In this document: one piece after another, positions 1 through 64,000 of the stretch
How positions within the stretch are numbered: position 1 is the first letter of the stretch
How the letters are laid out: every line of letters starts with the position of its first letter
IMG/VR virus record: IMGVR_UViG_3300021963_000047
Coordinates: 1-64,000 of that record
Strand: one strand, 5' to 3'
DNA length: 64,000 nt
From: a virus
Notes under the pieces: model-generated
Told to the model about the DNA's origin: nothing
Database searches by the model: none
Seen by the model: only the letters and a program-made list of their open reading frames with translations
Translations under genes and position numbers: made by a program

Positions 1-2
1 TA

Positions 3-164
3 TTTTTAAGTTATCATGGAATGTCTGTAGATGTTGCATCTAACGTTGTAGCTACATGGGCAAATACAGAAGCATACCATACAAATGGATCAGTAAGAGT
101 ATGGGTAGAAGCATCAAAATACGTAATAAAGGAAAGTTATAAGAATGGCTTACTCAGTCTTTGA
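3..164 (+). CDS. 3' end of unidentified CDS (cut by window edge)
   Basis: An open frame enters from the window edge and ends at a TGA at 162-164, overlapping the first 20 bases of nrdB. About 53 codons are visible. The peptide is not the Cys-rich tail of a ribonucleotide reductase large subunit, so it is not obviously NrdA. An internal ATG at 21 could start a 47-residue protein, but I see no good ribosome binding site before it. Function unknown. The overlap suggests co-transcription with nrdB. Confidence 0.45.
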   Translation, partial: FLSYHGMSVDVASNVVATWANTEAYHTNGSVRVWVEASKYVIKESYKNGLLSL

Positions 165-1245
165 TTCAAATAATAAAAAAGATCACACATCAGTAAAGGC
201 GTTTTTCGATGATGCACCCACTATTGCAAGATATGATAGACAGAAGTATCCCTGGATCGAGAAGCTCACAGACAAACAATTGGGTTTCTTTTGGCGTCCT
301 GAAGAAGTGGATATCTATAAGGATGCAAAAGATTTTAAAGAGTTGACAGAACATGAGCAACACATTTTTACATCCAATCTCAAGCGACAGATCTTGCTCG
401 ATAGCGTCCAAGGAAGAGCCCCTATGGTGGCGTTTGGACCTATCTGTTCATTACCCGAGCTTGAAAACTGGATCACTACATGGACATTCTCAGAGACAAT
501 CCACTCAAGGTCATACACCCATATCATCAGAAACATATATCCTAACCCTTCAAAAGTTTTCGACGAGATAATGGATATTGCTGAGATCGTAGATTGTGCT
601 GAAGATATTTCAAAATACTATGACGATTTAATTAGATGTAATGAAATGCTAAGTGGTCATTCTGCACATTCAATTTCTGAATATGATCACAAGAAAGCTC
701 TTTGGCTTGCACTTATGTCTGTTAATATCCTTGAAGGAGTAAGATTTTATGTCTCGTTTGCATGTTCGTGGGCGTTTGCTGAAGTCAAGAAAATGGAGGG
801 CAATGCTAAGATCATCAAGTTTATCGCACGTGACGAAAACTTACATCTTGCTGGAACCCAGCAACTCCTCAAGGCTTTACAAAAAGAAGATGAAGACTTC
901 GCTCGCATTGCAGAAGAAACCAAAGATGAATCCATTAAGCTGTTTGTTGCCGCGGTTGAACAAGAAAAAGCGTGGGCATCTTTTCTATTTAAAGACGGTT
1001 CGATGGTTGGTCTCAACGAAGCATTGCTGGGTGAATATATAGAGTGGATAGCAAATAAGCGTATGACAGCGGTCGGGTTGTCATCACCATATAAGGGTGG
1101 TAGTAATCCTCTACCTTGGACACAGAAGTGGATCTCTGGTGCAGAAGTACAAGTTGCACCACAGGAAACTGAAATCACTAGCTATGTAGTTGGTGGTGTT
1201 AAAAAAGATGTAACGACAGATAGTTTTAAAGGATTTAGTCTATGA
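145..1245 (+). CDS. nrdB: Ribonucleoside-diphosphate reductase, beta subunit (class Ia)
   Basis: This is the radical-generating small subunit of class I ribonucleotide reductase, which with NrdA makes dNTPs for phage DNA synthesis in the cytoplasm. The 366 aa match the family length. The ferritin-like iron-ligand motifs are visible: FSETIHSRSYTHI, which holds a Glu/His ligand pair and the tyrosine expected to carry the radical, and ARDENLHL, which holds the second Glu/His pair. A purine-rich site AAGGAAAG (129-136) precedes the ATG. The stop overlaps the next gene (ATGA at 1242), so translation is probably coupled. NrdA should lie to the left, outside the window, or not adjacent. Confidence 0.95.
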   Translation: MAYSVFDSNNKKDHTSVKAFFDDAPTIARYDRQKYPWIEKLTDKQLGFFWRPEEVDIYKDAKDFKELTEHEQHIFTSNLKRQILLDSVQGRAPMVAFGPICSLPELENWITTWTFSETIHSRSYTHIIRNIYPNPSKVFDEIMDIAEIVDCAEDISKYYDDLIRCNEMLSGHSAHSISEYDHKKALWLALMSVNILEGVRFYVSFACSWAFAEVKKMEGNAKIIKFIARDENLHLAGTQQLLKALQKEDEDFARIAEETKDESIKLFVAAVEQEKAWASFLFKDGSMVGLNEALLGEYIEWIANKRMTAVGLSSPYKGGSNPLPWTQKWISGAEVQVAPQETEITSYVVGGVKKDVTTDSFKGFSL

Positions 1246-1508
1246 GTTGTGGTGATAATTGTAGTTGTAAGGGAACTAAAGATGTGCATGATACCGAATA
1301 CTACAGAAACATACTCGAGCATTATCGCAAGGGGTATAAAGACGGCATGGAATTTGCAAGAAGCCATCCTCATCTATCACCTCCAGCTATATCGAATGAT
1401 GGGCTTAAAGATTTGGTAGGATGTAAAGTGTGTGGTATTGACTTTACAAAAGGAGTATGGGGATATGTGTGTAATCATCCACAATGCCCTTCGAGAATAA
1501 CATGTTAA
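1242..1508 (+). CDS. Small Cys-rich zinc-ribbon-like protein
   Basis: An 88-aa protein that starts inside the nrdB stop (ATGA overlap). It has an N-terminal cysteine cluster (C3, C7, C9) and a C-terminal pair of knuckles, GCKVCG followed by CNHPQCP, consistent with one zinc ribbon. I recognise no family. The tight overlap suggests co-expression with NrdB. A role in nucleotide metabolism or redox would be guesswork. Confidence 0.7.
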   Translation: MSCGDNCSCKGTKDVHDTEYYRNILEHYRKGYKDGMEFARSHPHLSPPAISNDGLKDLVGCKVCGIDFTKGVWGYVCNHPQCPSRITC

Positions 1509-1523
1509 TTAGGAGAAAAGGAA

Positions 1524-1691
1524 TTGACTGATAGAGAAATAGTTTGTACAAATTGTGAAGCAGAATTTCAAGTAGTACATGATGAAGTAGATTCACCCGA
1601 GTTTTGCCCATTTTGTGGCGACAAGATCAGATATGATGATTCTGATCTTGATGAAGATTTAGACTTGGAAAATTGGGAAGAAGACGTGTGA
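1524..1691 (+). CDS. 55-aa zinc-ribbon protein with TTG start
   Basis: A short frame starting at TTG (1524) and ending at TGA (1689-1691). AGGAGA at 1511-1516 sits 7 bases upstream and selects this start. Four cysteines (C8, C11, C28, C31) form two CxxC knuckles of a rubredoxin-like zinc ribbon, and the C-terminal third is strongly acidic. Such small zinc ribbons are common in T4-like marine phages but their role is unknown. It lies in the nrdB operon. Confidence 0.6.
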   Translation: MTDREIVCTNCEAEFQVVHDEVDSPEFCPFCGDKIRYDDSDLDEDLDLENWEEDV

Positions 1692-1697
1692 TAAATA
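1690..1697 (+). promoter_or_regulatory. Possible late promoter box GATAAATA
   Basis: GATAAATA overlaps the stop of the zinc-ribbon gene, 20 bases before the GIY-YIG-like gene. It matches the NATAAATA form of late box described for T4-like cyanophages, but a chance match is possible in such AT-rich DNA. Confidence 0.35.
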
Positions 1698-1716
1698 GAG
1701 GGAAAGGTATCCCTCT

Positions 1717-2130
1717 ATGTCTTATGAAAACCCGTGGTATTATAATAACGAAATAGTAGAATCAGATAAAATAGAAGAGTTCTACGGCTTCGTTTACCGA
1801 ATCACAAATACACTCAATAATAAACAATATATCGGCAAGAAGTTTTTCTGGTCATCGAAAACACGTGTAATTAAGAAAAAGAAGAAGCGATACAAAGCTG
1901 AATCTGACTGGAAAAAATATTACGGTTCTAATAAAGAATTGGTGTACGATGTTGATAATTGTGGTATTATGAATTTTAGGAGAGAGATTCTTAGACTGTG
2001 CAAGTCTAAGGGTGAATGCAACTACTTTGAAGCAAAATATCAGTTCGCCGAAGAAGTATTGGAAAATGATAACTATTATAACTCGTGGATCATGTGCAAG
2101 ATACACAAAAGTCACGCGAAGGTAAAATAG
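1717..2130 (+). CDS. GIY-YIG-like nuclease domain protein
   Basis: 137 aa. Near residue 23 the sequence runs YGFVYRITN and then QYIGKKFF, the spacing of the two blocks of a GIY-YIG catalytic core, with FVY in place of GIY. A Lys-rich stretch follows. Homologues in T4-like phages are annotated as GIY-YIG or Seg-like endonucleases; the short length and absence of an obvious DNA-binding tail argue for a free-standing nuclease of unknown target. Lineages in which the Arg/Glu catalytic residues are lost also occur, so activity is not certain. Confidence 0.65.
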   Translation: MSYENPWYYNNEIVESDKIEEFYGFVYRITNTLNNKQYIGKKFFWSSKTRVIKKKKKRYKAESDWKKYYGSNKELVYDVDNCGIMNFRREILRLCKSKGECNYFEAKYQFAEEVLENDNYYNSWIMCKIHKSHAKVK

Positions 2131-2168
2131 CTCAAAATTTTCCGGAAATATTTTTTACAGTTTACGAA

Positions 2169-2197
2169 TTGACATTTTTTCACAGTTTTTGTACTAT
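2169..2197 (+). promoter_or_regulatory. Consensus sigma70 (early) promoter before tRNA cluster
   Basis: TTGACA at 2169-2174, a 17-base spacer, then TACTAT at 2192-2197 followed by more TA-rich sequence. The -35 is perfect and the spacing ideal. It lies just upstream of tRNA-Leu, so host RNA polymerase would transcribe the tRNA/small-gene cluster early. Confidence 0.8.
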
Positions 2198-2214
2198 ATA
2201 GATATATAGATCAG

Positions 2215-2291
2215 GCCCATGTAGCCCAATCGGCAGAGGCAGGAGACTTAAAATCTCCAAAGTGTCAGTTCGAGTCTGACCATGGGCACCA
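2215..2291 (+). tRNA. tRNA-Leu (anticodon TAA)
   Basis: Seven-base-pair acceptor stem GCCCATG/CATGGGC, anticodon stem GGAGA/TCTCC with loop CTTAAAA (anticodon TAA), T arm GTCAG-TTCGAGT-CTGAC and an encoded ACCA end. The variable region is only five bases (AAAGT), not the long arm usual for bacterial leucine tRNAs, while the D arm looks Leu-like. It would read UUA, a frequent codon in this AT-rich phage. Confidence 0.9.
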
Positions 2292-2307
2292 ATAACAGGA
2301 GTATATG

Positions 2308-2412
2308 ATGGCGCATCCGCATAAGAACAGACCGCGTAAGGGTCGTCGTAAAGTAGGTAGCAAGAAGCGTAAAGCTCGTCGCTTGAAGGGCAAGCGTAAG
2401 GGTAAGAAGTAA
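2308..2412 (+). CDS. 34-aa polybasic peptide
   Basis: A frame lying between two tRNA genes, with AGGAG at 2297-2301. The ATG at 2308 gives a spacing of 6; an adjacent in-frame ATG at 2305 is too close. The peptide is almost entirely Lys/Arg/Gly/His with repeated KGRRK, SKKRK and KGKRK motifs and no acidic residue. It resembles a ribosomal-protein or histone tail and would bind RNA or DNA. No family recognised. The strong RBS and clean boundaries make it likely to be translated. Confidence 0.65.
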   Translation: MAHPHKNRPRKGRRKVGSKKRKARRLKGKRKGKK

Positions 2413-2423
2413 ATACTAATATT

Positions 2424-2498
2424 GCGGGTGTGGTATAAGGGTTGTGCCCTAGCCTTCCAAGCTAGTGAAGACCGGTTCGAGTCCGGCCATCCGCTCCA
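2424..2498 (+). tRNA. tRNA-Gly (anticodon TCC)
   Basis: Acceptor stem GCGGGTG/CATCCGC (one G-T pair), anticodon stem CTAGC/GCTAG with loop CTTCCAA (anticodon TCC), T loop TTCGAGT and encoded TCCA. The outermost T-stem pair is A-C. It reads GGA/GGG codons. Confidence 0.9.
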
Positions 2499-2515
2499 CT
2501 GAAATAGGAGTTATC

Positions 2516-2992
2516 GTGTCACGTGAATTTAATCTTGATGAAGTCATTCAATTTATTAGTACTTCTTCGCCTACCACATCCATCTATATTGGAGCAGATA
2601 GTGAACGCTACCGTGGTAGGGATGACAAATGGTATGCTGACTACACAGTTGCTGTTGTTGTACACATGGATTCATCTCGAGGCTGTCGTGTCTTCGGAAA
2701 AGTAGATACAGAACGTGACTATGATAAGCGTCATGATCGTCCGGCTGTTCGTCTAATGAATGAAGTATATCGTGCATCTCAGATGTATCTAGATCTATTG
2801 GAAGCAGTTGGTGATCGTCATTGTGAAGTACATCTTGACATCAATCCAGATGAGATGCATGGATCTTCTTGTGTTATTCAACAAGCAACCGGTTATATTC
2901 GTGGTATGTGTGGCTTTGCACCAAAAGTGAAGCCTGAAGCTTTCGCAGCATCTTATGCTGCTGATCGTCTAAAAGAAATTATGGCCAATTAA
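2516..2992 (+). CDS. YkuK-type (DUF458) RNase H-fold protein
   Basis: I place the start at GTG 2516, preceded by AGGAG (2506-2510); the longer frame begins inside tRNA-Gly and is not credible. This gives 158 aa. IYIGADSER is the first acidic strand of an RNase H-like fold, and HLDINPDE near the C-terminal half plus VKPEAFAASYAADR match the DUF458/YkuK family, predicted RNase H-related nucleases found in Bacillus and in many T4-like phages. The acidic residues of the putative active site are present. The biological substrate is unknown. Confidence 0.8.
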   Translation: MSREFNLDEVIQFISTSSPTTSIYIGADSERYRGRDDKWYADYTVAVVVHMDSSRGCRVFGKVDTERDYDKRHDRPAVRLMNEVYRASQMYLDLLEAVGDRHCEVHLDINPDEMHGSSCVIQQATGYIRGMCGFAPKVKPEAFAASYAADRLKEIMAN

Positions 2993-3002
2993 GGAGAATA
3001 AA

Positions 3003-3701
3003 ATGCAACCATCTATTACAGAAGTAAGAAGCCAACTCATCTATGATGAGGGTCTACGTAACTTTATGCTTAGTGTCTATAACTATATGACATTTGCGCT
3101 TGCAATAAGCGGTCTTGTATCTCTCGGCATTAGCATGAGTCCTGATCTTCTTAAACTTATCTGGACTACAAACTTTAAGTGGATTGCTATGTTCTCTCCG
3201 CTTGCCATGAGTCTTGTATTTGCATTTATGGTCCAGAATATGAGTGCCTATGCTGCTCGCGTATTCTTGGTAGCTTTTGCGGCTGTCATGGGTCTCAGCA
3301 TGAGCTCTATCTTTCTGGTCTTTAAACTTGGAAGCATTGCTCAGGTATTCTTTATTACTGCTGCCACATTTGGTGCTACTTCTTTGTATGGATATACAAC
3401 TAAGCGAGACTTGACTGGCCTCGGCAGTTTCTTGATGATGGGTGTTATTGGTTTGGTCATTGCTGGTCTTATAAATGTATTCCTACAAAGTTCAATGATG
3501 TCTCTTATCATTAGTTGTATTTCAGTCATCGTGTTTACTGGTCTTACAGCTTATGATACACAGAACTTGAAAAATACTTATGATGAACTTGATGAGACCG
3601 AAAGAGATAAGGCAGGTGCTCTTGGCGCTTTCAATCTCTATATCAACTTCATTAATATCTTTATGTCGCTGCTTAATATTCTTGGCGATAAGAAAGAATA
3701 A
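3003..3701 (+). CDS. Bax inhibitor-1 (BI-1/YccA-YbhL) family membrane protein
   Basis: 232 aa with seven hydrophobic segments and the BI-1 signature near the C-terminus (FTGLTAYDTQNLKNTYDE, then a final helix with NLYINFINIF). The family comprises small inner-membrane proteins; E. coli YccA modulates the FtsH protease and the Bacillus homologue behaves as a pH-sensitive calcium leak. A GGAGAATAA site precedes the ATG. In a phage it could protect membrane proteins from FtsH or delay host death; that is inference. The neighbours are tRNA genes and a DUF458 protein. Confidence 0.9.
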   Translation: MQPSITEVRSQLIYDEGLRNFMLSVYNYMTFALAISGLVSLGISMSPDLLKLIWTTNFKWIAMFSPLAMSLVFAFMVQNMSAYAARVFLVAFAAVMGLSMSSIFLVFKLGSIAQVFFITAATFGATSLYGYTTKRDLTGLGSFLMMGVIGLVIAGLINVFLQSSMMSLIISCISVIVFTGLTAYDTQNLKNTYDELDETERDKAGALGAFNLYINFINIFMSLLNILGDKKE

Positions 3702-3712
3702 AAAAAAGAATT

Positions 3713-3787
3713 GCGCGAGTAGCTTAAAGGTGAAGCCGGCCGCTCATAACGGTCTGAGTGTAGGTTCGAGTCCTACCTCGCGCACCA
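3713..3787 (+). tRNA. tRNA with CAT anticodon (Met or lysidine-type Ile)
   Basis: Acceptor GCGCGAG/CTCGCGC, D arm GCTT/AAGC, anticodon stem GGCCG/CGGTC with loop CTCATAA (anticodon CAT), T arm GTAGG/CCTAC, and encoded ACCA. The first pair is a full G-C, so it is not an initiator. It could be elongator Met or a tRNA-Ile2 that TilS converts to read AUA, which would suit the frequent ATA codons here. Sequence alone does not decide. Confidence 0.88.
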
Positions 3788-3803
3788 TTTTTTCAGGTAA
3801 AAT

Positions 3804-5072
3804 ATGAAAAAAAATCTTTGGAATGAAATGTATAATTTGCCAGAACCAGCTTGTCTTTATAAGTGGCAATGGACAACAGTATATCTTTCACAACAACAAG
3901 CTAGTACTTGTCATAGAGTTGAAGCAGAAGATATATCTTTAGAAGATTTTGATTTTCATAATACTCAGGGTGCTATACAGGCTAGAAAAAAAATGCTTGA
4001 TGGTAAATGGCCCGGGAAGGGTTGTGAGTATTGTCGAGACTTGGAAGAAGTTGGTGGTTTGAGTGATCGCGAACATATTAATAATAGTATGAAGCACATC
4101 AATCGTTTAACTCCAAAAGAAGTATTAATTGATCCACTTTCAACTCACTTAACACCATCAACATTAGAAGTATATTTTTCTAATTTATGTAATCAGGCAT
4201 GTCTATATTGCTTTTCAAAATATAGTTCAAAGATAGAAGCCGAACACAGACATTATAATACTTCTAACGAAACTGAAGAATTTCAGTTAAGAATTACTTC
4301 TGAAAGAAAGAAAAACTATAAAGAAGCAAAAACTAAATTTTGGAATTGGATGAAAAGTAATGCTATTTCTTTAAAAGAATATCATATTTTGGGTGGTGAG
4401 CCACTATATCAAGAAGAAATATGGGAAAACATTGAATTCTTTAAAAATAATCCATGTCCAGATTTAAATATTCAAATATTCACAAATTTAAATATAGAAA
4501 ATAAAAAAGCCAGAGATATTTTTATTTCATTTCAAAAATTAATAGATAATAAAAATATTAAAAACTTAACTTTAATGTTAAGCAAAGATTGTTGGGGTCC
4601 CTCTGAAGAATATGTAAGAAGTGGATCAAACAATATTGTTTGGAAAGAAAATTTTGATATGCTTTCTAAAGATTTTTGTTTTTCTGTTATGATACATTCA
4701 ACTTTATGTAATTTGAGTATTAAATCTAATATAGATCTCATAACATTATATAATAATTCATTCTTATCAAGATTAGATAATAATTGTTTTAATTATAGTA
4801 AAGCAGGAGGACACCCTCATCTAGATATAGGTATATTTCCTAAAGGCTTCTTTGATAAAGACTTTGACATGATGATAAAGAATGTTAAATATGAATGGTC
4901 TAAAACCAAATTGGAAGGCTTTAAAAAGTTTGCAAATTCTAGACCATATAGACCAGATCTAGTCTATAAACTTAAAAATTATCTAGATATCATTGATCAA
5001 AGAAGAGGAATGAACTGGAGACAGACTTTCCCATGGTTAGACAAGTTTAATCCAGATGATTACACAGAATAA
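3804..5072 (+). CDS. Radical SAM protein (twitch-domain type)
   Basis: 422 aa. [10 protein letters not shown] (C129, C133, C136) is the CxxxCxxC cluster motif that binds the 4Fe-4S cluster for S-adenosylmethionine cleavage, and GGEP at 197-200 is the SAM-contacting motif. An extra CEYC at 74-77 precedes the core, a feature of the twitch-domain radical SAM proteins seen in marine T4-like phages. Substrate unknown; peptide modification is the commonest function in such families. The C-terminus overlaps the next gene by 17 bases. Codon use is very AT-rich, like the rest of the window. Confidence 0.85.
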
Positions 5073-5457
5073 AAACATTAAAAAACTATTATTAATTACT
5101 ATATGTAGCATAGTAGCTGGTTGTGCTTCTACTAATAGTAATGCATCTCTTTTAGAAGAGACAGCTAGTATAAATAAAAAGTACCTCGTGAATGCTACGT
5201 GGTATAAGGCGGGTCGTAAGACTGCTAATGGGGAAAAGTTTGATCCTCATGGCATGACTGCGGCTCATAAAAAGTTACCATTTAATACTATGGTGAGGGT
5301 AACCAATCCTAGCAATGGTAAGAGCATTTTGGTTAGGATTAATGATCGTGGCCCCTTTACTAAAGGAAGAGATTTAGATCTCGCAATGGGGGCGGCAAAA
5401 GCTATAGATATGAAGGGAACATCTAAGTTAGTAATGGAGATCATGCCAAACCAATAA
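5056..5457 (+). CDS. RlpA-like double-psi beta-barrel lipoprotein
   Basis: 133 aa. The N-terminus is a lipoprotein signal with lipobox VAGC (C23), so the mature protein should be lipid-anchored. Residues about 44-130 are the RlpA barrel: [14 protein letters not shown], then RINDRGPF and [11 protein letters not shown], with the conserved Asp of the lytic-transglycosylase family retained. RlpA cleaves naked peptidoglycan glycan strands. It overlaps the radical SAM gene and is followed by a secreted peptidase, suggesting an envelope-degradation module. Confidence 0.85.
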
Positions 5458-5472
5458 CAAAAAGGAAAACGC

Positions 5473-6309
5473 ATGAAAAAGATTATTTTAATTGTGTCAC
5501 TGATGCTGGCACCATTTGCTACAGCAAATCTTGCAGAAGCTAGGCCAAACAATGAAAATACTCAGGTCTCGCAACAACAAGTAAAGAAAAAGAAACAGGT
5601 TAAGAAGAAGCCTGTAAAAAAAGTTCAAGCAGCTAAAGTAGCTCCGGAAAATAATCCATTTATAAGAGACACTCGTCCTATATTTGGTTATACACATGAA
5701 GAATCTGTCGCACAATATTGGGCAGAAGAAAAAGCAAGACAAGAAAGACAACAAAAAGAAGCAGCTCAACAGGTAGCTTCTAATCTTGGCTTAAATAAAA
5801 AGCAAAATAACGTTACTAAAAAGACTGCGCTAGAAGTTCGTAAAGACTGTTTCTGGTTTATATGTAAAGATGAACAGGTAGTTAAACCGGTTTATGCAGA
5901 AGCCAAGAAGTGGGAAGGCAAGAACGCTAAGAAAAATCGTGGCGAGTTAAAGAGTCTTATGGCTGCAGGTAATAACAACCAACCTGTAGATCCGGTTAGA
6001 ATTCCTTGGTGTGCAGGATTTGTTAATGCTATATTAGCACGTTCTGGTTATGAAACAACAGGAAGTCTAATGGCTCGTAGCTTCTTACATTATGGTGTAG
6101 TAACAAAAGAACCAGAGATCGGTGATATAGTTGTTACTAAACGAGGAAGAAGTGAAATGGCAGGTCACGTTGGTTTCTTCGAAGGTTATGAATGGTTCGA
6201 AGGCGTTAAATACATCAAAGTGTATGGTGGCAATACTGCTAAGTCAGTTCAAGTTGGTTACTTCCCAGCAAACCAAGTATTAGGGTATCGTAAACCAGTA
6301 ACAGCTTGA
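5473..6309 (+). CDS. Exported TIGR02594-type (NlpC/P60/CHAP-like) peptidase
   Basis: 278 aa. A Sec signal (hydrophobic 4-20, cleavage likely near AEA at 21-23) is followed by a Lys/Gln-rich linker (about 30-110) and a C-terminal papain-like domain. IPWCAGFV gives the catalytic Cys (C180) and GHVGFF the His (H232), as in TIGR02594 proteins. It likely cuts cell-wall peptides and, being exported by Sec, would not need a holin pore to reach the periplasm. It directly follows the RlpA lipoprotein. Candidate endolysin. Confidence 0.8.
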   Translation: MKKIILIVSLMLAPFATANLAEARPNNENTQVSQQQVKKKKQVKKKPVKKVQAAKVAPENNPFIRDTRPIFGYTHEESVAQYWAEEKARQERQQKEAAQQVASNLGLNKKQNNVTKKTALEVRKDCFWFICKDEQVVKPVYAEAKKWEGKNAKKNRGELKSLMAAGNNNQPVDPVRIPWCAGFVNAILARSGYETTGSLMARSFLHYGVVTKEPEIGDIVVTKRGRSEMAGHVGFFEGYEWFEGVKYIKVYGGNTAKSVQVGYFPANQVLGYRKPVTA

Positions 6310-6350
6310 GATACGTATTAATACAACGATATAATTATAATATAATATTA

Positions 6351-6402
6351 GACATAGAGAAAGATCAAGTAGTTTTTTTATCAAAAGATCTTTCTCTGTG
6401 TC
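6351..6402. repeat. 16-bp inverted repeat hairpin, 20-base loop
   Basis: Arms 6351-6366 and 6387-6402 pair over 16 bases with a single G-T type difference. The loop contains TTTTTTT. It lies between the peptidase gene and the next small gene. There is no T-run after the stem, so it is not a classical terminator; RNA-processing site, attenuator or weak terminator are all possible. Confidence 0.7.
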
Positions 6403-6423
6403 GAAAACAACTGGAGTTATATA

Positions 6424-6585
6424 ATGACACATGTGGATCTTCTGCAAGTTGAAATTAATTGGCTTAGACAAATCTTAGAACATATAGATAAAGTTATTAA
6501 GTCAGAGACTATGACAGACTCTGAAAAAACTGTTGCTATTGCGTGGTTGGTTCGTCAAACAAAGAGTGCAAGTAGAGATGAGTGA
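6424..6585 (+). CDS. 53-aa unknown protein
   Basis: ATG at 6424 preceded by GGAG (6413-6416); stop TGA at 6583-6585. The product is a short, mostly helical-looking protein (LLQVEINWLRQILEHIDKV) without cysteine clusters or a membrane segment. Its last 8 bases overlap the start of the ClpP gene, implying translational coupling. No family recognised. Confidence 0.65.
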   Translation: MTHVDLLQVEINWLRQILEHIDKVIKSETMTDSEKTVAIAWLVRQTKSASRDE

Positions 6586-7141
6586 TAAAGAAGATAAGAT
6601 TACAAATATACCAAGTATAGAAGATCATCACTATCTTTTATTTAATAAAGATTTTGATCCAAGTTCTTGTGGTGATGCTATGGAATTTATTATAGCAAGA
6701 AACTTGATGAGAAAAGATCGTCCTAAACATATTAAAATGATTATTAATTCTCCTGGTGGTGAAGTTGGTTCAGCATTTGCATTAATCGATACGATGAAGG
6801 GATCAAAGATACCAGTATACACTTATGGTCTTGGCGAGATTGCTAGTTGTGGTTTAATGACTTTTATTGCAGGAGAAAAAGGTCATCGTTATGTGACTAG
6901 GAATACTGCCATCCTTTCTCACCAATATTCTTGGGGAAGTTATGGTAAAGAACACGAACTTATGGCCCGTGTAAAAGAATTTAATAATACACATGCCCGT
7001 ATTGTTGAACACTATAAGCGCTGTACTGGTTTGGATGAAAAATCTATTAAGAAGTATCTTCTACCCGCAGAAGATGTATGGCTTACTGCTAAAGAAGCAG
7101 TTAAGTATGGGATAGCAGACGAGATCGTGGAGTTTTATTAA
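6578..7141 (+). CDS. clpP: ClpP-family serine protease
   Basis: Start chosen at ATG 6578 (187 aa), overlapping the previous stop; the longer upstream frame runs through the 53-aa gene and has no family match. NSPGGEV is the oxyanion-loop motif, GEIASCG supplies Ser90, SHQYSWG supplies His115, and AEDVWLTAKEA supplies an Asp (D166), so the Ser-His-Asp triad is complete. ClpP forms a tetradecameric protease with AAA+ unfoldases. T4-like marine phages often carry such genes; a role in host proteolysis or in head maturation is possible. No unfoldase gene is seen here. Confidence 0.88.
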   Translation: MSDKEDKITNIPSIEDHHYLLFNKDFDPSSCGDAMEFIIARNLMRKDRPKHIKMIINSPGGEVGSAFALIDTMKGSKIPVYTYGLGEIASCGLMTFIAGEKGHRYVTRNTAILSHQYSWGSYGKEHELMARVKEFNNTHARIVEHYKRCTGLDEKSIKKYLLPAEDVWLTAKEAVKYGIADEIVEFY

Positions 7142-7290
7142 TGTGGAGACTCTGGGCAAAAGCTCTAGGGGAAAAAGCAAGTAGTGATAATAAAGAAGCA
7201 GATTTAATTGCTACTATCAGGACTTTAATTGTCTTGTGCTATATCATAACTAATATGTTTATTGTGGCAGGAGTTATACGACATTGGTGA
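7141..7290 (+). CDS. 49-aa single-pass membrane protein
   Basis: The ATG overlaps the clpP stop (TAATG at 7139). After an amphipathic N-terminus comes one hydrophobic segment (about residues 26-45, IATIRTLIVLCYIITNMFIV). Too small to classify. Position next to a two-TM protein and downstream of cell-wall enzymes makes a holin or lysis-regulator role conceivable but unproven. Confidence 0.6.
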   Translation: MWRLWAKALGEKASSDNKEADLIATIRTLIVLCYIITNMFIVAGVIRHW

Positions 7291-7508
7291 AGTCTTTTGA
7301 GTGGTGGATGGAATGGACAGCCACTGCAGTCTTGATGGTAGGAGTAGCTCTTACCGCTTGGAATATCTATCCATTAAATATCTACTTCAGTTTAGCAGGC
7401 AATTTTGGTTGGCTTGTAGTTGGTTATATGTGGAAAAAGTGGTCTTTGATCATAATCCAGTTTGTTGTTTCAGCACTTTATGTAGCAGGCCTCATTATAA
7501 ATACTTAA
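7284..7508 (+). CDS. 74-aa two-transmembrane-segment protein
   Basis: Begins with TTG (7284) or GTG (7287) behind AGGAG near 7269-7273 and overlaps the previous stop. Two to three hydrophobic segments separated by WKKW (residues 13-29, 35-48, 54-72). Similar small Trp-rich membrane proteins occur in marine T4-like phages without a known role. Candidate holin by topology only. Confidence 0.65.
   Translation: MVKSFEWWMEWTATAVLMVGVALTAWNIYPLNIYFSLAGNFGWLVVGYMWKKWSLIIIQFVVSALYVAGLIINT
7496..7503 (+). promoter_or_regulatory. Late promoter box TATAAATA
   Basis: Perfect T4 late box inside the last codons of the preceding gene. Expected transcript start near 7509, giving a 12-base leader to the ATG at 7521 that includes CGAGG. 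Confidence 0.6.
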
Positions 7509-7520
7509 AACGAGGATGCC

Positions 7521-8237
7521 ATGAAACCATTTTACTCATACTTAGAAGAATTGAAGATAAGCCTTCAGTATCATGATGAGCTTAACCCTAAACTATGGAA
7601 TGGTAATAAACTTAAACCAGAAGTCAGAGTAAAACTATTACAGTTTGCCGACGCGTGGGGAGATTATGCGAGCATTCCTAAAAATCTAATTCAAGACATC
7701 ATTATGGTTGGTGGCAATGTCAATTATAATTACACCGACAAGTCAGATATTGATGTGCATATTGTAATTGATAGAAATAAATTAGGTGAGAGAAAGCTTG
7801 TAGATGACTATCTACAGAGTAAAAAAGTTTTATGGACTCTAACACATAATATAAAAGTCTATGGTTATTCTTTAGAACCATACGCGCAAGATCCTGTAGC
7901 ATCCTATCCGAAAGGACAGGGTGTTTTTTCTTTAAAGAATAATAAGTGGATAGTTGAACCTACTAAGGGCTCTTATGATTTCAATAAAGATAAGAATCTA
8001 AAGAAAAAAGTTTCTGACTATATGCATCTTATAGATCATATGATAAAGAGTAAAATGGATGCTGAAGCATTTAGATCTTTAAAAGAAAAGATTAGAGGAA
8101 TGCGTGGCGCTGCTATCGCAAAGGGTGGCGAGTTTAGTCAAGAGAATCTTGTATTCAAAGAACTTCGTAATCGTGGTTACCTTGACAAGATGGATAAATA
8201 TGAAAAGAGCCTGAAGGACAAAGAACTGTCATTGTAA
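7521..8237 (+). CDS. Nucleotidyltransferase-fold protein
   Basis: 238 aa. The core GGNVNYNYTDKSDIDVHIVID (residues about 63-83) has the GG...DxD pattern of the polymerase-beta nucleotidyltransferase superfamily: a Gly pair then two metal-binding aspartates. Proteins with this layout are conserved in T4-like cyanophages; the substrate (tRNA, protein or antibiotic-like acceptor) is unknown. A TATAAATA late box precedes it. The next gene starts immediately after its stop. Confidence 0.75.
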   Translation: MKPFYSYLEELKISLQYHDELNPKLWNGNKLKPEVRVKLLQFADAWGDYASIPKNLIQDIIMVGGNVNYNYTDKSDIDVHIVIDRNKLGERKLVDDYLQSKKVLWTLTHNIKVYGYSLEPYAQDPVASYPKGQGVFSLKNNKWIVEPTKGSYDFNKDKNLKKKVSDYMHLIDHMIKSKMDAEAFRSLKEKIRGMRGAAIAKGGEFSQENLVFKELRNRGYLDKMDKYEKSLKDKELSL

Positions 8238-9689
8238 ATGTTTGATTATATATTATGGTTGCTGTTTGGTACAGTATATGGATTCATTATTGGTTTAATA
8301 CCAGTCGCCGGTGCGAGCACTGCGCTTATAACCATATATGGATTCTTAGATTTATTTAGATCAGATCCATATCTACTTGTAGTCTTCACAACTGCCATAG
8401 TAGTTTCTAGCACAATTGGTGATAGTTTTGCCAGTATTGTTCTCAATATACCGGGAGCATCCGGATCTGCAGCAACCATCGTTGATGGCTTTCCTATGGC
8501 TAAAAAAGGTGAAGCAGCTCGTGCGTTAAGTGCTGCTATAACCACATCAACACTAAATGGTTTTATATTTGGTGTTATTGCTCTAGTATTCTTGCCATTC
8601 TATTCTAAAGCAGTATTGTCTTTTGGCATACCGGAACTATTATGTTTTCTTATACTAGCTTTTACTTGTGTTACTTTTATCACAAGCGATAAATGGGTAA
8701 GAGGCATATTTGGTTTATGTCTTGGAATATTTCTTGGCATGGTTGGTCAACATCCAACAACAAATGCTGCTCGTTGGACATTTGATTGGGATTACATAAA
8801 AGCAGGCATTCAAATTATGCCAGTTCTTGCTGGCGTACTTGCATTTCCAGAATTAATTGAAGCTTATAGATCTGGATATAATGCTGCGACTGCAAAGATA
8901 GTTGATGCTAGGAATCAAACTATTCAAGGTGTAAAAGATACATTCATACACTGGAAAGATAGTATTCGCGGTGGCGCTATTGGCGCTTTCATTGGTGTAT
9001 TGCCGGGTGTCGGTGGTGCTGTAGCAGACTGGGTAGCTTATAGTCAAACAGTTGCTCTAAACAAGAATGAAAAGATACCATTTGGTGAAGGCAATATCAA
9101 GGGTGTTATTGGTTGTGAGGGTGCTAATAACTCTCAGAAAGCAACAGGTTATATACCTACTGTCTTATTTGGTATACCCGCTGCACCATTCGAAGCTATC
9201 ATCTTAAGTCTGTTTATCTTAGTTGGTATAGAACTAGGAACACCAAACTTATTAAAAGATATGACATTCTTTAAAGCACTAAACTATAGTTATATGGCTT
9301 CATTGACCATAACTTTTATAGCATCGATGTTCATGATTAAGTACATCACTCTCGTATTTAAGATACCATTTTCAATTTGGTTCTATATACTTTCTGCTCT
9401 TTTAGTATGGAGTTGTGTACAATATACCGGATATTGGGAAGACTATTTTATCTTAGCAGCATTTATTGTTCTTGGATTTTTACTAAAATATTTTAGTATA
9501 AGTAGAGCTGCATTTATTATTGGATTTGTTTTATCAGATCAAATAGAAAAGATGTATTATCAGTATACAACATTGTTCGAATGGTATACTATCTTTACTA
9601 GACCAATTTCATTAACTTTAATAATAGTATCTTTGATACTGGCAATCTATGGAATCTTCTTTAATAAGACAAGGATATCTTACACATGA
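8238..9689 (+). CDS. tctA: TctA-family tripartite tricarboxylate transporter large permease
   Basis: 483 aa, about 12 hydrophobic segments, near full length for TctA. Family motifs are intact: GLIPVAGAS near the N-terminus, LNIPGASGSAATIVDGFPMAKKGEAARAL, and the repeated half GVLPGVGGAVADWVAY. TctA is the large membrane component of sodium- or proton-driven carboxylate uptake with a TctC binding protein. The small permease TctB is not in the window. It starts directly after the nucleotidyltransferase and overlaps the following oxygenase gene by 4 bases. A metabolic gene acquired from bacteria is the simplest reading. Confidence 0.92.
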   Translation: MFDYILWLLFGTVYGFIIGLIPVAGASTALITIYGFLDLFRSDPYLLVVFTTAIVVSSTIGDSFASIVLNIPGASGSAATIVDGFPMAKKGEAARALSAAITTSTLNGFIFGVIALVFLPFYSKAVLSFGIPELLCFLILAFTCVTFITSDKWVRGIFGLCLGIFLGMVGQHPTTNAARWTFDWDYIKAGIQIMPVLAGVLAFPELIEAYRSGYNAATAKIVDARNQTIQGVKDTFIHWKDSIRGGAIGAFIGVLPGVGGAVADWVAYSQTVALNKNEKIPFGEGNIKGVIGCEGANNSQKATGYIPTVLFGIPAAPFEAIILSLFILVGIELGTPNLLKDMTFFKALNYSYMASLTITFIASMFMIKYITLVFKIPFSIWFYILSALLVWSCVQYTGYWEDYFILAAFIVLGFLLKYFSISRAAFIIGFVLSDQIEKMYYQYTTLFEWYTIFTRPISLTLIIVSLILAIYGIFFNKTRISYT

Positions 9690-10441
9690 CACAATATCAA
9701 GAGTGGAACGGAAGCAGATGGCAATATATGAAAGAGCAAAGCTCTTGGCATTTTGACAACATGAGACCACCAGAACACGGCAAAGATAGTTATACATTTG
9801 TTGGTAACTTTAGATATAGCTTTAAAAATATAATTGAAAAATATATTCCTATTGCACAAGCTAGTACATGGGCAACAAGAAATAATTTTAATCCTAAGAT
9901 TGCATCTGAAGGTTTATATTCTGCATCTGCAGAACAACAAGATCTAATCAGAGTTGGCGCTGATCCTGATCAAGAAATATTTTGTAGAGTAGCAGCAGAT
10001 GATGAACCAGTATTTAAATATATTGCTGAGTATCTTGGTATAGAAAAACCTGCTATAAAATTTCATAATCAAAAGACAGGTCAGATGTTACATTTGCATA
10101 TCGATAATTTTGCTGCTAGACCTGAAAGAGATAATAGTTTTAAAGTTACAGAGATGGATGAGAATCCTGACATCATGCGTAGGTTTGCAATCATGCTTGA
10201 TGACTGGAAATCAGGACAGATATTTCAATTAGGTAATGCTATGTACTGGCAGTGGTCAGCAGGTGATTGTATAACATGGGAGTGGAAAGATATTCCACAT
10301 TGTACAGCAAATATGGGTTGGGACGATAGACCCATGTTACAGATCACTGGATATACTACTAAAAAAACAAAAGATCTATTAGATAAAGCAAAAGATTTAG
10401 GACCATTTTATCATGATATTTCATTTACATCTTTTAAATGA
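9686..10441 (+). CDS. 2OG-Fe(II) oxygenase-like protein
   Basis: 251 aa, starting in the tctA stop (ATGA). LHLHIDNF gives an HxD pair (H138, D140), IPHCTANMG the distal His (H205) and RPMLQITGY a candidate 2-oxoglutarate-binding Arg (R215), the facial-triad layout of the 2OG-Fe(II) double-stranded beta-helix enzymes. The C-terminal half is clearly paralogous to the protein at 61835-62806 (shared QFGN-type, PHxTANxG and LQxTGxxTxKT motifs). It sits inside the Tct transporter cassette. Substrate unknown. Confidence 0.75.
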   Translation: MTQYQEWNGSRWQYMKEQSSWHFDNMRPPEHGKDSYTFVGNFRYSFKNIIEKYIPIAQASTWATRNNFNPKIASEGLYSASAEQQDLIRVGADPDQEIFCRVAADDEPVFKYIAEYLGIEKPAIKFHNQKTGQMLHLHIDNFAARPERDNSFKVTEMDENPDIMRRFAIMLDDWKSGQIFQLGNAMYWQWSAGDCITWEWKDIPHCTANMGWDDRPMLQITGYTTKKTKDLLDKAKDLGPFYHDISFTSFK

Positions 10442-11282
10442 AAAAACAAATCAAGTTCATATTCTTAATTTAAAACCATATGATAATTTGTTGGGAAGAG
10501 CATGGTCTTCCCTATTAAAAGAAGCTATTGATAGTAGTAATTGCTGGTTAGTAGAAACAGATAGAATCTATCATGTTAATAATGAATGGTCAAAAGAAAC
10601 TATCATAGAAAAAATGCAACGATGTATTGATATCGTAAACATGTATGACAATATAATTGTTGCAGATTTAACTAATGAAGTTACACAAGAAACAATGAAC
10701 TACTTGCATACTTTCTTCGAGAAACTTAGGGGAAAAGATGAAGCACCACCTCAGTGGTATATCGATGCACCTAGACAAGTTAAAGATGCAGTATCAGAAT
10801 TTAATGTGTTGATTCATCGTTATGAAGCTTATGATAGTATGAATCATCATGCTAAAATTACTGTTGGTTATAAGCATAGACCGACAAGAGAAATGACTCT
10901 TGAAGAAAAGAAATGTTTTAATTTAAATCTTCAACCAGGAGAAATATATTTAAAATATTGTCATAAAGGTAAAGATCTATTAGATGTTTTTAAAGATGAA
11001 GATGAACATATTGGTGATGAGAACATATTACCACAACACAAAATAAGTTCTGACTTTAATATTAATTTTTCTTGGAAAATGCAAGAAAAAAGAAAAGATG
11101 ATTTTTATAAATGGTTAGAAGATAAGAAAACTTTTCTTAAGTCTATAAATATAGACATCGATGATCCTTCTGTAACCATTGGCAGAGGTGTTGTTGGAAA
11201 AGTTCTTCATGAAGATATGGAAGAACTTAGAAAAGAAATATTTGGTGTAACTAAAATTCATGATATAACATATACGGAGTGA
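10413..11282 (+). CDS. Unknown 289-aa protein within Tct cassette
   Basis: The frame begins at ATG 10413 inside the end of the oxygenase gene (29-base overlap) and ends just before TctC. It is soluble and rich in Lys/Asp/Glu with a His-rich patch (NHHAKI, YKHRP). A Rossmann-like start is possible (IIVADLTNE). I recognise no family. Its fixed place between the oxygenase and tctC suggests a linked function. Confidence 0.65.
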   Translation: MIFHLHLLNEKTNQVHILNLKPYDNLLGRAWSSLLKEAIDSSNCWLVETDRIYHVNNEWSKETIIEKMQRCIDIVNMYDNIIVADLTNEVTQETMNYLHTFFEKLRGKDEAPPQWYIDAPRQVKDAVSEFNVLIHRYEAYDSMNHHAKITVGYKHRPTREMTLEEKKCFNLNLQPGEIYLKYCHKGKDLLDVFKDEDEHIGDENILPQHKISSDFNINFSWKMQEKRKDDFYKWLEDKKTFLKSINIDIDDPSVTIGRGVVGKVLHEDMEELRKEIFGVTKIHDITYTE

Positions 11283-11285
11283 ATA

Positions 11286-12353
11286 ATGAATAGATTATTA
11301 TCGTTTTTCATCGCACTGTTGTTTTCAACTGCGGTTTATGCACAGCAACCATATAGACTAATCGTTCCACAAGAACCCGGCGGTGGTACATCTGTGTGGG
11401 CAAATATTATTGCTCAACACCTTGAGAAGTTTATTGGTACTAAAGTTATTGTAGAACATATTCCTGGTGCAAATGATATTCCCGGTTTTAATAAATTTCA
11501 CAATGAATTGCAGAAAGATCCATATGCAATCATGGTTGCTCATGGCGGTAATGCCGAGAGCTTCTTGACTGATAAAGTCGATTATGATTATAAGTTCTAT
11601 GAACCAATTGGGCTCGTCAATCTAAATATTGTTGTGAGTCATGCTACAAACTTTGATCCTTATAAAGATAAAGTAAAGTTTGGTAGTACTTCAGGCAGAC
11701 GACCAGACGTTATGGCAATTGTCATGATGATTTGTGGTCCACAACCAAACATGGATGCATACATTAAATGCTATAATGACAAGATGATCTTTGTTAAGGG
11801 CATGAAACCAGCAGAAGCCAGACTTGCAGCCCTTCGCGGTGAACTCAATACAGTCAGAGAAACTTATTCATCACATCTCAAGTTTATTGGACCAATGATT
11901 GAGAAGGGTGATTATAAGTTATGGTTCTCACATGGTGTTCTCGATCTTAAGACTGGAAAGATTGTAAAAGATAAGAACTATAATACCAATCACTTCGAAG
12001 ATCTCTATAAGCAGAAGTGGGGTGTAGCACCATCAGGCGAGTTCTATGATGCTTATGTTCTTGTTAAGAACTTTAGAGACGTCTTGCAGAAAAGCTTGTG
12101 GGTCGGTAAGTCTAATCCAAATGCAGAACACATTAGAGCATCAATTAGAAAGATGCTTGCTGATCCTGCGGCAAAGAAAGCTCTTGATGACGACAGCGGC
12201 GATTATGAATGGTTTATTGGTGATGATATGACTAAAGCATATAACATCATTAAGAAGCAGATCAACGAGCAGAGCTTAAAGAATCTTGTAAAGTTTACAC
12301 AAGATGGAATCAAGCTTGAAAGTGTTTATAAGCCAGAACTAATCACTCCGTAA
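11286..12353 (+). CDS. tctC: TctC/Bug-type periplasmic carboxylate-binding protein
   Basis: 355 aa. Signal peptide with cleavage expected after VYA (residue 19). RLIVPQEPGGGTSVWANIIAQHLEKFIG and VEHIPGANDIPG reproduce the Bug/TctC family N-lobe, where the PGGG and PGA loops hold the ligand carboxylate. It would bind organic acids in the periplasm and deliver them to TctA, encoded 1.6 kb upstream in the same run of genes. It converges with, and overlaps by 15 bases, the SprT gene on the other strand. Confidence 0.88.
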   Translation: MNRLLSFFIALLFSTAVYAQQPYRLIVPQEPGGGTSVWANIIAQHLEKFIGTKVIVEHIPGANDIPGFNKFHNELQKDPYAIMVAHGGNAESFLTDKVDYDYKFYEPIGLVNLNIVVSHATNFDPYKDKVKFGSTSGRRPDVMAIVMMICGPQPNMDAYIKCYNDKMIFVKGMKPAEARLAALRGELNTVRETYSSHLKFIGPMIEKGDYKLWFSHGVLDLKTGKIVKDKNYNTNHFEDLYKQKWGVAPSGEFYDAYVLVKNFRDVLQKSLWVGKSNPNAEHIRASIRKMLADPAAKKALDDDSGDYEWFIGDDMTKAYNIIKKQINEQSLKNLVKFTQDGIKLESVYKPELITP

Positions 12354-12809
12354 GTGGCGCATAAACTTTCTAGTTAATGTCTTCTCTAAACGGTATGCTT
12401 CTTTTTCCCACGGAGCATTCCAATAAGATGCATCAATATTATCATATCCATATTCACTAATATGGATATCACCTTTCCATCTAATCTTCTTAGACGTATT
12501 ATAATCTCTTAGCTGACCAGTTGCATATTGCTTTACATGTACAAGTTCATGTGCTAAAACACTAAGAGTCTGTTTGAAGGTTAGATCTGCATCGATCTCT
12601 ATATCAAAATCCCTCGGCCTGTTAAGGTCGAGGGCGTCACATACACCGTAAAAATCTTCTTTCTTGAATAGATTCTTTTTGAATCTAATAGTAACGTATA
12701 CATTACTTGATAGTCGATTTGACATCAAACAAGATGCATAGTAGTGTGCAGCTTTTCTTATAAGCTTTCTCTGACACTTGCTCGGCTTACCGTAGATTGT
12801 AACATCCAT
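12339..12809 (-). CDS. SprT-like zinc metalloprotease
   Basis: 156 aa. LAHELVHVKQ (H87, E88, H91) is the HExxH zinc-protease motif, in a SprT-like domain that starts with a basic helix. SprT/Spartan proteins cut DNA-protein crosslinks in eukaryotes; the phage role is unknown. It is the last gene of the leftward cluster and its stop lies inside the 3' end of tctC. Confidence 0.8.
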   Translation of the reverse strand: MDVTIYGKPSKCQRKLIRKAAHYYASCLMSNRLSSNVYVTIRFKKNLFKKEDFYGVCDALDLNRPRDFDIEIDADLTFKQTLSVLAHELVHVKQYATGQLRDYNTSKKIRWKGDIHISEYGYDNIDASYWNAPWEKEAYRLEKTLTRKFMRHLRSD

Positions 12810-12820
12810 GATCGTCTCCC

Positions 12821-13528
12821 CTAGCCAAAGATTTGCAAGACTTTCTCTGTATACAGATATTTATCTTTGACAAAAACCTGGGGTTCTGGCTGACCATCAA
12901 CCGCTATGATGATAGCTATCTGAGGGATCTCGAGGTTACGAAGATCTTCTGCCATAATGCTATAGCATGTAGCTTGTAGAAAGTAATCCTCGATCCATTC
13001 TTCTTTCTTTGGTTTAAGGCTGGTCTTAAAGTCAACGATGCTGACTATACCATCAAACTCTGCAATGCAGTCTGTCCTGCCAGCAGTGTTAAGCCTCTTA
13101 GAATATAGAGGAGCCTCGATGGCATAAATGGTTCCAATCCTTTTATCAAGTACGGGTTTAATACTTGAGAATGTCATGATATTTGCAGGCATGACACCTT
13201 CTGGATAATACTCTTTATTTAAAAGATAATCTTCACAGATAGAATGGATGGCGGTGCCACGGTTTCCGGCTTGCACTTTAATCTGGTCTGCTCTTTCTTG
13301 GCCAACACTATTAATCCAGTTCTGCAGATGAGTCTTATCTTTGTGTTGACCAAGTACAGTAGTGACAGAAGGATATCTGCCACCATCGGGTGCAAAGTAG
13401 TATCTCTTACCGTCAATGATACGAGCTTCAAAGTCTTCGAACTCTGTAAAAAAATGTTCGAAGACTTTGCCTCTATTATAGACTGGTCGTGTTGCGCTAA
13501 GCCGAGATTTGAAGTCTGTCTTTAACAA
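12821..13528 (-). CDS. PD-(D/E)XK superfamily exonuclease (RecB/Cas4-like)
   Basis: 235 aa. GRTDCIAEFDGIVSIVDFKTS carries the D...DxK metal/catalytic core of RecB-type nucleases, preceded by GNRGTAIHSICEDYL (the usual motif with a conserved His). There is no helicase part and no Cys cluster of the Cas4 iron-sulphur type. Homologues are standard in T4-like marine phages and probably act in DNA recombination or host DNA breakdown. Its start overlaps the phoH 3' end by 32 bases. Confidence 0.82.
   Translation of the reverse strand: MLKTDFKSRLSATRPVYNRGKVFEHFFTEFEDFEARIIDGKRYYFAPDGGRYPSVTTVLGQHKDKTHLQNWINSVGQERADQIKVQAGNRGTAIHSICEDYLLNKEYYPEGVMPANIMTFSSIKPVLDKRIGTIYAIEAPLYSKRLNTAGRTDCIAEFDGIVSIVDFKTSLKPKKEEWIEDYFLQATCYSIMAEDLRNLEIPQIAIIIAVDGQPEPQVFVKDKYLYTEKVLQIFG
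12858..12865 (-). promoter_or_regulatory. Possible late promoter box GATAAATA
   Basis: On the minus strand, about 50 bases before the SprT-like gene and inside the end of the nuclease gene. Fits the NATAAATA form; a chance match is possible. Confidence 0.3.
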
Positions 13529-14249
13529 CGATATATTCTTTCACTAATGACGATCTAACAATGTCGTCCACATCAAAATCAACGAAGCTGAAAGCTTTCA
13601 TATTCTGCAGGATCTTCATGAAGTCAATTAGACCCTTCTTATCTTTGTCATAAGTAAAGTCAGACTGTCTAAAGTCTCCGCAGAAAATGATCCTACAGTT
13701 TCTGCCAATACGTGTGATGATAGAGTCTAACTCATGAAGAGTCATGTTAGCTACTTCATCCACGATAACAATACAATCATTGAGTGTGATACCACGAACG
13801 AATGATGTACTAATGAATTCTACATAATCTTTTGTCTTAAGTACATCATAAGCATCACCCCTATTAAACAATTCTGAACAGATTGCATAGTATGGTGCTT
13901 CGTATACTTTTGCTTTTTCTTTCTGATTACCGGGAAGGAAACCCATGTCGCGTGTTGGAACTACGCTTCTAATGATATAAACTTTTTTATATCCACAATT
14001 ACCATCAAACAATTCTTTAAGAGACAGATATAGGGAGATGAAGCTCTTTCCTGTTCCAGCAATTCCATGAAGCATCAAATTCTTTTTTGCAGAAAATGCT
14101 TCGAATGTTTTTTGTTGGTTAGCTGTTAGAGGTTTTATCTCTCTGAGATTAAAATTAACTCTAAAGTTTGCTTCGTTGTTTATCTTTACTCCCTGTTCTC
14201 TTAATGCTCTTCTCTGTTTCTTGTTAAGTCTTGTTTGTTGCTGAGTCAT
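13497..14249 (-). CDS. phoH: PhoH-like P-loop ATPase
   Basis: 250 aa. Walker A GIAGTGKS (62-69), Walker B IVIVDEVAN (160-168), and the PhoH signature around RSVVPTRDMGFLPGN. PhoH proteins are RNA-binding ATPases, and the gene is a common marker in marine phages. A short basic N-terminus precedes the domain. The function in infection is unsettled; phosphate-starvation links come from E. coli. Confidence 0.93.
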   Translation of the reverse strand: MTQQQTRLNKKQRRALREQGVKINNEANFRVNFNLREIKPLTANQQKTFEAFSAKKNLMLHGIAGTGKSFISLYLSLKELFDGNCGYKKVYIIRSVVPTRDMGFLPGNQKEKAKVYEAPYYAICSELFNRGDAYDVLKTKDYVEFISTSFVRGITLNDCIVIVDEVANMTLHELDSIITRIGRNCRIIFCGDFRQSDFTYDKDKKGLIDFMKILQNMKAFSFVDFDVDDIVRSSLVKEYIVVKDRLQISA

Positions 14250-14269
14250 TGTTTCTCTTATTGTTATAA

Positions 14270-14518
14270 TTAAAATGTATTGACAGTAGACTTAGTCATT
14301 CCTCTCGAGTGTTCTTTCTTTACATTCTTCAAAATATCTCTGAATGAACTATCTGGTTTTTTGAGACCAAGTCTGATACTATCTCCAATAGCTGGAGCAC
14401 CGTTTACAAGTTGAGTTACATTTTTGTTCTCCTCCAAATAAACATCAAGAGCAGAGATGCTCATGAACTCTTCGTACTCTTCACCTGTATCATTATTAAG
14501 GAACTTGTATGTAGGCAT
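14270..14518 (-). CDS. Conserved 82-aa phage protein (MPTYKF family)
   Basis: Begins MPTYKFLNNDTGEEYEEFMSI, like the FmdB-type beta-ribbon but without the cysteine pairs, and ends in a basic tail. Proteins of this type are well conserved in T4-like cyanophages between phoH and RNase H. No known function. It shares the ATG/stop boundary with the next upstream gene. Confidence 0.75.
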   Translation of the reverse strand: MPTYKFLNNDTGEEYEEFMSISALDVYLEENKNVTQLVNGAPAIGDSIRLGLKKPDSSFRDILKNVKKEHSRGMTKSTVNTF

Positions 14519-14721
14519 TACTTCCTCTCGTAATAGTAATCTTCATCTTCGAAGTCTTCTTCTTCAATAAGAGCATTTATATCTTTAGTCTTAAGGGCTC
14601 TTTCGAGCCTCTTACTTTCTTTTTTATTTACTCTATTACGAGGGTTATCGTAATATTCATCTTCATCATCATCATAAGAATAGTCGTTCTTCTTGAACTT
14701 CTTAAACGTTGACTTGCTCAT
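14518..14721 (-). CDS. Highly charged 67-aa protein
   Basis: Basic N-terminus (KSTFKKFKK) then acidic stretch (DDDEDEYYD), a basic middle and an acidic tail. Probably disordered. Its first 20 bases overlap the 3' end of the DUF6433 gene and its stop abuts the next gene, so it is translated within a tightly packed operon. Similar charged small proteins occupy this place in marine T4-like phages. Confidence 0.65.
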   Translation of the reverse strand: MSKSTFKKFKKNDYSYDDDEDEYYDNPRNRVNKKESKRLERALKTKDINALIEEEDFEDEDYYYERK

Positions 14722-15130
14722 TGATTAGCCCTGGAAATGCCTCTGATACTAGTGCCTCTGTAATTCCCTTATATGGAAGCTTCTTGTCTTTCATAGCTAC
14801 AATAAGCTCCGCATCTTTGGGATCGATTGCCTCAAGCAGATTAATAAAAAGAGATTCACGCTTGAGGTTTGTAAGGCCGGGATGACCGTCCTTAACAAAA
14901 AGATAAAACTTTCTTGCTTCAGAGTATAGCATACCCTGACTTTCAACATGCTCGCTTGGTTTATAAGGTGGAGCACCTTCTGGAAGATCAAATACAATAC
15001 TCTTATCGAGAGCATGTTTAAGGACAGATCGAAGCACAGGATTATCGTGCTGTCTAAAAACTTCTAGCTTTTCCGCTTTAGTCTTTGCTTTAGAAACCCT
15101 ATCAAGGATCTCTGATATACTAAGTCTCAT
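14702..15130 (-). CDS. DUF6433 family protein
   Basis: 142 aa. The order of segments (N-terminal MRLSISEILDRVS, central YSEARKFYLFVKDGHPGL, then LKRESLFINLLEAIDPKDAELIVAMKDKKLPYKGIT) matches the DUF6433 family conserved in cyanophage-type T4-like genomes. All-helical by appearance. Function unknown. Overlaps both neighbours by a few bases. Confidence 0.8.
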   Translation of the reverse strand: MRLSISEILDRVSKAKTKAEKLEVFRQHDNPVLRSVLKHALDKSIVFDLPEGAPPYKPSEHVESQGMLYSEARKFYLFVKDGHPGLTNLKRESLFINLLEAIDPKDAELIVAMKDKKLPYKGITEALVSEAFPGLINEQVNV

Positions 15131-15996
15131 TAAAATTCTCCAATACTTTCCATAAGATTTTTCAAACGATTTGTTATAAAGTAATTAAGCATCTTGCTAC
15201 GATCACGTCCGTCCTGTTGTTCATACTGTTGCATGATTGTTTCTTGCAGATTTTCTGGTGTATGCTTAAGATCGATCAGACGCTTATTACGAATATAGTT
15301 TCTATATAAAGGATGATCAAACTTACCATCTAAACCAAGTTCAAGTATACCCTCAATCTTCTTGGCAGTAAGAGGCTTCTGTCGCTGACCAACAACGAAG
15401 CAATCATCACCGGACAATACGTTAGGAACACCATCGCCAGAGTCACCTTTAAGAACATGTTCTGCAAGGTAACGCTCAGGATCAGAGTGCTCTATAAACT
15501 TCTTACGCACGGGATCATACTGACGAACATTAGAATACACATGAAGTTGGATAAAGTCTTTATCACCAGACAAGATAAGAATCTTCTCATCACTCTCTGA
15601 TGAGACTACTTTGCCATACGTGTGCACGAGTGTAGCGATGATGTCATCGGCCTCAGCTGAGACGACATCAATCACACGATACGGGAAATAGTCTTTAAGC
15701 TCTTGACGAATCTTACCGAGACAGTCAAAGATACTCTTCCAATCGAGCTCTGACTTCTCTTGATTCTTCTTACGATTAGCCTTATAATAAGGGAACTCTA
15801 CCTTACGCCAATTATTGGTATTGTCACATGCAATGATGATCTCACCATATTCACGTGAAAACTTTTGGTTGAAAGACCTGATAGCATTGAGGACCATGTG
15901 ACGAACCATGTTCTCTTCTAGCTGCGCGTTTGTGTGGTTACCTAACTGCATCATTAGGTTTGAGATCATTACTTGGTTAAGATCAATGATGATCAT
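15130..15996 (-). CDS. rnh: T4-type RNase H (FEN-1 family 5'-3' exonuclease)
   Basis: 288 aa. An N-terminal metal Asp (MIIIDLNQ), CDN.TNNWRK and YKANRKKNQ, then AEADDII and LSGDKDFIQL, and the helix-hairpin region LKGDSGDGVPN reproduce the T4 RNase H/FEN-1 fold. In T4 it removes RNA primers and adjacent DNA from Okazaki fragments with gp32. In T4 rnh lies beside 33-59-32; here it is about 6 kb away on the other strand. Confidence 0.92.
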   Translation of the reverse strand: MIIIDLNQVMISNLMMQLGNHTNAQLEENMVRHMVLNAIRSFNQKFSREYGEIIIACDNTNNWRKVEFPYYKANRKKNQEKSELDWKSIFDCLGKIRQELKDYFPYRVIDVVSAEADDIIATLVHTYGKVVSSESDEKILILSGDKDFIQLHVYSNVRQYDPVRKKFIEHSDPERYLAEHVLKGDSGDGVPNVLSGDDCFVVGQRQKPLTAKKIEGILELGLDGKFDHPLYRNYIRNKRLIDLKHTPENLQETIMQQYEQQDGRDRSKMLNYFITNRLKNLMESIGEF

Positions 15997-16011
15997 GATG
16001 TATTATAGAGC

Positions 16012-16419
16012 TTAGCTCTTCTCCTGTTGAACTTCAAACATAGAAGATATTACCTCATTTCTTAAAAGAAGTACACCGCTATCTTCGTCATGATTAAAAA
16101 GGTTCTCGGCAAGTGTTTGCATAGGATGATCTATACCATAATGCTTAAGCATAATAGATCTAAGCGCTTCGACTAGAAATGCACCATCTTTCACATTGTT
16201 TACTTCACCGGTCTCTTCATCATCTACAAAGTCAAAACCAGCAGTAGCCATCTGATTAAAGATTATTGGTACCATAGTAGACAACACTTCTTGGATGTGA
16301 AGGTGTTTTATATTGTCTACTCTTTGAACTATTTCTTTTTCGTCTTTCGGTATTTCCCTTGTAGTGCCGGGAAATTGTATAACATTATTTTTATTCTGTA
16401 ACTCTATTACATTTGCCAT
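16012..16419 (-). CDS. Unknown 135-aa protein
   Basis: Soluble, acidic, helical C-terminal part (LVEALRSIMLKHYGI, LAENLF). It begins behind AAGGAAAA and has a late TATAAATA box 30 bases upstream. Similar-sized proteins next to RNase H are conserved in cyanophages. No family name recognised. Confidence 0.65.
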   Translation of the reverse strand: MANVIELQNKNNVIQFPGTTREIPKDEKEIVQRVDNIKHLHIQEVLSTMVPIIFNQMATAGFDFVDDEETGEVNNVKDGAFLVEALRSIMLKHYGIDHPMQTLAENLFNHDEDSGVLLLRNEVISSMFEVQQEKS

Positions 16420-16448
16420 ATGTTTTCCTTAAAAAGGATATCATGGGA

Positions 16449-16456
16449 TATTTATA
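16449..16456 (-). promoter_or_regulatory. Late promoter box TATAAATA (leftward)
   Basis: Perfect box on the minus strand (TATTTATA on the plus strand), with predicted start near 16443 and the ATG of the 135-aa gene at 16419. It would also serve rnh and downstream genes. Confidence 0.55.
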
Positions 16457-16458
16457 TT

Positions 16459-17424
16459 TCAAGTAGTTCTATAGACCCACGTAGGCTTAGGAAATTCTCT
16501 TGGTTCATTCAGGAGACTTCTGATAAGAGCAGACCATTGGTGTTTTCTACCTTCCCAATTATAGAAACCATCTGTATAAGACTTCTGAAAATCAAGTTTA
16601 TTTTGCACATGATTATCATTAATACTTCTAATTGCATCTGAAAGAATCATGTGAAATGTTCCAGCATGTTCTGATGGATTTTCATTCCACTGATACATAT
16701 AAGTCCAATTTGCTGCAGTCTCTGAAAGAGCAGCAAAATTAGGATGAACACAAACAAGTCTAGCACTCATAGCCTCAAGAAGGCAGAGGCAAGACGTCTC
16801 AGGCCAGATAGAAGGATAAGCAAAAATATGAGCAGATTTAAGAGCTTCTCTTAAATCTTGATTGGTAACAGTACCATGATAGTTGATCTTAGGGTGTGCC
16901 TTACAACGTTCAAAGAGTTCTTGATATGGTTCATCACGTTGTTCCCACCCATAAAGCTTGAAAGAAGAATATACATCGAGCTCAATATTATCAAACTCTT
17001 CACATAGCTTTTCAAATACTGGCACTAGAATCTGCAATCCACGATGTGGTGTGGGTGTATAGATTAATTTGATTTTATCTTTTGGTTTTTCATGTGGTTC
17101 AATAGGTGTGATGGCATTCTGCATGACTACACACTTAGACCAAGGAATATTATAATGACTTATGTATGCTTGCATCTGCCAATTAGAGACGAACACAATC
17201 TTATGGAACCGATCGTGTCCGCCATTCTTTAGATGTTCTGATTCAGGATCACCAGGAAGATCATGTTGCCAAAGGATTCTAACTTTAGTTTCATCCAACT
17301 CTCTTACACGAGACGGAATGATTTGACACTGATCGAGAAGTTCTTTATCAATGCTCTGATGGAGTCTTTCCATCATGAGTTCAGTGCCACCCTTAGCATT
17401 AGCAGACAGTTCATTCACTTCCAT
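16459..17424 (-). CDS. Glycosyltransferase, GT4-like (GT-B fold)
   Basis: 321 aa. The N-lobe contains GGTELMMERLH and FVSNWQ; the C-lobe begins at LIYTPTPHRGLQIL and carries YPSIWPETSCLCLLEAMS, the EX7E-type nucleotide-sugar site of GT4 enzymes. It is short at the N-terminus compared with cellular GT4 proteins. Possible targets are host surface sugars, phage DNA bases or structural proteins; the sequence does not say. It lies just downstream of speD in one transcript direction. Confidence 0.85.
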   Translation of the reverse strand: MEVNELSANAKGGTELMMERLHQSIDKELLDQCQIIPSRVRELDETKVRILWQHDLPGDPESEHLKNGGHDRFHKIVFVSNWQMQAYISHYNIPWSKCVVMQNAITPIEPHEKPKDKIKLIYTPTPHRGLQILVPVFEKLCEEFDNIELDVYSSFKLYGWEQRDEPYQELFERCKAHPKINYHGTVTNQDLREALKSAHIFAYPSIWPETSCLCLLEAMSARLVCVHPNFAALSETAANWTYMYQWNENPSEHAGTFHMILSDAIRSINDNHVQNKLDFQKSYTDGFYNWEGRKHQWSALIRSLLNEPREFPKPTWVYRTT

Positions 17425-17444
17425 AATATATTAATCCCTTTTTA

Positions 17445-17810
17445 TTAAGCTTGGCGTGTCAAGAAAGATGGTCTAATTGACTTAGCCTTGAAGTATTGCT
17501 TCACAAGATCGATGACGATCTGGTTGTCATATGGTTTACAAGAAAATACATCGAGGTACATGGCATTGCCACCCTCTTGGTCGTCAGGAACAAAATGAGC
17601 ACAGATGTTTGAGGTCTCAATCAACTGTACAAGAGTGTAACCGGCTTTGTTTCCGCTACCGAAGCTAACGATTTGTGGTTCACCATAAGCAACCATATCT
17701 ATATCATTAACTAATTGCTTTGTAAATCTATAAATTGTATCGTAATCATTGATAGCGTGTGCATCAAGATCGGCGCAGTCTAATACGAGATGATAACCCC
17801 AATATGCCAT
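17445..17810 (-). CDS. speD: S-adenosylmethionine decarboxylase (SpeD/SpeH type)
   Basis: 121 aa, class 1B size. YHLVLDCADLD near the N-terminus, LIETSNICAHF at the self-cleavage region (Ser in TS, corresponding to the pyruvoyl-forming Ser) and AMYLDVFSCKPYD match the prokaryotic family. The enzyme supplies decarboxylated SAM for spermidine synthesis. Marine T4-like cyanophages also carry speD. RBS AGGAG precedes the start; a hairpin lies in the leader. Confidence 0.9.
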   Translation of the reverse strand: MAYWGYHLVLDCADLDAHAINDYDTIYRFTKQLVNDIDMVAYGEPQIVSFGSGNKAGYTLVQLIETSNICAHFVPDDQEGGNAMYLDVFSCKPYDNQIVIDLVKQYFKAKSIRPSFLTRQA

Positions 17811-17833
17811 GTCATTTGAACTCCTATGATTAG

Positions 17834-17863
17834 AAAAAAGAAAGCTCTTCTTTCGAAGAGCCT
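17834..17863 (-). terminator. Leftward hairpin with T-run
   Basis: Stem GCTCTTC/GAAGAGC (17844-17850 and 17855-17861) with a four-base loop; reading leftward it is followed by TTTCTTTTTTCT. Typical intrinsic terminator after the DUF2693 gene and before speD. Confidence 0.75.
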
Positions 17864-17866
17864 TGT

Positions 17867-17874
17867 TATTTATT
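17867..17874 (-). promoter_or_regulatory. Possible late box AATAAATA before speD
   Basis: Minus-strand AATAAATA overlapping the DUF2693 stop. A transcript starting about 6 bases later would begin with the hairpin stem and run into speD. Weak evidence alone, but the placement would explain how speD is expressed beyond the terminator. Confidence 0.35.
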
Positions 17875-18145
17875 CATATCCCTCGATGTACTGTGCACTG
17901 AGGATATTCTCTAGTCGGAATGACCGCCAACCTAGATCATTGATTGACCAGACTGGAAGCACATCCGGATTTTCTTTTCGATGTGTCTCAGCAGCTTCGA
18001 GATCTTCATTCTTCATCTGCGGAGGCATATACTTAGGATTGAGAGTAGCACGCATAGTACGCAGTGAACCATCAACTTTAGTAAACGTAAGATCAACAGC
18101 TCCCTTCTTAAGGAGCTTCACCATTTCTTCACGATCAGTAACCAT
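17870..18145 (-). CDS. DUF2693 / SH3-fold small protein
   Basis: 91 aa. An N-terminal helix (REEMVKLLKKG) is followed by LTFTKVDGSLRTMRATLNP and a C-terminal PVWSINDLGWRSFRLENI, the pattern of the DUF2693 proteins that occur with many T-even-like phages. Likely a small beta-barrel with nucleic-acid or protein binding. Its ATG overlaps the stop of the glutaredoxin gene. Confidence 0.75.
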   Translation of the reverse strand: MVTDREEMVKLLKKGAVDLTFTKVDGSLRTMRATLNPKYMPPQMKNEDLEAAETHRKENPDVLPVWSINDLGWRSFRLENILSAQYIEGYE

Positions 18146-18405
18146 TATTTTTCCTCGTTCAAAAGCTTTCGCGTATCAAGAGATTCTTCAGTCAAGATCT
18201 TGCTCAACTCAGTGAATCCGCCGATGTGATAACCATCGATGACAACTACAGGAAAAGACCTAGCGTTAGGAAACTTTTCAAGCAGTTGTTCTCTGGTATA
18301 ATCTACACCAAGTTTATGTTCTGTAAACTGTTTATTTCTAGTAGTCAGCAGACTCTTAGCAGATACACAGTGAACGCAGTTATCTTTGCTATAAATTTCA
18401 ATCAA
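18145..18405 (-). CDS. grx: Glutaredoxin, TTG start
   Basis: I choose TTG at 18405 because GGAGAG lies 6 bases upstream and the protein then begins directly at the first beta strand (IEIYSKDNCVHC), giving 86 aa. The active site is CVHC, with the cis-Pro in SFPVV and IGGFTEL for glutathione binding. It would reduce ribonucleotide reductase. An ATG start 48 bases further upstream adds residues that belong to the overlapping 35-aa gene's region and no domain. Confidence 0.85.
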   Translation of the reverse strand: MIEIYSKDNCVHCVSAKSLLTTRNKQFTEHKLGVDYTREQLLEKFPNARSFPVVVIDGYHIGGFTELSKILTEESLDTRKLLNEEK

Positions 18406-18505
18406 GTCGTTCTCTCCAATATTCCAATACGTCAGCCCATATGGTAGGATCATATCCGGCTGCGATCATGTCTTCTTCAACGAGGATTTCGAGGTCGCTC
18501 TTCAT
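18398..18505 (-). CDS. 35-aa acidic peptide overlapping glutaredoxin start
   Basis: ATG at 18505 behind AGGAGA; stop TGA at 18398-18400, overlapping the first 8 bases of glutaredoxin. The peptide is acidic and helical (SDLEILVEEDMIAAGY, LEYWRERLD). Its reading frame and overlap suggest a translated, coupled gene. No known family. Confidence 0.6.
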   Translation of the reverse strand: MKSDLEILVEEDMIAAGYDPTIWADVLEYWRERLD

Positions 18506-18526
18506 TATATATCTCCTAGAGAAAGA

Positions 18527-18546
18527 GAGGCTGCTTACGCAGCCTC
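18527..18546 (-). terminator. Hairpin overlapping the DUF932 stop codon
   Basis: Perfect 8-bp stem GAGGCTGC/GCAGCCTC with loop GTAA; reading leftward the loop contains part of the TAA stop of the DUF932 gene and the stem is followed by TCTTTCTCT. The T-run is interrupted, so it may be a partial terminator or 3'-end stabiliser. Confidence 0.6.
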
Positions 18547-19494
18547 CGCCATTTCGATTGCAGTCTCAAGAGCCTGAGTCTTGAGGTTACGGTTGGTGCC
18601 GAACCATGAAGAGGCAAGGCGGGTATCTTGATTACGACCCATGACGTGATCAGTCATGAAGGTAACCGTATTGAAAGCCTGCCACCAAGTGCCCTGAGCA
18701 TACTCTGCACCGGGCTGCTGGTCAAGCAACTCAAGAGCGATACCAGCATTCTTGGAAAGCTCTTTCTTGGTGTTGTCGGTAACACCGGTAACAGGGAAGA
18801 TACGCTTGAAGTAGTCAACGATGGACTCATCATTAAACTTCTTGGAGCCAAGGAAGCCAGCCATTTCTTTGTACTGGGCAAGCTTGTCAGCAGCAATGCC
18901 AAGCATCATCTTGACGTTGTCAGGATCGAACTTGGTACGGTGAGAGATCTTAGCCATACGCTCAACCGCAGAGTTAAGCGAGAGGGTCAGAGTGTTATTG
19001 CACACCACACGGATAGGCGTGAAGCGCACGTCAGTGGAGAATCCATACTTGTGGAAGTTCGAGAACAAGAGGTAGGACTCAACTACGTCACCCTTGAACA
19101 GCTCGAAAGATTCCTTGACTTTGGCCAAGCCCCACACGATCTGGCCATCACGGAGAGAGCCAGCAGTGTGCATCTCCATATCACCAGAGAGGACGAAGTC
19201 ATTGAAGAAGTCAAAAGCTTCTTGGTTCTGGACCTCGTTCCAGTCATCAGAGACGACGTCGATGATCTTGTCGTCAATGTTACGGACCAGTGCCGAGCGG
19301 CCAACCGGAACTTTCTTGCCGGCAACCTCAGCGAAGGCCGGAACCTTTGTGACGGTCCAGTCAAGGCCGGCTGCCTCGAGCATCTGGGCAGGGGTCAGGT
19401 CGGCAGGAACCTTAGTACCAAGGCCGTGCCAAGGGGTCTCACCAGCGTAGGCCATCTGAGCCTTACCGTTGAGCATCTCAATCATGTGTGCCAT
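18535..19494 (-). CDS. DUF932 phage/plasmid-like protein
   Basis: 319 aa. ETPWHGLGTKV near the N-terminus, DWNEVQNQEAFDFF, and RVVCNNTLTLSL are the hallmarks of the DUF932/TIGR03299 family found in phages and plasmids. No activity is established. The gene is visibly richer in G and C than its neighbours to the left (many GCC, GTC and CTC codons), hinting at recent acquisition or high expression. Preceded by AGGAG and a leftward sigma70-like promoter. Confidence 0.85.
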   Translation of the reverse strand: MAHMIEMLNGKAQMAYAGETPWHGLGTKVPADLTPAQMLEAAGLDWTVTKVPAFAEVAGKKVPVGRSALVRNIDDKIIDVVSDDWNEVQNQEAFDFFNDFVLSGDMEMHTAGSLRDGQIVWGLAKVKESFELFKGDVVESYLLFSNFHKYGFSTDVRFTPIRVVCNNTLTLSLNSAVERMAKISHRTKFDPDNVKMMLGIAADKLAQYKEMAGFLGSKKFNDESIVDYFKRIFPVTGVTDNTKKELSKNAGIALELLDQQPGAEYAQGTWWQAFNTVTFMTDHVMGRNQDTRLASSWFGTNRNLKTQALETAIEMAEAA

Positions 19495-19545
19495 GCTATA
19501 TACTCCTGTGTGATTGGTTAGTGTCTGTATTCAGCTTACTTTCTG

Positions 19546-19573
19546 ATAATACCAAGTCCTCATCATTTGTAAA
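19546..19573 (-). promoter_or_regulatory. Leftward sigma70-like promoter for DUF932 gene
   Basis: On the minus strand TTTACA (19568-19573), 16-base spacer, TATTAT (19546-19551). The start codon of the DUF932 gene is 52 bases downstream. Confidence 0.65.
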
Positions 19574-19607
19574 CAGCTAAAATCACTTTTTTCGAAAAAA
19601 AAATCGG

Positions 19608-19635
19608 TTTACTTTGCCGGTCCCTGTGGTAGTAT
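19608..19635 (+). promoter_or_regulatory. Weak rightward sigma70-like promoter
   Basis: TTTACT (19608-19613), 16-base spacer, TAGTAT (19630-19635) followed by ATAC. Lies upstream of the stronger rightward promoter at 19670 and could act in tandem with it. Confidence 0.35.
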
Positions 19636-19669
19636 ATACATATGGTCAATGAGGCAGCGAAAATACCAG

Positions 19670-19697
19670 TTGACATTTTTCCCTGCTTTGGTATAAT
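19670..19697 (+). promoter_or_regulatory. Perfect-consensus sigma70 promoter
   Basis: TTGACA (19670-19675), 16-base spacer, TATAAT (19692-19697). Both hexamers are exact. The first gene starts at 19720. With the leftward promoter at 19546-19573 it makes a divergent early-promoter region. Confidence 0.88.
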
Positions 19698-19719
19698 AAT
19701 CTTATAAGAGGTGATAATC

Positions 19720-20853
19720 ATGGCTAAAGCAGCACGTAGACCGGCGCTCAATGCACGCGCCAAAGTAAAGAAGCCACGGGTCACACGATCTGAGGCATAC
19801 TTGGTCAATCTCAAGTACATGGGCGATGAGCCTGAACTCCGTGGCCAATTGTCAGATTCACAACTTGGTAAGGCTCTTAATTGGTATAATGCCATGTGCT
19901 CTACGTCAGAGTACAAAGAGTACACGCGTGACTATCTTAAGTCTCTCAAACGTGATCGTGAAGCTAAGCAAGTCATGCGAGTGCCTGACCAATATTTTCC
20001 TACCACGATCGGTTCCATCTCACGTCTCTTGTCTCGTGGTTGTACTGTGCAAGATAGCACCATGTCTTTCTTTGAGTCCAAGCTTAAAGAAGCATTGTCT
20101 CGTGTTATCGAAGTAGAAAAGTCAGAGACTCCCGTTGAGAAAGTTTCTATTCAAGATCGTATGAAAGAACGTGCCAACGATATCATCGGCGACATCGAAG
20201 AGATCATCGACTCTGGTGTAGAATTCTCTCTGTACGATCATCTCCAGAAAAACCAGATACCTGCTATGTATGCTACCAAGATCATCGACCATTATCGTCC
20301 GTGGCTCGAAGAACTTTGTGAAGCACACGAAGGTAAATGTGATCAGCTCAAAGAAGCTTATAAGCACCTTACTAAGAAGCAGCTTGAAGCTCGTGTGTTG
20401 TTCATCAACTCATTGATCGAAGATGCTGAACGTTATGGTGACGTTACTAAAAAGCTTCGAGCTCCTCGTAAGCCTCGTGCTGTATCTGCTGAGAAGAAGC
20501 TTAAGAACTTTATCTACATGAAAGAAAGCAATGAGTACAAGATTGCTTCTATCTCTCCTGATAAAGTCTTAGGTGCTCAGGAGCTTTGGACTTTCAATAC
20601 GAAGTATAAGCTGCTGACGGTGTTCCGTGCACGTGGACCGGCAGGTCTCGACGTCAAGCGAACCACTATCATCGGCTATGATGAGTCTACAACAATGACT
20701 AAGCGTTGTGGTCGTAAGCCAGAATACTTCGTTGACAAAGTTCTAAACGGTGGTAAGCTGGTCTTGAGAAAACTGATGGATGAAGCTAAGGGTGATGCAC
20801 CCCTAGCAGCACGCATCAACGAACACACAATCCTTTTGAAGGTGGTATCATGA
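19720..20853 (+). CDS. Unknown 377-aa basic protein
   Basis: ATG at 19720 is chosen because AGAGG lies just upstream; the longer GTG start at 19711 overlaps that site. The N-terminus is very basic (AKAARRPALNARAKVKKPRV), there is a helical middle, and the C-terminal half is again Lys/Arg-rich with KYKLLTVFRARGP. Residue composition suggests nucleic-acid binding. It is the first gene behind a perfect promoter, so it should be expressed early and strongly. No family recognised. It overlaps the next gene by 4 bases. Confidence 0.7.
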   Translation: MAKAARRPALNARAKVKKPRVTRSEAYLVNLKYMGDEPELRGQLSDSQLGKALNWYNAMCSTSEYKEYTRDYLKSLKRDREAKQVMRVPDQYFPTTIGSISRLLSRGCTVQDSTMSFFESKLKEALSRVIEVEKSETPVEKVSIQDRMKERANDIIGDIEEIIDSGVEFSLYDHLQKNQIPAMYATKIIDHYRPWLEELCEAHEGKCDQLKEAYKHLTKKQLEARVLFINSLIEDAERYGDVTKKLRAPRKPRAVSAEKKLKNFIYMKESNEYKIASISPDKVLGAQELWTFNTKYKLLTVFRARGPAGLDVKRTTIIGYDESTTMTKRCGRKPEYFVDKVLNGGKLVLRKLMDEAKGDAPLAARINEHTILLKVVS

Positions 20854-21284
20854 AGATTGTCAATGAATGCAAGATGTTTACGCCTGAACAGCTACAGCTT
20901 CTTGAAAAGAAGTATAACGGCAAGTTTGTGTTTGAGAGTTGTCTTAAAAACAAAGATGGTGGCTGGTGTAATTTTCCAGCCGCTATCTTCTACACTGAAG
21001 AAGCACACCCACAAGGTTCGAACTACTTTGCTATCTGGTTTGATGATGCCGGCCATGTCATGATCTCTAATGGTATCACTGCTACTGAACCATTCTATGG
21101 TATTGTTGTTGATGATACAGCATACTACTCTCGCTATCGTCATGACTATAAAGACTATGGTGGTTTCTTCATCGACGGTGGTCGAGACTATTCACGTTTC
21201 GGCGGATCACGTTTTAAAGATATCAAGAGTTGCACAATGAAAGTAGAAAAAGACAAATTAGCTGTTTACAATGTTAGACAGTAG
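20850..21284 (+). CDS. Unknown 144-aa protein
   Basis: Starts in the previous stop (ATGA). Beta-rich with a Tyr/Gly/Asp-rich C-terminal half (YYSRYRHDYKDYGGFF, GGRDYSRFGGSRF). No known domain. It follows the basic protein and precedes the tmRNA. Confidence 0.6.
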   Translation: MKIVNECKMFTPEQLQLLEKKYNGKFVFESCLKNKDGGWCNFPAAIFYTEEAHPQGSNYFAIWFDDAGHVMISNGITATEPFYGIVVDDTAYYSRYRHDYKDYGGFFIDGGRDYSRFGGSRFKDIKSCTMKVEKDKLAVYNVRQ

Positions 21285-21287
21285 TGG

Positions 21288-21295
21288 TATAAATA
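21288..21295 (+). promoter_or_regulatory. Late promoter box TATAAATA before tmRNA
   Basis: Perfect box 4 bases after the preceding stop. Predicted start near 21301, exactly where the tmRNA precursor seems to begin. Confidence 0.6.
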
Positions 21296-21299
21296 ATCA

Positions 21300-21582
21300 T
21301 GCTGAGGTCGTTGAGGCGTTCAGAATAAACGTTTCGGACGCGGGGGCAGTACCCGCCGCCTCCACCACAGATACATTCTTTGAGGTCTTGGTCGTTACCA
21401 GCATAGCAAAAACGGCGACAGAGTGTATCTTTGATGGGGGCGAAATAGGATCGACGTGCGTAGTAAAGGTACGAAGAGACCGAAAGCAACGTATAGATGC
21501 AAACGATAATGCACCTTTCGCTATGGCAGTAGCTGCCTAAGCATGAGCTCGGTGGGGAGCTTGGAAACAGAATCCCCACCAC
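21300..21582 (+). ncRNA. ssrA: Circularly permuted (two-piece) tmRNA, alphaproteobacterial type
   Basis: The acceptor piece comes first: T arm GCGGG-GGCAGTA-CCCGC (21340-21356) then CGCCTCC and ACCA (21357-21367). After an intervening segment the coding piece begins with GGGGGCGAAATAGGATCGACG (21436 on), whose GGGGGCG pairs with CGCCTCC with one G-T pair. The tag frame at 21499-21540 encodes ANDNAPFAMAVAA and a TAA. A hairpin GGTGGGGA/TCCCCACC (21551-21580) ends it. This order is that of alphaproteobacterial split tmRNA, which rescues stalled ribosomes with SmpB and tags products for ClpXP-type proteolysis. Boundaries of the mature pieces are estimates. Confidence 0.93.
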
Positions 21583-21590
21583 AGTTTATT

Positions 21591-21667
21591 GGTCACTTAG
21601 CTCAGCAGGATAGAGCAACAGCCTTCTAAGCTGTGGGTCGATGGTTCGAATCCATCAGTGATCACCA
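21591..21667 (+). tRNA. tRNA-Arg (anticodon TCT)
   Basis: Acceptor GGTCACT/AGTGATC, anticodon stem ACAGC/GCTGT with loop CTTCTAA (anticodon TCT), T arm GATGG-TTCGAAT-CCATC, encoded ACCA. It reads AGA, the dominant Arg codon in the structural genes. Confidence 0.93.
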
Positions 21668-21683
21668 TTTTAAGGAGCCATAT

Positions 21684-21794
21684 ATGTCTAAGCGTTATGA
21701 TCATTGGTTTTGGAATAGCAGGCTTGTTGATAACATCGCAAGCTTTATCGTAAGGCTAGACACATACATATGGCGTAAGCAATATAATCGTTAA
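21684..21794 (+). CDS. 36-aa peptide between tRNAs
   Basis: ATG at 21684 with AAGGAG at 21672-21677; TAA at 21792-21794. The peptide is Trp/Tyr/Arg-rich (YDHWFWNSRL, YIWRKQYN). Too short to classify; the excellent RBS supports translation. Confidence 0.55.
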   Translation: MSKRYDHWFWNSRLVDNIASFIVRLDTYIWRKQYNR

Positions 21795-21801
21795 AATTTA
21801 C

Positions 21802-21893
21802 GGGGGTGGGTGTTGGTACACGGGAGGGCCTTATAATCCCTTTAGCGCCCGATTAGCGTTCTTGACTCGGTTCGAATCCGGGCACCCCTACCA
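21802..21893 (+). tRNA. tRNA with long variable arm, apparent anticodon TAT
   Basis: Acceptor GGGGGTG/CACCCCT (first pair G-T), D arm GTG/CAC, T arm CTCGG-TTCGAAT-CCGGG, encoded ACCA. The anticodon arm AGGGC-CTTATAA-TCCCT has a C-T mismatch at the loop end and gives anticodon TAT (Ile, AUA). The variable arm is a 5-bp hairpin (AGCGC/GCGTT), normal for Leu/Ser/Tyr rather than Ile. The tRNA is clear; its amino acid is not. Confidence 0.7.
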
Positions 21894-21909
21894 ATTTAGA
21901 AAGTAATCA

Positions 21910-22137
21910 ATGAAAGATCTTATTTTTAATGTGAACTATGTCCAAGAGATTGAGAACTTAGTGAGAGATAAAAACATAGAGTACATCGATGCGATTGTGC
22001 ACTACTGTGAGAAGTCAGGTTTAGAGATTGAGTTCTTGGCTAGTGTTATTAAGAAAGATCCTGTGATGAAATCAAAGCTTCAGTTTGAAGCAGAGAATCT
22101 TAACTTCATGAAAAAGAGTGCAAGACTTCCAATATAG
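21910..22137 (+). CDS. gp33: gp33-like late-transcription co-activator
   Basis: 75 aa. An N-terminal helix (NVNYVQEIENLVRDK) and YIDAIVHYCEKSGLEIE, then LQFEAENLNFMKKSARLPI, resemble cyanophage gp33. In T4 gp33 bridges RNA polymerase to the sliding clamp and, with gp55, activates TATAAATA promoters. Its place before gp59 and gp32 is as in T4. No gp55 is in the window. Confidence 0.7.
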   Translation: MKDLIFNVNYVQEIENLVRDKNIEYIDAIVHYCEKSGLEIEFLASVIKKDPVMKSKLQFEAENLNFMKKSARLPI

Positions 22138-22146
22138 GAGAGTGTA

Positions 22147-22359
22147 ATGCCGTACAAAGAAGTTTGGGTAGATGACGAAGACCTCTCCGATTTTGATGAT
22201 CTAGATCTTATTGATGAATTACGAGGACGTAAATACACTATCTACGGCAAAAAATATGATCTCGTATGGGAACTTTATCAGGCATATCTATTAGATAACG
22301 AAAAAGCTTTTAGAGAATATGTCAAAAAGATATTGATTGAGAATGGATACAGACCGTAA
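22147..22359 (+). CDS. Unknown 70-aa acidic protein
   Basis: Acidic N-terminus (DDEDLSDFDDLDLIDEL) then YTIYGKKYDLVWELYQAYLLDNEKAFREYVKKILIENGY, a helical C-terminus. GGAGAGTGTA precedes the start. It sits between gp33 and gp59; a role with the helicase loader is possible but unsupported. Confidence 0.65.
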   Translation: MPYKEVWVDDEDLSDFDDLDLIDELRGRKYTIYGKKYDLVWELYQAYLLDNEKAFREYVKKILIENGYRP

Positions 22360-22360
22360 G

Positions 22361-22936
22361 ATGTCAGCATTTGAATGTTACAAAGAGTATGTGGCTTTGA
22401 AAAACCACTTTACTCAGAAGAGCTATGACTATATCAAATACAATGGTAAGACGAGTGTAAAGGCTGACTCTTTTAATTCCCGCAAAGATAAGATCTTCTT
22501 TGAGAAACTTGCTAAGCACAAAGATCCTAAAGGATTCTTGATTGCTAACTTAGTAGAAGATGAGAAAGTCTGGATTAAAGACTTAGCGTATAATGAAATA
22601 GCACAGACTAGATACAACGACTGGACAAAAAGAATCCAGTCGTTGACTTATATGTTCAAGACAGAACTATCAAAGCTTAAAGAAAACTTTGATGAGAACT
22701 TCTTGGTAGAAGAGTACGATCATCCACACCTTCTAAAACTTTACCTTCGAAAAGAGATTTCAATAGAGACACTAGTCATCTTGGTTGAAGTGACTGGATG
22801 TTTTAAACATTGGAATAAGAAACTTAAAGACGATCCTATCTGGGATCAAGTTTCTTTTAAGATCAAGAAGTACAGATCTTTCTTGAACTTTGATACAACT
22901 AAAATAAAATCTGTTATAGTTGACAAATTTAGCTAA
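22361..22936 (+). CDS. gp59: gp59-like loader of the replicative helicase
   Basis: Start taken at ATG 22361 so that the protein begins MSAFECYKEYVALKNHF, as in T4-like gp59; in-frame starts at 22337 (TTG) and 22343 (ATG) add only a few residues. 191 aa. The all-helical pattern and motifs YDYIKYNGK and FNSRKDKIFFEKLAK match T4 gp59, which loads gp41 helicase onto gp32-coated forks. Directly upstream of gp32 as in T4. Confidence 0.88.
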   Translation: MSAFECYKEYVALKNHFTQKSYDYIKYNGKTSVKADSFNSRKDKIFFEKLAKHKDPKGFLIANLVEDEKVWIKDLAYNEIAQTRYNDWTKRIQSLTYMFKTELSKLKENFDENFLVEEYDHPHLLKLYLRKEISIETLVILVEVTGCFKHWNKKLKDDPIWDQVSFKIKKYRSFLNFDTTKIKSVIVDKFS

Positions 22937-22950
22937 GAAGCATATAAATA
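22920..22950 (+). promoter_or_regulatory. Combined sigma70 and late promoter for gp32
   Basis: TTGACA (22920-22925), 17-base spacer, TATAAA (22943-22948), the last being part of TATAAATA (22943-22950). One -10 region could serve early host-type and late phage-type transcription of gp32. Confidence 0.75.
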
Positions 22951-23016
22951 GATGTGCAGCTATTGCTGCTACACACTGTTATACAACGCAATACAACGCT
23001 TATATGGAGAAATACA

Positions 23017-23916
23017 ATGGTAGACTTTTCACAACTTAAGAAAGCATCTTCGCAGTCCCTCGATAAACTTACTGCTGAACTTAATAAGCTTTCAAATCCC
23101 CAAGAACAAAAGAAGGGTGACGATCGTTTCTGGTCTCCCTCAGTAGATAAAGCTGGTAATGGCTATGCTGTTATTCGCTTCCTCCCAGCTCCTGCTGGTG
23201 AAGATATCCCGTTTGTTCGTCTCTTTGATCATGGCTTTAAGGGACCATCGGGTAAGTGGTACATTGAAAATTCACTCACTTCAATCGGTCAGAAGGATCC
23301 CGTTAGCGAATACAATAGCTATCTTTGGAACCTATCGTCAGACGATAACTCAGACTCTCGTAAGCAGGCTCGTGCGCAGAAGCGCCGTCTCCACTACATC
23401 TCTAACATCTATGTAGTTAAGGATCCTGCTAATCCTGAGAATGAGGGTAAAGTATTCTTGTTTAAGTATGGCAAGAAGATCTTTGATAAGCTCAATGACT
23501 TGATGAATCCTCAGTTTCCTGATGAAGCACCTATCAATCCATTTGACTTTTGGCAGGGTGCTAACTTCAACTTGAAGATTCGTAATGTTGAAGGTTATCG
23601 TAACTATGATAAGTCTGAGTTCAGCGCAGCTTCTGCATTGCTTAATGATGATGAAGAACTCGAGAAGGTTTGGAAGAAGGAATATCCGCTTCAGGCTTTT
23701 CTCGCTCCTGAAAACTTCAAGAGCTATGATGAATTGAAATCTAAGTTGAATACTGTACTTGAAGTTGCTAGTACAACTGTTCGTAAGGCTGAAGAAGAGG
23801 ATGTTCCGTGGGCTCGTTCTGAATCTGCTCCTCAGTTTAAAGCTTCATCTGCTCCTAAGATCGATGAAGAAGAGGAAGAAGACGAGATGGAATTCTTCAA
23901 GAAGCTTAAGGCTTAA
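23017..23916 (+). CDS. gp32: Single-stranded DNA-binding protein gp32
   Basis: Start at ATG 23017 (299 aa) after TGGAGA; the longer frame from 22954 lacks an RBS. FSQLKKASSQSLDKLTAELNKL is the N-terminal self-association domain, the OB-fold core includes DRFWSP and IRFLPAP, SNIYVVKDPANPENEGKVFLF is strongly gp32-like, and the acidic C-tail (EEEEEDEMEFF) is the partner-binding arm. The protein has no cysteine at all: the T4 zinc site is replaced (DPVSEY where T4 has CPVC), as in cyanophage gp32 types. It coats single-stranded DNA in replication and recombination. Confidence 0.95.
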   Translation: MVDFSQLKKASSQSLDKLTAELNKLSNPQEQKKGDDRFWSPSVDKAGNGYAVIRFLPAPAGEDIPFVRLFDHGFKGPSGKWYIENSLTSIGQKDPVSEYNSYLWNLSSDDNSDSRKQARAQKRRLHYISNIYVVKDPANPENEGKVFLFKYGKKIFDKLNDLMNPQFPDEAPINPFDFWQGANFNLKIRNVEGYRNYDKSEFSAASALLNDDEELEKVWKKEYPLQAFLAPENFKSYDELKSKLNTVLEVASTTVRKAEEEDVPWARSESAPQFKASSAPKIDEEEEEDEMEFFKKLKA

Positions 23917-23921
23917 ACTTA

Positions 23922-23949
23922 AAGGGGGCGAAAGCCCCCTTCTTTTTTA
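23922..23949 (+). terminator. Strong intrinsic terminator after gp32
   Basis: Stem AAGGGGGC/GCCCCCTT with a GAAA tetraloop, followed by CTTTTTT. Textbook Rho-independent terminator. The last bases overlap the stop of the opposite-strand lysin, so the hairpin may also help end leftward transcription. Confidence 0.95.
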
Positions 23950-26900
23950 TGATACCATTGAACCCGCTCTAGCTCTCCTGTTAACAGACACACTGTTACT
24001 TCCAAGAGATTCTACTAATGCGCCGGCTATACCACCTGCGAGTACTTCAGCAAATCCTCCACCCGGACTGGCACTAGGAATACCATCTATACCAAAACGT
24101 TTTTCTGATGGTGTGCTATAAGTTCTATTATCTTGTGGTGAAACAACCACTGGACCAGATCTTCTATTATCTCTAGCAATATCCATATTTGTTGAGCGAG
24201 TATTAATATTAGAGCCAGTATTAACTGGTTGACTAATCAGACTTTGACCTAAGTTTCCAAGTGTACTGCCTAACATACCTCCAAGCATGCTACCCATGGG
24301 TCCAGCTCTTCCACCAAGCATACTTCCTAGCATACCACCTAAACCGCCAAGACCCATGCCTCTGCCACCCATCATTCCCATACCCATGCCTCTTCCACCC
24401 ATCATTCCCATGCCTAACATTCCACCTAATGGATTTCCACCCATCATTCCCATACCGCCCATAGCTCCACCAGCACCTAATCCGGTAACGCTTCCACCAG
24501 GTGTTGGTTGATAGCTACCACCAGTTGCAGCTCCTGCACCTTGTCTTCCTTCATTCTCTCCACCTTTAGCCATTTGACCGCCACGAGCTTCATTGCTTGA
24601 ACCACCTTCATTGCCACCCATAGAGAAGTGCATTGTATCTTTACTTGATCTCCAATTGCCACCCCAACCTAATCCATGTTTTGCTGCCATAGCACCAACG
24701 TTTGCTGGCATATCTGTTTTTCCATAGTTTTGAGAACCAGGAAATGTATGTGGATTTTCTGAAGGATTGATATCAATTGCCATGCCTTTTGAGTGCCAAC
24801 TAAAACCACCTGAAGCAGTAGATCTATTAGCATATCCACCAATAGATTTAATCTTATATCCCGAACCTTCAAGTTCATTAACAAAACCTTCAAAATTCTT
24901 AGCATATTCTGCAGCAACTTGATATGGTCTACCTCCGGGTGTTTTTAATGTAACCATACCACCTTGCTGTCTTCTACCTTCATTTTCAGGAAACTGTGTT
25001 GGACCCTGTTGTCTATTTGGTCTACCTTGATTATCGTCGGGGGTTATAGGTCCTTGTTCTCTTCCTGGTGTGCCTTGTGGAGATTCTGGTCCTGTTGGTC
25101 CTTGTTCTCTTCCGGGTCTACCTTGATTATCTGGGAATTGTGTTGGACCTTGTTGTCTATTTGGTCTTCCTTGTGGAGAATCTTGACCAGCAGGACCTTG
25201 TTGTCTGCTTCCTCCACCACCAGAATATATTGAATAAACTTTTGAAGCCCATGTTGGATTAACAGTATTATAACCGCCGGCTACTAAATTTTTTAACGTT
25301 GTTTCTGCATCACCAGAATATCTACTACCCCATCTACGAACATGATGTTTTACAGCAGATTCTAATGAGTCATAAACTGCATGCAGTTGACCGTCAGCTC
25401 CCCTTGTACCACCGACTATTCCATCTTTACCGATCTGCGCTTGTGTTATAGTTTGTCCAAATGGATTATTGGCTCTTTGAGTCATAGAGCTCTTTAACCA
25501 ACCTGATTCTAACATTGCTATTGCAGCTGTAACTTTTGGATCAGGAGAACCTGCTGCTTTAGCAGCTTGTTCCATTTTAGCAAAAGCTTCTGAATTAGAT
25601 CCAGTGAAACGCATTGGTTGTGTTTGATTTAATCCAGCAGTTGCTCCACTAGCAGCAGCTTGAACATTAGGGGCTCCGCCGGGATTAGTAACATAGTTCC
25701 CAGAATTGTTCTCTAGTTTAGGACCCTGTCTTAATGCTGGCTCGCTCGGTTGACCAGATGCTGCTTGTGATGTAGCAGTTGCAGTTGATGCTGCAGATTG
25801 TGAAGCATTATTAGATGATGCACCACCACTTGCTGCGTTTTGATTATCTGGTGGTAATGGTGGTTGATTACCCCTTTGCAATGCTTCAGATGTTTGTCCA
25901 ACTTTGTTTGGTCTTTTTGTTTCAGAAAGTGTTTGTCCATTAAACTCTTTCCATAATTCATATACTTCCCATGCTAAAGATACATTGCCAATAACATTAA
26001 TTGCTGTCCATATCCAACCCGGACCGGGAATGGTCATTCCGGCACCCATAGAAACTAATCTAGGACCAATCTTTGCCATTAAGTTTGGAGCTTTCTTTTC
26101 TAAGAAAGCTAAGAACTTAGACCATTTAGAAGTACTTGCGCCTGCAGTTTTAGATTCTGCTTTAGCCCACGGAGATCTTGTTTCAGAAGTCGGCGAAGAT
26201 ATATCAACTGGTTTTATATTATTTTTTGTTCCACTGCCACCAAGCATTCCTGCTACATCTGCAGCTACTCCTAAACCAGCAAAAGCTAAATTGGTAGCTG
26301 ATGAACCATCATTTAATGTTTCACCAATAAACTGTGCAGGTTTTGCACCTACTGCTGGCATATCTGCAATAGATTCTTGCATAAATTTTTCTGCTGCACC
26401 CGCATCTCGCATGGCCAATTCATTGGCTTTAACTTTATCAGCATCAGACAGTCTATAATAATTACCTAAAGCTTGAGGATTATTGAGCTGCCAATATTTG
26501 TATGTTGTTGGATTTAATTGCGGACCTGTTGCTGCTTCTTTTATAAACTTCTTATCAGGTGCTTTACTTGAATCAGAAGATGTGTTGTCTTCGCCATCAC
26601 CACCATCTTCACCACCACTGCCTAAAAGAGAACCAAGACCTAAAGCACCAAGACCAAGAGCTCCAGCTCTTCCACCTAATCCAGGTATTCTTCCTGGTGT
26701 TTTGCCTTTTCCTTTTCCAGCACCACCTCCGCCACCGCCGCCAACAATACCACCAGCATTATTGGTGTTATTATTAACAGTATTATAGGTGTTATTATTA
26801 ACTGTCTGTTGTACAACAGGTGGTGGTTCTTTTTTATAGAGAAGACGATTTACTGCAACTTCAACTCTTTCTTGTGAAAGAAGTATGTCTTCTAAAACAT

Positions 26901-27303
26901 CATCTATTTTTTTTAATCTTGAACCAAGAGCAGTTATATTTTGATTTACTGCAGAATTTTGTTGTTTGAGAGCAGAATATTCTGAAGCAGTTTGATTATC
27001 ACGTGTTGTTACAGAATCAGAACTAGCTTTAGAATTTTTTTTTGTATCTTTATTTTTTTCTTCTTTAGGATTAAATATGGCTTTTCCAAGTGTACCGGTT
27101 CTGCTTGCAGCACCTCTTCTCATGTCTTGAGATACTTGTTTTCTAAAAGTCATGGGAGCTTCATCAGGATCAGTTAAACCCTGTCTCTCATCTCTTTTCC
27201 TCTGGTAGTATCTACCTACACTACCAAAATTTCCCATGCCTGTATAAGCTGAGTCTTTTAATGCTTCTTTTACTCTGCCAAACAGTCCTTCGTTTTCAGC
27301 CAT
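23947..27303 (-). CDS. Virion lysin: glucosaminidase plus M15-type peptidase, 1118 aa
   Basis: Domains in order: basic N-terminus and coiled-coil (about 100-155), Gly-rich linker (185-230), a helical/hydrophobic middle (300-450), Ala/Ser/Gln linker, a FlgJ-like glucosaminidase domain (about 563-695; candidate Glu at E599 in MLESGW), proline/glycine/glutamine repeats containing RQQGP and REQGP (700-780), an L-Ala-D-Glu/VanY-like M15 peptidase (about 790-895; SWHSKGMAIDIN and MHF give H837, D844, H892), then a Met/Gly-rich repeat (920-1020). Both hydrolases attack peptidoglycan. Gene order after gp48-gp26 points to a baseplate-hub or tail-tip lysin replacing the T4 gp5 lysozyme domain. Confidence 0.85.
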   Translation of the reverse strand: MAENEGLFGRVKEALKDSAYTGMGNFGSVGRYYQRKRDERQGLTDPDEAPMTFRKQVSQDMRRGAASRTGTLGKAIFNPKEEKNKDTKKNSKASSDSVTTRDNQTASEYSALKQQNSAVNQNITALGSRLKKIDDVLEDILLSQERVEVAVNRLLYKKEPPPVVQQTVNNNTYNTVNNNTNNAGGIVGGGGGGGAGKGKGKTPGRIPGLGGRAGALGLGALGLGSLLGSGGEDGGDGEDNTSSDSSKAPDKKFIKEAATGPQLNPTTYKYWQLNNPQALGNYYRLSDADKVKANELAMRDAGAAEKFMQESIADMPAVGAKPAQFIGETLNDGSSATNLAFAGLGVAADVAGMLGGSGTKNNIKPVDISSPTSETRSPWAKAESKTAGASTSKWSKFLAFLEKKAPNLMAKIGPRLVSMGAGMTIPGPGWIWTAINVIGNVSLAWEVYELWKEFNGQTLSETKRPNKVGQTSEALQRGNQPPLPPDNQNAASGGASSNNASQSAASTATATSQAASGQPSEPALRQGPKLENNSGNYVTNPGGAPNVQAAASGATAGLNQTQPMRFTGSNSEAFAKMEQAAKAAGSPDPKVTAAIAMLESGWLKSSMTQRANNPFGQTITQAQIGKDGIVGGTRGADGQLHAVYDSLESAVKHHVRRWGSRYSGDAETTLKNLVAGGYNTVNPTWASKVYSIYSGGGGSRQQGPAGQDSPQGRPNRQQGPTQFPDNQGRPGREQGPTGPESPQGTPGREQGPITPDDNQGRPNRQQGPTQFPENEGRRQQGGMVTLKTPGGRPYQVAAEYAKNFEGFVNELEGSGYKIKSIGGYANRSTASGGFSWHSKGMAIDINPSENPHTFPGSQNYGKTDMPANVGAMAAKHGLGWGGNWRSSKDTMHFSMGGNEGGSSNEARGGQMAKGGENEGRQGAGAATGGSYQPTPGGSVTGLGAGGAMGGMGMMGGNPLGGMLGMGMMGGRGMGMGMMGGRGMGLGGLGGMLGSMLGGRAGPMGSMLGGMLGSTLGNLGQSLISQPVNTGSNINTRSTNMDIARDNRRSGPVVVSPQDNRTYSTPSEKRFGIDGIPSASPGGGFAEVLAGGIAGALVESLGSNSVSVNRRARAGSMVS

Positions 27304-27309
27304 TAATCG

Positions 27310-27489
27310 TTAACCTTTTTTATTTTCTTCTTCTAGTTTCTTTAAATAATTATTAAGAAGAATAATATATAAATCTCTTTCAAATGGTATAAGATTTTCT
27401 ATATCAGATATAGAATATTTATGATGCTGAGCTAAACTAAAAATAGTTTGATAGTAATTCTCAAGAGTGTTATGGCTCAGCGAAATGTA
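27310..27489 (-). CDS. -1 frameshift extension of gp26 (no own start codon)
   Basis: 59 codons in the -1 frame relative to gp26, from a run of seven T (plus-strand A 27489-27495) to a TAA at 27310-27312. The peptide SHNTLENYYQTIFSLAQHHKYSISDIENLIPFERDLYIILLNNYLKKLEEENKK is dense and helical. No ATG, GTG or TTG begins it; upstream the frame hits TGA within 12 codons. A slip on GAT-TTT-TTT joins it to gp26, giving about 292 aa. Phage tail-assembly chaperones (lambda G/GT) use the same device. Confidence 0.7.
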   Translation of the reverse strand, partial: YISLSHNTLENYYQTIFSLAQHHKYSISDIENLIPFERDLYIILLNNYLKKLEEENKKG

Positions 27490-28187
27490 AAAAAATCAGT
27501 TAAACTTGATAGAATAATCTTTCTATCATTGCCTAAAGAATTTTTATATTCAATTGTATGTAACATATAAGGCATATTATTAAAGAATGATTTAATAAGA
27601 TCATAAGTTTTTAGGGGCAACTCTTCTAGAAACTGCATTATTTCATCATTACTCATTTCTTTAAAATCATGCATCTCATCTTTTATAAAGATCTTATCTA
27701 GACATGCCAGAATCATATGTTCTATCATATCATTATCTATTTTTTTCAAAAATTCTTTGTCATCATACAATCTAGCACTAGGATATTTTAAAGATATAGA
27801 AATTTCATCATTTATTTTAATATTATTATTAATTTTTTCCGGGAAAATAACTTCTAATTTATCTAGATCAACTGCAAAATTATATATCTTTTCATCTTCA
27901 CCATCAACGTAAGATACGTTTGTAATGTTACTGACAGAAAAGCTTCTAATCTTAATGAAAAGATATTCTAAATCAAATATAGTCATGTCATTAACATCTA
28001 TATTTGGTGTCACTATACAATTATTAACTACTTGTTTTAAAGCAGAAAATACATCTAATTCATCATTTGATTCTTTAGCCATAAGAAGAATCTTTTCTTC
28101 TTTAACTAAAAGAGGTCTAACTCTTACTTTCTTTTTTGTTGATGGTATAGTCACATCAGTTGTAGGGTGTGTAATTTTAGGTAACAT
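27477..28187 (-). CDS. gp26: gp26-like baseplate hub protein (T4_baseplate family)
   Basis: 236 aa. The N-terminus (THPTTDVTIPSTKKKVRVRPLLVKEEKILLMAKES) is the signature of the T4 gp26 family, proteins needed for baseplate hub assembly. The C-terminus ends on a seven-T slippery run (GAT TTT TTT ACA) a few codons before the stop. The upstream neighbour is gp48. The RBS is GTGGAGA. Confidence 0.85.
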   Translation of the reverse strand: MLPKITHPTTDVTIPSTKKKVRVRPLLVKEEKILLMAKESNDELDVFSALKQVVNNCIVTPNIDVNDMTIFDLEYLFIKIRSFSVSNITNVSYVDGEDEKIYNFAVDLDKLEVIFPEKINNNIKINDEISISLKYPSARLYDDKEFLKKIDNDMIEHMILACLDKIFIKDEMHDFKEMSNDEIMQFLEELPLKTYDLIKSFFNNMPYMLHTIEYKNSLGNDRKIILSSLTDFFTFR

Positions 28188-28212
28188 TATATTTCTCCAC
28201 TTATATTATAAT

Positions 28213-29220
28213 TTATCTAGAACCAAATTTCTTTCTTAAGTCTGCATCAGTATAGTTTGGTGTTTTAACACCATCACTGCCCCAATAATCCGGATCATCA
28301 GCTCTTGAATATTGACCAGAAAGCCAGAACTCCATTTCCCAGAATGACATCTTTATAATAAGAGATTCTGGTTCACCATCTTTATGAAAAGATGGTACAC
28401 CTGAACCGGCATAGTTTACACTGCATGATTCCATCACTGCAGGCTTGAATCTATACAAGAATTGTGGGTGTGAAAATTCGATATTAAAAATTGCTGGAAA
28501 TGTAAAAAACATACCATCAAATAATATTCCCGGTGCCATCCAATTATTAATATCTGCTACCATGTTTTTTATACCAAAAGATTCTCTTAAATTCTTTGGT
28601 GATATTTTCCATGTCATTTCATGCTTTTTATATGTAGGTCCTTTTAATAAAAGAACTTGAAACTGATTCATTGTTAAACCAGTTGCAGCCGATAAACCCG
28701 CAGACATTTGTCCACCAACGTCTAGACCTGTTAATTCTTTTAGAGCTCCAGCTGCAGCACCACCTGCAGCACCTAAAGCCCCAGCTATAATATTTCCAGC
28801 AATATTTCCACCGCCGGCTGTAGCATCATAACCACTAGTATCTCTTCCAGTGATTGCATTCCATGCTCCAGACATATTAGCAATTGCTGCTCCAGCCTGT
28901 TGAAGTTCTGTTGGTGTATACTGCACAAACTGTGTATCATTTAATTGTTGTGGCAATGGTAATATAATTTGAGCAATAGAATTGCCCTTTGCTATTTGCA
29001 TAGCATTTAATCTAGCATATTTTTGAACGCCAATACAAATATAAAACTTAGGATTATCAGATATGAACTGATACTTCTGTATGGAAGCAGATTCTGTGGC
29101 ATTTTTTGCTATGATTTCTTGCGGAGTTTGACCCTGCTTGCCTCTAACGACTTGTCCAGCTAAAGTAGTAACTGTTTTTTCATTTGAATTAGACTGATTA
29201 GTCTGTAAATTCGATGCCAT
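28213..29220 (-). CDS. gp48: gp48-like baseplate tail-tube cap
   Basis: 335 aa. A Gly/Ala-rich hydrophobic central segment (about 130-185) follows a soluble N-terminal part, and the C-terminal half (QVLLLKGPTYKKHEMTWKISPKNLRES, FSHPQFLYRFKPAVMESCSVNYAGSG) is the tail-tube-like fold of gp48/gp54. It completes the baseplate and nucleates tube assembly. AGGAAAAAAG precedes the ATG. A leftward TATAAATA box lies 88 bases upstream within gp4. Confidence 0.8.
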   Translation of the reverse strand: MASNLQTNQSNSNEKTVTTLAGQVVRGKQGQTPQEIIAKNATESASIQKYQFISDNPKFYICIGVQKYARLNAMQIAKGNSIAQIILPLPQQLNDTQFVQYTPTELQQAGAAIANMSGAWNAITGRDTSGYDATAGGGNIAGNIIAGALGAAGGAAAGALKELTGLDVGGQMSAGLSAATGLTMNQFQVLLLKGPTYKKHEMTWKISPKNLRESFGIKNMVADINNWMAPGILFDGMFFTFPAIFNIEFSHPQFLYRFKPAVMESCSVNYAGSGVPSFHKDGEPESLIIKMSFWEMEFWLSGQYSRADDPDYWGSDGVKTPNYTDADLRKKFGSR

Positions 29221-29229
29221 CTTTTTTCC

Positions 29230-29237
29230 TATAAATA
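29230..29237 (+). promoter_or_regulatory. Late promoter box TATAAATA before gp4
   Basis: Perfect box only 6 bases before the gp4 ATG; a start 6 bases beyond the box would fall on the ATG itself, giving a leaderless message, or the true gp4 start is slightly later. Confidence 0.6.
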
Positions 29238-29242
29238 TTTTT

Positions 29243-29683
29243 ATGTTACATCAAGGCTACTTTAAACCAAAAAATCCTCAAAAATATAAAGGCGACCCGA
29301 CTAATATTATTTATAGGTCAGGGTGGGAACTTAAATTCATGCTTTACGTAGATTCTCATCCTGAGATAATTGAATGGGGCAGCGAAGAAATAGCTATACC
29401 ATACAAGTCACCCATAGATGGTAGGATACATAGGTATTTTCCAGATTTTTATATCAAGAAAAAATCTAAAGAAGGAAAATCAGAGACATTAATAGTGGAA
29501 ATAAAACCACTTAAACAAACTATTGAACCAACAAAACAAGCAAAGAAGACAAAAAGATATATTAATGAAGTCATGACATGGGGAATAAATAGCTCTAAGT
29601 GGAAAGCTGCGCAGAATTACTGTTTAGAAAGAAGCTGGAAATTCTTAATACTAACAGAAAAAGAGTTGAATATAAAATACTAA
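29243..29683 (+). CDS. gp4: gp4-like head completion protein (PD-(D/E)XK fold)
   Basis: 146 aa. GYFKPKNPQKYKGDPTNIIYRSGWELKFM, WGSEEIAIPYKSPIDGR, and RYFPDFYI then TLIVEIKPL reproduce T4 gp4 (gp50), a head-completion protein with a nuclease-like fold: the D and ExK residues of the core are visible. It trims or caps packaged DNA ends before tail joining. The stop overlaps the next start by 1 base. Confidence 0.9.
   Translation: MLHQGYFKPKNPQKYKGDPTNIIYRSGWELKFMLYVDSHPEIIEWGSEEIAIPYKSPIDGRIHRYFPDFYIKKKSKEGKSETLIVEIKPLKQTIEPTKQAKKTKRYINEVMTWGINSSKWKAAQNYCLERSWKFLILTEKELNIKY
29308..29315 (-). promoter_or_regulatory. Leftward late box for gp48-gp26-lysin
   Basis: Minus-strand TATAAATA inside gp4; predicted start about 29302, 82 bases before the gp48 ATG. 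With the rightward box at 29230 the two transcripts would overlap by about 60 bases. Confidence 0.55.
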
Positions 29684-30264
29684 TGGCTTACATCTTTCAA
29701 AAATTAGCAAAAAAAGGAAATCAACTAGGATTGGTTTCTAACAAAGATATATTAGATGCAAGAGAGTGGTTCAGAGATGAAGCCGCTAATATTAAAACTG
29801 TGAATGCAACACAAATGATGAGAACAAATATATCTGGTTCTCCTAGTATAGGTAGTATGTATATGTTTTTCTATGATCCGAAACATAAACAAACACTACC
29901 ATATTATGATAAATTTCCATTAGTATTTCCTATCAATTTTTATACTGATGGATTTCTAGGAATAAACTTACATTATATACCACCAGCTACAAGAGCTGTA
30001 CTGATGGATCGTCTTTATAGTACCATAAATAATGATGATATTGGCGAAAATACAAAAGTACAATTAAATTATGAGATGTTATCAGGAGCCAGTAGATTTA
30101 AGTCTTTCAAACCTTGTGTAAAAAAATACCTTTATAGTCATGTTGTGTCTGGTTTTAAATATGTTAGTCCTTTAGATTGGGATAAAGCGATTATGTTACC
30201 TACAGAAAGATTCGCAAAATCTACTAAAGAAAAAGCATGGTCAGATTCAATGAGTAAACTATAA
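29683..30264 (+). CDS. Conserved virion-associated protein downstream of gp4
   Basis: 193 aa from ATG 29683, which overlaps the gp4 stop; a longer in-frame reading runs inside gp4 and is discarded. Motifs include GSMYMFFYDPKHKQTLPYYDKFPLVFPINFY and DGFLGINLHYIPPATRAVLMDRLY, then KSFKPCVKKYLYSHV. Homologues occur beside gp4 in marine T4-like phages, but I cannot give it a T4 gene number; a packaging or neck function is plausible by position. Confidence 0.7.
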   Translation: MAYIFQKLAKKGNQLGLVSNKDILDAREWFRDEAANIKTVNATQMMRTNISGSPSIGSMYMFFYDPKHKQTLPYYDKFPLVFPINFYTDGFLGINLHYIPPATRAVLMDRLYSTINNDDIGENTKVQLNYEMLSGASRFKSFKPCVKKYLYSHVVSGFKYVSPLDWDKAIMLPTERFAKSTKEKAWSDSMSKL

Positions 30265-31022
30265 TGGCAGGTTTTAACATAGACGAATTTAATTCTAGAA
30301 TATCTGATGCAGGTGGTTTAACTAGAAACAATAAGTTTAGACTTGTTGTAACACCACCAGCAATATTTTCTGCTATACCTATAGATAAAAGATCTGAGTC
30401 ATTAAATACCATATTAAATGGTTCTAGATATCTAGAATACTTTTGTTATGCAACTAGTATACCTGGTGTTGCACTCAATACGCATGAAGTAAGAAGATAT
30501 GGTTATGGTCCAATTGAAAAAAAACCTTATAACGTTGGATTTAGAGATATAACGTTAAGTTTATATTTTGATAATCAAAGAAGAAATTATGATTTCTTAC
30601 AATTATGGGTATCAACAATATTTAATCATGACCCAAGATCTGGCATAGATAACATTTTTATTGTCGATTATAAAGAAAATTATGCATCAACAATAGAATT
30701 ATATGTATATGATGATTCGGGTGTGCTAATAGCAAAGTATGTTATGACAGAAGCATATCCAATAAACATTGGAGATATGCCATTAAACTGGGCAGATACA
30801 AATAACATATTAAAGATTCCAGTAACTTTTACATTTTATAATTTCTATAATGAGTTTCAGTGGAATCCGGATGGCCTTTATGATGCTTTAACTGGAGTTA
30901 CAAGAACAGCTCCAAAAATAAATCAAATAGATGGGAATAACAATATAGATGGTAGTGCTGACTCTGTTAATAGAGGTAATATGCCACAAGTTAATCCTAT
31001 GAATGATGTTACAGGGTTTTAA
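30264..31022 (+). CDS. gp54: gp54-like baseplate tail-tube initiator (gp19-fold)
   Basis: 252 aa. GGLTRNNKFRLVVTPP near the N-terminus, CYATSIPGVALNT, and FRDITLSLYFDNQRR to FYNFYNEFQ are the tube-protein fold shared by gp19, gp48 and gp54. A disordered Asn/Asp-rich C-terminus follows. Given gp48 already present, gp54 is the natural assignment; a small tube-like protein cannot be excluded. Starts inside the previous stop. Confidence 0.6.
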   Translation: MAGFNIDEFNSRISDAGGLTRNNKFRLVVTPPAIFSAIPIDKRSESLNTILNGSRYLEYFCYATSIPGVALNTHEVRRYGYGPIEKKPYNVGFRDITLSLYFDNQRRNYDFLQLWVSTIFNHDPRSGIDNIFIVDYKENYASTIELYVYDDSGVLIAKYVMTEAYPINIGDMPLNWADTNNILKIPVTFTFYNFYNEFQWNPDGLYDALTGVTRTAPKINQIDGNNNIDGSADSVNRGNMPQVNPMNDVTGF

Positions 31023-31025
31023 TAG

Positions 31026-31901
31026 ATGGAAAATTTCTTTAACAAATTTCCAAATACAGTTTATAATGATAAAACTTGTGTAGATATATCAAGAAGAGTG
31101 ACTCTTGGTCAGAATGAGACCAGAAAAACAAATTTGTTTTATACGTATGATATACAAAACGATCTAAGAGCTGATCAAGTAGCCGAATATTATTACAATG
31201 ATCCAACTTATGACTGGTTAATATTATTACAGAACGGTATTATTGATCCATATTATGGATGGTATCTTTCTGATGATGATTTTAACACTCTTTTAAGTGA
31301 AAAATATGGTAGTCTTGAAACTTCTATCAAAAAAATTAAACACTATCAACTAAATTGGTTAGATGGTGAAGACGAAATATCTGTTTCTTTTTATGAAAAT
31401 AATTTACCATATGAACACAGAAAATATTTTATGCCTGATTATGGTTCTGGCACATCTATTATATCTTATTCTAAGAGAAAAGAAGATTGGATTATTAATA
31501 CCAATAAGATAGTAAAATTAAATATTAGTACGTATACTAATGGAAATACTTTTATTGTTGGTGAACTTGTAGACATAAAAAGTAACCTTAATTATCAAAG
31601 CGCAAATGGGACGGGTGAAATTGTTTATTCAAATAGCACAGTAGTTTTTATAAAAAATGTAGATGGTTATACTACAAATAATTATTATGTTGTTGGTGAA
31701 TCTTCAAATACTTCTGCACAATTTACACATGCTAATACTGTAATAGAAAATATATCAAATTCAGAATTAATATTCTGGACTCCAATTACATGTTATGAAT
31801 ATGAAAGACAAAAAAATGAAAAGAATAAGTCTATAAGATTGATTGATTCTAGCTATTCATTACAAATAGCAGAAGAGTTAAGATTAAAGTTATTGGATTG
31901 A
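31026..31901 (+). CDS. gp53: gp53-like baseplate wedge protein
   Basis: 291 aa. The N-terminus (NFFNKFPNTVYN, then DISRRVTLGQ) and DLRADQVAEYYYNDPTYDWLILLQNGIIDPYYGW are typical of T4 gp53, a LysM-like clamp joining baseplate wedges. The Asn/Thr-rich middle (about 160-245) is an insertion relative to T4. Lies between gp54-like and gp27 genes. Confidence 0.85.
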   Translation: MENFFNKFPNTVYNDKTCVDISRRVTLGQNETRKTNLFYTYDIQNDLRADQVAEYYYNDPTYDWLILLQNGIIDPYYGWYLSDDDFNTLLSEKYGSLETSIKKIKHYQLNWLDGEDEISVSFYENNLPYEHRKYFMPDYGSGTSIISYSKRKEDWIINTNKIVKLNISTYTNGNTFIVGELVDIKSNLNYQSANGTGEIVYSNSTVVFIKNVDGYTTNNYYVVGESSNTSAQFTHANTVIENISNSELIFWTPITCYEYERQKNEKNKSIRLIDSSYSLQIAEELRLKLLD

Positions 31902-31904
31902 TAT

Positions 31905-33152
31905 ATGGTTGCTTCATTACCAACACCAGGCGAAGCTAGAATAAGAAGCGTATCTTTAAATGGCTTAGATCTAAGCCCATATGTGTATGAGTTGTCTATA
32001 AGTGAAAGTATATTTAAACCATTTAGATCAGCAGAACTTATAATTATAGACAATAATAATATAGCTAAACAACTTAAATTAAAAGGAAATGAAGATATAA
32101 GAATAGCCTTTGATGCTGGATCAGGAAAAGTGTACGAAGCTAAAATGAAAGTTGTATCTCCAGAAGGAGCTAACTATTCTCAGAACATGAGATTTCAAGG
32201 ATTTAAATTAAATGCTGTAAGCGAAAGCTTTTTTAGAAACAAAACTAGTACAGTACAAAAATCATTTAAAAATATAACTGGCACCGATGCTATTAAAAAA
32301 ATTCATGAAGAATATAAACTTGGTGGATCTCTTAATGCTACGGCAAGTAAAGGATTTATTGGTGAGAATGAACCATATATCGTATCAAATTTAAATCCGT
32401 TTGATGCTATACAAGGTATTAGAACTAGAATTAACTCTGAAAAATACAAGACAGGTGCTTATGCATACTTCGAAGATGCTGATGGAAACTTTACATTAAA
32501 ACCATTAGAAGAATTATTTGATACATTACAAGCACAGGCCCGCTTAACACATAAACCAACTATGGGTGAAAATTTTAAAGATATGTATGCACAAGGATAC
32601 AATATTATTGGATTTCAAGAAGGCGCTTCGTTTAATTCTGGAACAAGATTTGATATCACTGATGTTTTAAATGCAAGAAAATCTGCAAAAGTTAGTACGT
32701 TTGATACTGTTCAAGCAAAATATCAAGAAGGTAAAGTAAAAGATCCGCAAGAAGCTAAGAAAGCTGGTTACTATAATGTTAATGATAACTATGGTACACA
32801 AGATCCAAGATCAACTACATTAATACCGCATGATAAAAGATTAGAAAAAAATAACGTACAAGCTGAAAAAAGTGCGGACGAACAGAGATTTATACAAGAA
32901 GTAAAAAACGGACCGGCTGCTACTATACAAGTTATGTTGGATTCCGGTATTAATTGCACAGTAGGAAAAGGTGTCAATGCTAAACTTGCAGAACCAATTG
33001 GTGATATGTCAACGATGAGTTCTGGCAATCCTTTGGGTGGTGATATGTTAGTTGTTAATTTAAAACATATTATTAAAATGACCGGTGATAAACCGAGAGC
33101 AACTACAACTATGGAACTCGCCAAGGGCGGCATGAATAAAGGAACTACATAA
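31905..33152 (+). CDS. gp27: gp27-like baseplate hub
   Basis: 415 aa. Starts with a beta-rich domain (IRSVSLNGLDLSPYVYELSISESIFKPFRSAEL) characteristic of the hub fold and contains ITGTDAIKKIHEEYKLGGSL and DGNFTLKPLEEL. Trimeric gp27 forms the torus that holds the gp5 spike and joins the tube. The stop overlaps the gp5 start (ATAATG). Confidence 0.8.
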   Translation: MVASLPTPGEARIRSVSLNGLDLSPYVYELSISESIFKPFRSAELIIIDNNNIAKQLKLKGNEDIRIAFDAGSGKVYEAKMKVVSPEGANYSQNMRFQGFKLNAVSESFFRNKTSTVQKSFKNITGTDAIKKIHEEYKLGGSLNATASKGFIGENEPYIVSNLNPFDAIQGIRTRINSEKYKTGAYAYFEDADGNFTLKPLEELFDTLQAQARLTHKPTMGENFKDMYAQGYNIIGFQEGASFNSGTRFDITDVLNARKSAKVSTFDTVQAKYQEGKVKDPQEAKKAGYYNVNDNYGTQDPRSTTLIPHDKRLEKNNVQAEKSADEQRFIQEVKNGPAATIQVMLDSGINCTVGKGVNAKLAEPIGDMSTMSSGNPLGGDMLVVNLKHIIKMTGDKPRATTTMELAKGGMNKGTT

Positions 33153-34135
33153 TGAATTTTTTCTGGGCAGAAATTGTTGATGTTGAAAAAGATGATGAAA
33201 AATCTGGTAGAGCAAAGATTAGAATTTTTGAAGATCAAACAAGACTTAAAGATGATGAATTAAGATATGCTAGACCTGTTTTTCCTGTTACTTCTACTTC
33301 TGTAAAGGGTGCTGGATCAACACCGGGTTATCAAAAAGGTAGTAGAGTACTCGGATTCTTTCTAGATAATGATAATCAAATACCTTATATACTTGGTACT
33401 ATACCTAGCGCTGGTAAACCAGGAAGTCTAAGTCAAGAAGGCAGAGATATACCTCTTGGTATTTCTAAAGACCCTGGCAAATTTAATATTAAAACTGAAG
33501 ATATAAGATATGTTACATCCGGAAATTTAGATGATAGAAAACTTGATAATAAAAGTATAATACAATATGCAAAAGTAGAAGCAAATGGCCCATCAAAATT
33601 TGCTGATGTAAAAACTATAGCAACACAAGTTCCTTTTGGTAAAAATGCTACTGATGTAATTAAAAAAGTTGATCCTAAAAATAGTGCCGGTGTTTTAGGT
33701 CCAAGCGTTTTAAGCATGTTAAAAGCATTTCAAAGTTCTCCTGCAGCAAAATTAATTACAATGCTTGTTGCTTCTAATTTTTCTGCAGTATCTAGTCAAA
33801 TAAAATCAAATAATACACAAAGTACAAATGATAATCTTATTAATCAATTAATGGCTTTATTAGATTTAATTAATAATGTCTTAATAGTAATAGGAAAAGT
33901 AACACCACAAGATGCTCCAACATTTAGAAAAAATGTAAGCAATATAAAAGAAGCTACTGATGGTTTATCAACTTCATTATTCTATCAAGATCAATGTAAT
34001 ATTATAGTTAAATTAGGAAACACTCTTTATGATACTCCTAATGATAAGTTATTAGAATTAATTGCAATTATAATTACTGAATGTCAAAGATTAAAAAATA
34101 CAGTTAATCAAGAAATTGAAAGATTAAAGAGATAA
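33152..34135 (+). CDS. gp5: gp5-like hub protein, OB-fold part without lysozyme
   Basis: 327 aa. Residues 1-100 are the OB-fold (WAEIVDVEKDDEKSGRAKIRIF, then YQKGSRVLGFFLDNDNQIPYILGTIPSAG) that caps gp27 in T4 gp5. The rest is helical and low in catalytic motifs; no lysozyme Glu-Asp-Thr signature is seen. In T4 the lysozyme domain and beta-helix continue in the same chain; here the beta-helix is a separate gene next door. Confidence 0.8.
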   Translation: MNFFWAEIVDVEKDDEKSGRAKIRIFEDQTRLKDDELRYARPVFPVTSTSVKGAGSTPGYQKGSRVLGFFLDNDNQIPYILGTIPSAGKPGSLSQEGRDIPLGISKDPGKFNIKTEDIRYVTSGNLDDRKLDNKSIIQYAKVEANGPSKFADVKTIATQVPFGKNATDVIKKVDPKNSAGVLGPSVLSMLKAFQSSPAAKLITMLVASNFSAVSSQIKSNNTQSTNDNLINQLMALLDLINNVLIVIGKVTPQDAPTFRKNVSNIKEATDGLSTSLFYQDQCNIIVKLGNTLYDTPNDKLLELIAIIITECQRLKNTVNQEIERLKR

Positions 34136-34138
34136 AAT

Positions 34139-34669
34139 ATGGCTATAAAAAGAGATGAAGAGAGAGTACCTAATACTACATTTAATGCGCAGTACTCAAA
34201 AGTTAGAATAGAAGAAACACCTGGAGGTCATAAAGTAACGTACGATGATACTCCAGGTTCCAGAAGATATAGATTAGAACATCCATCTGGCACTTATACA
34301 GAAATTTCTGAAGATGGTAAAGTTGTACAAGTTAACGTAGCTAATAGGCATGTTTATGATAAAGGTGGTTTAACTCTTTCTATTCAAGAAAACGGTGATA
34401 TAAAAATAGGCGGAAGCGCAAGGCTTTCTATTGGAGACGGTGCTCATATAGAAATAGGTGGAGATGCTGCCATAGCTGTAGGTGGAGATGCTATTATACA
34501 TTCACACGGCAATTTAAAAATGGGAGCAGCAGATGTCTATATTGGATCTAGAGGAAACATGGATTTAAATTGTTCAGGCAATTTTAATTTATTAGTTGGC
34601 GGCACTACAAATATAGCATCAGATGGTAATATGACACAATCTGCACCACGTATAGATCTTAATAAATAA
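34139..34669 (+). CDS. Separate gp5-type beta-helix spike protein
   Basis: 176 aa. After a short N-terminus (TPGGHKVTYDDTPGSRRYRLEHPSGTY) the chain consists of short Gly-rich repeats (GDIKIGG, AHIEIGGDAAIAVGGDA, GNLKMGAADVYIG, GNFNLLVGG) of the triple-stranded beta-helix of gp5. It forms the membrane-piercing needle, capped by the PAAR protein that follows. Starts 4 bases after the gp5 gene. Confidence 0.85.
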   Translation: MAIKRDEERVPNTTFNAQYSKVRIEETPGGHKVTYDDTPGSRRYRLEHPSGTYTEISEDGKVVQVNVANRHVYDKGGLTLSIQENGDIKIGGSARLSIGDGAHIEIGGDAAIAVGGDAIIHSHGNLKMGAADVYIGSRGNMDLNCSGNFNLLVGGTTNIASDGNMTQSAPRIDLNK

Positions 34670-34679
34670 GAGATAAACA

Positions 34680-35000
34680 ATGCCCGCAGTAGCCAGAAAA
34701 GATAGTGAAGACACAGTAGCATCTCCTGATGGTTCAGGAATTTGCTGTTCAAGTGCATCTATACAGTCTACTGATATAGGCTCAAGCGATGTTTTTGTTA
34801 ATGGCATAGGAGTTGTAAGAGAAGGAGATGCTATGATAACTCATGATTATCCAGGACCTTGTTGTAATCCACATGCTCCAGTTCTTTCATCTTTTTCATC
34901 TACTGTATTTGTTAATGGTAAAGGTTTGGGAAGAAAAGATGATGCGTATGGTGGTGATCATATAATATCATCTGGTTCAAGTAATGTATTCGCAGGATAA
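34680..35000 (+). CDS. gp5.4: PAAR-domain spike tip
   Basis: 106 aa. Gly-Ser-rich PAAR repeats with VFVNGIGVVREGD and VFVNGKGLGRKDD, plus cysteine and histidine ligands (CC, CCNPHAP, GDHI) that would bind a zinc or iron ion at the needle tip. T4 gp5.4 has the same job. It follows the beta-helix gene in the order expected for a spike. Confidence 0.9.
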   Translation: MPAVARKDSEDTVASPDGSGICCSSASIQSTDIGSSDVFVNGIGVVREGDAMITHDYPGPCCNPHAPVLSSFSSTVFVNGKGLGRKDDAYGGDHIISSGSSNVFAG

Positions 35001-35004
35001 CTAA

Positions 35005-35424
35005 ATGGCACGTTCGGACAAATATACCAGTTTAACAAATAAACCAATATATTATAGTGATTTTACTACTAATCTGGATCTTAATATGAGCACTGGATTT
35101 CTAGCAAAAACAACAAATGAAAATTCTGTAAAGAATTCTATAAGAAACATAATCTTTACAAGAAACGGTGAAAGATTTTATCAACCCTCTATAGGTTCAA
35201 AAGTAAGTGCATTATTGTTTGAATTGATAGATGATCCGACATCTATTGCTCTTAAAAATACCATAGCAGAAGCCATAGAAAATAATGAACCCAGGGCAAA
35301 TATACAAACTATAGATCTATATCCTGATCCGGATAGAAATGGTTATTATATTAAAATAGTTTTTAACATTATAAATATCCCTGAAGATATAGTTTTAAAT
35401 TTTTTCTTAGATAGAGTAAGATAA
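35005..35424 (+). CDS. gp25: gp25-like baseplate wedge protein
   Basis: 139 aa. YYSDFTTNLDLNMSTGFLA and IRNIIFTRNGERFYQPSIGSKV begin the fold; NNEPRANI contains the EPR motif that binds the next wedge protein; the end is ILNFFLDRVR-like. gp25 nucleates the sheath on the baseplate (TssE homologue). Start overlaps nothing; the next gene begins at its stop. Confidence 0.92.
   Translation: MARSDKYTSLTNKPIYYSDFTTNLDLNMSTGFLAKTTNENSVKNSIRNIIFTRNGERFYQPSIGSKVSALLFELIDDPTSIALKNTIAEAIENNEPRANIQTIDLYPDPDRNGYYIKIVFNIINIPEDIVLNFFLDRVR
35370..35377 (+). promoter_or_regulatory. Possible late box TATAAATA inside gp25
   Basis: Perfect match 47 bases before gp6. Could boost wedge expression, or be chance in AT-rich coding DNA. 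Confidence 0.35.
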
Positions 35425-37217
35425 TGGCAAATAGTTCTATAAACCTAGTCGGTTTAGATTTTTCAGATATTAAACAAGACTTTAAAAATTACTTAAAGTC
35501 ACAAGACCAATTCAAAGACTATGACTTTGATGGATCTAATATGTCTGTACTTATGGATCTTTTGGCATACAATACATATAAGAATGCATTCTATCTAAAT
35601 ATGGCCGTCTCTGAAGCTTTCTTAGATTCATCACAGATGGAAGCTTCTGTATTATCACATGCTAAAGAACTCAATTATATTCCAAGATCTGCGCGTTCTT
35701 CGAGAGCAAAGATTGTAGTAAATTTTCAAGCTTCTGGAGACAATCAACCGTATACGGTTGAAAAGGGTACATCATTTACTTCAATCATAAAGAATGAGTC
35801 TTTTATTTTTACTATACCAGAAGCACTAAGTGTATCTTCTACAAACACTACGTTTAGTTTTGAAACATATGTGTATGAGGGTGTTTATTTAAAAGACTCC
35901 TATATTGTTGATACATCAATAGATACTCAAAGATTTATATTAACAAATAAAAATGTTGATACTGATAGTTTAGTTGTTACAGTATATGAAGATGGTTCAG
36001 ATATTGGTGAAAATTACACCATGTCTTCAACATTATTAGATTTAAATTCAACAAGTAAAGTTTATTTTCTACAGGCTAGTGATCTAGGAAATTATGAAAT
36101 CATTTTTGGTGATGATATAATTGGCAAGAAGCCTAAGAATGGTGCTAGAGTTGTATTAGACTATAGAATATCTAATGGATCTAGAGCAGATGGTTCAAAA
36201 GAATTTTCTATAAATTTTGACCCAACAAACGGTGAATTATTAGAAACTCCAGAAATAGAAGTAGTTGAAAATTCTATTGGTGGATTTGAAAGAGAATCTC
36301 TTGACTCTATTAAGTATTATGCACCAAGACATTTTCAAGTACAAGAAAGAGCTATAACAACTTCCGATTATGAAATCATTTTAAAAACTAAGTTTCCGGA
36401 AATTAATACATTATCTGTATATGGCGGAGAAGAAGTAGATCCTCCTAGATATGGTAAAGTGTTTATAGCTATTGATGTTTCTAATGTTGATGGCATTCCT
36501 GAAAATAGAAGAAATGAATATTATTCTTTTATAAAAGCAAGATCACCTCTTTCTATCGATCCAGTTATAGTTGAACCTATATTCACGTATCTATCAATAG
36601 ATTCTAAAGTAAGATATAATATAAACATTTCCAAATCAACACCAGATAGATTAAAAACATTAGTTACACAAGCTATACTAAATTATAATCAATTATACTT
36701 AGATGATTTTAATGCTACTCTTAGAAATAGTAAGTTAAATTTTGCTATAGATTCTTCAGATTCAAGCATAGTAAGTAATATTACTGATGTATTAATCTAT
36801 AAGAAAATAATCCCATCTTTAGAAACAGCACAAAATATCGATATATCATTTAACGTAGCTTTAACAGATGATTTACCTCTTCTATCTGACAGTCATCCAT
36901 CTACAGATAGACATACTGTGTCAAGTAGTTTATTTAAATATAATGGCATAGATGTCAGTATTGAAGATGATGGACAAGGAAGCTTAAGAATAGTACAACC
37001 AATAGGTGACATACATAAAAAAATTAGAGATGTTGGTACCGTTGATTATGCAACCGGTCTTATAAAATTAATTAATTTTTCTGTTGATAGCTATCAAGGA
37101 AATGAAATCAAAATATATGCAAGACCAAAAGATAGCGATATTACTGTAGCAAAAAATACGATATTAACTATCGAACCAACTGAAGTAAAAGTAAAAGTTG
37201 AAGCGGTTAGAGTTTAA
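35424..37217 (+). CDS. gp6: gp6-like baseplate wedge (baseplate J) protein
   Basis: 597 aa. LVGLDFSDIKQDFKNYLKSQDQFKDYDFDGSNMSVLMDLLAYNTYKNAFYLNMAVSEAFLDS is the gp6 N-terminal clamp, with the baseplate-J core following (YIPRSARSS, FGDDIIGKKPKNGA, YYAPRHFQVQERAITTSDYE). gp6 forms the backbone ring of the baseplate. Its ATG overlaps the gp25 stop. Confidence 0.95.
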   Translation: MANSSINLVGLDFSDIKQDFKNYLKSQDQFKDYDFDGSNMSVLMDLLAYNTYKNAFYLNMAVSEAFLDSSQMEASVLSHAKELNYIPRSARSSRAKIVVNFQASGDNQPYTVEKGTSFTSIIKNESFIFTIPEALSVSSTNTTFSFETYVYEGVYLKDSYIVDTSIDTQRFILTNKNVDTDSLVVTVYEDGSDIGENYTMSSTLLDLNSTSKVYFLQASDLGNYEIIFGDDIIGKKPKNGARVVLDYRISNGSRADGSKEFSINFDPTNGELLETPEIEVVENSIGGFERESLDSIKYYAPRHFQVQERAITTSDYEIILKTKFPEINTLSVYGGEEVDPPRYGKVFIAIDVSNVDGIPENRRNEYYSFIKARSPLSIDPVIVEPIFTYLSIDSKVRYNINISKSTPDRLKTLVTQAILNYNQLYLDDFNATLRNSKLNFAIDSSDSSIVSNITDVLIYKKIIPSLETAQNIDISFNVALTDDLPLLSDSHPSTDRHTVSSSLFKYNGIDVSIEDDGQGSLRIVQPIGDIHKKIRDVGTVDYATGLIKLINFSVDSYQGNEIKIYARPKDSDITVAKNTILTIEPTEVKVKVEAVRV

Positions 37218-39709
37218 TGGAAGTAATAGAAAAGAAGATTTCCAACTTAATTGAAAATCAATTTCCTTCTTTTTATAAAGAGCAAGGACCAATCTTCATT
37301 GAGTTTGTTAGACAGTATTATAAGTGGTTAGAGACAGAGAATGCGTTAAAACATTCAAGAAATTTCTTTGACTATAAAGATATCGATGATACTACTGATG
37401 AATTTCTTGTTTACTTTAAAGAAAAATATTTAAAAAATATCCAGTTCGAAACTACTACAAATACTAGACAACTACTTAAACATACACTAGATCTTTATAG
37501 ATCAAAAGGTACTGAAAGATCTATAGATCTTTTATTCAAACTGGTATTTGGTGTTCCGGCTCATGTCTATTATCCAGGAGACGATGTATTTACTCTGTCT
37601 TCTGGTAAATGGAAGAAACAAAAATACTTAGAAGTAAATTTAAATAATATTAATACAGTTTTTTCTGGAGAAACTATAATAGGTTTAACATCTTCTGCTA
37701 CAGCATATGTTGATGCTGTAGTTAGAAAGAAAGTAAAAGGAAGACTTATAGATGTATTATACATCTCTTCTTTAAATGGTAATTTTGTAACCGGTGAATA
37801 TATTAATGTTGTTAATGACGGTGTTCTAGATGGAGATAGAAAAACGTTTATAACAGGTTCATTAAACTCAGTAATAGTATCTGATATAGGTGTTGGTTCA
37901 GATTATGCGGTAGGTGATATTGTAGATTTAAATTCTGTCTATGGTATAAATGCAAAAGCAAGAGTTGTATCTATTAATTCTGCAGTAGGAACTGTAGAAT
38001 TTGAATTAATTAATGGTGGTTATGCTTATACAGATAATGCTAGTATTTTAATATCTGAAAAAGTCGTAACATTATCAAATGTAGTTGTTTCTAATTCTCA
38101 AGTTAATAACTATTTTGAGATACTTAATAATGTTTATCAACCACTAGCAAATATAAACTTCTTAAATGCTAATGGTTATTTTACTTCTAATGATTATATC
38201 TACACATATCATTCGAATGGTTCTGTAAAAGGTGTTGGTAAAGTAATATCTACTTCTACAAACACCGATACAAACGGTCAAATTTATATAATCAAATATT
38301 CTGGTAACCTTCAAGCCAATGATTTTTATACTACCGGTAACACAATTGGCGCCAATCAATCTGTAGTAAATGGTTATGTTGATAAAACTGTGTCTGCTAA
38401 CGTTATTGGTGTTTCATCGAACGTAACTCTATACATTGCAAATACAAATAAATCATTCGTTAAAGATCAAATTGTATATCAAGTAAATGATAGTAACACA
38501 GTTACAGCGAATGGTACAATTTTAAAATATACTCAAACACTTGGTTCTAATGGTATCTTAGAAGTAGCAAATACGTTCGGTGTATTTAGATCTTCGCGTG
38601 CAATTTATAGTTCTAATAATTTAATTTCTAATCTAAGTTCTGTTGAACTTAGAGTTGGTTTGCATAGTGTTAATGGTACTTATACAACGTTTAATAATAA
38701 TTATTTTTATGCAAATGCTGAAAAGTATGACACTACAGCTGCAGTAAAAACGGTAGGTCTAGGAACTGGAGCTTCATTTACTATATCAAATGATATGATC
38801 TATGAAGAATATATTGATTTAAATACTGATTATCTTTCAGAATTTGCTAATACAGAATTAGATGTTGTTTATGGATTTGATGCCATGCCAACAGCAAATC
38901 TAACAACATTATTAGATGATGCTCTTTCTTTTGCTAATACACAAATAGGAAAAATTGCAGCAATTACTGGAATAAATCCTGGTTCCGGTTATAGCTATCC
39001 ACCATTTGTTTTAATATATGAACCTAAAACTTATCGCTATCAAAAGCAAGATAAAATATTAACTATTGCAAATAATACTGCTACATTTTTACCTGGTGAA
39101 ATAGTCACACAAAATGTTGGTTCTAATGCTTTTGCTATTGTAAAGAGCTTTAGTAATAATGAACTAAGATTGGAAAAACTAGTTTGGAATGATATTTTTA
39201 CTGTCACTACAAACTCTGCTACAAGAATATTTGGTGAAACAAGTGGAGCGTATGGTAATATAACAGCAATTAATATTGATTTTACTACAGAATATCTTGG
39301 ATTTAATGCAGTAGTTGATGATAAAGTACAGACATCTAATGGAGCTATAACACAACTTCAAATATTAGACTCTGGTTATGGATTTATTAATTCAGAAACA
39401 GTATCTATAACTTCATCAAATAATGACTCTCTTGCTTCTGGTATAGCAGTCTTAAGTAGACAGGGAGAAGCTCAAGGATTTTATAGTCAAAAGGGTGGTT
39501 TCTTGAGTGATCAGAAAAAATTATTCGATGGTAACTATTATCAAGATTATTCATATGAAATAATATCATCTGTCGTTCTTAATAAATATGAAGAAATGCT
39601 TAAACAGGTACTTCATTTATCTGGCACAAAATACTTCTCTAAGTATGAGTATGCTGAAGCGGCCAATTCAAGTGTTAATATTTTAGATGTAAACATTACG
39701 GTACAATAA
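37217..39709 (+). CDS. gp7: gp7-like baseplate wedge protein
   Basis: 830 aa. The N-terminus (IENQFPSFYKEQGPIFIEFVRQYYKWLE and LYRSKGTERSIDLLFKLVFGVPAHVYYPGDDVF) matches the cyanophage-type gp7 wedge. The rest is beta-rich with repeated IVDLNSV, IYTYHSNG and GSGYSYPP blocks ending in FYSQKGGFLSDQKKLFDGNYYQDYSYEI, a motif common at the ends of such wedge proteins. The assignment follows gene order gp6-gp7-gp8. Confidence 0.75.
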   Translation: MEVIEKKISNLIENQFPSFYKEQGPIFIEFVRQYYKWLETENALKHSRNFFDYKDIDDTTDEFLVYFKEKYLKNIQFETTTNTRQLLKHTLDLYRSKGTERSIDLLFKLVFGVPAHVYYPGDDVFTLSSGKWKKQKYLEVNLNNINTVFSGETIIGLTSSATAYVDAVVRKKVKGRLIDVLYISSLNGNFVTGEYINVVNDGVLDGDRKTFITGSLNSVIVSDIGVGSDYAVGDIVDLNSVYGINAKARVVSINSAVGTVEFELINGGYAYTDNASILISEKVVTLSNVVVSNSQVNNYFEILNNVYQPLANINFLNANGYFTSNDYIYTYHSNGSVKGVGKVISTSTNTDTNGQIYIIKYSGNLQANDFYTTGNTIGANQSVVNGYVDKTVSANVIGVSSNVTLYIANTNKSFVKDQIVYQVNDSNTVTANGTILKYTQTLGSNGILEVANTFGVFRSSRAIYSSNNLISNLSSVELRVGLHSVNGTYTTFNNNYFYANAEKYDTTAAVKTVGLGTGASFTISNDMIYEEYIDLNTDYLSEFANTELDVVYGFDAMPTANLTTLLDDALSFANTQIGKIAAITGINPGSGYSYPPFVLIYEPKTYRYQKQDKILTIANNTATFLPGEIVTQNVGSNAFAIVKSFSNNELRLEKLVWNDIFTVTTNSATRIFGETSGAYGNITAINIDFTTEYLGFNAVVDDKVQTSNGAITQLQILDSGYGFINSETVSITSSNNDSLASGIAVLSRQGEAQGFYSQKGGFLSDQKKLFDGNYYQDYSYEIISSVVLNKYEEMLKQVLHLSGTKYFSKYEYAEAANSSVNILDVNITVQ

Positions 39710-41748
39710 TGGCAAAAAAATTAACAACAGTACACAATAAACATCATGTTGCTACCCAGTTCTTGGAATCTGTTTCTGAGACTACAAATACTGCATATTA
39801 TGTTTTTGTCGGTGATCAATATGATAGATCTTCTGTAAGAGAAATATCAGAATCAGATAGAGACATTATCATTGATACGTATCAAAATATGATAATGGGT
39901 AAAAGAGTTACGCCATCTGACATCAAATTAGGAATTAGAAATATTCCATATGTTTCTAATACAAAATATGATATGTATGATGATCAAGATCAATATCTAT
40001 CAATAAAAAACTATTATGTTGTTGTTAATGCTTCATCATACTATCACGTTTATAAATGCTTAGATAATAATGGAAATACGTATTCTACCATTACACCAGA
40101 TATATCTCATATATCTGGTGCTAATACAGAATTATATGAAACTTCAGATGGTTATAGATGGAAATATCTATTTTCTATAAGCTCTTCAGCAAAAAATAAA
40201 TTTGCTACAGATGATTATTTTCCAATAGTTGCAAATACTTCAGTTACAAGCAGTGCAGTAGATGGTTCAATCAATCTAATTAAAGTTATAGATGGCGGAA
40301 AAAGATATGACAATTATTTAGAAGGAACATTTAGTACTTCACATATTAAAATAAATGGTAATTCAGTATTATATGAAATTTCAAATTCTAATATTAATAC
40401 TACAAATACTTTTTATTCTAACTGTTTAATATATCTTAGCTCAGGTACAGGTATAGGACAATATAGAAAGATTGTTGACTACTTTACAAATTCTAATGGA
40501 AATTATATTGTAGTTAATAGTGAATTTACCACAGTACCTACCAATGGTACTGAATGGGAAATATATCCATATGTTAAAATAGTTGGTTCTGGGCAAACTA
40601 TTAATGCTGTCGCCAGAGCAATTGTGAATTCTAGTTCTTCTAATAGTATTCATAAGATTGAAATCTTAGATCCTGGAAAAAATTATAATTATCATGATTC
40701 AACTATAGAAGTATCATCTGTTGTTTCTACATCAGAAAATTTTAGACAAGCAAATGTTAGATCAATATATTCACCGCCAGGTGGTCATGGTTCTAGCATT
40801 GAAAATGAATTATATTGTAAAAATATGATCATAAGTGTTGAATTTGCAAACAGTGAAAGCAATACTATTTTAACAACAAATAAATTTAATCAAGTAGGTT
40901 TACTAAAAGATCCTCTTTTTACTAATGTACAATTAAATTTGGATAATGTTGTTGGTACTTTTACTCCAGATGAAAAAATAGTTAAGATAAATCCAATAAG
41001 AATTAATACTAATGCAATTAGCAATTCTACTTCTAATATAACATGCAATTCTGCTGCTTTTAATACGCAGTTACAAGCAGGTGATACAATCTATCTTAGA
41101 ACTAGTGATAGTACTGAACACTTTATTCATACTGTTAATAGTATTGTTAATTCTACAGTTATAACATTGACTACAAATACTTCAATTACATCAAATAATG
41201 TATGGATATATTTGGCAAACGTTTCATCTAATGGTTATCTTAGCGATATAAAAACCGCTAATTCTATTTTATTATCAAATGTACAAGGAATATTCCAGAC
41301 AGATGATACTGTTGTTGGTTTGCAGTCTGGTACAGTTGGTACTGTAACTACAATTTATAGAAATGACGTAGCAAAAGGATTTAATACCTTTATACAACTT
41401 GGCAAATTTGTTGGTAACTTAGTTTCTGGAACTTTTACTGAAAATGAAATAATATATCAAGGCAACTTAACTGCCGCAAACGCTACTCTTCACTCTGTAA
41501 TAAATACATCTAGTAACGGTATTCTTCTTTATGTAAGTAACACTGTTGGATCATTTTCATTTGGTAATGTCGGAAATGTATCTTTCACTGTTACAGGAAA
41601 TGATAGTTTAGCTGTAGCGCATGTGTCTAATTCATATCCTGGAGAATTGGTATATGGCTCTGGCGAAGTATTATATCTTAATAATATTGAAGCCGTTGAA
41701 AGAGAAGAAACACAAAAAGAAGTATTTAAAATAATTTTTGAATTTTAA
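39709..41748 (+). CDS. gp8: gp8-like baseplate wedge protein
   Basis: 679 aa. YYVFVGDQYDRSS, YDMYDDQDQYLSIKNYYVVVNASSYYHVYKCLDNNG and DGYRWKYLFSIS match T4 gp8. Inserted Asn/Ser/Thr-rich beta segments follow (about 200-640), longer than T4 gp8. It forms wedge contacts with gp6, gp7 and gp10. The gene overlaps the gp7 stop (AATGG). Confidence 0.8.
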   Translation: MAKKLTTVHNKHHVATQFLESVSETTNTAYYVFVGDQYDRSSVREISESDRDIIIDTYQNMIMGKRVTPSDIKLGIRNIPYVSNTKYDMYDDQDQYLSIKNYYVVVNASSYYHVYKCLDNNGNTYSTITPDISHISGANTELYETSDGYRWKYLFSISSSAKNKFATDDYFPIVANTSVTSSAVDGSINLIKVIDGGKRYDNYLEGTFSTSHIKINGNSVLYEISNSNINTTNTFYSNCLIYLSSGTGIGQYRKIVDYFTNSNGNYIVVNSEFTTVPTNGTEWEIYPYVKIVGSGQTINAVARAIVNSSSSNSIHKIEILDPGKNYNYHDSTIEVSSVVSTSENFRQANVRSIYSPPGGHGSSIENELYCKNMIISVEFANSESNTILTTNKFNQVGLLKDPLFTNVQLNLDNVVGTFTPDEKIVKINPIRINTNAISNSTSNITCNSAAFNTQLQAGDTIYLRTSDSTEHFIHTVNSIVNSTVITLTTNTSITSNNVWIYLANVSSNGYLSDIKTANSILLSNVQGIFQTDDTVVGLQSGTVGTVTTIYRNDVAKGFNTFIQLGKFVGNLVSGTFTENEIIYQGNLTAANATLHSVINTSSNGILLYVSNTVGSFSFGNVGNVSFTVTGNDSLAVAHVSNSYPGELVYGSGEVLYLNNIEAVEREETQKEVFKIIFEF

Positions 41749-41757
41749 GGGGTTTAG

Positions 41758-44700
41758 ATGGCTATCGAGAAAGATCTTAACGTATCTCCATATTTTGATG
41801 ACTACGATGAGGCAAAGAATTTTCACAGAGTTCTTTTCAAGCCGGGCGTCTCTGTACAAGTTAGAGAACTAAACCAACTTCAAGCTATTCTTCAAAATCA
41901 AGTTGAAAGATTTGGTAACAATATCTATAAAAGAGGAACAATCATCGATGGTTGTTCATTCTCTTTTGATGATACAATTAGATATGTCAAGCTTTTAGAT
42001 AACGATTTTTTTGGTGTTCCAGTCAATATAAGTGTTTTAAACAATCCAAGTTTTAGAGTTAAGAACTCTAACAATGTACTATCTACTATAGTAAATGTTT
42101 CTGATGGTTATGAGTCTACAGATCCTGATTTAAAAACTTTATATATTCGTTATAGAAATGCTGGAGATAGCGGTTCAGAATATTCATATGACCCAAATCA
42201 GATTTTAACTGTTTATCATAAAAATAAAAGACTTGGTGATATTACAGTCAATAATGGTGGTCTTAATTTTTCTAATTCAGATACATTAGTAATCACACCA
42301 CAGATAGCAGTAAATGTTACATCCGGATCATTTACAAACGGTCAGTATATAACTGATACAACAAATGGTGCCAATCTACAAATTATTGGTGTCGATACAA
42401 CAACATATTCTTCCAATAATTGGGTACTTTTAAAACTAAAACCATTAGATTCGGTTTTAGCCAATGCAGATGCTACTGCCAATCTTTGGACAGTAGGTGT
42501 TGGTAATGAAGTAACAACTAATACAACTGTAGCTACAGTCATAAGCAAATTTGGTGATTCTGCTGTAGGTTATGTAAGAACTACAGCAGCAGGAAAAGTT
42601 ACTAGTGCAATTCTAACTGCTAGAGGAAGTGGTTATGAACATGTTCCAACAGTTAGATTAAGATCTATAGGCAATCCTTCTGGCCTTACAACATTAGATC
42701 TTGAAGCTAGAAATTATTATACTAAACTTGTTGTTGCTGATGGTGCTACAGCTGTTGGCAACAGTTATCAATTTGGTGTTAGTGAAGGAATTATATATCA
42801 AAAAGGTCATTTCATAAGAGTTGAACCTCAGAGCATTATTGTTTCTAAATATAATAATGTTCCAAACAATGTTTCTGTTGTATTTGAAACTACAGAAGAT
42901 ATTATTAACTCTAACATTGATACTTCTCTATTAGATAATGCTCTTGGTACTGAAAACGAAACTGCTCCTGGCGCAGATAGATTAAAACTTACAGCAAACC
43001 TTGTTGTACAGGCTACATCAAACGCTGAAGCTAATGCAGAGACTTATATATTAACAAGTTTCTCTGAAGGTTATCCATTCAGACAAAATCAATTTACTGC
43101 TTTCAATTCTATAAATGATGAAATGGCAGAAAGAACAAATGATCAATCAGGCAACTTTGTTCTAGATCCATTTGCCATGACAACGCGTTCACCAGCAAAT
43201 ACTGCATACGAAGGAAATACTTTTTCTATTGTTGTTGATCCGGGAAGAGCTTATATTAGTGGTTATAGAGTAGCTACAAAATCAAACTTTGTATTGGATG
43301 TCCCTAAGTCATTAGATACAATGACTGCTAATGTTAATATAAGCTTGAATTATGGAAACTATATTAGAGTTTCTGATGTAGCTGGTTTATTTCAGTTTAA
43401 TACCGGTTCTATAGTTAAACTATATAATGCTGCTAAAGATTATATTGCAAACTCTGATTTAGCAACAGGTGAATCAATAACACCTGCAGGAACTAATATT
43501 GGTCAGGCAAGAGTTAGATCTCTAGTATTAGAAAATGGAGTAGCTGGTACATCTTCAGCTATATATAGATTATATCTTTTCCAAGTTGATATCTATCCCG
43601 GTTATAATTTTAAAGACGCAAGAAGCGTTTATTATGATGGTTCAATTAAGGGTATTGCTGATATCATACTTGAATATGATCCTACATCAAATAGTAATAT
43701 TGCTGTAGCAAAAGACAGTAAGAACGGCAAATTAGTATTTAATACAAATAGAACAATTAAAAATGCTAATAATGTAAGATACACATATAGAACAGTATCA
43801 TCTAATACTGCTATGAGTGGTAATGGTACTGCAACGATCTCATATACTAGTATTGCTGATGAGTTCTTTCCATATTCATCACCACTAAGTGTTTCTGATT
43901 TACAATCACTATACGTTGCTCCAGCAGGTCAAGGTTTCAAGAGCAATGTTGCTATTACAGGCACTGTGACTGCAACCACTACTTCACCGAACTTAGTTGG
44001 TTCTTCAACTACATTTATAACAGATTTAAGAATTGGCGATTATATCTACGTATATTCTAATACAACTAGTTATGATATTAAGTTAGTAACAAATATAGTT
44101 AATAATACTCTTATTATTGTAGATTCAAATGTATCATTTGCAAACACTACTAGTTATATTAAGAGATACTACCCACAATATATTCCAATACCATTTGGCA
44201 CAAGAGATGGTCTAACAGCAAACGTAGATGCTAATAGCAATATCTTGACTATTAGTTTAGGCAGTGCTATAGAAACACCTTCAAATAATCATACAATTGT
44301 AGCTTATAACGTAGAAAGAATTGGTGCAGCAGCTGGAACTAAGACAGCAAGTAGAAATAATCTTGTAAAGATTAGTACAGCAAATAATACTGCGAATACA
44401 ATTGGACCTTGGTATCTTGGTGTAAAAGATATAATTAGACTTAGAAAAGTTTATAAGTCTAATAGTAGTACAGTTAATACTAATAGCACAGATGTTACTG
44501 ACTATTTCTATATCGATCATAATCATAATGAAGATTATATTGATAATGGTTGGTTATATCTAAATCCTAAAGTAAACTTTTCTCTAGCAAATACTGATTG
44601 GTTACTTGTTGAATTTGATAGAGCTAATACTTCAGTAAGTGGTTATTATACTTCTGTATCTTATTTAACTGCAAATGCTGAACAGATTGCAGTTAATGAT

Positions 44701-45462
44701 TCTAAAGCTTTAGCTAACTTGAATACAAGTATGCATACTATGGAAGTTCCTGAATTTTTCACAAATGAAAATAAGTATTATGATATGTTAAAGTGTTTTG
44801 ATTTTAGACCACACTCTAATAATAATGCAAACTTAACATCTAATGCTTCATTGGCTACAATTAATCCGGAAGAATTAAATGCAAATAATCTATTTGCAAA
44901 TACAGAATATCGTTTTCCGTTGCCAGATAGTAGATTAACTGCTCAAGTAGAATACTACACTGGAAGAACTGATACAGTTAGAGTTAATAAAAATAATACT
45001 ATAACTGTAACTGAAGGTATAAGCAATGGTGGTCTAACAACAACTGGAAGAACTAGAGATAGTATAAAGATTGGAAATGTAAGAGTACCACCATATCCTT
45101 CTATTCCAGAAAATCCTTCTACTCAATTGCAAGAAATTTTAGATAAGCAAATTGCTAGTGAAAATTTTGTCTTTAATAGAATAGTAGATAGAACTATCTC
45201 TAGACAAATGGATATTACTTCTCAAGCAAAAGCTTATAATATGAAAGATATTGGTAGATTGGATCGTCGTATTCAAAATCTAGAATATACAGTAAGTCTT
45301 TCATTAGCAGAAAGTAATCTTAAAAATAAAGTAATTCCAAGTTCTATTGCTCCTGAAATTAATAGATTTAAATTTGGTTTCTTTATTGATGACTTCTCCA
45401 ATAAAAACTTTACTGAAGAGAAAGATCCAGAATATTCTGCAACGTTGGATATAAGAAAGTAA
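41758..45462 (+). CDS. DUF4815-type large baseplate/fibre-network protein
   Basis: 1234 aa. The first 80 residues (LNVSPYFDDYDEAKNFHRVLFKPGVSVQVRELNQLQAILQNQVERFG) are the DUF4815 hallmark, found in marine T4-like phages at the site of T4 gp9/gp10. Beta-rich repeats follow and a helical region near the C-terminus (QLQEILDKQIASENF, KDIGRLDRRIQNLEYTVSLSLAESN) may form a trimeric stalk. Expected location: baseplate periphery, attaching long fibres. Confidence 0.8.
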   Translation: MAIEKDLNVSPYFDDYDEAKNFHRVLFKPGVSVQVRELNQLQAILQNQVERFGNNIYKRGTIIDGCSFSFDDTIRYVKLLDNDFFGVPVNISVLNNPSFRVKNSNNVLSTIVNVSDGYESTDPDLKTLYIRYRNAGDSGSEYSYDPNQILTVYHKNKRLGDITVNNGGLNFSNSDTLVITPQIAVNVTSGSFTNGQYITDTTNGANLQIIGVDTTTYSSNNWVLLKLKPLDSVLANADATANLWTVGVGNEVTTNTTVATVISKFGDSAVGYVRTTAAGKVTSAILTARGSGYEHVPTVRLRSIGNPSGLTTLDLEARNYYTKLVVADGATAVGNSYQFGVSEGIIYQKGHFIRVEPQSIIVSKYNNVPNNVSVVFETTEDIINSNIDTSLLDNALGTENETAPGADRLKLTANLVVQATSNAEANAETYILTSFSEGYPFRQNQFTAFNSINDEMAERTNDQSGNFVLDPFAMTTRSPANTAYEGNTFSIVVDPGRAYISGYRVATKSNFVLDVPKSLDTMTANVNISLNYGNYIRVSDVAGLFQFNTGSIVKLYNAAKDYIANSDLATGESITPAGTNIGQARVRSLVLENGVAGTSSAIYRLYLFQVDIYPGYNFKDARSVYYDGSIKGIADIILEYDPTSNSNIAVAKDSKNGKLVFNTNRTIKNANNVRYTYRTVSSNTAMSGNGTATISYTSIADEFFPYSSPLSVSDLQSLYVAPAGQGFKSNVAITGTVTATTTSPNLVGSSTTFITDLRIGDYIYVYSNTTSYDIKLVTNIVNNTLIIVDSNVSFANTTSYIKRYYPQYIPIPFGTRDGLTANVDANSNILTISLGSAIETPSNNHTIVAYNVERIGAAAGTKTASRNNLVKISTANNTANTIGPWYLGVKDIIRLRKVYKSNSSTVNTNSTDVTDYFYIDHNHNEDYIDNGWLYLNPKVNFSLANTDWLLVEFDRANTSVSGYYTSVSYLTANAEQIAVNDSKALANLNTSMHTMEVPEFFTNENKYYDMLKCFDFRPHSNNNANLTSNASLATINPEELNANNLFANTEYRFPLPDSRLTAQVEYYTGRTDTVRVNKNNTITVTEGISNGGLTTTGRTRDSIKIGNVRVPPYPSIPENPSTQLQEILDKQIASENFVFNRIVDRTISRQMDITSQAKAYNMKDIGRLDRRIQNLEYTVSLSLAESNLKNKVIPSSIAPEINRFKFGFFIDDFSNKNFTEEKDPEYSATLDIRK

Positions 45463-45500
45463 ATAGGAATAATCAATGAATATTTTTAAGGTAAGAAACT

Positions 45501-45962
45501 ATGTTATATCCGCTTAGAGAGAATTTTTATATAACTGTTGATGGCGATACAGAGCCAGCATATCAAGAGTTTCAAATAGTTTCTCAGCCTATAGCTACTT
45601 ACATTTATGTACCACCTACAACTGGAACTGGTGTAGGTGGTACTGGTGTAGGTGGTACTGGTGTTATAACAACAGGTACTGGTGGTACAGATTGGACTGG
45701 AACTGGTGTAGGTGGTACTGGTGTTGGAACTGGCGTAGGTGGAACCGGTGTTGGAACCGGTGTTGGAACTGGTGTGGGTGTAGATTATCCAGAATTTGGC
45801 GATGGATATGACGATGACGATGATGATGACGATGATGATGCACCATGCACAGGAGATACTGATACAACTGGTGATACATGTACTTGCGCTGATGCCGAAG
45901 ATGATGACGATGACGATGATGATGACGGTGACGATGATGATGGCGATGATGATGGCGAGTGA
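45501..45962 (+). CDS. Gly-Thr-Val repeat and poly-Asp protein
   Basis: 153 aa. The N-terminal 40 residues are ordinary (LYPLRENFYITVDGD). Then a collagen-like but proline-free tract made of GTGVGG-type repeats (about 41-95), an acidic run with ten consecutive Asp (104-113), a Cys island with CTGD and CTCAD, and further Asp runs to the end. Probably secreted from the folded core as a flexible, calcium- or cation-binding arm. A tiny frame ATG 45477 to TAG precedes it. Family unknown. Confidence 0.65.
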   Translation: MLYPLRENFYITVDGDTEPAYQEFQIVSQPIATYIYVPPTTGTGVGGTGVGGTGVITTGTGGTDWTGTGVGGTGVGTGVGGTGVGTGVGTGVGVDYPEFGDGYDDDDDDDDDDAPCTGDTDTTGDTCTCADAEDDDDDDDDDGDDDDGDDDGE

Positions 45963-46007
45963 TTTGAAGCTAAATAAGATAAAGTACATTTCGGAGAAAT
46001 TAAAACA

Positions 46008-48761
46008 ATGGTAGCATTTAATAAACTTAAAAGAGCAAGCAGATTCAAACTCAATAAAGCTTCTCTAGAGTTTAGAAGTTATGGTTTAAAGCCAAATACT
46101 GTCTATAACTTTGTAGACGAGTATGGCAATGATCTGACGTCACATACACAACAAGTGAAAAAAGGTGAAAACTATAACGCAGTTTTTAGTTACTACCAAG
46201 CAAATGAAAGATCACCAAACTTAGATTCTGATGGATACAATATTCCATATTCACATAGTGAGATTCACTATGAAATACTTTTTAATGATTACAATTACTC
46301 TGCTCTCAATACAAAAATAGATAATGTCATAGATATTGGAGAGCTTGGTGATCCATTAAAAACAGATGAAAATGGCATGCTAGCATTCTATTATTATCAT
46401 CCAGATAATAATAATCTAAGTGATGATCTTATTAAGAATACATCTTTAAAAGTTAATAGATATAAAGATTTCTTATTCAAGACTTATAAGTTGACACTTC
46501 CAGATGGAACACATACTGTTAATATTAACCCTGGTAAGAAACTTGTAAAAAGTAAAAATATCGATAACACTGATAATTCTACATTTACGGAAAAGATTTC
46601 TGCGGCAGAAAAAGCATCATTTAGTTTAGCACAAACGTTTTATATAGATGCAGATGCTGTCAATAATGCTACAGAAGTTTTTATTAGCAGTATTGATTTA
46701 TTCTTTAAATCAAAATCAAGCGCAGATGCAACTACAACAGTTAGTGGTCTAGAAAAACCAGGATGTAGCATTACTATAGTACCAACAAAAGACAGAATAC
46801 CTATTATAGATGAAGCAGCATACATGCCATTTTCTAGACTTGAATATGGTTATATCGGTGTTGATCCTGATAATGCCACAGTTAAAACTAAATTTAGCTT
46901 TACAAATCTAGTCAATGTAAAAACAAATACAGAATACGCAGTTTTAATAAAGTTTGATGGCAATTCTAACTTTAAACTTTGGACTAGTACAGAAGGTCAA
47001 TATATACTAGGTACTACAAATAAGACAGCAGGACCTGCGGGCAAGTACATAGGAAACTATTATAGTTATTCTAGCTCTGGTAATAGTTGGATACCAAATA
47101 GTACAACTGATTTAAAATTTAATGTTAATATTGCTAGATTTGCTACAAATGGAACACCAATCAATGCAAATCTTTCTACGATTACAGTTAGAAATAATAG
47201 CAGAGAGTTCATTCACTTTAATGAATTAAGTTCTTCTGCAAAAGATTTTAAACATAATGAAAAAGTTTATCAAGTACAAGCAAATGCCACTGGTAATATT
47301 TCTGTAAGTAATACTTCTACAACTATTACTGGTAACGGAACTCTATTTGATAGCTATTTTGATCAAGGATCTGACTATGAATGGATTGTTATTCAGAACT
47401 CTAGTGGTCAGAATGAACTTAGAGAAGTTATTTCAGTAACTTCTAATACAGTATTAACCATCGACAGACCAACTAGCTTTACTAATACAGCTTGTAATTT
47501 TTATAAAGCTCCAGTAGCATGGGTAGAAGCAGTTAAGTCTTCACACTTAGATGGTGGAAAATCAAATATGCTCGTATTAGCATATTCACAAGCAAACAGT
47601 TCTCTCAAATTTTCTAACAATGGAACAATTTTTGGTTCAGTAAGTAATGCCTATGTAACCAATACACAATTGGTTGATATAAAAGTTAATGAAGCTTCTG
47701 CTGCATTGAATTTAATTAATCCTGCACAGGCTGAGTACAGCACTTATATTACATTCAATTACACATTAGATGCCGGTGGAAACACTGTATTAGATGCTAC
47801 ACCATTTAGTAAGAATGTAAGTAATTTTGTAAGCTACACTTTTACACCAGAAGATGCAGTAGTATTTCCTTCTAGATCAAATGAAATAGCTGCCATAGTT
47901 GCTAGTGGTAATTCTACAGTTTATGCAAACGATTATGGTAATTCAATTATACTTGAAATAACACCTACTATAGTAAATGATTTTGTTACTCCGAAAATAG
48001 GTTCTTTAAAAGATGTAGTGTTATCTAGATATGTCATTAATAATGATTATACAAATGAAAATACAAAGTATGGAAATGCATACAGCAAACATATCACTAC
48101 TAAAGTTAATTTAGAAGCAAATGTAGCAGCTGAAGATATTCTTGTATATCTGAATGCTTATAGACCAATCGGAACTGACATAAAAGTATTCGCAAAAATC
48201 TATAATAATCTAGATATTGAAGCTTTTGATGATAAAGATTGGACTCTATTGGAACAAAAGAGTAGCGCAAAAGATGCGTATTCAAAAAATATGAATGATA
48301 TTATTGAATACACTTATGGGTTTACTCAGTATCCAAATACAGACTTTACATCTGCTGGATATGTTTCAACAACAATAGATCAATCAAATGTGACTGGTAC
48401 AGGAACAACATTTACTACTGATTTTGCAGCTAATGATTTAGTTAAAATTTATCCAGCTTTATTCCCAAATACTTACATAGTTGGTGTTGTTAACAGCGTC
48501 TCAAATAGTACACTATTAACATTAAAAACACCAATAACTAATACCAGTATTACCGGTTCTGGATTAAAAATTGATAAGCTTGAATTTAAATATCAAGCAT
48601 TCAATAATATTACTACAGATAATGTAGTAAGATACTATAGTTCTAGTATGACAGAATTTGATAAGTTTAATAGTTTTAAACTTAAGATAGTATTCTTGTC
48701 AAGTAATAATTATAGTATTCCAATGGTACAAAGCATGAGAGCGGTAGCGGTTTCAACATGA
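46008..48761 (+). CDS. Large beta-rich structural protein next to the DUF4815 protein
   Basis: 917 aa. The N-terminus (LNKASLEFRSYGLKPNTVYNFVDEYGND) resembles domains associated with DUF4815 proteins; FSLAQTFYIDADAVNNATEVFISSIDLFFKSKS starts a jelly-roll-like region; the end includes TNIDKLEFKYQAF and a terminal membrane-like strand (SIPMVQSMRAVAVST). Position suggests it completes the baseplate/fibre hub. No T4 counterpart by sequence. Confidence 0.7.
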   Translation: MVAFNKLKRASRFKLNKASLEFRSYGLKPNTVYNFVDEYGNDLTSHTQQVKKGENYNAVFSYYQANERSPNLDSDGYNIPYSHSEIHYEILFNDYNYSALNTKIDNVIDIGELGDPLKTDENGMLAFYYYHPDNNNLSDDLIKNTSLKVNRYKDFLFKTYKLTLPDGTHTVNINPGKKLVKSKNIDNTDNSTFTEKISAAEKASFSLAQTFYIDADAVNNATEVFISSIDLFFKSKSSADATTTVSGLEKPGCSITIVPTKDRIPIIDEAAYMPFSRLEYGYIGVDPDNATVKTKFSFTNLVNVKTNTEYAVLIKFDGNSNFKLWTSTEGQYILGTTNKTAGPAGKYIGNYYSYSSSGNSWIPNSTTDLKFNVNIARFATNGTPINANLSTITVRNNSREFIHFNELSSSAKDFKHNEKVYQVQANATGNISVSNTSTTITGNGTLFDSYFDQGSDYEWIVIQNSSGQNELREVISVTSNTVLTIDRPTSFTNTACNFYKAPVAWVEAVKSSHLDGGKSNMLVLAYSQANSSLKFSNNGTIFGSVSNAYVTNTQLVDIKVNEASAALNLINPAQAEYSTYITFNYTLDAGGNTVLDATPFSKNVSNFVSYTFTPEDAVVFPSRSNEIAAIVASGNSTVYANDYGNSIILEITPTIVNDFVTPKIGSLKDVVLSRYVINNDYTNENTKYGNAYSKHITTKVNLEANVAAEDILVYLNAYRPIGTDIKVFAKIYNNLDIEAFDDKDWTLLEQKSSAKDAYSKNMNDIIEYTYGFTQYPNTDFTSAGYVSTTIDQSNVTGTGTTFTTDFAANDLVKIYPALFPNTYIVGVVNSVSNSTLLTLKTPITNTSITGSGLKIDKLEFKYQAFNNITTDNVVRYYSSSMTEFDKFNSFKLKIVFLSSNNYSIPMVQSMRAVAVST

Positions 48762-49000
48762 TACCAAAAAAAGGTAAAAAAAAGAAAAAGAATAATTTAA
48801 TAGCAACAAACATGCCGGGTTTTTATAAAAATAAGAATACCGGAATCATTATAAATAAAAATAAAAACGAATTAGCATTAGTAAAGAATGCCGTTAATAA
48901 TGCTAAACTCGCAAATGAAAGTAAAGAAAAAGTGGATAAGTTAGAAGATGAAGTTAAACAATTAAAAGAATTATTATTACAGGTCATAGAACGGAAATAA
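48758..49000 (+). CDS. 80-aa basic protein with C-terminal coiled coil
   Basis: Overlaps the previous stop (ATGA). A Lys-rich N-terminus (KKGKKKKKNN), then a helix with heptad spacing (VKNAVNNAKLANESKEKVDKLEDEVKQLKELLLQVIE). It may act as an oligomerising adaptor for fibres. No family recognised. Confidence 0.65.
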   Translation: MIPKKGKKKKKNNLIATNMPGFYKNKNTGIIINKNKNELALVKNAVNNAKLANESKEKVDKLEDEVKQLKELLLQVIERK

Positions 49001-49003
49001 TTT

Positions 49004-49900
49004 ATGTCTAAAACGTTATCTTCTATCAACACGGCTGCTGATACTTTTCAAAACTGGATTGATAGAACCAATAGCATTATTAGTTTAATCGATACAGAAG
49101 TTGTAACTGCAAATTCTACAGGAGCTCTTACTTCTGGCAATGGATTTGTTAATGGTTACTTCGGTGCCAATACTATTGTTGCAACTTATATTAAAGGTGG
49201 TAATGTTACAACAAATAGTGTTATAACATTTCAAACTAATACTACATTTAGTGCAAACGTTTTAATAAGTGAAAATCTTGTTGTAACTAATACTGTCAAT
49301 TTTGCTAATAGTTTATTGGTATCTGGTAACGTTACTCTATCAAACAGTATCAGTGTCACAGGTAATGCTACTTTATCTAATACTCTATTAGTTATTGGTT
49401 TAGCTAATGCTTCTGGTGGTTTAAACACTACAACTGCTAATGCTACATCATTAAATGTCGGCGCAAATATAAACATAACAACTTCAAATTTAAACATTGG
49501 TAATTCCAGTGTAAATGTATCATCAAATTCATCAATGATACAAATAGTTGGAAGTAATGTAGTTACTGTAAATTACTTAGCAAATCTTGCCACACAAAAT
49601 ACTGTAACTTTTACAGGTTTAACATCACAAATTCTAGATAGTATGGCTTTAGCAACAGTTAGATCTGCTGAATATATTATTTCAGCAAACAACAATACTG
49701 CTAATGCATATCAAATTTCTAAGATATTAGTTATACATGATGGTGCTACTGCTTATGTTACAGAATATGGCACAATATATACAAATACTGCAGTGGTAAC
49801 AATTAGCGCAGGCGCAAACGCTACTCATATGTTTGTAAACTGTACACCAGCTTCAACTAATACTACTGTTAAGTTTACTAGACTTGCATTAGGTGTATAA
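49004..49900 (+). CDS. Tail-fibre-like repeat protein
   Basis: 298 aa. After a short N-terminus, Asn/Ser/Thr-rich repeats with VTNTVNFANSLLVSGNVTLSNS pattern form a probable beta-helix shaft. The last 90 residues (MALATVRSAEYIISANN, GATAYVTEYGTIYTN) match a module that also occurs inside the 53146-56316 fibre. Likely a fibre of the baseplate. Confidence 0.7.
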   Translation: MSKTLSSINTAADTFQNWIDRTNSIISLIDTEVVTANSTGALTSGNGFVNGYFGANTIVATYIKGGNVTTNSVITFQTNTTFSANVLISENLVVTNTVNFANSLLVSGNVTLSNSISVTGNATLSNTLLVIGLANASGGLNTTTANATSLNVGANINITTSNLNIGNSSVNVSSNSSMIQIVGSNVVTVNYLANLATQNTVTFTGLTSQILDSMALATVRSAEYIISANNNTANAYQISKILVIHDGATAYVTEYGTIYTNTAVVTISAGANATHMFVNCTPASTNTTVKFTRLALGV

Positions 49901-49902
49901 AA

Positions 49903-50232
49903 ATGGCAACAAAAGCAAACTTAGTAATAGATCAAGGAACAACATATACTACAGATCTAAATCTAACAGATGAAAACGGTGATCCTTTAGTTCTTTCTGG
50001 TTATACTGCAAATTCACAGATTAGAAAACACTATACTTCATCAAATTCTGTAGTCTTTTCTACTTCAATAAATGCAGTCGCTGGTATTATAACTCTATCA
50101 TTAACTGCAAATCAAACCGCCAATATGGCCAGTGGTAGATATGTCTATGATGTAGAGCTTACCGATGCATCAAATAGTGTTTCTAGAATTGTAGAAGGCA
50201 TAGTAACTGTAACACCACAGGTAACTAGATAA
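49903..50232 (+). CDS. 109-aa BppU-like fibre-associated domain protein
   Basis: KANLVIDQGTTYTTDLNLTDENGDPLVLSGYTANSQIRKHYTS is typical of the small beta-sandwich proteins that attach at baseplates and fibres in marine phages (BppU N-terminal-like). It starts 2 bases after the previous stop. Function as an adaptor is inferred. Confidence 0.6.
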   Translation: MATKANLVIDQGTTYTTDLNLTDENGDPLVLSGYTANSQIRKHYTSSNSVVFSTSINAVAGIITLSLTANQTANMASGRYVYDVELTDASNSVSRIVEGIVTVTPQVTR

Positions 50233-50498
50233 TGGTTAATATAGTTGTTTCTTCTAAGAAAGCTATAAGAGTAACAGCCAATACGACTGGAGAAGTTATT
50301 CAGTCTTCTACTCCAGTCACTTTAAAAAATACAACAAAATTTTCTGCTGGTAGATTGGATCAGTTAGCAGATGTTTCTGAGCCAACAACACCAGAAGATG
50401 GTTCTACTTTAGTATATAATGCTAGTACAGACACATATGAAGTTAAAAAAGTTAATTTAGGTGAGGTTGAAGGTGATCTTAACGGTGGAACGTTCTAA
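50232..50498 (+). CDS. 88-aa fibre-module protein ending LNGGTF
   Basis: Overlaps the previous stop. LDQLADVSEPTTPEDGSTLVYNASTDTYEVKKV ends with LNGGTF, a motif that recurs as LDGGSF at the C-terminus of the fibre at 50539. Probably a small trimerising or terminal module. Confidence 0.6.
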   Translation: MVNIVVSSKKAIRVTANTTGEVIQSSTPVTLKNTTKFSAGRLDQLADVSEPTTPEDGSTLVYNASTDTYEVKKVNLGEVEGDLNGGTF

Positions 50499-50500
50499 AA

Positions 50501-50508
50501 TATAAATA
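50501..50508 (+). promoter_or_regulatory. Late promoter box TATAAATA before fibre gene
   Basis: Perfect box in the short gap before the 676-aa fibre, with predicted start near 50514 and AAAGGA before the ATG. Confidence 0.65.
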
Positions 50509-50538
50509 ATTTAAAAAATAATAACAAAGGAACCACCA

Positions 50539-52569
50539 ATGGCAAACCAAATTCAAATTAAAAGAAGTACTACTACAGCAACACCAGTATCACTTGCTAA
50601 TGGTGAATTAGCTTGGACATCAAATGGTGATATCCTCTTTATTGGATCCAGCGGCGCCGTAGAACCTATTTCTGGTAAGAGATATCCTGGTATTCTAACT
50701 GCCAATCAAGCATTGGTTGCTAACGCTACTTCTGGTATCGATAAGATCATCGTAGCAAATCTTCAGCCAACATACATTTATGCTAATGGTGCTTCCGGAA
50801 CTGCTGGTCAAATCCTCACTTCTAACTCTTCTGGTGGTGTTTACTGGACAGCTCCAGCACCAACTACAGCAGGCGCAAATACACAAGTTCAATTCAATGA
50901 TGAAGGTGCACTTGCTGGCGACGCAGATTTTACTTTCAACAAAACAACAAATACACTCACTGTAACTAATATTGCCGGTAATGGTGCTTCTATTACTTCT
51001 GTAGATGCAACAAAAGTTGGTGGTAATACTGCTGGTGATCTTAATACATATGCAGATAATAAAGCTGCAAATGCTTATTCAAATGCAATGTCAGATACGT
51101 TATCACGTAGTGGCACATATACTGGAAATAATATTTTCCAAGGCACAAATACGGTATTTAGTTCAAACGTAACTATTTCTGGTACAATTAACAGAGCTCC
51201 GACAATCACTCTTGCTGGTGATCTTAGTGGTTCTGTAACTCTTACAGACCTTGCAAACGGTACACTTACAGCAACCATCGCAGCAGACTCAGTTGCTCTT
51301 GGTACAGATACGACCGGCAACTACGTTGCTACTATTACAGCTGGAGCTGGTATTTCTGGTTCATCTTCTGCAGAAGGTGGTACACCAACTATCGCTGTTG
51401 TTGCAAATAATGGTATAGTTGCAAATTCATCTGGAGTATTTGTCAATGGTCAAGATGGTCTTACAACAAATGCTTCTGGAGTGTTCGTCAAGAGTGGTAC
51501 AGGTGTTACAGTAAATGCTACCGGTGTTCATATTGGTCAGGCAGTTGGTACATCTGATAACGTAACTTTTAATGATATTACTATCAATGGAAATACTATT
51601 ATTGGTAGCAATAGCAGTGATGTTGTTTCTGTTAATGGTTTAATCAATACAGCGCTAGTACCAGCTGCTAACGTAACATATGATCTTGGCACATCAACAA
51701 TGAGATGGAAAGATCTTTATCTTTCTGGCTCAACTCTTGTTCTTGGTAACGTTACTCTTTCTGATGCAACTGGAACACTATCAACAAATAGTGCTGCTAT
51801 TAGTGAAAATCTAACAGTATCTGGTAATGCAGTATTAGGTAGTAATTCATCAGATATCGTTTCTATTAATGGAGCAGTTAATACTGCTATTACGCCAAGT
51901 GCTAACGTAACATATGATCTTGGTACAAATACATCTCGTTGGAGAGAAATTCACGCTGCTAACGTTCACTCAGTAGATGGTTACTTTGATGGAAACCTTC
52001 AAGTTTCTGGTAACCTTGTAGTTCTCGGTGACGCATTAACAGTCAACGTTGCAACTCTTGCTGTTGAAGACTCGCTCATTCAACTTGCAACAAATAACAC
52101 ATCAACAGACCTTCTCGATATTGGTTTCTATGGAAACTATCAAGTAGGTGGTGGTGGTCATGAACATGCAGGTTTCTTCAGAGACGCTTCTGACGATGGT
52201 ATCTTTAAGTTATTCTATGGTCTACAAGATGCTCCAACAACAACAGTAGATATTGCTGGCACTGGTTATACTAGAGGTACAATCGAAGCTTATCTAAAGT
52301 CAGGTGCATTAATATCAAACGCAACAAATGTTGCTATCACATCAAACTCTACAGTAAGTGTTGCTATTACTGCAAATACTTTAGCATTAACTACTGCACT
52401 CTCTGCAACTGATGGTGGTACAGGCTTTGATACATACACAAGCGGTGATTTATTAGTAGCAAATACTGGTAACGCGCTTTCTAAGTTGTCTCTTGGAACA
52501 GCAGGATATGTACTTCAGTCAAATGGCACTGCATTGATCTATGACGTACTTGATGGTGGTTCATTCTAA
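50539..52569 (+). CDS. Tail fibre protein with Mtd-like N-terminus
   Basis: 676 aa. The start IQIKRSTTTATPVSLANGELAWTSNGDILFIGS is the N-terminal attachment domain of many marine phage fibres. Long Ala/Asn/Thr-rich repeats follow, then a knob-like module NYQVGGGGHEHAGFFRDASDDG shared with the 53146 fibre, and LDGGSF at the end. Trimeric fibre for receptor contact. Confidence 0.8.
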   Translation: MANQIQIKRSTTTATPVSLANGELAWTSNGDILFIGSSGAVEPISGKRYPGILTANQALVANATSGIDKIIVANLQPTYIYANGASGTAGQILTSNSSGGVYWTAPAPTTAGANTQVQFNDEGALAGDADFTFNKTTNTLTVTNIAGNGASITSVDATKVGGNTAGDLNTYADNKAANAYSNAMSDTLSRSGTYTGNNIFQGTNTVFSSNVTISGTINRAPTITLAGDLSGSVTLTDLANGTLTATIAADSVALGTDTTGNYVATITAGAGISGSSSAEGGTPTIAVVANNGIVANSSGVFVNGQDGLTTNASGVFVKSGTGVTVNATGVHIGQAVGTSDNVTFNDITINGNTIIGSNSSDVVSVNGLINTALVPAANVTYDLGTSTMRWKDLYLSGSTLVLGNVTLSDATGTLSTNSAAISENLTVSGNAVLGSNSSDIVSINGAVNTAITPSANVTYDLGTNTSRWREIHAANVHSVDGYFDGNLQVSGNLVVLGDALTVNVATLAVEDSLIQLATNNTSTDLLDIGFYGNYQVGGGGHEHAGFFRDASDDGIFKLFYGLQDAPTTTVDIAGTGYTRGTIEAYLKSGALISNATNVAITSNSTVSVAITANTLALTTALSATDGGTGFDTYTSGDLLVANTGNALSKLSLGTAGYVLQSNGTALIYDVLDGGSF

Positions 52570-52586
52570 ATTAAAGGATTTATATT

Positions 52587-53114
52587 ATGATTAATGATGA
52601 GAATAAAGATCAATACACTCTTGCATTTATACAGAAGCAAGAACAGCATATCATGGAGCTGTTGAGAAAGAGTATAGACTTAGAAATTAAAGTCAGTATC
52701 CTTAACAGCTCCATCATTAACCTCAATAATCTTTTAAAAGAATCAGAACTCAGATTCGAAGAATCTCAGAAGAATGTTTCTTTCTCTAATGAAATCATGA
52801 CTCAGGCTACAGCTAGCATCGAAGATTTGACAATTAAAAATAAACAGCATATTGAAAGAGAAGAAACTCTTGTTAAGACAATAACAAATTTACAAGTAGA
52901 AGCTGATAAGTTAAAATCAGAAATTGGTTCTATAAGTGTCCAACGTGAAGAAGCAAAGAAACAGGTAATTGCTCTAGAAAACAGTGTTGAGCAATATAAG
53001 AGAGAAATCAATAGACAGAATGAAGAACTTCAATCTTTATTTAAAGAAAATGAAGAGCTAAAAATAAATATAAATACAAAAAAGACTTCTAAAAAGAAGG
53101 ATGATACTTTTTAA
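52587..53114 (+). CDS. Long coiled-coil protein
   Basis: 175 aa with near-continuous heptad helix from residue 10 to 160 (LRKSIDLEIKVSILNSSIINLNNLLKESE, VEADKLKSEIGSISVQREEAKKQV), then a Lys tail. Such proteins separate fibre genes in cyanophages and may act as fibre chaperones or stalks. Confidence 0.7.
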   Translation: MINDENKDQYTLAFIQKQEQHIMELLRKSIDLEIKVSILNSSIINLNNLLKESELRFEESQKNVSFSNEIMTQATASIEDLTIKNKQHIEREETLVKTITNLQVEADKLKSEIGSISVQREEAKKQVIALENSVEQYKREINRQNEELQSLFKENEELKININTKKTSKKKDDTF

Positions 53115-53115
53115 T

Positions 53116-53129
53116 CCAGTATATACTGG
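53116..53129. repeat. 14-bp perfect palindrome CCAGTATATACTGG
   Basis: Lies right after the coiled-coil stop and 17 bases before the long fibre ATG. Could be an operator or an RNA hairpin that shields the RBS (GAATGAAGGGG). Confidence 0.7.
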
Positions 53130-53145
53130 AGAATGAAGGGGCCAT

Positions 53146-56100
53146 ATGGCAAATACAACTATTCAGCTTAAGCGCTCATCTGTAGCAGGCAAGCAACCAA
53201 ATACCACTACGCTCAGTATAGGTGAGCTAGCCATCAATATTACAGATAAGAAGTTATATTCTTCTGATGGCACTAATATATTTGAACCTGCTGGTAACGT
53301 TAGTACTATCAATATCACCGGTGGTATAAAAGCCAATGGCTCTCTAGGAACTGCAGGTCAAGTTCTCGCATCAAATGGTTCTTCTATCTATTGGACTACT
53401 GATCAGACATCCGGCAATGTTGTTGCTAATGCAATTACAACCAGCACGTTGGCAGCAAATGCTATCGCTATTACATCCGGTACACTTACTGTAGGTAACT
53501 CTACTGTTAATACTGATATCGGCAATAACTATATTTCTGTTGGCAACACTCTCTCATATGCTAACATTTATAGTAATAGAATTATTATTGGCAATACTTC
53601 TGTTTTCAGTTCTGTAAATTCTTATTATATTAAATCATATGCGAATGGCGATATTACATCCAGTAATGGTGTAACAATCAGTGGTAATTTCTTACAGAAT
53701 GAAGGTCATCCTACTTCACAAACAAGTTTAGGATCTGCAATTGCTCTCGGTACTCCAGGATGGAATGGACCCGGCGGCGCTTCGAATTTTGCTCCACAAG
53801 GTAGCGCATACGCAGTTGTAGCAAATCTGTTTTTTGTAAACACTTCATTCATGCAAATGGGTAATAGTAGTGTTTACTTTAATATGACACCAAGATCATT
53901 GACGATGGGAAACACTGTTGTCAATTCTAGTGCTTTAACTGTAAGATCTATTGTGGCGAATGGTTCTCTAGGAACTGCTGGTCAAGTACTTGCTACAAAT
54001 GGAACAGCAGTATATTGGACTGCAGATCAAGGTGCCAACGCAATCACTGCGAACAGTCTGACAGCAAATGCTATTGCTATTACAACTGGCACATTGACTA
54101 TCGGCAATAGTACAGTTAATACAGATATTGGTAATAACTATGTCAGTGTTGGTAATTCTACAAGTTATGCGAATATATACAGCACATATATTCGCGTTGG
54201 TAACACTTCTGTTTTCAGCACTATAAACTCTTCAGCTTTAAGTATAAAATCTATTGTTGCTAACGGTTCTGTTGGAACTGCTGGTTATGTGTTATCAACA
54301 AATGGAACTGGCATATATTGGTCTCCTGCAGGTTCAGGCACTGTAACTATAACAAATAATACACCATCAAATATAAAAAATATAGTTAATACAAGTGTTA
54401 GTACAACACAAACAGTGGTGGATACAGCCAATGCAACTGGCATTTCAACAATAGAATATCTAATTTCTGCAAGAGATAATACTAATTCAAACTATAAATC
54501 TTCTCGTGTATTAATAACAACTGATGGAACAACATCATATGTAACAGAATATGGAATTGTTTTAAGTAATAATTCTGCACAAGTATGTTCTTTCGACTCT
54601 GATATTAATACTGGAAATATTAGACTCCTTGCTACAGGTGACAGTGCCGATGTTGATGTAAGTCTACAGAGAGTTGTATTAGGTTCTGCGACTGAAGCTG
54701 GCGATATAGCAGCTACACCAATATTAGATAGTGTTACAAACACAGCTATTAATATTGCTGCTTCAGCAAACGCCGTTAAGACTGCATATGATGTTGGTAT
54801 AGCAGGTCAAATGGCCGGTGCAGCTGCATATACTAATGCAGTTTCATATGTAGATACAAAAATTGGTACAGCAAATAGTGCTATAACTGGAAATGCATCT
54901 GCTGCTTATACAAACGCTGTAGTATTTGCTGCAAATGCAAGTAATATAAATTCTGGTACTCTAGCAGAAGCAAGATTACCATATAGAATGAATCAAAACA
55001 TTCAAACAACCGATTCAGTACAATTCACAAGTGCTTCTATTGGTGGTACATTAGTTGCAAATACACAACAAATTACTGTCAATAACATGGTTGTTGCTAA
55101 TGGTTCTTTTGGAACTGCTGGTTATGTATTAACATCAGCAGGTCAAGGACTATCACCGTACTGGGCACAGGCAGCAGATGCAGGAGCAGCTTATACAAAT
55201 GCAGTAGTATTTGCGGCAAATGCAAGTAATATAAATTCTGGTACTCTAGCAGAAGCAAGATTACCATATAGAATGAATCAAAACGTTCGTACCTCAGATA
55301 CTGTCGAATTTAGTGGTCTTACACTAACAGGAAACTTAGTTGTTTCTGGTAATGTTAATATCATAGGTGCAAACAATTTATCTATTTCAGATAATATGAT
55401 TTATTTGAATTCTAATAATGATGTATCAAATCCTGATCTAGGCTTTGCTGGTAATTATAATGATGGTACATATCATCATGCTGGTTTCTTTAGAGATGCT
55501 TCTGATGGTATATGGAAAGTATTTGACAACTATGATCCTGAACCAGATGCATCAGCATTTATAGATACATCTAATGCATCGTTTAGTTTAGCAAACTTTC
55601 AAGCTAATACACTTTACTTAGGCAACACAACAACTAACTGGGTCGTTGCGAATAGTAGTGTTGTAGTTTCTACAGGTACTGTAAAAGGCGCAATACTTCA
55701 ATCTACACAATCATCTGGCGATGAAGGTGGTCAGATCGATCTTGCTCTTGCTGCTAATAATACAACACTGACTGGTGGCATTGCAATCGATGTCTATCAA
55801 AATAGACTTCGTATTTTTGAAACTGGTGGATCAAATCGTGGCGCATATATTGATCTTTCAGCCGCATCTACCGGAGTAGGCTCAAATCTTCTTGCCGGTG
55901 GAGGTGGCGGCGGTGGATTTACTAATGGTCAATCTATTAGCGTAAATAACTTTGTTATTACTGGAGTTATGACTGCTAATAGTTCTAATGGAACTTCTGG
56001 TCAAGTTTTAACTTCAAATGGTAGTGGAGTTTATTGGTCTTCTTCTATAACTTCTGCTACAACACAATCATTTACTGGCAATGGTTCTAATACACAATTT

Positions 56101-56316
56101 ACTTTAGCAACTGCTGTATCTGACAATAATGTTTTAGTTACATTAGACGGTTTAGTTCAAATACCAATAACACATTATAGTATTTCTGGTACAACTATTA
56201 GTTTCGTATTGGCTCCCCCAAATTCTACAAAAATAGAAGTTAGAACTATGCCAGCAGGTATAACCGGTATATCAACAGGCAAATCTATCGCTATGGCATT
56301 AGTATTCGGAGGATAA
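53146..56316 (+). CDS. 1056-aa repetitive tail fibre
   Basis: Starts with IQLKRSSVAGKQPNTTTLSIGELAINITDKKLYSSDG, the same attachment domain as the 50539 fibre. An internal duplication of about 90 residues (GSLGTAGQVLA-NG...IYSxxIxxGNTSVFS) appears twice. The C-terminal third holds the HHAGFFRDASDGIWKVF module also present in the 50539 fibre. It encodes a long shaft with a receptor-binding end. Confidence 0.8.
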   Translation: MANTTIQLKRSSVAGKQPNTTTLSIGELAINITDKKLYSSDGTNIFEPAGNVSTINITGGIKANGSLGTAGQVLASNGSSIYWTTDQTSGNVVANAITTSTLAANAIAITSGTLTVGNSTVNTDIGNNYISVGNTLSYANIYSNRIIIGNTSVFSSVNSYYIKSYANGDITSSNGVTISGNFLQNEGHPTSQTSLGSAIALGTPGWNGPGGASNFAPQGSAYAVVANLFFVNTSFMQMGNSSVYFNMTPRSLTMGNTVVNSSALTVRSIVANGSLGTAGQVLATNGTAVYWTADQGANAITANSLTANAIAITTGTLTIGNSTVNTDIGNNYVSVGNSTSYANIYSTYIRVGNTSVFSTINSSALSIKSIVANGSVGTAGYVLSTNGTGIYWSPAGSGTVTITNNTPSNIKNIVNTSVSTTQTVVDTANATGISTIEYLISARDNTNSNYKSSRVLITTDGTTSYVTEYGIVLSNNSAQVCSFDSDINTGNIRLLATGDSADVDVSLQRVVLGSATEAGDIAATPILDSVTNTAINIAASANAVKTAYDVGIAGQMAGAAAYTNAVSYVDTKIGTANSAITGNASAAYTNAVVFAANASNINSGTLAEARLPYRMNQNIQTTDSVQFTSASIGGTLVANTQQITVNNMVVANGSFGTAGYVLTSAGQGLSPYWAQAADAGAAYTNAVVFAANASNINSGTLAEARLPYRMNQNVRTSDTVEFSGLTLTGNLVVSGNVNIIGANNLSISDNMIYLNSNNDVSNPDLGFAGNYNDGTYHHAGFFRDASDGIWKVFDNYDPEPDASAFIDTSNASFSLANFQANTLYLGNTTTNWVVANSSVVVSTGTVKGAILQSTQSSGDEGGQIDLALAANNTTLTGGIAIDVYQNRLRIFETGGSNRGAYIDLSAASTGVGSNLLAGGGGGGGFTNGQSISVNNFVITGVMTANSSNGTSGQVLTSNGSGVYWSSSITSATTQSFTGNGSNTQFTLATAVSDNNVLVTLDGLVQIPITHYSISGTTISFVLAPPNSTKIEVRTMPAGITGISTGKSIAMALVFGG
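54901..54999 (+). repeat. 99-bp direct repeat, copy 1
   Basis: Nearly identical to 55186-55284, differing at a few third positions; both encode AAYTNAVVFAANASNINSGT and more. A substrate for fibre-length variation by recombination. Confidence 0.9.
55186..55284 (+). repeat. 99-bp direct repeat, copy 2
   Basis: Second copy of the in-frame repeat in the 1056-aa fibre gene, 285 bases after the first (a whole number of codons), so recombination between them would keep the frame. Confidence 0.9.
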
Positions 56317-56342
56317 ATGACTAATCTTAATATAGGCAAAAA

Positions 56343-57857
56343 ATGACTTATCAAAAAATAAAACCCGAATTCATAGATATTAGTCTTGCTTCTACGGGAC
56401 AGACTTTAGTATCAAATGGTACTTCTATGACATTTAGTGATATAAAACCTACATTTACAGCTATTGCATCAGGCACATTAAATAATGGTGACAAAGTCAT
56501 TATTAATTCAAATGGAACAGTAAGCGCTGTAACTTTTAGTGCAACTACTTCTGTATCTTCCGGAGCAGAAGCAGTTGCAGCTTTAGTTCAAAGTAGTTTT
56601 ATTAGTTGTGGGTATGATAACGTAAATAGTAAAATATGCTTAGTATATAGAAATACTAACAGCACTACTACACAATATGTTATTGGCACTGTTTCTGGAT
56701 CAACGATAACATTTGGAACACCTGGTACTCTTTATGCTGGTGCTGTTTCATCGCGAATACATGTTGAATTTGAACCAGTAAATCAGAAATTATTAATATT
56801 TTATGGAGATCCAGGGAACAGCAATTATGCTACTGTTCAAATTGGTACAGTTTCAGGTACTACTGTCACTTTTGCAACTCCAGTAGTTGTTTCACCTGCA
56901 CCAGCGTTTTATTGTGTTGCTAGATATAGCAGTGTTAGTAACACTACAGTTTTTTTCTACACAGCATACAATCAATTACATGTAAAGAGTGGTTCACTTT
57001 TAGGCAATACTTATACATTTGGTGCTCAAACTGCATTTACAACATCAAATATGGATAACCTTGATGCTGCATATGATAACACTACTGGCAGATGGATAGT
57101 TGTAGGTCAATATGCTGGTGTTGGAAGATCAGTAATTGTATCAGTTACTGGAACTACTATTAATTATATAAGTGCTGCTTCAACTTTTGCTAACTCAGGC
57201 ATTGATACAAATGGTTATAGATCTACGCAAGTTGAATATGATTCAACACAACAAAAAGTTATAGTATGTTATAAAACTTCTGGTTCACAAATCAAATCTA
57301 ATATTGGAACAGTTGCTGGAAATACTATTTCTTATAATACAGTAGTAACACAAAATGCTGCTACTATCGACTATTTTGGTATGGCATATGAAAGTACAAC
57401 CGGTAAACCTGTTTTAGCAATTGTTAAATCTAGTGCACTATACATATCTGTCGGGACTGTAGCGAGCAATACTATAACTTTTTCTTCAGATGCTAATACA
57501 GGTACGATATTTTCTTCACAAGAAGGTATCTATGCAGTCGATGCTCCAACTCCTGGAAAAATTATTTGTGCTTATCCTAATGGATCACTTTATATCTCTG
57601 CTAAAGTTGTAAATACATTCACTGGTTCTACAAATTTAACAAATACAAATTATATTGGTATTTCTGATGCAGCTTATACAAATGGTCAAACGGCAACAGT
57701 ACAAATTGCGGGAGCAGTAGATGATGCACAATCAGGATTAACACCAGGAACTCAATATTATATTCAAAAAAATGGTACTCTTGGAACTACAGCAGACACA
57801 CCATCAGTAATTGCTGGTACTGCTGTAGCAACAACAAAAATAATAGTCAAAGGATAA
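56343..57857 (+). CDS. Beta-propeller-like adhesin with fibre C-module
   Basis: 504 aa. Six or more repeats of the type IGTVSGTTVTFATPVV suggest a beta-propeller or beta-helix head. The C-terminus (QSGLTPGTQYYIQKNGTLGTTADTPSVIAGTAVATTKIIVKG) is a terminal module found on many marine phage fibres. Follows the long fibre gene. Confidence 0.75.
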   Translation: MTYQKIKPEFIDISLASTGQTLVSNGTSMTFSDIKPTFTAIASGTLNNGDKVIINSNGTVSAVTFSATTSVSSGAEAVAALVQSSFISCGYDNVNSKICLVYRNTNSTTTQYVIGTVSGSTITFGTPGTLYAGAVSSRIHVEFEPVNQKLLIFYGDPGNSNYATVQIGTVSGTTVTFATPVVVSPAPAFYCVARYSSVSNTTVFFYTAYNQLHVKSGSLLGNTYTFGAQTAFTTSNMDNLDAAYDNTTGRWIVVGQYAGVGRSVIVSVTGTTINYISAASTFANSGIDTNGYRSTQVEYDSTQQKVIVCYKTSGSQIKSNIGTVAGNTISYNTVVTQNAATIDYFGMAYESTTGKPVLAIVKSSALYISVGTVASNTITFSSDANTGTIFSSQEGIYAVDAPTPGKIICAYPNGSLYISAKVVNTFTGSTNLTNTNYIGISDAAYTNGQTATVQIAGAVDDAQSGLTPGTQYYIQKNGTLGTTADTPSVIAGTAVATTKIIVKG

Positions 57858-57872
57858 TTTTCGGAGCATAAA

Positions 57873-58229
57873 ATGGCTAATCCTAATATAGTGAATGTTA
57901 CTACAATATATGGTAATACTGCAACTCTTGCAGTATCTTCTACTACTACAAACGTAGTAAGTAATCCAACGAGTTCTGGTAACATTTATAAAATAAATCT
58001 TTTAACAGTTGCAAATTATTCAACTAATAGTTATGCTGTAACTGCCGAACTAAATGTTGCTGGAGCAAATACTAATATAGTTAAGAATATAGTAATACCT
58101 GCAAATTCTTCTTTAGCGATTATAGGTAAAGATACAGCCATGTATCTTTTAGAGAATAGTTCAATTCAACTTTCGACGACACAAAATTCTGCATTTCACG
58201 CTATTTGTAGTTGGGAGCAAATAAGCTAA
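57873..58229 (+). CDS. 118-aa small structural protein
   Basis: Single beta-rich domain (TATLAVSSTTTNVVSNPTSSGNIYKINLLTVANYS and VIPANSSLAIIGKDTAMYLLENSSIQL) conserved among marine phage fibre clusters. CGGAGC precedes the ATG. Its stop overlaps the LamG protein start (TAATG). Confidence 0.7.
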   Translation: MANPNIVNVTTIYGNTATLAVSSTTTNVVSNPTSSGNIYKINLLTVANYSTNSYAVTAELNVAGANTNIVKNIVIPANSSLAIIGKDTAMYLLENSSIQLSTTQNSAFHAICSWEQIS

Positions 58230-60958
58230 TGCCAAGAATTAGACCAGAAGGTGGGTTATCAGGAACTTATCAAACACCAAATACCACTATTGCTAGTGGT
58301 ATGTGGACTATGCGTGATTTAGATAGAAATCTAAGAGCAGGATCATGGCCAATAGATTCAAATCAATCAGATCCTTATTTTAAATATAACGTTCTTTTAA
58401 CACATTTTAATGGATCTGATAATACGAATAATAATCTTATTAAAGATTCAGTAAGTACAAATGAAGTTTCAAGACTTCCATTCGAAAATACTTTTGGTGC
58501 ATATTTTCCAGGAACATTAGGTTATAAGACTCCCGCAAATGGTAACTTCACTTTAACTGGTGATTTTACTATGGAAATGTATGTATATTTTTCGGGATCT
58601 CCGACCGACGTTTCACTATTTAATAACTACACTTCTGCAAACGGCAGTACAGAATTTACTATAGAAGTAAGTGCTGCTAATAAATTTGCAGTTTTTCTTA
58701 ATGGATTGAGTTCAGTAAGAATTACTGGTACTACGACTGTAACTACCGGTGTTTGGTATCATGTTGCTCTTGTAAGATCTGCTGGTGTTAATAAACTATA
58801 TGTAAATGGCGTTCAAGAAGGATCATCATATTCTTTCGCTGGAACAATTGGAACAGGCAACGCGTATTATATTGCGCAATATAATAATGCAGCTAGATTA
58901 ACTGGCAATTTATCAAATTTAAGAGTTACTAATACTGCAGTATATACTTCTAACTTTACACCGCCAACAACAACATTAACAGCGATAAGTGGTACACAAC
59001 TTTTAGTTGCAACTACAACAACATTTATTGATAGTTCACCAAATGCTTTAACATTAACATTATCAGGAACTGGTTCTTTAACTATAAATCCGGCTTTTTT
59101 AACTTTGACCGGAGCTCCTGGTCAAGGAACATTTAGTCCTTATTCTACGCCAAACGGTTATTGGTCTTCATTTTTTGATGGGGCAGGATTTCTTAATATT
59201 CCAGCAAATGCCAATTATTTGATTGGAACACAAGATTTCACTTTAGAATGCTGGATATATGCAAAAGCTGGAGCAGCGACACAAGGCATTATTACTTCTC
59301 ATCAAACAGGTGGAATGCTTCAATTTTATTTGAATACAAACGGAACATTATATGTTGCAGTTAATAATAATGGTGGAACAACTACAACATATACTACTAT
59401 GTCAACTACTTCTACCATAAATCAAACTGATTGGAATCATATTGCGTTGGTAAGGAGTGGCACTGAAGTAGCTGTCTATATCAATGGCGTTAAAGATGCT
59501 ACAACTATAACACTTTCTGCTGGAACAAATATAGGAAGTTATGGTGGTAACAAACCAATATATATTGCAGCTGGTGCAGATCAAGCCGGCAAATTTACAG
59601 GTATAATATCTAACGTTAGATACGTAGTCGGCAACGCAGTATATACTGCAAATTTTACGCCATCTACAACACCTCTGACTGCAATTACTAACACAAAACT
59701 ATTAACGTGTCAAAGCAATAGATTTGTAGATAATTCTAGCTATGCTTCAAATATAACCGTCACCGCTTCTTCATTATTATCACCGTTTTCACCGTTTGCA
59801 TACACTACAGCATATTCTGCTAATACACACGGTGGAAGTATTTCATTTAATGGTACTAATGAATATGGTAGAATTACGAGTGCTATCAATGAATTAGGAT
59901 TTGGAACTGCTGATTTTACTGTAGAATATTGGGTTTATCTTTACAATGTTGGTGCAGGCTTTATGTTTGATACAAGAACATCTGGTGGCGGTGCTGCACA
60001 AACAAAAGTCTTAATGTCAGCAAATAATACAAATATAGTTGCATATGTTGGTTCAACACAAATAATTGCTTCAACTACTCCAACTTCTGTTGTCACAGGT
60101 CAATGGTTACATATAGCCCTTGTAAGATCGAGTGCTGTGACAAGAATGTATGTTAATGGTGTCCAACAATCTACGACTTATTCAGATACCAATAATTATG
60201 GTGCCAATAGTCAGTTATCTTTGGGTACAGTCGGCGATAGTCCTGGATATGCTGCAACATTCTTAAGAGGATATATTTCGGATTTTAGAGTTACAAAAAG
60301 AGCTGTATATACTTCTGCATTTACTCCACCATCAGAACCACTTTCTGCAGTTGCTAATACAACACTATTAATAACAGGAAGAGGTGGTAATGTTATTGAT
60401 AATAGCAGACATCATACATTAAGTACAGTTAATAATGCTGTGATATCTACTACACAAAGCAAATTTGGAAACAGTAGCATTTATTTAAATGGCACTACAT
60501 CTACATATTTAAAATCTCCAACTATTAATAGTAGTAGTTGGTTTAGAACTGGTGACTTTACAGTTGAAGCATGGGTTTATTTTTCAAGTATCGGTGCAGC
60601 CAGCCAACAGATATTATCTATTGTTGGCACATCGACATTTTCATTACTAGCCAATTCTACAAATATACAAGTTGCCAGTGGAAACTTTGCTACAACTTTC
60701 AATTCTGGTCAATGGTATCATATAGCGGTATCAAGACAAGGAAGTATCTGTAGAGTATTCAAAGATGGAGCTTATTTAGGGGCCAACTCTACTCATAGTT
60801 TTGACTATTATGGTTTTGGTACGTTGGCTATTGGAGCGACAACGAGCGGAACGAACTTGTTAAATGGTTATATTGATGAAATGAGAATATCAAAATATGC
60901 TCGATATACATCAAATTCAGGATTTACTGTACCTAATAGTGAATTTAAAGACTTATAA
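58229..60958 (+). CDS. LamG-repeat receptor-binding adhesin
   Basis: Start at ATG 58229, overlapping the previous stop; an in-frame ATG at 58211 lies within that gene. 909 aa. An N-terminal baseplate-attachment segment is followed by four concanavalin/LamG-type modules marked by GDFTMEMYVYF, QDFTLECWIYA, ADFTVEYWVYL and GDFTVEAWVYF, each with WYHVALVR or equivalent and LYVNGVQ-type motifs. LamG domains bind sugars or proteins, so this is a strong candidate host-recognition protein. Confidence 0.85.
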   Translation: MPRIRPEGGLSGTYQTPNTTIASGMWTMRDLDRNLRAGSWPIDSNQSDPYFKYNVLLTHFNGSDNTNNNLIKDSVSTNEVSRLPFENTFGAYFPGTLGYKTPANGNFTLTGDFTMEMYVYFSGSPTDVSLFNNYTSANGSTEFTIEVSAANKFAVFLNGLSSVRITGTTTVTTGVWYHVALVRSAGVNKLYVNGVQEGSSYSFAGTIGTGNAYYIAQYNNAARLTGNLSNLRVTNTAVYTSNFTPPTTTLTAISGTQLLVATTTTFIDSSPNALTLTLSGTGSLTINPAFLTLTGAPGQGTFSPYSTPNGYWSSFFDGAGFLNIPANANYLIGTQDFTLECWIYAKAGAATQGIITSHQTGGMLQFYLNTNGTLYVAVNNNGGTTTTYTTMSTTSTINQTDWNHIALVRSGTEVAVYINGVKDATTITLSAGTNIGSYGGNKPIYIAAGADQAGKFTGIISNVRYVVGNAVYTANFTPSTTPLTAITNTKLLTCQSNRFVDNSSYASNITVTASSLLSPFSPFAYTTAYSANTHGGSISFNGTNEYGRITSAINELGFGTADFTVEYWVYLYNVGAGFMFDTRTSGGGAAQTKVLMSANNTNIVAYVGSTQIIASTTPTSVVTGQWLHIALVRSSAVTRMYVNGVQQSTTYSDTNNYGANSQLSLGTVGDSPGYAATFLRGYISDFRVTKRAVYTSAFTPPSEPLSAVANTTLLITGRGGNVIDNSRHHTLSTVNNAVISTTQSKFGNSSIYLNGTTSTYLKSPTINSSSWFRTGDFTVEAWVYFSSIGAASQQILSIVGTSTFSLLANSTNIQVASGNFATTFNSGQWYHIAVSRQGSICRVFKDGAYLGANSTHSFDYYGFGTLAIGATTSGTNLLNGYIDEMRISKYARYTSNSGFTVPNSEFKDL

Positions 60959-61014
60959 AATATAAAAAGAAAATAGAGAGCATCAGCAGATAGATAATAA
61001 ATTGGTTTTATATT

Positions 61015-61848
61015 ATGGATATTAATGAAGTTAATAAGATTAAATCTACTATAAAAGATAATGTAAATACACAACTATTTAAAAAACCATTTATCGTATT
61101 AAATACATATGGTAAAGATAACGGATCTATAAGATATAAAGATTATGGAAAAGATCCAATCTGTACACATTTAATTCAAATGTTTAATTATGAAGGTATT
61201 AATATTGAATATAAATTCAATGAGTTTGGTTTAAGAGGACCGTCTTTAAAAAACAAAAATAAAAAAATACTTTTTGCTGGAGGTAGTTTTTGTTTTGGAA
61301 CTGGTGTAAATGTTGAGCAAACTTTTCCATATATTATATCAGAACAACTAGATGCAGACTATCTAAATTTGAGTGATGTTGATTCTCTTAGTGAATTAAT
61401 TCCCATATTAAAAGATATAAAAGAAAAATTTAAACCAGATTATTTTATTCTATCTGATACTAGGTTTATCACAGAAATCGGTTGGCTTAGACTCTATATA
61501 TTGGATAGATTTCCAAAACAAAATGAACAAAAACTAGGATGGGAAGCTATAGCCGATAATACCATATTATCAAATGGTGACATTAGAAGATTTGCGCAGC
61601 ATCTATTTGAAAAGACAGACGATGATACATTATTAATGTTTGAAGCTTTTTGTAAAGATCTTTTTGATATTCCTATGATATTTGTTTATTTTAATAGAAA
61701 AAGCTTTGCAAATAAAACTATTGATTTTAAATATTTTAAACAAATAAAATTAGAAGCTAAAGACGTAGTAGATATATCACGAGATAATAATCATCCAGGT
61801 CCATTAACACACAAGATGGTGGCTGATAAAATACTTAAACTTCTATAA
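61015..61848 (+). CDS. SGNH/GDSL-type hydrolase
   Basis: 277 aa. FNEFGLRGP then LFAGGSFCFGTGV provides the Gly-x-Ser block I with the nucleophile Ser, and the C-terminal RDNNHPGPLTHKMVA has the DxxH catalytic pair. SGNH enzymes remove acyl groups from lipids, peptidoglycan or surface sugars. Its place next to the receptor-binding adhesin suggests deacetylation of host surface glycans. It converges with and overlaps the oxygenase gene on the other strand by 14 bases. Confidence 0.75.
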   Translation: MDINEVNKIKSTIKDNVNTQLFKKPFIVLNTYGKDNGSIRYKDYGKDPICTHLIQMFNYEGINIEYKFNEFGLRGPSLKNKNKKILFAGGSFCFGTGVNVEQTFPYIISEQLDADYLNLSDVDSLSELIPILKDIKEKFKPDYFILSDTRFITEIGWLRLYILDRFPKQNEQKLGWEAIADNTILSNGDIRRFAQHLFEKTDDDTLLMFEAFCKDLFDIPMIFVYFNRKSFANKTIDFKYFKQIKLEAKDVVDISRDNNHPGPLTHKMVADKILKLL

Positions 61849-62806
61849 TAAGATCTTTACTACCATTCTTAATTAATTCTTCTGTTTTTTCTGTTACAAA
61901 ACCAGTCACTTGTAATGTAAATCTTGGTGTATATCCGAAGTTTGCAGTTCCATGTGGCATGTTACACCAATCATATACTAAACATTCTCCAGCATCATAT
62001 TGATGATAGTAAGTATTGCCAAATTGCCATACGTGGCCATAATCCCAATCATTCAATGCTATTAATAGTCTTCTAAGTTTGAGCGGGTTCTTATCTGCAC
62101 CAGCTGCTTTCCATCTATCTCTCCAGTGTGGTCTAGCATATCGCATTTGTTGATCAATATGAAATGGTGTAACTTGTCCTAATAATTGGATATGAATCCT
62201 CATCTGATGTACATCAAAGCCTATAGCTTCTGCCATTCTATGAAAAACTAAGTAATCTTCATGATGATTATTTTTCCAATCTTCTTTACCATCTTTATCA
62301 AAACCAACAAGAGAAACTAAAGAATCATTATACATACAAGATATGTCTTCTTGTCTAGAAGCACGTTTTATATCCAGTAATTCTCCTTCATGAAGATCTT
62401 TATCTTGTTGTGACAAATTTCTAGGTCTGTAGTTGCCTATAGTTTGTTCTTTACAATCATTTAAAGCTTTCTCTAGTCCTTTAGACCAATCACCTTTAAA
62501 CTTACACATGATCTTAAATGTTTCTTCATTTGGATCTGCTTTAGTATTAAAGTGCCAGTTTGATCTTAACTTATTATGATGCCATCTAGAAGGTATACCA
62601 TCAACAGTAAAGACATTCATGTTAGATTCAGAATGTTTCTTTAGTTGCTCATCAGAATACATATCTTCTTGATACTGTGAATCTTCAATGTTTACACCAG
62701 CTTGAAGCTCAGGCACTTTTTCTGGCATATACTCAGATATATTTTGTTTTGAATTCCAATTATATCCTTGATTCTTTATCATTTTGCTTGTATCATACGT
62801 GGTCAT
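61835..62806 (-). CDS. 2OG-Fe(II) oxygenase-like protein (paralogue of 9686 protein)
   Basis: 323 aa. FHIDQQ gives HxD (H216, D218), MPHGTANFG the distal His (H285) and RFTLQVTG the Arg (R295) for 2-oxoglutarate. LIALNDWDYGHVWQFGNTYYHQYDAGECLVYDW matches the corresponding stretch of the protein at 9686-10441, so the two are paralogues. Last gene of a tight operon of three oxygenase-like genes. Substrate unknown. Confidence 0.75.
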   Translation of the reverse strand: MTTYDTSKMIKNQGYNWNSKQNISEYMPEKVPELQAGVNIEDSQYQEDMYSDEQLKKHSESNMNVFTVDGIPSRWHHNKLRSNWHFNTKADPNEETFKIMCKFKGDWSKGLEKALNDCKEQTIGNYRPRNLSQQDKDLHEGELLDIKRASRQEDISCMYNDSLVSLVGFDKDGKEDWKNNHHEDYLVFHRMAEAIGFDVHQMRIHIQLLGQVTPFHIDQQMRYARPHWRDRWKAAGADKNPLKLRRLLIALNDWDYGHVWQFGNTYYHQYDAGECLVYDWCNMPHGTANFGYTPRFTLQVTGFVTEKTEELIKNGSKDLIIEV

Positions 62807-63330
62807 TTGTTTCCTGGCCCTTCACCCCTGACTGAATATTGTATTTTTGATATTAACCAATCATATGATTTTTCATCAGAAACATCTATATCTACCGCAT
62901 AATGTACTGTAGAATCTCTAAAACAAAAACTGTAATGACATAAATTTGAATTTATTATCATCCATTGGTTTTGTCTAAAGTGTTGAATCTTTCCGTCAAT
63001 AATATATGTACAATCTTCTGGATGTGTAAAATTTGGATGACAATTCAATCTAATATATTTTCTTTGATATTTCTCAAGTATTAAATCCCTGTGTGGTAAA
63101 AAGAAACTACCACGATTTAATTCTATCCTGACCGGTTTGTTAGTTATAACATACTCAGGAATATTCCATGTTTCTGGTGGTCTTTTATAATGCCAAACAA
63201 GCTTATTACCTATCTGATTTTCATACTTTTTTTGTTCTACAAGATCAGAATGTATCATTTCGTGTGGAGCATACAGATCTAATCCTATAACATTTCCATA
63301 TAATGAAAATATCTCAGTTGTAGAAAGCAT
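62803..63330 (-). CDS. Putative 2OG-Fe(II) oxygenase, small
   Basis: 175 aa. FLPHRDLI (H80, D82) and LCHYSFCF (H132) have the HxD...H spacing of a compact double-stranded beta-helix oxygenase, with YIIDGKIQHFRQNQWMIIN between them as in prolyl-hydroxylase-like proteins. Overlaps the next gene by 4 bases (ATGA). Activity is inferred from the motif only. Confidence 0.6.
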   Translation of the reverse strand: MLSTTEIFSLYGNVIGLDLYAPHEMIHSDLVEQKKYENQIGNKLVWHYKRPPETWNIPEYVITNKPVRIELNRGSFFLPHRDLILEKYQRKYIRLNCHPNFTHPEDCTYIIDGKIQHFRQNQWMIINSNLCHYSFCFRDSTVHYAVDIDVSDEKSYDWLISKIQYSVRGEGPGNK

Positions 63331-63912
63331 TTAGTATTCCTTACAATTTGGTAATAAGTTAGATATAGCTTTCATATTCTTTTCTGTAATATAGACACTC
63401 ATTAAAACATGATAGATATCATCTGTAAAAGAAAATGATCCATGTACTTTTCTAGTATTAAGGATATAAGGAACTCCAGCTTTAAATTTTACCAATTTAT
63501 CATCATAGATAAAGCACCATTCGTGTGTTTCAACTTTATTTAGAGGTATAAAAATTCTAAATTGTGGGTTTAATCCATACGCATCTCTATGCATCTTAAA
63601 ATAAGAACCAGTATCTATCTTAACTGCCCGACATCTAGCTAAGTTTTCCCACTTATCAAAAAACTTTTTGATACTAGGACAATCTAATAAATTTTGATTG
63701 TATGATTGATCTTGTTCATGCTTATTTTTATTTTCTAAACCAAGATCATCAATCGGTCCAGTAAGATTGATGGCACTTTTACCATGCGTAGCAGGTATCC
63801 ATGTATTTAAAGCTTGTAATTCTTCTATAGTATTATTATCAAACTTATAATCAAGTTCAATTATATCACCGTAAGCACTTAGTACACTTAACATACTTAA
63901 TACTTCTGTCAT
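63331..63912 (-). CDS. Putative 2OG-Fe(II) oxygenase, aspartyl-hydroxylase-like
   Basis: 193 aa. YFKMHRDAYG (H108, D110) and TRKVHGSFSF (H157) form the HxD...H set; RIFIPLNKVETHEWCFIYDD resembles Asp/Asn hydroxylase family proteins. Shares layout with the 62803 protein, so the two are probably related by duplication. First fully visible gene of the leftward operon; it abuts the next gene. Confidence 0.65.
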   Translation of the reverse strand: MTEVLSMLSVLSAYGDIIELDYKFDNNTIEELQALNTWIPATHGKSAINLTGPIDDLGLENKNKHEQDQSYNQNLLDCPSIKKFFDKWENLARCRAVKIDTGSYFKMHRDAYGLNPQFRIFIPLNKVETHEWCFIYDDKLVKFKAGVPYILNTRKVHGSFSFTDDIYHVLMSVYITEKNMKAISNLLPNCKEY

Positions 63913-63998
63913 AATAAATCCTTTTTATGATGCTTAAATCTCTTGATCTCATTATAGATCTTCACGACAGTTTTAGGACCATCTGAGATGTACCAACA
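63909..63998 (-). CDS. 3' end of unidentified CDS (cut by window edge)
   Basis: 29 codons and a TGA at 63909-63911 that overlaps the ATG of the following gene (ATGA). The visible peptide (WYISDGPKTVVKIYNEIKRFKHHKK) is basic. It is the upstream partner in the oxygenase operon. Product unknown. Confidence 0.45.
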   Translation of the reverse strand, partial: CWYISDGPKTVVKIYNEIKRFKHHKKDLL

Positions 63999-64000
63999 TG

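Follow-up and report, generated by a model that had tools for sequence, protein, structure and literature searches.

The locus at positions 21288-21581 of this phage DNA raises two questions: what RNA gene it is and where it comes from, and what the short sequence between the two mature parts of that gene is for. The window analysed here is a stretch of 64,000 nucleotides from a 117,581-base record of a T4-like phage. We read the locus as an intact tmRNA gene of a phage lineage that would be expressed late, processed and active in ribosome rescue, with a spacer that would serve as an exchangeable cassette, and we give this explanation as a whole a probability of roughly 0.8. The spacer is the most unusual part of the locus and had gone unmentioned in the preliminary description.

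Two-piece tmRNA was reportedly described in Caulobacter by Keiler et al. in 2000. In phages, a two-piece tmRNA is described in isolate Melnitz by Buchholz et al. 2022 (PMC9004378), whose available part counts 53 such structures in phage genomes (50 are marine or aquatic), and our pattern scan of IMG/VR returned at least 120 phage permuted-tmRNA loci; the supposition of the preliminary description that the molecule is unusual for a phage is not supported. Phage permuted tmRNA is already known, and what appears to be new, as judged from sequence comparison, is the swapping of its spacer and the small genes carried there. The available part of PMC9004378 mentions neither spacer ORFs nor spacer swapping, and no earlier report of spacer ORFs or phage spacer exchange was found in the literature searched, which was mostly open-access. 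The phage tmRNA spacer has apparently been regarded so far as discarded filler.

The loci used for comparison (numbers prefixed L) are uncultured contigs retrieved by one exact motif, identical for the phage and bacterial samples.

The two-piece tmRNA gene

The locus matches the Rfam model RF01849 (alpha_tmRNA) at window positions 21261-21581 (119.9 bits, gathering cut-off 50, E 4e-32) and RF04321 (tmRNA_permuted) at 21306-21540 (111 bits, cut-off 47). A permuted tmRNA is also called by ARAGORN, with the tag ANDNAPFAMAVAA followed by a stop codon. The preliminary description had proposed a permuted tmRNA in two pieces with the acceptor half first, to be checked against the alphaproteobacterial model, and both Rfam models and ARAGORN bear it out. 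The features of the locus are as follows.

20850..21284, + strand: upstream gene of unknown function (phrog_12504), marker of the syntenic locus
21288..21295, + strand: T4-type late promoter box TATAAATA (motif and positional conservation among phage loci)
21302..21367, + strand: acceptor piece (RF01849 and RF04321 alignments; 5' end putative)
21340-21356, + strand: T arm of the acceptor piece (sequence reading)
21357-21363, + strand: acceptor 3' strand CGCCTCC (sequence reading)
21364-21367, + strand: encoded ACCA (sequence reading)
21368..21435, + strand: spacer (intervening sequence, IVS) between the two mature pieces, 68 nt
21378..21421, + strand: 44-nt spacer core, matched letter for letter in the tmRNA spacers of L271-L273
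21436..21581, + strand: coding piece, from acceptor 5' strand to 3'-terminal hairpin (Rfam alignments)
21436-21442, + strand: acceptor 5' strand GGGGGCG (sequence reading)
21499..21540, + strand: tag reading frame ANDNAPFAMAVAA with stop (ARAGORN)
21551-21580, + strand: 3'-terminal hairpin GGTGGGG/CCCCACC (sequence reading)
21591..21667, + strand: tRNA-Arg(TCT) (ARAGORN/Rfam), adjoining the tmRNA in siblings too

The acceptor piece is encoded ahead of the coding piece; the acceptor stem formed between them is paired at 7/7 positions, the alanine-identity pair G3.U70 reads from the sequence as G21438.U21361, and CCA is encoded. The tag frame has an Ala resume codon, a hydrophobic end in AA and a stop. 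The 3' hairpin is GGTGGGG/CCCCACC in the window and GAGGGG/CCCCTC in siblings L142, L143 and L139, a compensatory change, and conservation of the acceptor stem is too high for any test of that kind. Among siblings the acceptor piece and other mature sequence are 93-100% conserved, their upstream flanks being 70-100% identical. Gene order, T-loop type, G3.U70, encoded CCA, an Ala-resume tag ending in AA and a 3' hairpin with GGAAACAGAA are all shared with alphaproteobacterial tmRNA (RF01849). From its sequence, window 21288-21581 is almost certainly a circularly permuted two-piece tmRNA of alphaproteobacterial type. No SmpB gene was found in the whole record; phage-encoded SmpB was rejected on that ground, and rescue would depend on host SmpB.

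Late promoter

The octamer TATAAATA alone proves nothing, because its count in the window equals chance (12 copies found, 12.1 expected, no over-representation); five of the 12 copies nevertheless lie between genes, where non-coding sequence makes up only 4.3% of the window. Its position before the tmRNA is conserved. Among the matches listed, the box stands 65-82 nt ahead of the acceptor end in 90 of the 118 phage permuted-tmRNA loci with enough upstream sequence to be scored, against a chance expectation from the flanks of 1.23 of 118, and in 0/102 bacterial permuted-tmRNA loci. The phage also encodes the late sigma factor gp55 (phrog_234, E 1.6e-55) and the sliding clamp gp45 (phrog_223, E 1.1e-64). 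The fixed position and the two proteins uphold the earlier claim that the tmRNA has its own late promoter at its 5' end, and we regard the box as very probably genuine; by analogy with T4 spacing, the transcript is predicted to start at about 21302.

For Melnitz, the available part of PMC9004378 proposes early expression of the tmRNA and early tagging of host proteins. The Melnitz box lies 77 nt before the acceptor end, which is the modal distance, and conservation of this box speaks for late expression, contrary to that proposal. A fixed late box would imply that phage tmRNA acts late and protects virion-protein synthesis, which is directly testable against early host-protein tagging.

Origin of the tmRNA and host

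The Methylophilales phage Melnitz and the Pelagibacter phages HTVC008M and Mosig (L132-L134) are, according to the available part of PMC9004378, T4-like marine phages with a permuted tmRNA, as here; their tags differ from the window tag. Melnitz resembles the window in its TATAAATA box and also has a long spacer, which holds an ORF that the window spacer lacks. A glutamine riboswitch follows the tmRNA in Melnitz and none does in the window; as it is located after the tmRNA and outside the spacer, it was rejected as a spacer RNA.

By gp6 protein, Caulobacter phage Cr30 (39.7%) is nearest among named phages, with Sinorhizobium phages at 37%, followed by cyanophages, Pelagibacter phage HTVC008M and Melnitz. 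Permuted tmRNA is absent from Cr30, phiM12 and phiN3 and present in Melnitz, Mosig and HTVC008M, and a blastn search with the window tmRNA against named phages gave no match. The exact tag ANDNAPFAMAVAA was found in 10 viral contigs and had 0 matches in an 84,980-species genome collection. In a tmRNA tree, 87/89 phage rows are set apart from 58 alphaproteobacterial rows by a split of moderate support (84/82), and the phage/bacterial label changes 2 times, against 46 when shuffled, the rows being short, near copies inflating the contrast and SAR11 being absent from the sample.

The preliminary description had taken the molecule to point to the host lineage and had asked for a phylogeny. This holds only in a broad sense: the phage rows group apart and the tag occurs in no record of the genome collection. 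The same two results weigh, the first with the limited support of its split, against a recent capture of ssrA from an alphaproteobacterial host, in which case the tmRNA would be a passenger gene that names the host. Such a capture would agree with the best fit of the alphaproteobacterial Rfam model and with the nearest named gp6 relatives, Cr30 and the Sinorhizobium phages, which infect alphaproteobacteria, but not with a late promoter specific to phages or with the lack of permuted tmRNA in Cr30, phiM12 and phiN3, and we hold it to be improbable. On a split of moderate support, the window tmRNA is a phage-lineage gene with no recent host capture. The host of the phage is likely to be alphaproteobacterial.

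Replacement of the spacer

Among the matches listed, phage spacers have a median length of 79 nt, with 69/120 at 72 nt or longer, whereas bacterial spacers, mostly plain short hairpins, have a median of 34 nt, with 2/104 at 72 nt or longer (Fisher p 4e-22). Phage spacer lengths are bimodal among these matches, mostly 19-38 and 56-267 nt. The stem AGATACATTCT/AGAGTGTATCT closes the window spacer. In 72 distinct long spacers among the matches listed, the first eight positions are 98% paired with the last ones, against 79% (maximum 81% in 500 shuffles) when 3' partners are swapped between spacers. This difference indicates that a precursor stem is maintained, consistent with a hairpin precursor that is cleaved. 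No ribozyme family was found at the spacer site.

In an alignment of 11 loci sharing the upstream gene, the mature pieces are near-invariant and the spacers unrelated, and the spacers are likewise unrelated in siblings with 96-100% identical flanks. The window shares kilobase flanks at 98% identity with L027 and L136 (which lie on the same contigs as L141 and L150, respectively), and the three spacers, of 68, 93 and 99 nt, are about as alike as shuffled sequences. Between L105 and L140 the upstream 1000 nt is 100% identical and the spacers are unrelated. In another lineage, L064 and L097 share flanks at 99.9% over 2439 nt; their spacers are unrelated, one ORF being swapped for a different ORF. 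Short phage spacers show no turnover. Bacterial spacers keep homology above the shuffled level at equal mature identity, despite far more diverged flanks; alphaproteobacterial tmRNA differs from the phage loci in its short spacers (the median given above), the absence of a late box and, in the sample, gradual divergence with no replacement.

Spacers are also shared between otherwise dissimilar loci. The tmRNAs of L271-L273, which hold the 44-nt window core, are overall 76-77% identical to that of the window, have a different tag and carry the core on a different closing stem; in the window/L271 case the breakpoints lie inside the stem. Spacer identity exceeds that of the coding piece in L010/L013 (99% and 65%, with flanks at 58-60%), L015/L122 (97% and 79%), L056/L057 (95% and 77%) and L079/L117 (98% and 77%), and flanks are about 60% identical in three of these four pairs. 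The window core recurs in one other phage group only. Three sibling spacer cores were each found in their own contig only, and the idea that these other cores are widespread mobile elements was rejected on that account.

A spacer that moves independently of the mature tmRNA fits these comparisons best, and it is highly probable that it is a cassette exchanged between phages. The mature pieces could act as short homology arms for the exchange.

Small ORFs in the spacers of relatives

Sorted by hand on ORF content, 35 of 71 distinct long spacers (among the matches listed) hold a small ORF, several of them behind a good Shine-Dalgarno sequence. The family named here ICINNYS, a microprotein of about 35 aa, is represented by 28 distinct spacer sequences with pN/pS 0.26 in frame and 1.85 and 0.84 out of frame. 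For a membrane-type peptide, MKNPLVKK..WSICAD, pN/pS is 0.16 (equal-length pairs) to 0.28 (all pairs) in frame and 1.08 and 2.64 out of frame. By these ratios, both families are clearly under coding (purifying) selection.

An alignment search for ICINNYS gave 72 loci (L274-L345), divided by context, with approximate assignment of single loci, into 48 in tmRNA spacers and 24 free-standing phage genes; both automatic criteria recovered 36 of the 48, and the remainder have an acceptor end. The free-standing genes, on 24 contigs, have pN/pS 0.28. ICINNYS had no Pfam or PHROG match and is absent from named phage records. ICINNYS-type cassettes have their stop codon 11-13 nt into the coding piece, and in the remaining spacer loci the frame continues, the TAG being altered or not in frame. 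With the stop inside the coding piece, tmRNA maturation would make the cargo mRNA non-stop.

The Melnitz spacer (L132:1584-1703) contains an unannotated ORF after a Shine-Dalgarno sequence; it encodes a peptide MFKWLSKTRLVVITRDYFRERNRKADAKIPKYLSG..., with the start MFKWLSKTRLVV. The sibling type of L042, L135, L137 and L138 has a 33-aa spacer ORF. Among named phages, no relative of the spacer ORFs was found besides Melnitz itself. Ten spacer peptides were tried: none had a PHROG, and Pfam gave only two weak matches below curated cut-offs (DUF2061, DUF7563). At their ends, the peptides of L043 and L097 look similar to the Melnitz spacer peptide.

Non-coding spacers

The 68-nt window spacer has no ORF of at least 20 aa. 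A known RNA family was rejected, as Rfam gave nothing credible even at E 10. Folding of the window core is no more stable than that of shuffles (z 0.49), and non-coding cores as a class show no extra stability (mean z -0.38). Antisense action on the phage's own genome was likewise rejected, the longest complement being 13 nt where shuffles give 10-14, and T-arm mimicry was dropped for non-coding spacers (3/36 against 0.56 expected, with shuffles also reaching 3). Non-coding cores have a G+C content above that of their flanks in 32/36 cases. The window core may act in trans as a small RNA, serve as a decoy or be nothing more than filler.

Some non-coding spacers resemble one another. Those of L052 and L094 (157 and 138 nt) have two conserved blocks, 85-88% identical, round a variable centre, possibly a structured RNA. 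Those of L008, L062 and L074 have a common element near the 5' side, 77-81% identical over 32-95 nt, with variable loops.

Alternative explanations of the spacer differences

Long inverted repeats, of which this region is one, are known to be hazardous for assembly, and the differences might be metagenome assembly artefacts at a strong hairpin; this is scarcely credible, given that four contigs from different metagenomes have an identical L042-type spacer, that the window core is present in three further contigs, that closing stems covary, that spacer ORFs are under codon-level selection, and that cultured Melnitz has its long ORF-bearing spacer identical in four isolate records. A larger share of doubt belongs to the idea that the spacer is unconstrained junk, in which any stem-closing sequence would do and insertions, being discarded with the spacer, would build up neutrally. 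The lack of extra folding stability in the non-coding cores and the unconvincing T-arm test are in keeping with it, and bacterial spacers vary too. Yet what the alignments contain is replacement and not drift, with unrelated alleles on 98-100% identical flanks; some alleles are 95-100% identical across phages whose flanks are about 60% alike. Purifying selection acts on the ORF cassettes, G+C content is higher in most non-coding cores than in the flanks beside them, and short phage spacers do not turn over. We consider junk rather unlikely, and prefer the exchanged cassette.

A selected function for the cargo is slightly favoured overall, and more so for the ORF families. The odds are even on a stronger proposal, that the spacer is a dedicated cargo niche, a late and insulated precursor RNA in which microprotein or small-RNA cassettes (in the window, the 44-nt core) are exchanged under selection. 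If so, expression of the ICINNYS cargo would be coupled to the same tmRNA on which its rescue would depend. If the spacer is an exchange site, tmRNA annotation hides microprotein genes, one of them in cultured Melnitz, and the tmRNA precursor is a second kind of expression platform.

Proposed mechanism

We infer the following course. Transcription of the gp55 type from TATAAATA would drive the tmRNA late in infection. The precursor would be cut after ACCA (21367) and before GGGGGCG (21436), probably by host tRNA-processing enzymes, yielding the acceptor piece and the coding piece, which together with host alanyl-tRNA synthetase and host SmpB would release ribosomes that have stalled on broken late mRNAs, tagging the products for Clp-type proteolysis. 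The spacer would need only to close its stem, and the sequence within would be a replaceable cassette traded among phages, occupied here by a non-coding core and by a small protein gene in many relatives.

Group I introns can carry homing endonuclease genes. In tmRNA genes they interrupt the T-loop and are self-splicing (tmRNA database 2025, PMC11915505, available part); like the phage cargo they are extra sequence in a tmRNA precursor, later removed, but the phage cargo sits in the natural spacer of a permuted gene and no ligation is needed. The same source names the IVS, one of which holds an intact tRNA-Ala and another a repetitive element. These insertions are a precedent for cargo in the spacer of a permuted tmRNA, although they are isolated cellular cases, and the available part of the source describes neither exchange among close relatives nor microprotein families.

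The phage and neighbouring genes

As a T4-like phage, the record encodes gp32, tail tube, gp6 and further baseplate wedge genes, tail sheath and portal, together with gp21, scaffold, major head protein, terminase, gp55, gp45 and a T4-type translation repressor. Relatives of the upstream gene occur at 11 loci; the tmRNA adjoins in 10, and in the eleventh, L148, the contig stops within the tmRNA. The tRNA-Arg(TCT) gene probably shares the late transcript with the tmRNA. The ClpP-like protein and gp21 are placed as follows.

6533..7141, + strand: ClpP-like serine protease (PF00574, 113.9 bits, E 1.1e-32; PDB ClpP, E 9e-18)
record 85397-86071: gp21 prohead protease (Peptidase_S77), separate from the ClpP-like protein

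The Ser, His and Asp positions of the ClpP-like protein align with those of solved ClpP chains, so that the ClpP-type protease noted earlier is present indeed. It was rejected as the prohead protease, since gp21 is encoded separately. It could plausibly act on tmRNA-tagged products.

At 21800-21893, ARAGORN calls a 94-nt tRNA-Ile(TAT) that the Rfam tRNA search does not match at the gathering cut-off; a tRNA-Ile(TAT) is called in sibling L149 as well, and the call may reflect a long variable arm or a misread anticodon. On the minus strand, 23947-27303 encodes a protein of 1118 aa, of which PHROGs recognises residues ~796-913 only, with an endolysin-like match and a weak ferredoxin match.
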